DNA from: a bacterium
GTDB lineage: Bacteria > UBP14 > UBA6098 > B30-G16
Assembly (NCBI GenBank): GCA_021162205.1
Contig: JAGGZE010000049.1
Coordinates: 1 to 36,100, forward strand
Direction: 5' to 3'
DNA length: 36,100 nucleotides
Shown: one piece after another, positions 1 through 36,100 of the stretch
Numbering within the stretch: the stretch's first letter is position 1
How the letters are laid out: each line of letters starts with the position of its first letter
Program-made: the position numbers and the translations under genes
Notes under the pieces: generated by a model
Databases searched by the model: none
Told to the model about the DNA's origin: nothing
Seen by the model: the letters and a program-made list of their open reading frames with translations, nothing else

Positions 1-75
1 AAATCAAATTTATTACTTGGAAATATCGATGTTATTATTATAGTTATATTATAAACATAAAATTTATATCAGATT

Positions 76-1386
76 ATGAGGATAACTTATTTAATTGCAA
101 TATGTTACTTTACTTTTATGAGCGGTTCGCTCGATGCACAGGATGTATGGCTATCCATTAGCAATTCTGGCTCCGAAAAAATTAGAATAGCGGTAATTCC
201 ATTCGTTCCGCGGGTCGAAAATCCTACCGCCGACGACATTGGAATAGGCGAGAAAATAGTGGAAGTGATAACATCCGATTTGACATTTTCACCATTTTTC
301 ACCGTTTTAGACACTCAATATTTCCCGCAACAAATTCACAGCGAAACCGATATAAATCCATTTCAATGGATGAGTATCGGTGTTCAAGCGATAATAATAG
401 GTTCTTTCAAGGTTTCGGGTGCTAATCTTAAGGTCGATGCAAGATTGTATTCGGTGAGTTCATCCAAAAGAATGTATCGAAGGAAACTCACGGAAAAGCC
501 ACGACAAATCCGAAGAATCGCTCACGCAATATCAGACGATGTCGTTAAGGCACTCACCGGCGAGGAGGGTATCGCTCAAACACAAATCGCTTTCATATCG
601 AACCGCACGGGACATAAGGAACTATACACCTGCGATTACGATGGTTTCTATGTGAACCGATTTACATATAACAATTCGATTTCGTTCACACCCGACTGGT
701 CTCCCGATGGCTTTTCGATTTCTTTCACATCGTTTTCGAATAGCAATGCGAATTTATATATATACGATTCGATGAAAAAACAGCAAAGCGTTATATCGGA
801 TTTCAATGGATTGAATGTATCGGCATCGTGGTCGCCCGATGGCAGGAAAGTCGCTTTCGTTTCCACTAAAGATGGCAATTCGGAAATTTATGTTATGGAT
901 GTCAGAACGAAATCGATTCAACGATTGACATTCAACCGTGCGATAGATACCTCTCCGAGCTGGTCGCCTAATGGCAGGAATATAGCATTTTGCTCGGATA
1001 GGTCGGGTTCACCGCAGATATATATTATGGACGACGAGGGAGCGAATGTCCGCAGATTGACATTCGAGGGCAATTTCAACGACCAGCCCTCGTGGTCACC
1101 GCGAGGCGATATTATCGCTTATGCATCGAGAGCACAAGGACAGTTCAATATCGCAATTATCGATGTCGCCGGCGAACATTTGACATATTTAACATCGATA
1201 GGGCAAAACGAACATCCCGACTGGGCACCCGATGGCTATCATATAGTATTTTGCTCGAATAGACTCGGACGATACCAACTTTATGAAATGCTCTGGGATG
1301 GCACTCGTCTGCGAAGAATAACGAATTCGATTGCTAATAACGAATCGCCAGCATGGTCGCCGAAATTCAAATGGAACTTTGAATAG
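76..1386 (+). CDS. tolB: TolB-like beta-propeller protein (Tol-Pal family)
   Basis: Signal-peptide-like N-terminus, TolB N-terminal domain (KIRIAVIPF...), repeated WSPDG/IYVMD propeller motifs. Confidence 0.85.
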   Translation: MRITYLIAICYFTFMSGSLDAQDVWLSISNSGSEKIRIAVIPFVPRVENPTADDIGIGEKIVEVITSDLTFSPFFTVLDTQYFPQQIHSETDINPFQWMSIGVQAIIIGSFKVSGANLKVDARLYSVSSSKRMYRRKLTEKPRQIRRIAHAISDDVVKALTGEEGIAQTQIAFISNRTGHKELYTCDYDGFYVNRFTYNNSISFTPDWSPDGFSISFTSFSNSNANLYIYDSMKKQQSVISDFNGLNVSASWSPDGRKVAFVSTKDGNSEIYVMDVRTKSIQRLTFNRAIDTSPSWSPNGRNIAFCSDRSGSPQIYIMDDEGANVRRLTFEGNFNDQPSWSPRGDIIAYASRAQGQFNIAIIDVAGEHLTYLTSIGQNEHPDWAPDGYHIVFCSNRLGRYQLYEMLWDGTRLRRITNSIANNESPAWSPKFKWNFE

Positions 1387-1395
1387 GAGAAAATT

Positions 1396-1776
1396 GTGAA
1401 CAATATACATAGAAATCTACGGCATAAGGACAAAGAAAAAATTCAAATTAAACGAATGGCATTTCAACGAACGATGAAAAAAATTTTAGTGGTAATTGCT
1501 GCATCGATATTATTTTGGTTTTTTGTCGGCGGGAATCTCGGTATTTTTGCGATGATTCGTTCCAATAAATATAAAAATAATCTTAAAATGCTTGTGGAAC
1601 GGGAGGAAAAACGGTCGAACTTACTTTCACAAAAAATAAACAAAGTTACATCGGATACTTTTTATATCGAGCAAGTTGCAAGGACAAAATATGGGATGGT
1701 TAAGGATAACGAAATTGTGTTTGTGTTCACCGATGAGGATTCATCGAAAAATATTTTTAAAAACAGTATGAAATAA
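1396..1776 (+). CDS. Septum formation initiator family (FtsB/DivIC-like) protein
   Basis: One TM segment followed by a short coiled coil; GTG start with TAGGAG upstream; position after tolB. Confidence 0.55.
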   Translation: MNNIHRNLRHKDKEKIQIKRMAFQRTMKKILVVIAASILFWFFVGGNLGIFAMIRSNKYKNNLKMLVEREEKRSNLLSQKINKVTSDTFYIEQVARTKYGMVKDNEIVFVFTDEDSSKNIFKNSMK

Positions 1777-1777
1777 T

Positions 1778-2407
1778 ATGGAAAAGAAAACTTTATTACA
1801 GATTCTAAAAAGATATTTCATCACAGGTTTGTTGGTAACCGCACCTGCATTGATAACTTTTTTTGTGTTCGGTTTTATTTTTGTGAAAATAGATGGAATA
1901 TTGGGTGGACTTTTCAAATTATGGCTCGGAATAGAAATTCCAGGACTCGGTTTCATTGCGTTGGTTCTGCTTATTATGATTGCGGGATTTTTAACATCTT
2001 CATATATCGGCAGAAAATTATTTAAAATTTCAGATTCGATTTTTACAAAATTACCATTTGTAAAAACAGTCTATTTGACAGTAAAACAACTTCAAGAACT
2101 ATTGAAAATCAGGAAAAGTATCGTTTTTCACGGAAGTGTTCTTATAGAATATCCACGCAAAGGTATCTGGGTAATCGCTTTTTTATCATCGCCGAAACCG
2201 ATAAACATTGCAGGCAAACTAACATACCCGATTTTCGTTCCCACAACTCCAAATCCCACATCGGGTTTCTTAATTTTTGCAGATGAAAGTGAATTTATAA
2301 GACTCGATATACCTTTCGAGGAAGCTATGAAAATAGTGGTTTCGGCTGGAATCATAAATCCCGATGAGAATAATAATGAGAAACAAAAATCCATCGAAAG
2401 CGATTGA
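1778..2407 (+). CDS. DUF502 family membrane protein
   Basis: LKRYFITGLLVTAPALITFFVF ... VKTVYLTVKQLQEL ... FVPTTPNPTSGFLIF motifs typical of DUF502. Confidence 0.85.
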   Translation: MEKKTLLQILKRYFITGLLVTAPALITFFVFGFIFVKIDGILGGLFKLWLGIEIPGLGFIALVLLIMIAGFLTSSYIGRKLFKISDSIFTKLPFVKTVYLTVKQLQELLKIRKSIVFHGSVLIEYPRKGIWVIAFLSSPKPINIAGKLTYPIFVPTTPNPTSGFLIFADESEFIRLDIPFEEAMKIVVSAGIINPDENNNEKQKSIESD

Positions 2408-3716
2408 AATTAGAATCGGTGCAATCGATGCACTATCCGAAATTTTGGAAAATAATCAAAATGCCGGCATATCGATAAATTTCATTTCAAATAAGAAAAA
2501 TATTCGAGGAAGAGATAAATCTCTTTTAAGCCAGATTGTTTTTGGTGTATTGAAAAATTTATCCTTTCTCGATTATATCCTGATAAAATTGTTGAAATCG
2601 GGTAAATTCCCATCGAAAATCGGGACGAATGCACTGCGTATAGGTGCGTATCAGATAGCATTCACAAATATTCCGGATTATGCTGCGGTCGATTCGACTG
2701 TCGAGTCTGTTCGCTCATTCGATGCAAAGGAGCGCGAAATCGCTCTTGTAAATGCGGTTCTGCGAAATTTCATTAGGAAATGGAAATGTATAAAATTGCC
2801 GGAAAATACACTCGATTATCTATCGGTGAAATATTCGCATCCTGTTTGGCTCGTCGAGCGATGGCTCGAAAGATATGGCAAAGAAATAGTGGAAAAATTG
2901 CTTTCGGCGAACAATTTACCGCCGCCAAAAACATTTAGGATAAATACATTGCGAATTTCGATAGCCGAATTGAAAAAATCGCTTGCAGAAAATGGAATAA
3001 AATATTCCGATACCCAATTCGATGAATTTTTCAATCTCGATGAAAAGATTTCACCGAATGATTTTGCACCATTTCGAGACGGATATGTTTCCGTTCAGGA
3101 TGCGGCGTTTGCTATTCCGATTATTCTACTCGACCCGCACAGCGATGAAAAAATTCTCGAAATCGGCGCCGCTCCCGGTGGAAAAACAACACATATCATC
3201 GAAAAACTCGTAGGGAAAACCGAAAATTTTTTTGCGGGTGACATCTCATATCGAAGAAACCTGTCGATTTTACAAAATTTAAAAAGGTTAAAACATCCAA
3301 CTCCTGCGATTATCACATTCGATGCTCGAACGATGCCATTTATGCCGAGAACATTCGATAAAATTTTCATCGATGCGCCCTGTTCGTCATTCGGTGTAAT
3401 CAGAAGACATCCAGAAATTCGATGGTTCAGGAAAATCGAGGATATAAAAAGGTTGGCGAAAATCCAATCGAAAATAATTCGAAGCGCATATACGATATTA
3501 AAAGACGGCGGGACTTTGATTTTCACAACCTGCACTACTGAACCGGAGGAAAATCGAGGTGCTATCCGCACAATTCAACGGTTAGGGATGAAATTTACAC
3601 CGATTAGTTCATACATTTTATCGAAATTTATCGAATCGGATAGTTTGGGAGTTAGAACATATCCTCACAGAGATAATTTCGACGGTAGTTTTACGGTATG
3701 TGCCAAAAAGAAGTGA
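2376..3716 (+). CDS. rsmB: 16S rRNA (cytosine-967-C5) methyltransferase
   Basis: NusB-like N-terminus plus Nol1/Nop2/Sun MTase (EIGAAPGGKTTHI, DAPCSSFGVIRRHPEIRW, TTCTTEPEEN); ORF track start 2364, ATG at 2376 also possible; overlaps DUF502 gene end. Confidence 0.85.
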   Translation: MRNKNPSKAIEIRIGAIDALSEILENNQNAGISINFISNKKNIRGRDKSLLSQIVFGVLKNLSFLDYILIKLLKSGKFPSKIGTNALRIGAYQIAFTNIPDYAAVDSTVESVRSFDAKEREIALVNAVLRNFIRKWKCIKLPENTLDYLSVKYSHPVWLVERWLERYGKEIVEKLLSANNLPPPKTFRINTLRISIAELKKSLAENGIKYSDTQFDEFFNLDEKISPNDFAPFRDGYVSVQDAAFAIPIILLDPHSDEKILEIGAAPGGKTTHIIEKLVGKTENFFAGDISYRRNLSILQNLKRLKHPTPAIITFDARTMPFMPRTFDKIFIDAPCSSFGVIRRHPEIRWFRKIEDIKRLAKIQSKIIRSAYTILKDGGTLIFTTCTTEPEENRGAIRTIQRLGMKFTPISSYILSKFIESDSLGVRTYPHRDNFDGSFTVCAKKK

Positions 3717-3778
3717 TAAATTTGAATGTTAAACTAAAATATCGTATTTTGCCAAAAAATAAACCGAAACGAATTACT

Positions 3779-4618
3779 TCAATCGAATTCCCATAGAAAA
3801 CATCTCGAATTCGATTCGATATATGGCTGAGCGAAAGTAAGACTATCGCCGACTGTAATGCCTTCGCTAAGTGATTTATTATATGTGAACCTGACCTCGA
3901 ATGCATCACAATCGACAGTCGCGCCATCGCGGTCGCCATCGAGCATCTCGCCATCGGCGGATGAATAAATATATGGACCGACTCGAATAGTATATTGCTT
4001 ATCCATTTCCAACGGATAGGAAAAATTTAGCACTGCGAGTGCAACCTCATCGTAATATGTCAAACTGAAAAATTGTGCGATACTCATATCGTCATATATT
4101 GTGATATTGCCCTCGCCGAAGATGAGATTATCGGGATTTACACCCTCGGAGAAATAAATAGCGAGTGAATAAACCTCGTCGAGAGTCGAATCGTAGTTTC
4201 GCAGAAGGTCGACATAATATACTTGAAGAACACTTCCCGTTATGAATTCCTGCGAAATTGTTTCCATCAGTTTTCCCGAGGCATCGGTAATACCATCTAA
4301 AACTTCAAATCTATATTCTGTGGAGTCTTCAAGTGGATTATCTGGAATGAAAACGATTCTTTCGCCACCGTATAGCACTGTTCCCGATACAGAATTTCCC
4401 GCCGGCAATTGGATAAGTTTCACTGTCTCATCACCGACACCATCGAGAGGTTGTCTGGGAACATCGACAGATAATCGCAAAGATATATTCCGCCTAACAT
4501 TGCTAATCCCGAAATTCAAACATTTTGGATATGGATTATGTTCTTTGGGACCACATCCAATAGTCGAAACAATCGCTAATGACAAAATAAATAATTTTAA
4601 AATATAACAAATTTTCAT
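3779..4618 (-). CDS. Lipoprotein with Ig-like (Big_5/SbsA-type) domain
   Basis: Start MKICYILKLFILSLAIVSTIGC with lipobox STIGC; Big_5-like LPAGNSVSGTVLYGGERIVFIPDNPLEDSTEYRFEV; ATG overlaps the upstream stop (ATGA). Confidence 0.6.
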   Translation of the reverse strand: MKICYILKLFILSLAIVSTIGCGPKEHNPYPKCLNFGISNVRRNISLRLSVDVPRQPLDGVGDETVKLIQLPAGNSVSGTVLYGGERIVFIPDNPLEDSTEYRFEVLDGITDASGKLMETISQEFITGSVLQVYYVDLLRNYDSTLDEVYSLAIYFSEGVNPDNLIFGEGNITIYDDMSIAQFFSLTYYDEVALAVLNFSYPLEMDKQYTIRVGPYIYSSADGEMLDGDRDGATVDCDAFEVRFTYNKSLSEGITVGDSLTFAQPYIESNSRCFLWEFD

Positions 4619-5604
4619 AAAACAAAATCTACTTTCGCACCGCATTTCGAACATTTGCCATCGTCGGTAATTCCCCGAGCAGCCGAAGTAAATCCTCTTC
4701 GTTCAATTAATAAATTATTGCATTCGGGGCAATAAGTATTTTCGGCATCGTGAATAGGCAAATTCCCGATATATACATAGGACAATTTTTCTTTCGCAAT
4801 ATTATATGCATTTATAAGAATTTCAGGTGAAGTCGGCGGCACATTAAATTTATATGAAGGATAATATCTTGAAAGGTGAAGTGGAATTTTTGGATTTACA
4901 CTTTCGACAAAATCTACCAACTTGCGAATTTCCTTTTCGGTATCGTTGAGAGTAGGAATCATTAGGAAAGTAATTTCGATGTGAGTTTTTTTCGCTGATT
5001 GCTTAATAGTTTCAAGCACAGATTCCAGTTTCCCGCCAGTGAATTTACGATATGCTTCTGGATTCATAGATTTCAGGTCGATATTCATAGCATCGATATG
5101 AGGCAAAAGTTCATCCAAAGGTTCTGGCTCGATATATCCATTAGTTATAGCGAGCATAGAAACTCCCTTAGGACGGCCTATTTTAGCCACATCGATAATA
5201 TACTCGAACCAAATTAGTGGCTCGGTATATGTGAATGCGATTCCTGCCGCTCGTTCTCTCAATGCAATAGTTACAAGCAGGTCGGATGTTAAATGCTGTG
5301 TCGGAACTTTAGACTGCGATATTTCCCAATTTTGACACCAATCGCAATGGAAATTGCATCCATTTGGAGCGACCGATAGAACATAATTCCCAGGTTTGAA
5401 ATGAAATAACGGTTTTTTCTCGATAGGGTCCATTGCGATACTTGTGGTTTCTCCATAACCTGTCGCGATAAGTTTGCCATTTATATTCCGTCTGATTCTG
5501 CAAATACCTGCTTTGCCAGGTTTTAATCGGCAAAAATGAGGACACAATTCACATTGAACTTCACCGTTTTCGAGCGGTTTCCAAAATTTCGCTTCCACTG
5601 ACAT
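4615..5604 (-). CDS. amrS: AmmeMemoRadiSam-system radical SAM enzyme
   Basis: CNFHCDWCQN radical SAM CX3CX2C, N-terminal CELCPHFCRLKPGKAGIC, C-terminal zinc-ribbon CPEC...CSKCG. Confidence 0.9.
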   Translation of the reverse strand: MSVEAKFWKPLENGEVQCELCPHFCRLKPGKAGICRIRRNINGKLIATGYGETTSIAMDPIEKKPLFHFKPGNYVLSVAPNGCNFHCDWCQNWEISQSKVPTQHLTSDLLVTIALRERAAGIAFTYTEPLIWFEYIIDVAKIGRPKGVSMLAITNGYIEPEPLDELLPHIDAMNIDLKSMNPEAYRKFTGGKLESVLETIKQSAKKTHIEITFLMIPTLNDTEKEIRKLVDFVESVNPKIPLHLSRYYPSYKFNVPPTSPEILINAYNIAKEKLSYVYIGNLPIHDAENTYCPECNNLLIERRGFTSAARGITDDGKCSKCGAKVDFVL

Positions 5605-5717
5605 CTACATCACCCCTAAATACCTATAATATTTTATAATATTATTTAGCGACACGGTGGAATTTTGTCAACAAATATCTAATAAAAGTCGTGAATTTTA
5701 TTTATCCTAAAATAAAA

Positions 5718-6956
5718 TCAGTCATCTAATTTTTCCGGAGTGTAACCGGCATTTATGATAGCATTCATTATCGTATCATTATCGACATTGCCATCGACCT
5801 CGACTTTTTTTGTGGAAAGGTCGATAATCACATCGACAACGCCATCGATTTTGCGCAGTGCCGAATCGATAGTTTTTACACAGTGCTGGCAAGACATATC
5901 TGGCACAGAAAATATTTTACCCATTCCTGAAACCTCCTGTTTATTCGAATATTTTGCATAAAATGCTTTAACAATCAACACAAGCAAAATAACCACCGAT
6001 GCAGATTTTAACCAAGTGGGTAGCATTTGCATTTTTCCTGTTAAAAACATCGTTTCGCCAGCGAATTTCAGCCAAATGAAATCGAGCAGAATTCCGAATA
6101 CAACCGAAGCTATAGTTATTGTAGCAAGATATATCACGAGCACTTTTTTGCCAAGTTTTCCACCGACAAACGATATTGTTGCGGTATTCGTAGCGGGACC
6201 GCCGATTAGAAAAATCAATCCCGCACCGGGTGTCATACCTTTCATTATCAGCGATGCAGCGATTGGAATCGAACCTGTCGCACACACATACATCGGTATC
6301 GATATAGCGAGCATAATCGGATATGCTATAAGAGGGTTTCCAAGATATGTGCCGATAAAATTATTAGGGATAAAAAACGATATAAGTCCGCCCGTGATAA
6401 TCCCGATAACCAGCCATTTCGCTATATCCTCGACCAGTTCGAAATAGCCGTAGCTGAACATTTTCGAGATTTTCTCGCCGAATGAGTGTGTGTGAGGTTC
6501 ATCATTATCGCATATATTGCAGGAGAATTTATCGTCCTCGTGAATGCGATTTTGTTCATCGGGAAGATTATTTGCAAAAATTCCAGCAACGATTCCCGAT
6601 ATAAATGCAGCAATTGGTCGGAAAATTGCGAAAATCGGTCCGAGAAGCGAATATGTCGCAAAAATCGAATCTATTCCGCTTGTGGGAGTCGAAATTAAAA
6701 ACGATAATGTTGCACCCTTTCCAGCACCGGATTTGCGAATATGCGCCGCAACTGGAATAACTCCGCAGGAACATAGTGGAAGTGGAACTCCGAATAATGC
6801 CGCCTTTATAACAGAATAAATATTCCGATTTGAAAGATGTTTATATATAGTATCCCGAGGAAAAACGATATGCAGAAACCCTGCTATACCAAATCCAAAC
6901 AATAGATATGGCGCCATATCTGTCAGAAGTATCCATATTTCTTTAAGTAATCCCAT
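5718..6956 (-). CDS. Permease (DUF318/SO_0444-type metal efflux) with fused C-terminal HMA domain
   Basis: PLPLCSCGVIPVAAHIRKSGAGKGATLSFLISTP permease signature; C-terminal MSCQHCVKTIDSALRKIDGV HMA motif. Confidence 0.85.
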   Translation of the reverse strand: MGLLKEIWILLTDMAPYLLFGFGIAGFLHIVFPRDTIYKHLSNRNIYSVIKAALFGVPLPLCSCGVIPVAAHIRKSGAGKGATLSFLISTPTSGIDSIFATYSLLGPIFAIFRPIAAFISGIVAGIFANNLPDEQNRIHEDDKFSCNICDNDEPHTHSFGEKISKMFSYGYFELVEDIAKWLVIGIITGGLISFFIPNNFIGTYLGNPLIAYPIMLAISIPMYVCATGSIPIAASLIMKGMTPGAGLIFLIGGPATNTATISFVGGKLGKKVLVIYLATITIASVVFGILLDFIWLKFAGETMFLTGKMQMLPTWLKSASVVILLVLIVKAFYAKYSNKQEVSGMGKIFSVPDMSCQHCVKTIDSALRKIDGVVDVIIDLSTKKVEVDGNVDNDTIMNAIINAGYTPEKLDD

Positions 6957-6984
6957 ATAATAAAATAAATGATTATTTGCATTT

Positions 6985-7647
6985 TTACTTGAATATTTTT
7001 CCCGTTTGTTTCGCCCAAAATAATAAATCGAGATAGTCCATCGGGATTTTCACATATTTGGAAAAATTTTGCATTTTTTTCTCGATAGATAGATATTTTT
7101 TCCTGTTCATCGAACGGGGTATTTCATCTATTATAGCGATTGCGAAAAGAGTTTTCAAAATATGTCTATCTAAAATCGCAATATTTTTGCCCCAGCCGAT
7201 ATTTCGCAGAAAATGACTCGCCTCCTTATAGCCGAAACCATTAACATTTTCCACAAACCATTCCCTTGCAAGATATGGGTCGTCGAAGCGCTGCAAAATT
7301 TCGACTATCGAATTTCTCGAATAAAATTTTTCGATTGCATCGATAATTCGTTTCGACTTGGTATATTTGAACCGAACACCTGTGAGGCATTTCAAAATAG
7401 AATCTTGTTCGAGATTGGATAAATCATCGTTCTTAAATATTTCCTCGACCGATTGCCAGCACGCAACCGCCTTCGATTGCGGTGTCAGCAGGCAAAATAT
7501 CATCTCGGCAAAAATATTTCTATCATCACGACTTTCCCATATTTTTGCGAATTCATCGAGTCTTTGGATAATTTTATCCTTCGATGCGATATAATCGGTT
7601 TTCAACTTTTTTACAGCGGTTTTAGAGTATTTTTGCGACATATTCAC
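6985..7647 (-). CDS. N-glycosylase/DNA lyase, OGG2-type 8-oxoguanine DNA glycosylase
   Basis: HhH-GPD core NGFGYKEASHFLRNIG...IAILDRHILKTL with catalytic Lys and Asp. Confidence 0.85.
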   Translation of the reverse strand: MNMSQKYSKTAVKKLKTDYIASKDKIIQRLDEFAKIWESRDDRNIFAEMIFCLLTPQSKAVACWQSVEEIFKNDDLSNLEQDSILKCLTGVRFKYTKSKRIIDAIEKFYSRNSIVEILQRFDDPYLAREWFVENVNGFGYKEASHFLRNIGWGKNIAILDRHILKTLFAIAIIDEIPRSMNRKKYLSIEKKMQNFSKYVKIPMDYLDLLFWAKQTGKIFK

Positions 7648-8080
7648 ATACTATTTCGAGAAAAATTTTATCATCGTCAGTAAATGGTGCAATAGAATAC
7701 GAATCTATATCGAGTTCTGCGATGAATTTATTGTTTTTGAATATCGGTATAACAATTTCCGATTTCACATTTATACTGCAGCAAAGATAATTTGTTTCTT
7801 TGCTAATATCGTCGATTACAAACATTTTTTCAGTTTCAGCGGATTGACCGCAAATTCCGTTGCCATAATGTATTTTTATATGCTCGGTCGGTTCGCCCGC
7901 AAAAGTTTCGAGAATCAACATTTTTTCTTCCACTCGAGCGAAATAAAATCCAACCCAATCGTAATGTGGGACTTTATCCATAAGAATTTTGCATATACTG
8001 TCTAATTTTTTATCTTTCACCGTATTCGATCGGCAAATATTCAAAATATCGGACAGCAATTTTTCAAATAATCTATTCAT
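7622..8080 (-). CDS. GAF domain protein, free methionine-R-sulfoxide reductase-like
   Basis: HYDWVGFYFARVEEKMLILETFAGEP...GNGICGQSAETEKMFVIDDISKETNYLCCSINVKSEIVIPIF, with GxGICG and the downstream Cys of the fRMsr family. Confidence 0.7.
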   Translation of the reverse strand: MNRLFEKLLSDILNICRSNTVKDKKLDSICKILMDKVPHYDWVGFYFARVEEKMLILETFAGEPTEHIKIHYGNGICGQSAETEKMFVIDDISKETNYLCCSINVKSEIVIPIFKNNKFIAELDIDSYSIAPFTDDDKIFLEIVCEYVAKIL

Positions 8081-8295
8081 TATTTTTGATTCTTTTTATA
8101 TCGATATTTTCTAATTAATTCAAAATAATTGATAACCAAAACTTTACTAACAAAATAGTTCCTATTGTAAAATGTTCGACGGTATAGAATTCATTTTCGA
8201 TTAGTCGATAATTCTTTTGGAAAATATTTAAAAAATACTTGCGCAAAAAAACAGATGATATATTTTTTCTAATTCAAAGATAGCAGGAGGTAAAA

Positions 8296-8553
8296 ATGGC
8301 GCATAAGAAAGGTGCAGGAAGTTCTCGCAATAGCAAGGATAGCATAGGTAAAAGACTCGGTGTGAAAAAATTTTCGGGAGAATCTGTTCGCGCAGGAAAT
8401 ATTTTAGTTCGTCAACGAGGAACTAAATTCCACGCAGGTGAAAATGTTGGAAGAGGCAGAGATTACACTCTTTTCGCTCTCATCGATGGAATTGTGAAAT
8501 TTGGGCAAAATCGATTCGGGAAAAAGACAATTTCTGTATTCTCCAATAAATGA
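8296..8553 (+). CDS. rpmA: 50S ribosomal protein L27
   Basis: [53 protein letters not shown] Shine-Dalgarno upstream. Confidence 0.97.
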
Positions 8554-8568
8554 ATTTAGGAGAATTTA

Positions 8569-9951
8569 ATGTTCAAAGAATATACCACGATTATCGAAGT
8601 AGCGGGCCCATTGCTTCTTGTTGAGGGTGTCGAGGGCGCGACCTATGAAGAACTTACGCAAATAACTTTGCCCGATGGTTCGCATCGGCGTGGAAAAGTG
8701 CTCGAGGTCGACCACGATAAAGCTCTAATTCAACTTTTCGAGGGTGCAGCGGGTGTCGATGTTCAATTTTCGAGAATCAGGTTTCTCGATAAGGGTATCG
8801 AAATCGGCGTATCGCTCGATATGCTCGGTAGAGTTTTTGATGGAATGGGCAATCCAATAGATGGCGGTCCCGAAATTATCGCCGAGGATAAACGAGAAAT
8901 CAACGGTTCGCCAATAAATCCCTATGCAAGAGAATTCCCGCGCGAGTTCATCCAAACTGGAATTTCCGCAATCGATGGATTAAATACATTAGTTCGAGGG
9001 CAGAAATTACCGATATTTTCAGGTTCTGGATTGCCCCACAATCGACTTGCCGCTCAAATCGCAAGACAGGCAAAAGTTATCACCGGTGAACAATTCGCTG
9101 TAGTATTCGGTGCGATGGGTATAACATTCGAGGAAGCGCAATTTTTTCAGGATGAGTTCCGTAAAACTGGTGCAATCGAGCGAACTGTGCTTTTCCTAAA
9201 TCTCGCCGATGACCCCGCTATCGAGCGCATCTCGACTCCACGAATGGCACTGACAACCGCTGAATATCTCGCATTCGAGAAAAATATGCACATACTTGTT
9301 ATTCTAACCGATATGACAAACTATTGCGAGGCATTGCGTGAGGTTTCCGCAGCAAGAAAGGAAATCCCAGGACGACGAGGCTATCCCGGATATTTATATA
9401 CCGACCTTGCAACGATTTACGAACGAGCGGGCAGAATTCATGGTCGCGATGGTTCGATTACGATGATTCCAATTCTCACGATGCCCGAGGATGATAAAAC
9501 TCATCCAATTCCCGATTTAACTGGTTATATTACCGAAGGGCAAATCGTTATGTCTCGTGAGATGCACCGAAGCGGGATTTATCCGCCAATCGATGTTCAG
9601 CAATCGCTTTCGAGACTGCGCCAGAAAGGTATCGGTGCCGAACGCACTCGTGAAGACCACGATGATTTGTTCGCACAACTTTATGCCGCTTACGCTCGTG
9701 GAATGCAAGCTCGAGAACTTTCGGTTATTCTCGGTGAGGCGGCTCTTACCGAAATGGACAAGAAATATTACAATTTTGCCGAGAATTTCGAGGATGTCTA
9801 TATCGGGCAGGGAGAACATACCGACCGCACAATCGCTGAAACGCTCGATTTGTCATGGGAATTGCTTTCGGTATTTCCCGATATGGAACTCAAACGCATC
9901 CGCAAGAATTTCCTCGAAAAATATATGCCGAAATTCAGAAAAGACGGGTGA
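8569..9951 (+). CDS. ntpB: V/A-type ATP synthase subunit B
   Basis: Full-length B-subunit motifs: [63 protein letters not shown]; lacks A-subunit P-loop. Confidence 0.93.
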
Positions 9952-10182
9952 GCAATAATTTCATCGTTTCGTCATTTTGGCAAATTCGGTTACCTGTTTA
10001 TTTCTTTTCATAGCTGGTCGGATGGAACAATCGACTATTACTCACCTTATTTCAATTTTAACACATTTATGCAGATAAATTTGCAAAGTCGATTGCAAAA
10101 ATTAGAAGTTTTATTTCCTGAAAAATTGTTTATCTTATTTAAATTTCCGAGTAAATATTACAAATCAAACAGGAGGTCGATA

Positions 10183-11235
10183 ATGAGTAAGAAAATCGGT
10201 ATCTTGACCGGCGGCGGCGATGCCCCCGGATTGAACCAGGTTATTCGCGGTGCGGTCTATCGCGGCATAAAAGAATATGAATTCGAGTTTTTTGCAATCG
10301 AAGATGGCTGGAAAGGACTTTTAGATGGCATTTTGCATCCATTGACAATCGACGATGTTCGCGACTGGTCGTTCGAGGGCGGAAGTCTTTTGGGCTCATC
10401 GCGAACTAATCCATTCAAACACGATGGCGGCGGCGAAAAATGCCGTGAGAATTTCGAGAAAATGGGTCTCGATGCAATTATCGCACTCGGCGGCGAGGAC
10501 ACACTCGGAGTCGCATATAAATTGTATTCGCAGTTCGATATTCCAACGGTCGGTGCTCCAAAAACAATCGATAACGATCTTCCAGGCACAGACCAGTGTT
10601 TCGGTTTCGATACAGCAGTAAATCGTGTAATGGAGGCATTCGATAGGATTCGCACGACCGCTCGGTCGCATCATCGGATTCTCGTTGTCGAGGTTATGGG
10701 CAGACACGCAGGATGGATGACACTCGTCGGTGGAGTCGCCGGTGGCGCCGATATAATCTTGATTCCCGAAGAACCTTTCAATATCGACGATGTCGCTCGA
10801 AAGTTGAACAAGTTGAAAACCGAGGGCAGAAAATACGCGCTAATCGCTGTTTCCGAAGGTGCAAAAATGAAATTCGCCGATGCAACAGATATTATCACGC
10901 AGGATGCTCGGGTCGATGAATTCGGTCATGTTCTACTCGGTGGAATAGGCAATATTTTAGCGAAAGAATTGCAGAAACGCACGGGTTGGGAGGCACGACA
11001 CATCGTTCTCGGACATCTTCAACGAGGTGGCGCACCATCGGCATTCGATAGATGGTTCGCATCACGACTCGGTATCGCACTCGCAGACCAAATTTCGCAG
11101 GATAATTATGGAATTATGCTTGTGCTAAAAGGTTCGGCTATCGTTCCTGTCAGTCTCGAGGAAGCAGCTAATGGAATACGCACTGTGCCTGAAAATATTA
11201 TCGAAATCGCAAAAATATTCGAACCCCACCCTTAG
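10183..11235 (+). CDS. 6-phosphofructokinase, probable pyrophosphate-dependent type
   Basis: GILTGGGDAPGLNQVIRG, GGEDTLG, PKTIDNDLPGTD; AGGAGG at 10171 before ATG 10183, so start trimmed from the 10069 ORF. Confidence 0.92.
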   Translation: MSKKIGILTGGGDAPGLNQVIRGAVYRGIKEYEFEFFAIEDGWKGLLDGILHPLTIDDVRDWSFEGGSLLGSSRTNPFKHDGGGEKCRENFEKMGLDAIIALGGEDTLGVAYKLYSQFDIPTVGAPKTIDNDLPGTDQCFGFDTAVNRVMEAFDRIRTTARSHHRILVVEVMGRHAGWMTLVGGVAGGADIILIPEEPFNIDDVARKLNKLKTEGRKYALIAVSEGAKMKFADATDIITQDARVDEFGHVLLGGIGNILAKELQKRTGWEARHIVLGHLQRGGAPSAFDRWFASRLGIALADQISQDNYGIMLVLKGSAIVPVSLEEAANGIRTVPENIIEIAKIFEPHP

Positions 11236-11247
11236 TGTGTTTTCTTT

Positions 11248-11289
11248 GTGCAACTTACCTGATTGCAAAGCAATCATTCCTTGTTGCAC
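11248..11289. repeat. Nested-hairpin element, copy 1
   Basis: GTGCAAC...GTTGCAC outer stem, GATTGC-AAA-GCAATC inner stem; differs by one base from 29625-29666. Confidence 0.85.
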
Positions 11290-11305
11290 CCTTCGGGTGT
11301 TTTTA
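11287..11305 (+). terminator. Intrinsic-terminator-like hairpin
   Basis: CACCC-TTC-GGGTG followed by TTTTTATT. Confidence 0.6.
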
Positions 11306-11365
11306 TTGACTTATATATAATCTAATTTATTTTGTAAGTAAATAATTAAAATGGAAGGTATCATT

Positions 11366-13075
11366 ATGAAATTACGGAAGCATCTCGCTATTCTTATCGG
11401 GATTTTAATTTTTTCACTCGGATGTGCACCGACACAGAAAATCGCGCAGAAAAAAAGCACAGGCAAAATTATCGCACAAAAAGTTGTTCCATCGCAACTT
11501 AAAATATATCCCGATAAATCTACTGGAAAACGATACGACCAGTATTCTGCAATCGTTCTTATCGGAAAGATTGCTACTATGGATGAGGATGAAAACAGAG
11601 AAATTCAGGTTATCGACAATGGAAAAGTTATTATTGTCGGTGAAAAAATCGACACAATTTTGCTCGATGGGCAGAAATTCCCGCCCGATTTGGATTCAAC
11701 CGGTGCTATTTTTCTGAATACTCACGGGATAATTTTCCCTGGTCTTGTCAATGCTCACGACCATGTGCATTATAATCTCATCGGAATTTGGGATGCGCCG
11801 AAAAAATATACCAACCGCTACCAGTGGCCACAAAACAAGGGTATGCGAGTCGATGTCAAGTATGCTAAATATGTTGCGCAGGATAAAAAATATTTCGGTA
11901 TTCAAGCCGAAGCGATGAAATATGCCGAAGTAAAACAATTGATAAGCGGCACGACCGCTGTTCAGGGCGCTCCGAACGGAGCTAAAAAATTCTGCAATAT
12001 ACTCGTTCGCAATATGGATGTTAGCCCGAATTTCGGTTTCAAACGAATGTCACCTTATGTTCGTGATGTTACTAAAGTCAAGGATGATAAAATCCAGCGA
12101 TGGCTCGATAAAATGAACGAGGGCAAATTAGATGCTTTGTTTTTCCATATCGCCGAGGGCACCGACGATGTCGCTCGCAATGAATTCGATTTCCTTGTGG
12201 AACACGGTCTCGGCAGAAAGGAAACGATTATCATTCACGGCACGGCACTCGATGAAGAGCAAATCAGGTATATGTCCGACCACGATATGTCGGTCATCTG
12301 GTCGCCTGTGAGCAATTTACTTCTATATGGTGCCACAGCGGATATTCCGACATACTATGAAGATGGTGTCAATATCTGTCTCGGCACCGATTGGAGTCCA
12401 TCGGGCGGGAAAAATTTACTCGACGAATTGAAAATCGCTTACGAGTATAATAAAGCGAATTTCGGTGGAATATTATCGTATGAGGATATGGCGAAATCTG
12501 TTACCTGCAATCCTGCCGATGCAATCGGTTGGAAAGATTACTGCGGAAGAATTAAATCGGGACTATATGCCGATATTATGGTGATTAGCGATAACAAAAC
12601 TAATCCATTCGAGGCATTGGTCGATGCTACCGAACGCGATGTCGAACTCGTGTTTATCGGCGGCGACCCGCTTTATGGCGATTCGATATTTATGGCAAAA
12701 CTGAAACCCGGCGATTTCGAGTATATAAAAACTCCTTGTGGATTCACAAAATGTCTCGATTTCACGAAGGACGATGTTCAATTGGGCAATCAAACATTCG
12801 AATATGTCGTCTCGATTTTACAGAAAGCATTGAGTTTCGACCCCGATTATATGGAACAGAAATTCCACGATAAGCGAATTCAAAATTACGATAGTTTCGA
12901 CGATTATCTCGATGCAAAATTCTCGGGTTATCATCCGGTTCAACTCGACCCGATATATGCCTGTATGGATACATATTTTTTCGATGCGCTGCGAAATTCT
13001 AAAAATGCGAATTTATCATTCGATATTCAGAAAATATATTATAGTTGGGTGCCGGATAGTGTATTAAAAAAATAG
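11366..13075 (+). CDS. Lipoprotein amidohydrolase (metal-dependent hydrolase superfamily)
   Basis: MKLRKHLAILIGILIFSLGC lipobox; NAHDHVHYNL HxH motif; IIHGTALDEEQI; LGTDWSPSG. Confidence 0.85.
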   Translation: MKLRKHLAILIGILIFSLGCAPTQKIAQKKSTGKIIAQKVVPSQLKIYPDKSTGKRYDQYSAIVLIGKIATMDEDENREIQVIDNGKVIIVGEKIDTILLDGQKFPPDLDSTGAIFLNTHGIIFPGLVNAHDHVHYNLIGIWDAPKKYTNRYQWPQNKGMRVDVKYAKYVAQDKKYFGIQAEAMKYAEVKQLISGTTAVQGAPNGAKKFCNILVRNMDVSPNFGFKRMSPYVRDVTKVKDDKIQRWLDKMNEGKLDALFFHIAEGTDDVARNEFDFLVEHGLGRKETIIIHGTALDEEQIRYMSDHDMSVIWSPVSNLLLYGATADIPTYYEDGVNICLGTDWSPSGGKNLLDELKIAYEYNKANFGGILSYEDMAKSVTCNPADAIGWKDYCGRIKSGLYADIMVISDNKTNPFEALVDATERDVELVFIGGDPLYGDSIFMAKLKPGDFEYIKTPCGFTKCLDFTKDDVQLGNQTFEYVVSILQKALSFDPDYMEQKFHDKRIQNYDSFDDYLDAKFSGYHPVQLDPIYACMDTYFFDALRNSKNANLSFDIQKIYYSWVPDSVLKK

Positions 13076-13188
13076 AATTCGATAGGATAAATAATATTAC
13101 GAGAAGATAATAATGAGATAAGGTCGAGAAATTCAATAGTATTGTTTTGCATTTTCGATAATTTCTATTATAATTTAATTAATACCAA

Positions 13189-13206
13189 TTGCAGAGGTCA
13201 CACCTC
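13189..13206 (+). repeat. 18-bp palindromic unit, pyrF-leader copy
   Basis: TTGCAGAGGTCACACCTC; stem GAGGT/ACCTC at 13194-13206. Confidence 0.9.
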
Positions 13207-13221
13207 AATCGAGGTTTCACA

Positions 13222-14112
13222 ATGGATTTTTGGAATAAAATCGAAAATTTGCACAAAATCAATCGTTCCTCACTTGTTATAGGTCTCGACCCCGTAATCG
13301 ATAAATTGCCCGAGAATATCGAGAAAAATAACGGCGGTATATTGAAATTTATCGAACAAATCGTAAATTCTACGCACGATTTAGTGTGTGCATACAAACC
13401 GAATCTCGCATTTTTCCTCGCTCTCGGTGATGATGGATTGAAAATCCTTCGACAATCGATAGAAATTGTCAAATCTTGCAGAGGTCACACCTCATATGGC
13501 GATATTCCAGTTATACTCGATGCCAAATTCAACGATGTCGGGCATACTGCGGAAATGTATTCGAATTTCGCATATAATACCGGTGCGGATGCTGTTACGA
13601 TAAATCCATATATCGGCAGGGATACTATCGCTCCATTTATCGAAAATGGTTTGGGAATCATATTACTTTGTGCTACCAGCAATCCCAATTACACAGATGT
13701 CGAGGGCATTCCCGTCGGAACGGGACGAGATGGCAAACCATTATATAGCGAGATTGCGAGACTTGCCGAAGAATGGTCGAGATATTTTGGTAAACGAATC
13801 GGCCTCGTTGTCGGTGCGACTCATCCAGATGTTTTTGCTCGAATCAGAAAATATGCCCCGAATTCACCATTTTTGATTCCCGGTATCGGTGCTCAGGGCG
13901 GAGATATTGCCGATTCTATGAAATCGAGCATCACAGCGGATTCGTTCCCGCCACTTATTGTATCGGCTCGCTCGATTCTCTATGCCGCAAGCGATGAAAA
14001 TTTTGCCGATGCCGCAAGAGAGAAAGCAATAGAATTGAAAAATAAAATAAATTCGATTTGTAGAGGTAATACCTCTCACACCTCTATCGGTGAAAGGATT
14101 TCCAATGAATGA
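13222..14112 (+). CDS. pyrF: Orotidine 5'-phosphate decarboxylase, with embedded palindromic repeat peptides
   Basis: LVIGLDPVIDKLP, AYKPNLAFF, DIPVILDAKFNDVGHTAEMYS, PFLIPGIGAQGGD; ATG 13222 preceded by GAGGT SD. Confidence 0.92.
   Translation: MDFWNKIENLHKINRSSLVIGLDPVIDKLPENIEKNNGGILKFIEQIVNSTHDLVCAYKPNLAFFLALGDDGLKILRQSIEIVKSCRGHTSYGDIPVILDAKFNDVGHTAEMYSNFAYNTGADAVTINPYIGRDTIAPFIENGLGIILLCATSNPNYTDVEGIPVGTGRDGKPLYSEIARLAEEWSRYFGKRIGLVVGATHPDVFARIRKYAPNSPFLIPGIGAQGGDIADSMKSSITADSFPPLIVSARSILYAASDENFADAAREKAIELKNKINSICRGNTSHTSIGERISNE
13476..13493 (+). repeat. 18-bp palindromic unit inside pyrF
   Basis: TTGCAGAGGTCACACCTC, encoded SCRGHTS. Confidence 0.9.
14059..14085 (+). repeat. Palindromic unit plus partial copy at pyrF 3' end
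   Basis: TGTAGAGGTAATACCTCTCACACCTCT, encoded CRGNTSHTS. Confidence 0.85.
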
Positions 14113-14824
14113 TGAAGAACTTTACAAATTGCTCGAACGCACCGGCGCGTTATTGACAGGACATTTCAAACTTTCATCGGGATTGCACAGCGATAAATAT
14201 GTCCAGTGTGCAAAACTTCTACAATATCCCGAAATGGCTGAGCAAGTGGGAGTAGAACTCGCAAAACGATACGAAAACACCATTTGCAATGGTCGAACCA
14301 TAGATAAAATCCCCAATGTAATTGCATCGCCCGCTATCGGCGGAATCGTAATCGGTCAGGAGGTCGCAAAAGCACTTAGCAGTGGTCAAACCACTTGTAG
14401 TGGTCGAACCACAAATATTCGGCATATATTTGTCGAAAAGGACAGCGATGGCAAACCGACTTTACGCAGAGGTTTCTCGATTGCACAGGACGAAACATTC
14501 GCAGTGGTTGAGGATGTCATCACAACAGGGAAATCCACACTCGAGGTCATCGATTTGCTCACCGAACTCGGCGGAAAAGCAGTCGCGATTCTATCGATTA
14601 TAGATAGAACTAATTGCAGAGGTCACACCTCTTGCAGAGGTCACACCTCTTCTGACGGAAATCCCGAGTTCGACATACCATTTATTTCACTCACCAAACT
14701 CGATTTCAACACCTATGAACCCGATAAATGCCCCTTGTGCGCTCAAAATATCCCAATCGAAAAACCCGGCAGCCGCAGGCGTTCGCCTGTTTTTAGTGCG
14801 TTGCATTTTTCTGAATCCCGATGA
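14105..14824 (+). CDS. pyrE: Orotate phosphoribosyltransferase, with embedded palindromic repeat peptides
   Basis: TGHFKLSSGLHSDKYVQ, ASPAIGGIVIGQEVAKAL, FAVVEDVITTGKSTLEVI, CPLCAQNIPIEKPGSR; overlaps pyrF stop by 8 nt. Confidence 0.92.
   Translation: MNDEELYKLLERTGALLTGHFKLSSGLHSDKYVQCAKLLQYPEMAEQVGVELAKRYENTICNGRTIDKIPNVIASPAIGGIVIGQEVAKALSSGQTTCSGRTTNIRHIFVEKDSDGKPTLRRGFSIAQDETFAVVEDVITTGKSTLEVIDLLTELGGKAVAILSIIDRTNCRGHTSCRGHTSSDGNPEFDIPFISLTKLDFNTYEPDKCPLCAQNIPIEKPGSRRRSPVFSALHFSESR
14284..14301 (+). repeat. 18-bp palindromic unit variant inside pyrE
   Basis: TTGCAATGGTCGAACCAT, stem ATGGT/ACCAT, encoded ICNGRTI. Confidence 0.88.
14377..14412 (+). repeat. Two tandem palindromic units inside pyrE
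   Basis: TAGCAGTGGTCAAACCACTTGTAGTGGTCGAACCAC; 18-bp period, stems GTGGT/ACCAC; encoded SSGQTTCSGRTT. Confidence 0.88.
14614..14649 (+). repeat. Perfect tandem duplication of the 18-bp unit inside pyrE
   Basis: (TTGCAGAGGTCACACCTC)x2, encoded CRGHTSCRGHTS. Confidence 0.95.
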
Positions 14825-14864
14825 AATCGGGAACTGACAACCAAGTTGTCATTCCTTGCAACGC
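14798..14864. repeat. Nested-hairpin element, copy 2, overlapping the pyrE 3' end
   Basis: GCGTTGCA...TGCAACGC outer stem; inner TCCCGAT-GAA-ATCGGGA and TGACAAC-CAA-GTTGTCA. Confidence 0.85.
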
Positions 14865-14921
14865 CAGCTCAATCAAAATAAATTATCAACCAATCAAAAA
14901 GAACCGCAGGTTCCCTAATCC

Positions 14922-15017
14922 GTCCCGACCAGTCGGGACACCTTCCCCCAACAAGTGGGAGAAGGAACAGATGCCGAGCATTTCCTTAAAGTCTTTCTCC
15001 CATTCACTGGGAGAAGG
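14922..15017. repeat. Three consecutive palindromes (intergenic repeat block)
   Basis: GTCCCGAC-CA-GTCGGGAC (14922-14939); CCTTCCCCCA...TGGGAGAAGG (14941-14965); CTTTCTCCCA-TTCAC-TGGGAGAAGG (14993-15017). Confidence 0.8.
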
Positions 15018-15191
15018 ATTTAGGATGAGGGAAATCCCACCCATTCGGGCAACCATTCGCTTGTTTTCTTTTTGCAACTTTTTTCTTAATCCCGATAAAA
15101 TCGGTGAAATGTTTCGATATTCGGCTTTTGTATTTTCTATTAAATTTCACAACTTCCTTGCAAAAAATAACATATAAAATATCTTTGAAGT

Positions 15192-16493
15192 ATGAGTGAG
15201 AAAAAGCATTACATAATAACCGGTGGCATTGTTACCGATGGCGTTTCGACTTTTATCGAAAATGGTGCGTTGGAAATCGATGGTGGCAAAATTGCGAAAA
15301 TCGGTAGTTCGGAAGAATTGAAAAATCTCGATGCCGAGTATATCGATGTCGGCGGGAGAATTATTATGCCCGCATTTTTGAATCCTCATCACCATTTGTA
15401 TTCTTCGCTAACGACAGGACTTTCCCCGATAGGTCGAATCGATGGATTTGTCGATATTTTGGAAAATCTCTGGTGGCGACTCGATAAAATTCTCGATGAG
15501 GAATCGGTCTATATTTCTGCGCTTGTCGGGATAATCGATTCGGTCGAACACGGTGCGACAACCATTTTCGACCATCACGCATCGATGAATTTTGTGCGAG
15601 GTGGGCTCGATACGATAGCGAAAGCATTCGAACTCGCGAAAATCGAGGGATTGCTATGTTTCGAGACATCGGATAGAATGGGTAGCAACGAGGTCGAAAA
15701 ACATATCGCAGAAAATCTCGAATTCTATGAGAAGCATAGATATTCAAAAAATATAAAGGGAGCATTCGGACTGCATGCAAATTTCACTTTAAGCGAAAAA
15801 ACACTTGCAAAAATCGCCGAATCGAAGCCAACAGATATGCCGATTCACATTCATTGCGGCGAGGATTTTTTCGATTTCGACTATTGCAGAAATCTCGGCT
15901 ATTCTGGTCCTGTCGATAGATTGAACAAATTCGGTTTACTCGATAATAGTTCGCTTCTCGCTCACTGTGTCAATTTGAGCCAGCGAGATTACGAACTTAT
16001 CGATAAAATCGAACCGATTGTTATCACGAACCCCGAATCCAATGCAAACAATCGAGTCGGGAAAATGAACCGTGATAAAATCGGCAAATATATTCTCGGC
16101 ACAGATGGAATGAGCGGCGATATACTATCGACATTACGGTCGATGTATCTGCTCGGCGATGGTATCGATTCGGATTTCGATGAATTAAGCCGAACATTTT
16201 TTGCGAATCGATATGCAGTCCAGCGCAAATTTTTCCCGAATACCGGAGAATTCCGTGTCGGAGCGAGTGCAAATATCGCAGTTCTCGATTACATCCCGAT
16301 GACACCGATAAATCACGATAATCTTCTGGGACATTTAATCTTCGGGGCGAAAACAGGGAAAGCATTTTTGACTATATCCAATGGCAATATTTTATATCGC
16401 GATGGCGAAATAAAATTCATCGATGAAAACGATGTCATCGTGCAGGCGAAAATTTTAGCAAAAAAATTGTTCGACAAATTTTATAGTAAATGA
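15192..16493 (+). CDS. ssnA: Putative aminohydrolase SsnA family
   Basis: IIMPAFLNPHHHLYSSLTTGL, TTIFDHHAS, MPIHIHCGED, LLAHCVNLS, LGTDGMSGDIL. Confidence 0.8.
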   Translation: MSEKKHYIITGGIVTDGVSTFIENGALEIDGGKIAKIGSSEELKNLDAEYIDVGGRIIMPAFLNPHHHLYSSLTTGLSPIGRIDGFVDILENLWWRLDKILDEESVYISALVGIIDSVEHGATTIFDHHASMNFVRGGLDTIAKAFELAKIEGLLCFETSDRMGSNEVEKHIAENLEFYEKHRYSKNIKGAFGLHANFTLSEKTLAKIAESKPTDMPIHIHCGEDFFDFDYCRNLGYSGPVDRLNKFGLLDNSSLLAHCVNLSQRDYELIDKIEPIVITNPESNANNRVGKMNRDKIGKYILGTDGMSGDILSTLRSMYLLGDGIDSDFDELSRTFFANRYAVQRKFFPNTGEFRVGASANIAVLDYIPMTPINHDNLLGHLIFGAKTGKAFLTISNGNILYRDGEIKFIDENDVIVQAKILAKKLFDKFYSK

Positions 16494-16517
16494 TATAAGT
16501 AAATCATTGGAGGTATT

Positions 16518-17612
16518 ATGCCCGATTTAAGCGTGAAAATTTCCGGTATCGAGTTCAAAAATCCTGTTATGCCTGCGGCTGGACCTAATGTTCGCAATTC
16601 CGAACTGATGATAAAAGCCATCGATGGTGGTGCTGGTGCTATTGTTACGAAAACAATCTCGGTTGTCGCTGCGAACGACCCACGACCGACTATTAGAAAA
16701 ACCAACTGTAATGGACTTATGAACTGCGAAACCTGGTCGGAAACACCAGCCGAACAATTCATCGAGGATTGCAAAAAAATCAAAAATCTCGGTGTTCCAC
16801 TAATAGTTTCGATTGGATACAAATCCGACGATGTCGCAAAACTCGGCAAAATCGTTCAGTCCGAACTCGAACCCGATGCTATCGAATTTTCGACTCACTA
16901 TGTAGGTAGGCAGGTCGAGCCGCTTGTCGAAATAGCGAAATCTCTGCGTAAAAGTGTCGATATTCCAATCTGGATGAAAATATCCCCGAATTTTTTAGGC
17001 ATCGAGGAACTCGCACTTGCAGTATCACCATTTGTCGATGGTTTCGTGGCGATAAATTCATTCGGTCCCGTTCTCGATTTCGACCCGGAAAATTTAGAAC
17101 CGAAACTCGGCTCTAAATATGGTCGAGGATGGCTGTCCGGTCAGCCGATTTTACCTATCGCACTTCGGATTGTCCATCAAATCTCATCGGTGCAGAATAA
17201 ACCTGTTATCGGTGTCGGCGGAATCGCTCGTGGAATCGATGCGATAAAATTCATTATGGCGGGAGCTTCCGCTGTGCAGGTTTGCTCGGCAGCAATTCAG
17301 AAAGGACATTCGATTTATGGCAAAATCGTTAGCGAAATCGAACAGTGGCTCGAAAAACACGGATATAATTCGCTCGATGAAATAAAGGGACTATACAGCC
17401 GTAGTTTGGAAAATCGCCTAAAATATTCCTCTATACCTGTGATGACGATAGATGAATCGAAATGCACCGGTTGCCAAGCTTGTATATCCCGATGTGTTCA
17501 GGGAGCATTGTATTTATCAGATGACAAGTCGAAAGTTATCGCTGAAAACTGCATCGGTTGCGGATATTGCCAGGATTTTTGCGCTTTCGATGCAATGAAA
17601 CTGAAATACTAA
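16518..17612 (+). CDS. Dihydroorotate/dihydropyrimidine dehydrogenase-like (PreA-like) protein with C-terminal 2x[4Fe-4S]
   Basis: GIEFKNPVMPAAGPNVRN...GAGAIVTKT; PVIGVGGIARGIDAIKFIMAGASAVQVCSA; CTGCQACISRCVQGA...CIGCGYCQDFCAFDA. Confidence 0.85.
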   Translation: MPDLSVKISGIEFKNPVMPAAGPNVRNSELMIKAIDGGAGAIVTKTISVVAANDPRPTIRKTNCNGLMNCETWSETPAEQFIEDCKKIKNLGVPLIVSIGYKSDDVAKLGKIVQSELEPDAIEFSTHYVGRQVEPLVEIAKSLRKSVDIPIWMKISPNFLGIEELALAVSPFVDGFVAINSFGPVLDFDPENLEPKLGSKYGRGWLSGQPILPIALRIVHQISSVQNKPVIGVGGIARGIDAIKFIMAGASAVQVCSAAIQKGHSIYGKIVSEIEQWLEKHGYNSLDEIKGLYSRSLENRLKYSSIPVMTIDESKCTGCQACISRCVQGALYLSDDKSKVIAENCIGCGYCQDFCAFDAMKLKY

Positions 17613-17613
17613 A

Positions 17614-17670
17614 GTTTTCTGGAAGGGGTCTGGGGAAACTTCTTTTCTAAAAGAAGTTCCCCCGTAAAAC
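17614..17670. repeat. Intergenic hairpin element between PreA-like and ygeY-like genes
   Basis: GTTTT...AAAAC outer; GGGGAA(A)CTTCTTTT-CT-AAAAGAAGTTCCCC inner. Confidence 0.75.
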
Positions 17671-17701
17671 ATTTTACAAAATATTTTGAAAGAGGTAAAA
17701 A

Positions 17702-18883
17702 ATGAACATTTCGGATGAAATTATTGCGAGGGCTATTAAATACCGCGATTACACGGCGAAGAATTTATCTGAAATCGTGAATATACCATCACTGAGCGGG
17801 CAGGAAAAAAATGTAATCGAGAAATTGGCACAAATTCTCACCGATGCGGGTTTCGATGATATTAAAATCGATGGACTCGGTAATTTAATCGGGCGAATCG
17901 GTGATGGTCCGAAAAAAATGGCTTTCGATGCTCATATCGATGTGGTCGATACTGGTGATTTGTCGCAATGGGAGTTCGAGCCATTTTGCGGAACAATCAC
18001 ATCGGATAAAGTGCTTGGACGCGGTTCGACCGACCAGAAAGGCGGTGCGGCATCGATGATTACCGCCGGCAGAATTCTCAAAGAAATCGGATACGATGGC
18101 GAATTTTCGCTATATTTCACATTCACTGTTATGGAGGAAGATTGCGATGGTATGTGCTGGAATTATTTAATCGAAACAGGCGAACTCGTTCCAGATTTTG
18201 CCGTATTGACCGAACCGACAAATTTGTCTGTATATCGCGGACATCGTGGTAGAATGGAAATCGAGGTATTTTTCAATGGCGTTTCGGCTCACGGTGCGAT
18301 GCCCGAACGCGGCGATAATGCGGTATATAAAGCAGCTCGTGCTACATTGAAAATCGAGAAACTCAATGAACAATTAAAATTCGATGAATTTCTTGGCAAA
18401 GGAACGGTCGTTCTTTCGATGATTCGCTCGGAATCGCCATCACTGTGTGCTGTGCCTGATAAATGTATGTTTCATCTCGACCGCAGACTGACATGGGGCG
18501 AAACGAAGGATAGCGCAATAGCAGAAATCCGAAATGCTGTCGGCGATGATGCTGAAATCATTGTGCCGATATACGATAAGAAAAGTTTCAAGGGCATTTC
18601 TCATCCACAGGAAAAATATTTCCCTACATGGAAAATCGGGGAAAATCATCCGCTGGTGCAATCGGGTAAAAAAAGTGCGAAAATTGTTCTCGGCGAAGAA
18701 CCTGTTATCGATAAATGGACTTTTTCAACAAATGGCGTATCTATTTGCGGCAAGCACAAAATCCCTGCAATCGGTTTTGGACCAGGAAACGAAATCTACG
18801 CTCATGCACCGAACGAAACCGTGCCGATAGAACATCTCGTAAAAGCATCGGCATTCTATGCGCTGCTGCCATATATGATGTAA
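17702..18883 (+). CDS. YgeY-like M20 family metallopeptidase/hydrolase
   Basis: MAFDAHIDVVDTGD, VLGRGSTDQKGGAASMI, VMEEDCDGMCWNYLI, HRGRMEIEVFFNGVSAHGAMPERGDNAVYKA. Confidence 0.85.
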   Translation: MNISDEIIARAIKYRDYTAKNLSEIVNIPSLSGQEKNVIEKLAQILTDAGFDDIKIDGLGNLIGRIGDGPKKMAFDAHIDVVDTGDLSQWEFEPFCGTITSDKVLGRGSTDQKGGAASMITAGRILKEIGYDGEFSLYFTFTVMEEDCDGMCWNYLIETGELVPDFAVLTEPTNLSVYRGHRGRMEIEVFFNGVSAHGAMPERGDNAVYKAARATLKIEKLNEQLKFDEFLGKGTVVLSMIRSESPSLCAVPDKCMFHLDRRLTWGETKDSAIAEIRNAVGDDAEIIVPIYDKKSFKGISHPQEKYFPTWKIGENHPLVQSGKKSAKIVLGEEPVIDKWTFSTNGVSICGKHKIPAIGFGPGNEIYAHAPNETVPIEHLVKASAFYALLPYMM

Positions 18884-19147
18884 TGAAATCGAAAGTCCCA
18901 ATCGGTTGGAAATAGTTGGATTTCTTTATCGTCTTGCATTGCGAATTTTGAATTACGCTAAAAACAGGCAAACGCCTTTGGTTCTTGCAAGATATTATAA
19001 AAATAAATTTCAACCAATTAGATAAATCATTATTCTTTTTAATCGATTTAATTCGATGTTAGAATTTTTTTCTTGCGGAAATTAGTGAAATGTTTATTTA
19101 GTTAAAATCGATTTAGATTTGTCGATAATTATTATTTAATATATAAG

Positions 19148-19234
19148 GCATAACAGGGAATTGCTCGCAGAACAAGCTCCCGATTACATCGGGATTAAGA
19201 AAAAAGTTATGCAATAAAAACAACCGAAGGGTTG
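19148..19234. repeat. Nested-hairpin element, copy 3, abutting tRNA-Pro
   Basis: GCATAAC...GTTATGC outer; TCCCGAT-TAC-ATCGGGA inner; adjacent CAACC-GAAG-GGTTG hairpin. Confidence 0.8.
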
Positions 19235-19236
19235 AG

Positions 19237-19310
19237 CGGGGCGTAGCGCAGTTTGGCAGCGCGCGCGGTTCGGGACCGCGAGGTCCCCAGTTCAAATCTG
19301 GGCGCCCCGA
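19237..19310 (+). tRNA. tRNA-Pro (anticodon CGG at 19271-19273)
   Basis: Cloverleaf folded by hand: CGGGGCG/CGCCCCG acceptor, GCGC D-stem, CGCGG-TTCGGGA-CCGCG anticodon arm, CCCAG-TTCAAAT-CTGGG T-arm; C1-G72 as in bacterial tRNA-Pro; CCA not encoded. Confidence 0.95.
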
Positions 19311-19336
19311 TTTTTTAAATAATTCACTCGATAATT

Positions 19337-19801
19337 ATGAACAATCTCCGGGATAAAATCTGGATTTCGGTAATAGGTGGGCATCGCCCGAGCAAAAATG
19401 CACTCGATAATGCTTTTCGAGTCGGTGAGTTAATCGCTCGAAACGATGCGGTTCTCGTTTGTGGAGGACTCGGTGGAGTTATGTCGGCTGCTGCAAAAGG
19501 CGCAAAATCACAGGACGGGTTGACTATCGGAATTTTGCCGAATAGTTCACGAAACGATGCCAATCGATATATAGACATTCCGATTATCACAGGTCTTGGA
19601 ATCGCTCGAAACCTTTTAGTCGTTCGCAATGGCGATGTCGCAATCGCTATAGATGGTAATTGGGGCACACTTTCCGAAATCGCACTCGCAAAAAATCTCG
19701 GCAAAATTGTGATTACACTCGATTCATACGAAATCGATGGCTTGATTTTCGCAAATTCGCCCGAAGAAGCTGTGAAACTCGCTATCGAAAATGTAAAATA
19801 A
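19337..19801 (+). CDS. TIGR00725-type LOG/SLOG-family protein
   Basis: ISVIGGHRPSKNAL..VGELIARNDAVLVCGGLGGVMSAAAKGA, GIARNLLVVRNGDVAIAIDGNWGTLSEIALA. Confidence 0.8.
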   Translation: MNNLRDKIWISVIGGHRPSKNALDNAFRVGELIARNDAVLVCGGLGGVMSAAAKGAKSQDGLTIGILPNSSRNDANRYIDIPIITGLGIARNLLVVRNGDVAIAIDGNWGTLSEIALAKNLGKIVITLDSYEIDGLIFANSPEEAVKLAIENVK

Positions 19802-19982
19802 TTTTAATTCGATTACTATAGTCGGTTTCGCACTCCATTCACTTCATTTGTTCGCCATATTCTTGTAAATCGCCGTGGCGGGAGACCCCAATTTCATCGG
19901 GATTAAGAAAAAAGTCGTCACTAAAAACAGGCGAATGCCTGCCCGAAGAGGTGAAAAAGAAATTTTCCCAGACCCCTTCAAG

Positions 19983-20002
19983 AAGAGCTTTCAGCTCTTT
20001 TT
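19983..20002 (+). terminator. Intrinsic-terminator-like hairpin
   Basis: AAGAGCT-TTC-AGCTCTT-TTT. Confidence 0.6.
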
Positions 20003-20101
20003 AATTGGTTTGGAAACTTTGCAATCAGGGAAACAACGCACAAAAGACAGGCGAATGCCTGCCCGAAGGGGTGAAAAAAAGTTTTCCCAGACTCCTTCAA
20101 G

Positions 20102-20121
20102 AAGAGCTTTCAGCTCTTTTT
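20102..20121 (+). terminator. Intrinsic-terminator-like hairpin (duplicate)
   Basis: AAGAGCT-TTC-AGCTCTT-TTT. Confidence 0.6.
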
Positions 20122-20148
20122 AATTGGTTTGGAAACTTTAATAACGCG

Positions 20149-20190
20149 GCGTTGTAAGGAATGATTGCTTTGCAATCAGGGAAACAACGC
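20149..20190. repeat. Nested-hairpin element, copy 4
   Basis: GCGTTGT...ACAACGC outer, GATTGC-TTT-GCAATC inner. Confidence 0.85.
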
Positions 20191-20224
20191 ACAAAAGACA
20201 GGCGAATGCCTGCCCGAAGGGGTG

Positions 20225-22669
20225 TTAGCTGCATTTTGAATATCCGCAGGCGGGGCAGGTAGCGCATCCCTCGGCTACATACATTGTAGAGCCGCATTCG
20301 GGACATAGCACATAAGAACCTTTATCTTTATTTTCGGATTCGGATTGCTCGACTTGTGCCGTATCTACGAGATGCTCTTCAGCATTAGATGATTCATCGG
20401 GGAAAAGCTGTCCCTGACGCTGTTCGTGGTATTCGACTGCCCATTCGAGTGCTTTTGCGATACCATCTGGGCAAGATAAAATCATTTTGCCTCTATCCCA
20501 TATAGGATTCGGACATCGAATACCTTTGAGTTGGTTGATAATCGCATTAGCTGGGATACCCGACCTGAGAGCGAGAGAAATTACCCTGGACAACGCTTCA
20601 GATTGACTTGCCGCACAACCGCCTGTTTTCCCGAGATGTGAAAATATCTCGAATGGTCCATATTTATCTTCGTTTATTGTTACATAAAGATTTCCACAAC
20701 CGGTCGAGATTTTGAATGTCATTCCTTGCATCAATGGAGGACGATTTCTAACATTGCGTTCGGTGCGAACTATATCGGTTTCCTCGACAGTATCCTTATC
20801 CTTTTCCTTCGATGTGCCGATAGTAAGCACCTGCGATGTTCTACAGCCATCACGATAAACCGTTATACCCTTACAACCGAGCTTATATGCGAGAATGTAA
20901 CCCTCGCGGATGTTATCCCGTGTTGCATCATTAGAATAATTTATCGTCTTAGAGACTGCATTGTCGGTGAATCTTTGGAATGCCGCTTGAATTTTAATAT
21001 GCCATTCGGGGGAAACATCGTGAGCGACAGTATAAATTTTCCGCATATCATCGGGGAATTCATCGAGATGAGCTATCGTTCCATGTTTGAGAATTTTTTT
21101 CACAAGTTCTGCTCTGTTGGAAGAAAGTTTATGTGTCTCTAATTCTTTCATAAAGACTTGATTCACATCGATGAGTCTTTCGCCTGTGAGGACATTTCTC
21201 GCGAATGCAAGTGCAAAAAGCGGTTCGATTCCCGACGAAGTGCCGGCAATTATCGAAATCGTTCCAGTTGGAGCGATTGTTGTAACTGTGGCATTTCGCC
21301 TGTAAATAGGATTGTCGGGATTATCATACATCGAACCATCGAAATTTGGGAAAACACCTCTATCTTCTGCGAGTTTCACCGATGCCTTTTCGCCTGTGCT
21401 TTGAACGAACGACATAACTTTTTCGGCGATTTGAACGGCATCGTCGGAGCAATAAGGAATTCGTAATTTAAAAAGCATTTCCGCAAACCCCATAATGCCG
21501 AGTCCGATTTTCCGATTGGCGCGAGTATTTTCCTCGATTTCCTTAAGCGGGAATTTATTGACATCGACTACATTATCGAGAAAATGAACGGCATTTTGAG
21601 TAGTTCTCGCCAATCTATCCCATTCGATTTTATTACCATCGACGAAATTAGAAAGATTTATCGAGCCGAGATTGCAGGATTCATAAGGAAGTAATGGCTG
21701 TTCACCGCAAGGATTTGTGCTTTCGATTTTGCCGACATTGGGAGTAGGATTATCGCGATTTATTCTATCGAGGAAAATAATTCCAGGTTCACCCGATTCC
21801 CACGCATTTTCAACGATAAGGTCAAAAACTTCTTTTGCTCGCAATTTATCGACAGTTTCGCCTGTTCTCGGGTTCACGAGGTCGTATTCGGTATCCTGTT
21901 CTACCGCCTGCATAAATTCTTCGGTAAGTGCCACAGAAATATTGAAATTTGTCAGAACCGAATGGTCTTGTTTGCAATTTATAAATTCGATTATATCGGG
22001 ATGGTCGATTCTAAGGATGCCCATATTAGCGCCTCGTCTTGTGCCACCCTGTTTGATTGCCTCGGTTGCGGCATCGAATACTTTCATAAATGGAACGGGT
22101 CCCGATGAAACACCCGCTGTGGTGCGAACAACATCGTTTTTCGGGCGGAGATGCGAAAATGAAAAACCGGTGCCACCACCAGATTTGTGAATTAAAGCTG
22201 TATATTTTACAGTCTCGAAAATCGAACTTATGGAATCGCCAATTGGAAGCACAAAACAGGCGGAAAGCTGACCAAGTTGTCTGCCAGCATTCATAAGTGT
22301 CGGTGAATTTGGAATAAAATCGCGGTCCACCATCATTTCGTAAAATGTCGCTGCAAGTTTTTTAATATCGGCATCGGAATGATAAATTTTGTCTCCCTCG
22401 GCGATTGCGAAAGCTACTCTGCGGAACATATCCTCGGGAGTCTCGATTACTTCGCCTTTCTCATTACGCATAAGATAACGTTTCTCGAGAACCGTTTTAG
22501 CCGATGGAGTTAAACTAATTCGTTTTTTGAATTTATTTGAAACTCCATCTGGAATATAATTTTTAATTTCATTTATATCGGGCGATGCAGCGATAACTTC
22601 TTCGCTGGACGACGCAGTAACAATTTCTTCACCGTGCGATGCAACGGTAACTTCACTTCTGTCATTCAT
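20225..22669 (-). CDS. nrdJ: Vitamin B12-dependent (class II) ribonucleoside-diphosphate reductase
   Basis: NSPTLMNAGRQLGQLSACFVLPIGDS, GGTGFSFSHLRP, NPCGEQPLLPYESCNLGSINL, ATVTTIAPTGTISIIAG, C-terminal Cys-rich CPECGSTMYVAEGCATCPACGYSKCS; GGAGG before ATG at 22669. Confidence 0.95.
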   Translation of the reverse strand: MNDRSEVTVASHGEEIVTASSSEEVIAASPDINEIKNYIPDGVSNKFKKRISLTPSAKTVLEKRYLMRNEKGEVIETPEDMFRRVAFAIAEGDKIYHSDADIKKLAATFYEMMVDRDFIPNSPTLMNAGRQLGQLSACFVLPIGDSISSIFETVKYTALIHKSGGGTGFSFSHLRPKNDVVRTTAGVSSGPVPFMKVFDAATEAIKQGGTRRGANMGILRIDHPDIIEFINCKQDHSVLTNFNISVALTEEFMQAVEQDTEYDLVNPRTGETVDKLRAKEVFDLIVENAWESGEPGIIFLDRINRDNPTPNVGKIESTNPCGEQPLLPYESCNLGSINLSNFVDGNKIEWDRLARTTQNAVHFLDNVVDVNKFPLKEIEENTRANRKIGLGIMGFAEMLFKLRIPYCSDDAVQIAEKVMSFVQSTGEKASVKLAEDRGVFPNFDGSMYDNPDNPIYRRNATVTTIAPTGTISIIAGTSSGIEPLFALAFARNVLTGERLIDVNQVFMKELETHKLSSNRAELVKKILKHGTIAHLDEFPDDMRKIYTVAHDVSPEWHIKIQAAFQRFTDNAVSKTINYSNDATRDNIREGYILAYKLGCKGITVYRDGCRTSQVLTIGTSKEKDKDTVEETDIVRTERNVRNRPPLMQGMTFKISTGCGNLYVTINEDKYGPFEIFSHLGKTGGCAASQSEALSRVISLALRSGIPANAIINQLKGIRCPNPIWDRGKMILSCPDGIAKALEWAVEYHEQRQGQLFPDESSNAEEHLVDTAQVEQSESENKDKGSYVLCPECGSTMYVAEGCATCPACGYSKCS

Positions 22670-22761
22670 TTGAAACCTCCACAAGATTCAGCAATTTTTT
22701 AGGTAAGACCTTATTGGTAATAAAAATAAATTTCAAATGTTATATATGTCAAGTGAAAAAA

Positions 22762-22777
22762 CCACAATATATTGTGT
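22762..22777. promoter_or_regulatory. NrdR-box-like palindrome 1 upstream of nrdJ
   Basis: CCACAATATATTGTGT matches the NrdR box acaCwAtATaTwGtgt at 15/16 positions by eye. Confidence 0.7.
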
Positions 22778-22793
22778 TATTAAAACTTAAATA

Positions 22794-22809
22794 TCACAAC
22801 CTATTGAGG
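22794..22809. promoter_or_regulatory. NrdR-box-like site 2, degenerate
   Basis: TCACAACCTATTGAGG, 11/16 by eye, exactly 32 bp from site 1. Confidence 0.5.
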
Positions 22810-22883
22810 TTCAATGGAATTGCGAATAAAAAAATTTTCACACTAATAATATTTATTCCATTTTTAGATAGAAATAATTAAAC

Positions 22884-22911
22884 TTGACATAAATGTGCAT
22901 AATAATATCAT
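22884..22911 (+). promoter_or_regulatory. Candidate sigma70 promoter for the Cas2-like gene
   Basis: TTGACA - 16 nt - TATCAT, about 30 nt before the start codon. Confidence 0.45.
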
Positions 22912-22941
22912 AGTTCTAAACATTAAAGGATGGAGGAAAAA

Positions 22942-23262
22942 ATGTCCATATTTTTAGTATCATTCGATTTGAAAAGCGCGAACACTTCTGAATATAAGTC
23001 TTTATACGATGCGTTTGAAAATTTCGGTAATTTTTGCAAATTGACATCGACCACATCTATTCTCGATGCAGAAATCGAGGTCGATGAACTTATCGATGAA
23101 TTATCGAAAAAACTCGGCGATAATGATACTTTGTTTATAATCGACCTCGAAACGCTCGAAATCGATGGTATCAATCTTCCAGATTGCCTCGAGAATTTTG
23201 TCGCATCGGATGAGGAAATCGACGAGGAAAACACTGAAGAATTCGATAATGATTTAAGCTAA
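22942..23262 (+). CDS. Small Cas2-like/SinR-family fold protein with acidic C-terminal tail
   Basis: MSIFLVSFDLKS...YKSLYDAFENFGNFCKLTSTTSIL...VDELIDELSKKLGDNDTLFIIDLE resembles the Cas2-like SinR family pattern; GGAGG 5 nt before ATG. Confidence 0.55.
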   Translation: MSIFLVSFDLKSANTSEYKSLYDAFENFGNFCKLTSTTSILDAEIEVDELIDELSKKLGDNDTLFIIDLETLEIDGINLPDCLENFVASDEEIDEENTEEFDNDLS

Positions 23263-23315
23263 TTTTTCTATTATGTTTAGTAAAGTGTCGATAACAAAAT
23301 ATTTCATTTAAAATC

Positions 23316-24020
23316 TTAATTATCATTTTTTCTTAAAATAAAAATAAACTGATAAGTGTTTTTTAGCGGCATAAAAAGCCATATTAGTTTATATATGATT
23401 TTCTTTGTTATTTTTATCGGATTCAATGATGAAAATATTTTATCCTTTATCATAAACCATTTATCCTGATGGATTTCTGATATTTTCAACCCATTTTTAG
23501 CGAATAGATTTTCCCACTGTTCTAAAGAAAATAAATGCTCATTTATATCTTGCTGAATCGTTCCTTTTTTACCTTTAATTTTCCAAAAGAAATAGTTTAT
23601 ATTCGGCACAACTATGCAAAATATCGCATTATCTTTGGCAACTCTGAGTATTTCTGCAATTCCATTCTCGATATCGATAAAATGTTCCAATACACCGATG
23701 CAGGTTATATAATCGAAAGTATTATCCAAAAAAGCGAGATTTTCACCACTGTTCACAATGATAATCGAATCGGGAGATGTGTTTTTTGCGATTTTCACTC
23801 CCTCGATAGAAATATCTACTCCATAGGTTCTTAATCCATTTCGATTAGCAAGTTTCAGCAAAAAACCCGTTCCCGAACCGATATCTAATAATTTTCCACC
23901 CGATTTTATATTTAAATAATCTAAAAAATTATGGTATGCCTTAAAAGGTCTCCATGATTTTTGTCCCAATGAACTATGCCTTCGGTTATACCAGATTTTA
24001 ATTTTTTCTTCATTTATCAT
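23316..24020 (-). CDS. Class I SAM-dependent methyltransferase
   Basis: GGKLLDIGSGTGFLLKLANRNGLRTYGVDIS, FDYITCIGVLEHF; start overlaps uppS stop (TAATG). Confidence 0.8.
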   Translation of the reverse strand: MINEEKIKIWYNRRHSSLGQKSWRPFKAYHNFLDYLNIKSGGKLLDIGSGTGFLLKLANRNGLRTYGVDISIEGVKIAKNTSPDSIIIVNSGENLAFLDNTFDYITCIGVLEHFIDIENGIAEILRVAKDNAIFCIVVPNINYFFWKIKGKKGTIQQDINEHLFSLEQWENLFAKNGLKISEIHQDKWFMIKDKIFSSLNPIKITKKIIYKLIWLFMPLKNTYQFIFILRKNDN

Positions 24021-24796
24021 TATATACCGCCAAATCGCCGTTCCCGTGAGCCGTAATCGAGAATAGCTTTGCATAACTCGATTTCATCGAAATCGGGCCA
24101 ATATTTCTCGGTGAAATACAATTCGGTGTAAGCTGTCTGCCATAGTAAAAAATTTGAAATTCTTAGTTCGCCGCTCGTTCTAATTAAAAGTTCGGGGTCT
24201 GGTAAATCGTGATTGTAAAGAAACTTTTCAAATAACTGTTCATCTATGCTTCGGGATGATATTTCACCACTTTTAACTTTTTTAGCGATATTTTGCACAG
24301 CATCGATAATTTCCGCTCTACCACCGTAATTCAATGCAAGATTCAAAATCAATTTCCCACCATCTTTGGTCTTCTTCATAGCGAGTGATAAAGCTTTTCG
24401 TTGAGCAAACGGCAATTGCGAAAAACGCCCTGAAACTCGCAACTGCACGCCATTTCCGATAAGTTCATCGAGCTCGCTAAGAGTAGTATCGCTTAATAGA
24501 TTCATAAGCATTTTGACTTCACTTTTAGGTCTTCCCCAATTCTCTGTGGAAAAAGTGTAAAGTGTTAAAATTTTGACATCGACCTGCGGTGCAAACCTGA
24601 CGATTCTTTTAACCGATGCAACTCCTGCACGATGTCCCTCGGTTCTATTAAGATTTCGCTGTTTTGCCCATCTGCCGTTGCCATCCATAATGAGCGCGAT
24701 ATGATGGGGAATTCGCTTTGCCGGAAGCTGTTTTATCTGTTCGACTAATTCTTGTAATATCTTATTGGATTGGTCTTTTTCTCGATTTTTCAACAT
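24020..24796 (-). CDS. uppS: Isoprenyl transferase / undecaprenyl diphosphate synthase
   Basis: RIPHHIALIMDGNGRWAKQRNLNRTEGHRAG, NLALNYGGRAEI, PDPELLIRTSGELRISNFLLWQTAYTELYFT; start uncertain, ORF opens to 24892. Confidence 0.92.
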   Translation of the reverse strand: MLKNREKDQSNKILQELVEQIKQLPAKRIPHHIALIMDGNGRWAKQRNLNRTEGHRAGVASVKRIVRFAPQVDVKILTLYTFSTENWGRPKSEVKMLMNLLSDTTLSELDELIGNGVQLRVSGRFSQLPFAQRKALSLAMKKTKDGGKLILNLALNYGGRAEIIDAVQNIAKKVKSGEISSRSIDEQLFEKFLYNHDLPDPELLIRTSGELRISNFLLWQTAYTELYFTEKYWPDFDEIELCKAILDYGSRERRFGGI

Positions 24797-27029
24797 TTTT
24801 TTTAGTCTTTCTTTTGGTTCGAGTTTTTTCTTTTTTATCGGCAAGACAGGTTCTATTTCGACCTTCGGATTTCGCTTTATAGAGCAATTCATCGGCAGAT
24901 TTCAAAAGTTTATTAGCCGTTTCACCATCATCGGGAGAAACAGATATTCCCAAAGATACGGTAACTTTTTTCAAAAGTTTTTGCTGGCTTGCAGATTCGA
25001 ATTCTTTACGAATTCGTTCGGCGATTTCAAATGCTTCGTCGCTCGAAACCTCGGGCAGAATTATCGTAAATTCTTCTCCGCCATACCTTGCGGGAACATC
25101 GACTTCATTTCTTATATTCGATTCGATAATTTCTGCAAAAAGCTGAAGCACCTTATCCCCCTGTTGATGTCCGTATGTATCATTGTATGATTTGAAAAAA
25201 TCGAGGTCGGCGAAAATCAGTGCGGTAGAATGCCCTAATCTCTTCGAACGCTTAACTTCCCGCGATAGCATATCGGAAAATGCACGGTAGTTATAAAGAT
25301 TCGTTAAACCATCTGTCGTTGCAAGCGATTCGAGTTTTTCATACAGCATCGAATTTTTAATCGCAATCGATATTTGAGTTGCGAGTAGTTTGAGAATTTG
25401 CTCATCGGATTCAGAAAAGGCATCAAGTTTTTCGCTTTCCACATCGAGCACACCGAGTATTTCTCCACGATGTTCGATTGGAACCGCTAATTCCGAACGA
25501 GCACCTGCAAAACCTGAAATATATAATGGAAATTTTGTAACATCGGGAACATACACAGATTTTTTAGTCGATGCCACAAGTCCGATTACACCCTCTGAAC
25601 CGATTTTTAGCTTAAATTCATCGACCTTTTGGTCTATCAAGCCGGCAAATGCCTTAAGAACAAGATATTCCTTATTATCCGTAAGGAAAAGCGCTGCACT
25701 GGTATAATTGAAAGTGGTTCGAAGAATATCCATAAATTTTCTATACAATCTCGATGGTTCGAGAATCGAATTTATAATCGAACTTACATTAAAAAGTGTT
25801 CGCCGAACACGCAGTTCTTCCTTCATCGAACGACGAGCATCGAGATTCCCAAATGCCGATGCAATCTGGTTCGTAAGAGTTCTCACAAATCGGCGGTCTT
25901 CCTCGTCGAATGCAGAAATCTGCTCGGATTCGATTACAAAGACACCCAGCACTCTATCGTGTTTCCTGATTGGAACAGCCATCACAGAACGAGCCTTATA
26001 ATGGAATGTGAAATATTTGTTCTTTTTTTCCTTCACATCATCGATGATTTTGTATTGTCCCGATGCAGCAACTTTGCCAATAATTCCACCTTCTCTGCCG
26101 ATTTTATATCTTAATCCCGTAAAACGAATATCCTCGAGACCACTTTGGGACATCATATAAAGCGTTTCGGTAAATGAATCGGTGAGTAATACGCCGGTCC
26201 AAAGTAAATTAAACCGCTCTCTTATATTCGAGCAGATTTTATCTAAAAACAATTTCTCATCTTCGATAGTCGAGGCTTTTGAACTTATATTGTATAGAAA
26301 TTCCATTTGAGTGAGGCGGCGTTCGGTTCTCTGATAAATTCTCGCTTCTTCGATTGCTTGCGAGGATTGTGCAGCAAGAATTTCCAATGCTATCAAAACA
26401 TTTCTATCGGGAAATTTCCCGAGTGGAGGTTTATCGACAGAAATAATCCCGAGTAATGAACCATCGTGAGCAGTCAATGGAACAAAAAGAGCATCTTGAG
26501 GATTCCACTCTGTTTTTTCATCCCAATGTGCGATATATGAATTGTCATCGGTAGTCTGCGCTTCATTGTGCCACCATCGCACAAGATATGAATGACTAAC
26601 CTTAAATTTATCCTGCATTATTTTTTTATAATGTTCTAATGAAACAGGTTGATTTACAAGTTTTTGATAGTCCTTTTCGGGAATACCTATTTGCGCAACT
26701 CGTTGAAAAATATCGGATTGAGCAGAACGCATACTCAATAAAACCACTTCGAAACCGAGTTTTTTATTGATAATATCGACAACACGATTATAAATTTCGA
26801 CCGAACCGAGATTCCCTGAAATAGCTTTAATCATTTCAAGGATGGAAACGAGATTATCCGATGGTTTAGACCATCGGGAAAGTTCCAAAAATTGTTTAGA
26901 AATTTCCTTTTGCCTTTCGACTAAAAATGGCTCGAGCTTTTCCCAAGCAGCAATGTGTTCGGGTTCACCGCGAAGCTCGATTAGTTTCCTTATATGCTCG
27001 AAAATATTTTTATTATACTTTTTTGCCAT
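24762..27029 (-). CDS. Multi-GAF domain diguanylate cyclase (GGDEF) signalling protein
   Basis: About three GAF-like segments (e.g. VMAVPIRKHDRVLGVFVIES, ELAVPIEHRGEILGVLDVES) plus GGDEF domain with RYGGEEFTIILPE. Confidence 0.9.
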   Translation of the reverse strand: MAKKYNKNIFEHIRKLIELRGEPEHIAAWEKLEPFLVERQKEISKQFLELSRWSKPSDNLVSILEMIKAISGNLGSVEIYNRVVDIINKKLGFEVVLLSMRSAQSDIFQRVAQIGIPEKDYQKLVNQPVSLEHYKKIMQDKFKVSHSYLVRWWHNEAQTTDDNSYIAHWDEKTEWNPQDALFVPLTAHDGSLLGIISVDKPPLGKFPDRNVLIALEILAAQSSQAIEEARIYQRTERRLTQMEFLYNISSKASTIEDEKLFLDKICSNIRERFNLLWTGVLLTDSFTETLYMMSQSGLEDIRFTGLRYKIGREGGIIGKVAASGQYKIIDDVKEKKNKYFTFHYKARSVMAVPIRKHDRVLGVFVIESEQISAFDEEDRRFVRTLTNQIASAFGNLDARRSMKEELRVRRTLFNVSSIINSILEPSRLYRKFMDILRTTFNYTSAALFLTDNKEYLVLKAFAGLIDQKVDEFKLKIGSEGVIGLVASTKKSVYVPDVTKFPLYISGFAGARSELAVPIEHRGEILGVLDVESEKLDAFSESDEQILKLLATQISIAIKNSMLYEKLESLATTDGLTNLYNYRAFSDMLSREVKRSKRLGHSTALIFADLDFFKSYNDTYGHQQGDKVLQLFAEIIESNIRNEVDVPARYGGEEFTIILPEVSSDEAFEIAERIRKEFESASQQKLLKKVTVSLGISVSPDDGETANKLLKSADELLYKAKSEGRNRTCLADKKEKTRTKRKTKKNVEKSRKRPIQ

Positions 27030-27190
27030 TATTCTTTCTTGTTTTTAATGTATTCGACATACAAAAGTCCCATCGCAACGAGCAATATCACTACCGCGTG
27101 GTTGATGAAAAAATCTACCGTAGTATCGGCAAATTCGCCAGATATAAGCGATAGCGAAATTATAATCAATATAATAGCCCAAATAATCAT
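27029..27190 (-). CDS. 53-aa small membrane protein, translationally coupled to the GGDEF gene
   Basis: Own translation MIIWAIILIIISLSLISGEFADTTVDFFINHAVVILLVAMGLLYVEYIKNKKE*; two hydrophobic segments; stop overlaps next ATG (TAATG). Not in the ORF track. Confidence 0.55.
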   Translation of the reverse strand: MIIWAIILIIISLSLISGEFADTTVDFFINHAVVILLVAMGLLYVEYIKNKKE

Positions 27191-27228
27191 AAATAGATTA
27201 TGGAACAATTTTTTGAAAAGTCAAGTTT

Positions 27229-29514
27229 TTAGCGGATTAAAATGAGTTTTTTATTTAAAATATTATTATTTCCACAATCGACTTTCAAAAGATATACTCC
27301 GCTGGGAATGGAGTTGTCGGGTTTCCAGATGTAAACCCCCCGAGCCAATGCTGAAGCATCGCCTCTGTCCTCTTTATTAAGGGGGACAAATGAGTCCCGA
27401 CTTTGTCGGGACGAATAGGGGGTTATAATATTCCCTCGCAAATCGTATATCTCGATTGTGGGAGAGGTCTCCTGACCTCGATAATCGACATCGGGAGATG
27501 CCTCCCACATTATCCTGCACGATGAATTAAACGGATTCGGATATGCATCGATACCTATTTGCTGCGGCAATTTATTTTCGGCGATACTCACAGAACTTCC
27601 AGGAGCGACTACCGATATATTATCGATATACCAGCCGACATCGGTGTTTTGGTTGCTCGAACCGAAATCCCAAAATATAGAAATCGCTTGCCCGCAATAA
27701 TCGTCGAGTGGTATTACGATTTTATGCCAAGGTGTTCCCGGTTCATTGTCGGCGAATATAGAATCAGCGGTATTCATAAGCCAATTGTATTCACTCGAAA
27801 CGAATCTGTATCCCCAATATGGTGAGATAGCGACAGTATCTGTCGATGTAGCGATTTTAATTTGTCCACCATCATGCGCGACAGTATCGCTGCTCGACCA
27901 ATTCACCGATTGAAACCTATACCATTCATCGAACACGAGCGATGCTTTGGTATAAGCCGATAAATCGACATTCAGCATCAATCTCGACTGCGATGAATCG
28001 TTGTAATTGTTAGTCAGCACAGTTCCCCATAATTTTGTTCCGCTTGGAACATATTCGGGGAAATTATTGCCAGTTGTCGGTTCGCCCCATTGCCAGTCCT
28101 GATAATATGTGAAACTTTGAGTTGTCAATCCGCCATCGTCGGACTCGAAATCGGAATAGTATATCGTATCCGCTCGCACAAGCTGAATGTTAATGAAGAC
28201 CGAAGATGTATCGGTCGGCAAAGTTATTCCAGTGATTCTTTTCGAATAATAGCCATCTGCAATAACTGTTAATGAATATGTTCCCGCTAAAAGTTCTCGG
28301 TGGAAATCGCCGAGAGCGGGGTCGGTATTTGCCCAGCGGTCGATTTGGTCGAACCAGATTTCAGCATCTAATGGCTGACCTGTGATAGAATCCTCGACTA
28401 TGCCGTGAATTCCTGTCATCGCAAGTTCGACTATCCTCAACATCGATTGATAATTCTCGTTCCAGATTCGCGGCAATTCTGTATCCGATGGCCACTTAAC
28501 ATTGTTTAACTCGACTGTGATATGCAATGCATCGAATGTGTGATAGTGCCAATCCTGCATCGAGCCGTTCACCTCATACCAATCGTAGCCATTCGTGATA
28601 CCATCGGGGAAACTCGGAGATGAATACATCGCAGAATTTAGAATCGAATAATCGGTCGAGCGTCGAATATAAAGGTCATCATCGGGGGCACGAACGATAT
28701 CGAAATCCCAGGGATAATTCGCAACCAAAGCTCCTGTGTGAAAATTTATCGTGAACGATGGTCTCCGTTGCGAAAGAAAATCCATCATAGCTTGAGTTTC
28801 TGGCGCGAATGTGTATGTTGCATCGTTTCCGATTGTGCCATCGGGAACGGGAAAATTTCTGTTCAAATCGACTCCATCGACATTGTATCGTTGAGTGTGA
28901 GTATTGCCATCGGGGTTCATCATCGGAACGACCCACAAATCGAGCGAATCGACAATTCTTGTCAATCTCGGCTCTGTTCCATATTTTTGTGTCAGCGAAT
29001 CGCAAAACCACATCAAAAGTTCCGTGCCGACTGGTTCATCGCCGTGCATAGTCGAAATATAGACAAATTCGGGTTCGATTTCCTCGTCATCGGGATTGTC
29101 TGTGATGTGAATAACCCAAAGCCATCGACCCTCGACAGATGGTCCGAGACTGTCGATACCGACTATCGAAGGATATGTCGCCGCGAGATTGTGAACCCAA
29201 TCCGTAAGTTGCGAATAATTGTGATACATCACATCGTCGGGGTGAGTGATGGCATATCGAGCATTTATCGCGGATGTATCTACCAATCGAACTGGATTGT
29301 ATCCGAGCAAATTCAATTCGCCATAGCTATCATCCGAGACATAAACTTTAACCATTCCCGTTTTCGGGTCGAAATCCTCGATATATTCGACAATTTTTTG
29401 AATCTGTTCGAGCTGTCCGCGGCTATCGATATAGAATTTCACAGGGAATTCGCTCTGTGACTGTGCGAGAATTATTGTCCCGAAAACGAGTATCGAAAAT
29501 AATGACTTTTTCAT
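27229..29514 (-). CDS. Secreted M14 zinc carboxypeptidase with T9SS-type C-terminal tail
   Basis: Signal peptide MKKSLFSILVFGTIILAQ; YISTMHGDEPVGTELLMWF, VPMMNPDGNTHTQRYNVDGVDLNRNFP; C-terminal AYPNPFNSSCRIMWE...IEIYDLRGN...IPSGVYLLKV. Confidence 0.88.
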   Translation of the reverse strand: MKKSLFSILVFGTIILAQSQSEFPVKFYIDSRGQLEQIQKIVEYIEDFDPKTGMVKVYVSDDSYGELNLLGYNPVRLVDTSAINARYAITHPDDVMYHNYSQLTDWVHNLAATYPSIVGIDSLGPSVEGRWLWVIHITDNPDDEEIEPEFVYISTMHGDEPVGTELLMWFCDSLTQKYGTEPRLTRIVDSLDLWVVPMMNPDGNTHTQRYNVDGVDLNRNFPVPDGTIGNDATYTFAPETQAMMDFLSQRRPSFTINFHTGALVANYPWDFDIVRAPDDDLYIRRSTDYSILNSAMYSSPSFPDGITNGYDWYEVNGSMQDWHYHTFDALHITVELNNVKWPSDTELPRIWNENYQSMLRIVELAMTGIHGIVEDSITGQPLDAEIWFDQIDRWANTDPALGDFHRELLAGTYSLTVIADGYYSKRITGITLPTDTSSVFINIQLVRADTIYYSDFESDDGGLTTQSFTYYQDWQWGEPTTGNNFPEYVPSGTKLWGTVLTNNYNDSSQSRLMLNVDLSAYTKASLVFDEWYRFQSVNWSSSDTVAHDGGQIKIATSTDTVAISPYWGYRFVSSEYNWLMNTADSIFADNEPGTPWHKIVIPLDDYCGQAISIFWDFGSSNQNTDVGWYIDNISVVAPGSSVSIAENKLPQQIGIDAYPNPFNSSCRIMWEASPDVDYRGQETSPTIEIYDLRGNIITPYSSRQSRDSFVPLNKEDRGDASALARGVYIWKPDNSIPSGVYLLKVDCGNNNILNKKLILIR
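27334..27424. repeat. Nested palindromic element inside the M14 peptidase coding region
   Basis: AACCCCC...GGGGGTT outer; inner ATGCT-GA-AGCAT and GTCCCGAC-TTT-GTCGGGAC (27394-27412). Confidence 0.75.
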
Positions 29515-29624
29515 TAGAATTATCCTTCGATTAAATTTTATATAAGTATTTTGCAAATATGTAGATTATAATTGAAATGTCGAGAAAAATATTTTATGTG
29601 TTGCACCTTTTAGGTGTTTTTATT

Positions 29625-29666
29625 GTGCAACTTCCCTGATTGCAAAGCAATCATTCCTTGTTGCAC
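29625..29666. repeat. Nested-hairpin element, copy 5
   Basis: GTGCAACTTCCCTGATTGCAAAGCAATCATTCCTTGTTGCAC. Confidence 0.85.
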
Positions 29667-29735
29667 GAAGAGAACACCCGAAGGGTGAGACCTTCGGTTC
29701 TTTTTAAATGGTTGAAATGTTATTTGACTAATCAG

Positions 29736-29780
29736 GCGTTGCAGGGAATGTCCCGACTTATCGGGACAGGAACGCAACGC
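29736..29780. repeat. Nested-hairpin element, copy 6
   Basis: GCGTTGC...GCAACGC outer, TGTCCCGA-CTTA-TCGGGACA inner. Confidence 0.85.
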
Positions 29781-29899
29781 ACTAAAAACAGGCGAAGCCT
29801 GCCCGAAGGGTGCAGGCGAAGGGTGAAAAATGTCTTGCTTATGCCATAGAAAATGATATATTGTATTTTAGGTAATTATAATATAAGAGGCGTAGAGAA

Positions 29900-32800
29900 T
29901 TGAAAAAATTAGGGAAACTAATACTAATTATTGCTGTTTTCAGTGGTTTTGTATATGGGCAGAATATTGTCTATTTTCTTGCCGAACCTTCTATCGATGG
30001 TATTATCGCTTGCGATGACCAGCCGATGACAATGTCTATTATTCCCGCTGGCGATGATAGTATTAAAATACTTATTGTCGAACCATCCGACGATTTCGGT
30101 GAAAGTCCTACTGGCGATAATCCTGCCGATTGGCGAAGATTTGCCGATACTATCGCAACACTCGGTTTTTTCGTCGATATTGTCGATTCATCCGCCGATT
30201 TATCGGTTTTGCTGCCCGACTATGATGCGATGATTTTGTATGGTCATCCTGGAAGAGAATTATCAGCAGCCGAAATAATTGCAATCCAAACATTTTTGTC
30301 GAATGGCGGCGGAGTGCTTTCCGTGATTCGTGCATCGGCAGGCGATATCGGCGAACTCGATGTCCACAATCCTATACTATCACTTGTCGGGATGAATTAT
30401 TCTTCGCCGAGAACTACTATAATCGATACTCTCGAAATCTCGGGAACGCATCCGATTCTTACAGGAATTCGGCAGATTACGACATATAAACCGATGCCGA
30501 TTTTTGCATCGTCGATTCAGCAGGTGATTATGACCGATGAGAGCGATTGTATTGTTGCTGCGGATTCATCGTTTGGTGGAAGACTTGTCGCCTGTGGTGA
30601 GGAACATATTTTCCACAATGGACCACTCGTTTTCGATGGAATACCTGTAGATTGGGATGCTGCCGGTAATAAAAAATTCACACTCGAAACTATATTCTGG
30701 TTGACATCTAAAAGAACTCATCCAGGATGTGGTCTCGATACTGCGGCATCGTTCATCGATATCGATGGTGTTATATATTATTTTTCCGCGCCTGAATTCG
30801 ATTGGGATGGGTCGAATCTTACATTCGCACCGGGAGCGGGATTCTGGACATCGGGCACACATAGTATTTCATATTCGATTTATGATTCCTGCGGTCATAA
30901 CGAAAATTATTCGTTTAATCTCGAATTCGATGTCGATGCTCCACGAGCGACACTAATCGACCCGCCGACAGGAATTTTAATCAGCAGCGGCGATACGGCG
31001 ATAGTATTCGTTCAGGATTATGAAACTGCGCTCGATACATCGGCGAGCTATATTGTAATCGATTTACTGGATACATTCTGGCTTGCGAGCTGTGCTTTTG
31101 AAAGTGGTTTCGGAGTAATTCCTTTATCGGGCTGGAGTGTCGGTCCGCATCAAATTTGTGTTCACGCAGAGGATTCACCCGATTATTGCTCACCGAATAT
31201 TTTAGATTCCTGTTTCACTATAACTATGGCAGAGGAAACATTGCGTGTCGATATAGTCGATGTCTGGGTAGAGGGATGCAGTCTTGTATATACCGAGGTT
31301 TGTGTCCGCAGTGGCGATAGATATGTTAAGGATTTGCATCTCGATAATTTTTCGTTTTACGAGAATGGTATCTCGGTGTTTCCACCATCTCTCGAATTAT
31401 TGAGTGCTTGCCCGACTGAAAGTATAGAGGTCGATATTGTTTTGCTATTCGATTTCTCGACGAGTATGAATGACGAAGTAACTATGTTCTTCGGTTCGAT
31501 ACCATCGTTTGTTTCGGCATTGGGTCCGATGAACTATCGAATCGTTGCAGTAGTGTTCAATGGCTGTCCCGAACAAATTTGGCCCGACGATGGTGTATGG
31601 TTAATCAATCGCACCACATTCGGAAGTCCTTTCTGCACTTATAATGCCTCGGCACCGGATTGGTGGGCAACAGATTTGACCGAATTCGATTGCATTTATA
31701 ATTCTGTCGTGAACGACCTTTACACCTGGCCTCCAGGGATGCGCGGTTCGGGTAATGAGGACCAATATGGAGCTATCGTTCGAGCGAATGAAAACCTCGA
31801 TTTTCGTCCCGATGCGTTGAAGGCATTTATACTTTTCACCGATGAGCGACCGATTGTCGATGACCCACCGTGTCCTCATGGATGGGGACCCGATGAAGCG
31901 AGTCTCGATTCGATTGTTCAATATTGTATCGACAACGATATTGTGATGTTGCCTGTTACTCCTAATGATGGGGAATTCATTTATAACTATTCCGAATCGC
32001 CGGAAAGAGCGTTTTACGAGGGTTATTACGACCTCGGTCCACGAACGAACGGAAATTGGTTCTATCTTTGGTCGGATGATTACGATAGTTTGGCTACTCA
32101 AATCGGCGTCTCGATTTCAAATCTGCCCTGCTGCTACCTTTTTAGATACAGAGAGGAACAATTTTGCAACGATTATAATTCTCTTGTGGTTAATGCTTTT
32201 CAGACGATTACTAATTTCGGTATGGATGATACAGTATATCAGCCACCGTGTCCCGGTAATGGTGAATTTTTCTATCCCGAACCTTGTGGCGGCATAACGA
32301 CTTGTGCATTTCAAGATATGTATCTCTATCTCGTTTCAGAGGATGAATATTTTTCGCCTATCGAATCCACTCTTGTTTTCGCCGTGAATCCAGTAGGATT
32401 TTATCGTCTATCCGATGTCGAGCTGACGATTAGCAACGATACTTTGCATTTTGTGCCATCGACAAGTTATAATAACGGCGATACGGTCTGTGGTGCACTC
32501 GTTGCTGGCTTCGATAGTATGGGCTGCCCGATATACAGCGATACCTGTTGTTTTATTGTGGACATCGAACCGCCATATTTCACAGAACTTTATCCGCCGC
32601 CGGATACTGTTATGGAAACAGTCGATTTCACAGCATCGCTTATGATATCCGATGATATTGCCGGTGTCAGATGGACAGATGTCGGCAACGATAATTTCGA
32701 GGTATTCATAAATGGTGTTTCCGTGCCATTTGTGGTATTCAGCGACCATCCATATATGAATATCGGTGGATTTCTTCCACATAATCACGATACGGTCGAG

Positions 32801-33829
32801 ATTTGTTTGCACGATATTCCAGACGACCCGACTTACGATTACTGTCCGCCAAATCTCGGCGATACCTGCTGGCAGTTCTCGATTTTAATACTCGAAGGAC
32901 CGATTGCGGAACCGATACTTCCCGAGGGAATTTCCGCCTGTATCGACCAGCAAATATGGCTCACTCTTTCCGACAGCGATGGTGTCGCTCGTTCGACGAT
33001 TGTGCTTGTAGTTAACAATGATACATTCACCTGTGCCGACAGCGAACTGATATATCGAAACGATACACTCTTTTTTGTCCCACCTGAAAGCTATTGGCAT
33101 AACAATGAAATCGTTACTGTTCAACTTATCAAAGCCGATGATATTTACGGTGTCGAATTGCAGAATAGCCCATTGAGTTGGCAGTTTTCACTCGATTTCG
33201 AAGCGCCATCGGCAGAGATGACAATTCCCGAGGATAGTTCGGGTGTGATGGATATGGAACAGCCAATCGAACTCGAACTATCGGATAATCTCGCCGGTTT
33301 GCAGGTAGTTGCCTGCACAGTTTCGGTAGATGGCGTGCAATATCCACTCGCTCAAATTTTGTTAGATATATCGGGCGATTCGCTGACTGCACTGACGCTT
33401 TTCAACCCCGATGAATTCGATAAAATTTGGCTGCCGGGCGATACTGTTTTAGTTTCTGCACATCTTTGCGATAAACCCGATACCTGCGGACCGAATTGTG
33501 CCGATTTCGATTGGTTTTTCTATCTTCCACCGACAGAGGGATGCGCTCGAATGCCGAATCCATATACTCCGAACAATGATCTGATAAACGATTACTGCCA
33601 ATTCACATTTCCTGGAATGTATTATTCACAGGGAACGATATATATTTACGATATGCACAGTGTATTGGTTCGGGAAATTGTGATAGACAGCGGATTTTCC
33701 GCGAAGGACAAAGCAATTTGGAATGGCAAAGACAATAATGGCAGAAATGTTGTGCAGGGATTATATATTTTCGTAATCGAGGTCGGCGGCGAGGTCGTTT
33801 GCGAGGGAACGGTTACAGTGGCAAGATAA
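29900..33829 (+). CDS. Large secreted protein: GATase-like N-domain, VWA domain, Ig-like repeats, FlgD/CHU_C-like C-terminus
   Basis: TTG start with AAGAGG SD; signal peptide KKLGKLILIIAVFSGFVYG; MIDAS DFSTS in IVLLFDFSTSMND; tail NPYTPNNDLINDYCQF...IWNGKDNNGRNVVQGLYIFVIEV. Confidence 0.8.
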   Translation: MKKLGKLILIIAVFSGFVYGQNIVYFLAEPSIDGIIACDDQPMTMSIIPAGDDSIKILIVEPSDDFGESPTGDNPADWRRFADTIATLGFFVDIVDSSADLSVLLPDYDAMILYGHPGRELSAAEIIAIQTFLSNGGGVLSVIRASAGDIGELDVHNPILSLVGMNYSSPRTTIIDTLEISGTHPILTGIRQITTYKPMPIFASSIQQVIMTDESDCIVAADSSFGGRLVACGEEHIFHNGPLVFDGIPVDWDAAGNKKFTLETIFWLTSKRTHPGCGLDTAASFIDIDGVIYYFSAPEFDWDGSNLTFAPGAGFWTSGTHSISYSIYDSCGHNENYSFNLEFDVDAPRATLIDPPTGILISSGDTAIVFVQDYETALDTSASYIVIDLLDTFWLASCAFESGFGVIPLSGWSVGPHQICVHAEDSPDYCSPNILDSCFTITMAEETLRVDIVDVWVEGCSLVYTEVCVRSGDRYVKDLHLDNFSFYENGISVFPPSLELLSACPTESIEVDIVLLFDFSTSMNDEVTMFFGSIPSFVSALGPMNYRIVAVVFNGCPEQIWPDDGVWLINRTTFGSPFCTYNASAPDWWATDLTEFDCIYNSVVNDLYTWPPGMRGSGNEDQYGAIVRANENLDFRPDALKAFILFTDERPIVDDPPCPHGWGPDEASLDSIVQYCIDNDIVMLPVTPNDGEFIYNYSESPERAFYEGYYDLGPRTNGNWFYLWSDDYDSLATQIGVSISNLPCCYLFRYREEQFCNDYNSLVVNAFQTITNFGMDDTVYQPPCPGNGEFFYPEPCGGITTCAFQDMYLYLVSEDEYFSPIESTLVFAVNPVGFYRLSDVELTISNDTLHFVPSTSYNNGDTVCGALVAGFDSMGCPIYSDTCCFIVDIEPPYFTELYPPPDTVMETVDFTASLMISDDIAGVRWTDVGNDNFEVFINGVSVPFVVFSDHPYMNIGGFLPHNHDTVEICLHDIPDDPTYDYCPPNLGDTCWQFSILILEGPIAEPILPEGISACIDQQIWLTLSDSDGVARSTIVLVVNNDTFTCADSELIYRNDTLFFVPPESYWHNNEIVTVQLIKADDIYGVELQNSPLSWQFSLDFEAPSAEMTIPEDSSGVMDMEQPIELELSDNLAGLQVVACTVSVDGVQYPLAQILLDISGDSLTALTLFNPDEFDKIWLPGDTVLVSAHLCDKPDTCGPNCADFDWFFYLPPTEGCARMPNPYTPNNDLINDYCQFTFPGMYYSQGTIYIYDMHSVLVREIVIDSGFSAKDKAIWNGKDNNGRNVVQGLYIFVIEVGGEVVCEGTVTVAR

Positions 33830-33846
33830 AATAGGGAGGTAAAATT

Positions 33847-36100
33847 ATGTCGGTATCAAAATTTAGTATTTCTATTATTTTACTTGGATTTTGTATGGCA
33901 TTTGCCTACGATGTCCGAGTGGAGCAAACGGACTGGATGGGTGGAAGCGGTATGCTGGGACCCGTTACGAACTGGGGAACGCAATATGCTGAGCGAGAAA
34001 GTATAACGACTGCAACACCTGGCGTTGTATCATTAGTAGCGACAGATTGGGATTATTCTTTATGGACAAGCCATACGCTTTATTCTGGGTCAGTATCACC
34101 ATTTTTTCAAGGAGCGATGCCCGCGGATATAGATAACGATGGCGATAAGGATATAATCGCTATTACGGGTGATGAAGTAAGTTGGTTCGAATGTATTGCA
34201 CCATTTTCATATGTTTCACATTCTGTCGGTGCTTATTCAATTACAGATCATGGCTGTATTTATCCCAGCGATTTAAATGGCGATGGGAAAATAGACATAC
34301 TTTTAGCGGCGCCGGCTATTGGTGCGGGATGGTGTGAAAATATAGATGGTGGAATAACCTGGGACTGGCATTTTCTCGGTAATGAAATCGGCTATGAAAG
34401 AATAAGTGCTGCCGATTTCGATAATGATGGCGATAACGATGTGCTGGCATCAGCAATGTATTCCGGTATCGTTCTTTTCAGAAACAATGGAATAGATTTC
34501 AGTTATGAACTTATTTCATCCTCCTATTATGCGGGATTTCGCATCTATCCAGCGGATTTCAATAACGACGGCTATCCCGATTTTTACTCTGTGGGTTGGA
34601 ATTCATTTATTGCTATATTTCTCAATGATGGAACAGGGCATTTCACAATCTCGTTTAGTTACGATGGTTCATCTGATGATTACTCATATGATGGCACCTG
34701 GGCGCAAGATATGGACAACGATGGCGATATGGACATAGTTACAGGCACATCTACAAGCATAGGTGACGGCAGATTTTACGGATTCTTGAATGATGGCACG
34801 GGAACAAATTTTGTGCGCATAACACTCGTGCCATCGGGAGCATTTCCATATTGGGATGGAGCGATGGCAGCAGATATCGACCTTGATGGATTTTCTGATA
34901 TAGTGGCCTCTTACTCTGCAATTGGATGGTATCGGCAATTACCAACTTCTCCTTTGAATTTCGCTCTACATACGATAGAACCAGCGATACCATATTCACA
35001 TTGGATATATGTCGAAGATTTAGATAATGGCTGTGCTCCCGATCCCGATATTATCGTGACAGAATTGAACGCTCATATTATTTATGAAAACAATATGATA
35101 CTTTCCTATGCGAGTGTCGGGACACTTGCGTCATCGATACTGGATGCAGAAGATACAGCTATGTGGCATGAATTTGGCTGGGATGCCTGCATTCCGTATG
35201 AAAATTCTATTGCATTTTACTGGCGTGCAGGCGATGACATATCGACTTTTTCATCTATTCCTTGGAATGGACCCATTCCAGGCATTGTTCTCGATACACC
35301 CGATAGCACAGAGATAGATGGACTCGGCAGGTATTTTCAATATCGCGTGGAATTTGTTGGCAGTGATGATATAGCAGCCCTTTACAAGGTCTGGGTGGAA
35401 TATGATACATTCACACTCGCTCCACCGACTGCGGCATCTATCGAGTATAACGAGGAAACCGATTGCGATGGTATAAATACGGTTGAAATTTGCTATACAA
35501 TCGACAGCCCCGACTCTCTCCCTGCCGATGTCTCGATTCAGTTTAGTTCTGATGGTGGAACGAGTTGGGCAGTTTCGCCATCGACTGTAACCGATGCCGA
35601 AGGCGACCTCGGCATAAACATTGTTCCCGGAGACCATTGTTTTTATTGGATATTATCCACCGATGTCCCCGGTATCGAGGGTCGCGATTGGAGTGCAAGA
35701 ATTATTGTATCCGCGCTGGATTCATCGGACACCGCATACTATTTTGCACCGCTGGATTCTCGTCCGCCAGATGTGAACATATTCGATTATCCCGTTCAGA
35801 TTCAATTTCCCGATTCTGTGATTTTGAACTGGTCGGTGGAGGATTTGTTCTGGAGTCATCAACCGGGAACGCTTTCGATAATCTGCGGCTCGGATACAAT
35901 CGATACGGTTCTTTCAGATACATTTTTTGTCTGGCATCCCGACTGGTCAACAATTTCCTGCGATAACGCAATTTTCCGCGTGGTTATGCGGGATTCGTTC
36001 TGCAACTGGGGCGAGGACACCTGCGTAACAGGGCTTTGCCCCGATATTGTTCCACCTGAAATCATTCCAATCGACACACTTTCGAAATGTTTCGATTTCA
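33847..36100 (+). CDS. Secreted VCBS/FG-GAP repeat protein, truncated by window end
   Basis: Own translation from ATG 33847 (MSVSKFSISIILLGFCMAFAYDVRVEQTDWMGG...) is in frame at the points checked to 36100; repeated ADIDNDGDKDII / DLNGDGKIDIL / DFDNDGDNDVL motifs. Confidence 0.8.
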   Translation, partial: MSVSKFSISIILLGFCMAFAYDVRVEQTDWMGGSGMLGPVTNWGTQYAERESITTATPGVVSLVATDWDYSLWTSHTLYSGSVSPFFQGAMPADIDNDGDKDIIAITGDEVSWFECIAPFSYVSHSVGAYSITDHGCIYPSDLNGDGKIDILLAAPAIGAGWCENIDGGITWDWHFLGNEIGYERISAADFDNDGDNDVLASAMYSGIVLFRNNGIDFSYELISSSYYAGFRIYPADFNNDGYPDFYSVGWNSFIAIFLNDGTGHFTISFSYDGSSDDYSYDGTWAQDMDNDGDMDIVTGTSTSIGDGRFYGFLNDGTGTNFVRITLVPSGAFPYWDGAMAADIDLDGFSDIVASYSAIGWYRQLPTSPLNFALHTIEPAIPYSHWIYVEDLDNGCAPDPDIIVTELNAHIIYENNMILSYASVGTLASSILDAEDTAMWHEFGWDACIPYENSIAFYWRAGDDISTFSSIPWNGPIPGIVLDTPDSTEIDGLGRYFQYRVEFVGSDDIAALYKVWVEYDTFTLAPPTAASIEYNEETDCDGINTVEICYTIDSPDSLPADVSIQFSSDGGTSWAVSPSTVTDAEGDLGINIVPGDHCFYWILSTDVPGIEGRDWSARIIVSALDSSDTAYYFAPLDSRPPDVNIFDYPVQIQFPDSVILNWSVEDLFWSHQPGTLSIICGSDTIDTVLSDTFFVWHPDWSTISCDNAIFRVVMRDSFCNWGEDTCVTGLCPDIVPPEIIPIDTLSKCFDF

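Follow-up and report, generated by a model that had tools for sequence, protein, structure and literature searches.

The window, the whole 36,100-nt stretch of DNA that we analysed, comes from an uncultured bacterium and carries the pyrimidine genes pyrF and pyrE. Eight copies of an 18-bp palindromic unit, all on the + strand, lie within and just upstream of these two genes:

13189..13206, +: 18-bp unit TTGCAGAGGTCACACCTC in the pyrF 5′ leader, a perfect copy whose end lies 15 nt before the pyrF start codon (ATG, 13222)
13222..14112, +: pyrF, orotidine-5′-phosphate decarboxylase (TIGR02127, above the curated cut-off)
13476..13493, +: 18-bp unit inside pyrF, before DIPVILDAK, encoding CRGHTS
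14058..14075, +: 18-bp unit at the pyrF 3′ end, encoding CRGNTS
14076..14084, +: half unit TCACACCTC, adjoining the unit at 14058..14075 and read directly
14105..14824, +: pyrE, orotate phosphoribosyltransferase (TIGR01367, above the curated cut-off)
14284..14301, +: 18-bp unit in pyrE with the variant stem AATGGT/ACCAT, giving the 6-residue insert CNGRTI
14377..14394, +: 18-bp unit in pyrE with the variant stem GTGGT/ACCAC, first of a tandem pair (SSGQTT)
14395..14412, +: 18-bp unit in pyrE, second of that pair (CSGRTT), the pair giving a 12-residue insert
14614..14631, +: 18-bp unit in pyrE with the stem GAGGT/ACCTC, first of a tandem pair (CRGHTS)
14632..14649, +: 18-bp unit in pyrE, second of that pair (CRGHTS), the pair giving a 12-residue insert

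The motif was counted eight times in 13101-14830 and not at all in the rest of the window, with a mean of 0 in first-order Markov simulations. A sequence-only reading of this DNA had reported seven copies and none elsewhere in the 36 kb; all seven lie where it placed them, with the peptides it gave, and no unit falls outside 13101-14830, but it had missed the perfect copy at 13189-13206. The 53-nt pyrF leader shows no folding advantage over shuffled sequence (z -1.1), and for this reason we claim no leader switch. At 13199-13213, the ACCTC return arm of the leader unit could pair with GAGGT just upstream of the pyrF start, giving a possible, statistically unsupported alternative hairpin. A separate family of longer repeats, built on the hairpin TGATTGCAAAGCAATCA, recurs in the window at 11227-11289, 20017-20224 and 29604-29666, and the core of this hairpin is the commonest in the genome sample.

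Anatomy of the 18-bp unit

The consensus of the unit is TTGNAGNNGT-NNN-ACNNC, also written TTGNAG-NNGT-NNN-ACNNC. It comprises a TTGNAG tag, a 5-6 bp stem begun by the last two bases of the tag, a 3-nt loop and a return arm, and folding of single units gave this same hairpin. The tag position mostly reads GCAG, the commonest form, or GTAG, found in only a few units, with GAAG or GGAG in others; the AG of the tag lies within the stem. Of the stem cells in 24 distinct units, 85% are paired. Changes on both sides of the stem were seen in 15 cells, a level reached by none of 500 shuffles, and slid controls collapsed. Tandem period and insert size are both exactly 18 bp.

Units are read in all three forward frames and in two of the three reverse frames (five of the six frame and orientation combinations), yielding unrelated peptides. 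In pyrF and pyrE, all seven coding units are read in the same frame and often yield C-R-G-H-T-S; in genes other than these two the unit is read in different frames and in reverse, with GGVTTA, ADVTHL, SQRSHL and others as products. Since many frames are used and the peptides are unrelated, it is the DNA rather than the peptide that is conserved. The units would be passengers at the DNA level and not a peptide motif.

Spread through the genome and restriction to one lineage

The earlier reading had presented the repeats as a feature of pyrF and pyrE. Units do lie there, but when we searched the fragmented assembly (185 contigs) with sequence patterns and with a covariance model of the unit, copies also turned up on eight more contigs, and restriction to pyrFE was rejected. 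Across the 2.57-Mb genome we count about 25 units on nine contigs, spread mostly over about ten genes, the majority of them essential. Beyond the pyrF-pyrE contig they are placed as follows:

purM: two units
purA: unit inside the gene
dnaJ: unit inside the gene
radical-SAM gene: a tandem pair
RNase H gene: six units, a pair and four in tandem
class-I glutamine amidotransferase gene: one unit and a tandem pair
purQ: unit at the 3′ end
def: unit at the 3′ end
intergenic copy: one unit

Only two of the approximately 25 units lie outside coding sequence, and a common tag and stem recur at unlinked loci in both orientations. In a 1.03-Mb sample that takes in every contig with a strong match, 25 sites scored at least 18 bits compared with none in an equal amount of simulated sequence; as the scoring matrix was built from the same units, this score measures their unlikeness to chance and is not an independent discovery. 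Four of the nine coding loci (pyrFE, purM, purA and purQ) belong to nucleotide biosynthesis, a possible bias that we spotted post hoc among few loci. A match in secY (contig C62) and other matches at E>1 were set aside as chance arising from conserved context. A T/S-rich predicted protein at C139:2463-2510 contains an 18-bp tandem, VSAATTVSGATTS, that resembles reverse-frame units and was left out of the count as uncertain.

The palindromic element is lineage-specific. With the covariance model, nothing below E=0.02 was found in 20 other genomes, compared with 17 such matches in this one. The exact pattern occurs 13 times here and zero times or once, the control level, in each of 16 other genomes of the phylum. 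The nearest relatives compared are other genera of the same family, from metagenomes. An exact-pattern scan of viral contigs, in itself a weak test, gave no match.

Inserts in the encoded proteins

When PyrE was aligned with 17 relatives, gaps of exactly 6, 12 and 12 residues opened at the three unit sites. None of the 17 relatives has the inserts, and without them PyrE is exactly as long as its relatives. In PyrF, the internal unit corresponds to an 8-residue gap in the closest relatives aligned, and a C-terminal extension holds one and a half units. Because gaps open in the aligned relatives, the unit-encoded residues of PyrE and PyrF are, as judged by alignment, insertions, and the alternative that they are conserved, ungapped family positions was rejected. 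These results bear out two proposals of the sequence-only reading, namely that the residues are inserted relative to canonical PyrF and PyrE and that the 18-bp unit length preserves the frame.

The earlier reading had also suggested mapping the inserts on a structural model. In the AlphaFold model of PyrE, whose mean pLDDT is 87, the orotate phosphoribosyltransferase fold is preserved, and the best match is 4paw. The inserts, at about residues 61-66, 92-103 and 171-182, occupy less confident blocks that lie between elements of secondary structure; most of the third scores below 50. The model is consistent with the inserts being tolerated loops. Genomes of the same family were used to size inserts in three further proteins, giving 6 and 6 residues in PurM, 15 and 26 residues (holding two and four units) in RNase H, and 6 residues in PurA; around the insert sites, PDB alignments of PurA, DnaJ and the amidotransferase were not tight enough for sizing. 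Units make up 36 of the 177 residues of the predicted RNase H protein. The enzymes that carry units look intact.

Origin of the element

We consider the units to be, more likely than not, a lineage-specific miniature palindromic DNA element that was widely inserted and tandemly multiplied and is retained in essential genes as a passenger. Such an element would insert at many places in one bacterial lineage, moving as a hairpin, and could be a reduced derivative of the GTAG-type REP that accompanies a RAYT locus of this genome. In places it would multiply into head-to-tail tandem copies, presumably by slippage, and the inserts would be neutral for the host proteins. Units could persist in essential genes because each 18-bp copy adds six codons, meets no stop in the frames used and gives an insert that sits in a loop. 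Against a mobile element, there are few copies for a mobile repeat family, and the four of nine loci in nucleotide biosynthesis are not predicted by random insertion. In addition, no target-site duplication was evident by eye in the unit flanks, and none of the Y1-transposase (Y1_Tnp) genes found, from three matches in the genome, is flanked by the unit.

Two GTAG-REP hairpins (GTAGGAGAGGTCTCCCGACCTC and a variant) precede the start of a RAYT-like gene at C149:9543-9779, a layout that resembles known systems of REPs and REP-associated tyrosine transposases (PMC2817692). Unlike in those systems, the coding frame of this gene is interrupted, and the rest of it continues in a different frame. The C149 REP is longer than the 18-bp unit, although both have a GTAG-like tag and a GAGGT/ACCTC stem, and the unit is absent beside this gene. 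Because the unit is shorter and does not lie beside that REP, its descent from a C149-type REP is offered only as a suggestion. Copies of GTAGGAGACATCTCCCGATGTC, related to the C149 GTAG-REP, occur on several other contigs. A long restriction-modification-like ORF encloses, at C114:2219-2533 and in frame, a Y1-transposase (IS200-like) domain. Longer palindromes (GGTGGACTTCAGTCCACC; AGACGACTAAAGTCGTCT) also occur in this ORF as several in-frame copies and form a second intragenic palindrome family in this genome.

Earlier work (PMC3733652) described both Rickettsia palindromic elements and REPs with a GTAG or CGTC tag that lie inside genes, uvrA and recB among them. The 18-bp element works like GTAG-type REPs and Rickettsia palindromic elements but departs from each of them in defining features. 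GTAG-tagged REPs are 20-40 bp long, mostly extragenic and present in high copy, with some intragenic copies (Di Nocera, De Gregorio and Rocco 2013, PMC3733652). At one end they have a GTAG-like tag that degenerates to GYAG in some families; the stem is about 6 bp long and the loop 2-3 nt. Stem changes in their sub-families are complementary, dimers occur, and some copies lie inside DNA-metabolism genes and add residues (PMC3733652). Our unit shares the short stem, small loop, complementary stem variants, dimers and intragenic copies, and its tag resembles GTAG or GYAG in most units but reads GAAG or GGAG in others. However, it is 18 bp long, its tag is GTAG in only a few units and mostly GCAG, its tandem period is exactly 18 bp, almost all of its roughly 25 copies are intragenic, and the RAYT gene is not flanked by it and carries a different, longer REP.

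Rickettsia palindromic elements are palindromic DNA in frame within genes that likely encode working proteins (cited in PMC3733652); RPE-4 and RPE-6 end in CGTC, and RPE-1 is described as longer (PMC3733652). In-frame insertion within genes is shared with our unit, whereas its ends lack CGTC (consensus TTGNAG...), it is shorter than RPE-1 and it belongs to another lineage. The resemblance to these elements proposed from the sequence, with a much shorter and unrelated unit, stands, but GTAG/GYAG-tagged REPs with intragenic copies are the nearer analogue (PMC3733652). Inverted repeats embedded in protein-coding genes also occur in the mitochondria of Nematomorpha (PMC6649704), but these are perfect repeats of up to 284 bp in an animal lineage.

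A stronger form of the mobile-element reading, which we put forward tentatively and do not favour, is that the 18-nt hairpin is itself mobile and possibly the smallest described. It would insert without target duplication, tolerate nearly every frame, grow into tandem arrays in essential enzymes and be biased to nucleotide-biosynthesis genes.

The main rival to a mobile element is templated local mutation, in which a short quasi-palindrome was copied by template switching and replication slippage, with neither a transposase nor a mobile element as such. Tandem runs of 18-bp units in pyrE and in the RNase H and radical-SAM genes, the perfect co-change of the stem arms, and the lack of a matching transposase or target duplication among our findings would all fit. 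We nevertheless think it unlikely, as a common tag and stem at unlinked loci on nine contigs, in both orientations, would require a dispersal step. Less probable still is a regulatory RNA signal of nucleotide-biosynthesis genes that is read by an RNA-binding regulator and tolerated in coding sequence: this would suit the units in pyrF, pyrE, purM, purA and purQ and the one just upstream of the pyrF start, but units also lie in dnaJ, def, the RNase H gene and the radical-SAM gene, their number, orientation and position vary between genes, and the same genes in relatives have none. Selection for a CxGxTx peptide that gives PyrE and PyrF an extra function, metal binding for example, might be read from the single frame of their seven coding units; with the same DNA in other frames and in reverse elsewhere, and with inserts poorly ordered in the PyrE model, we regard it as very improbable. 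An assembly artefact or chance pattern, which fragmentation into 185 contigs might favour, is scarcely credible for units that lie on nine separate contigs, have diverged with compensating stem changes and are absent in simulation, and given that leaving out the PyrE inserts restores the relatives' length exactly.

As a probable mobile element, the unit is a palindromic repeat of near-minimum size that lives almost wholly in the coding sequence of conserved proteins. It is a clean case of repeats turning into protein segments, and it lets one ask what the lower size limit of a mobilisable hairpin is. There is also a caution, as extra loops in predicted enzymes can be DNA passengers and not adaptations.
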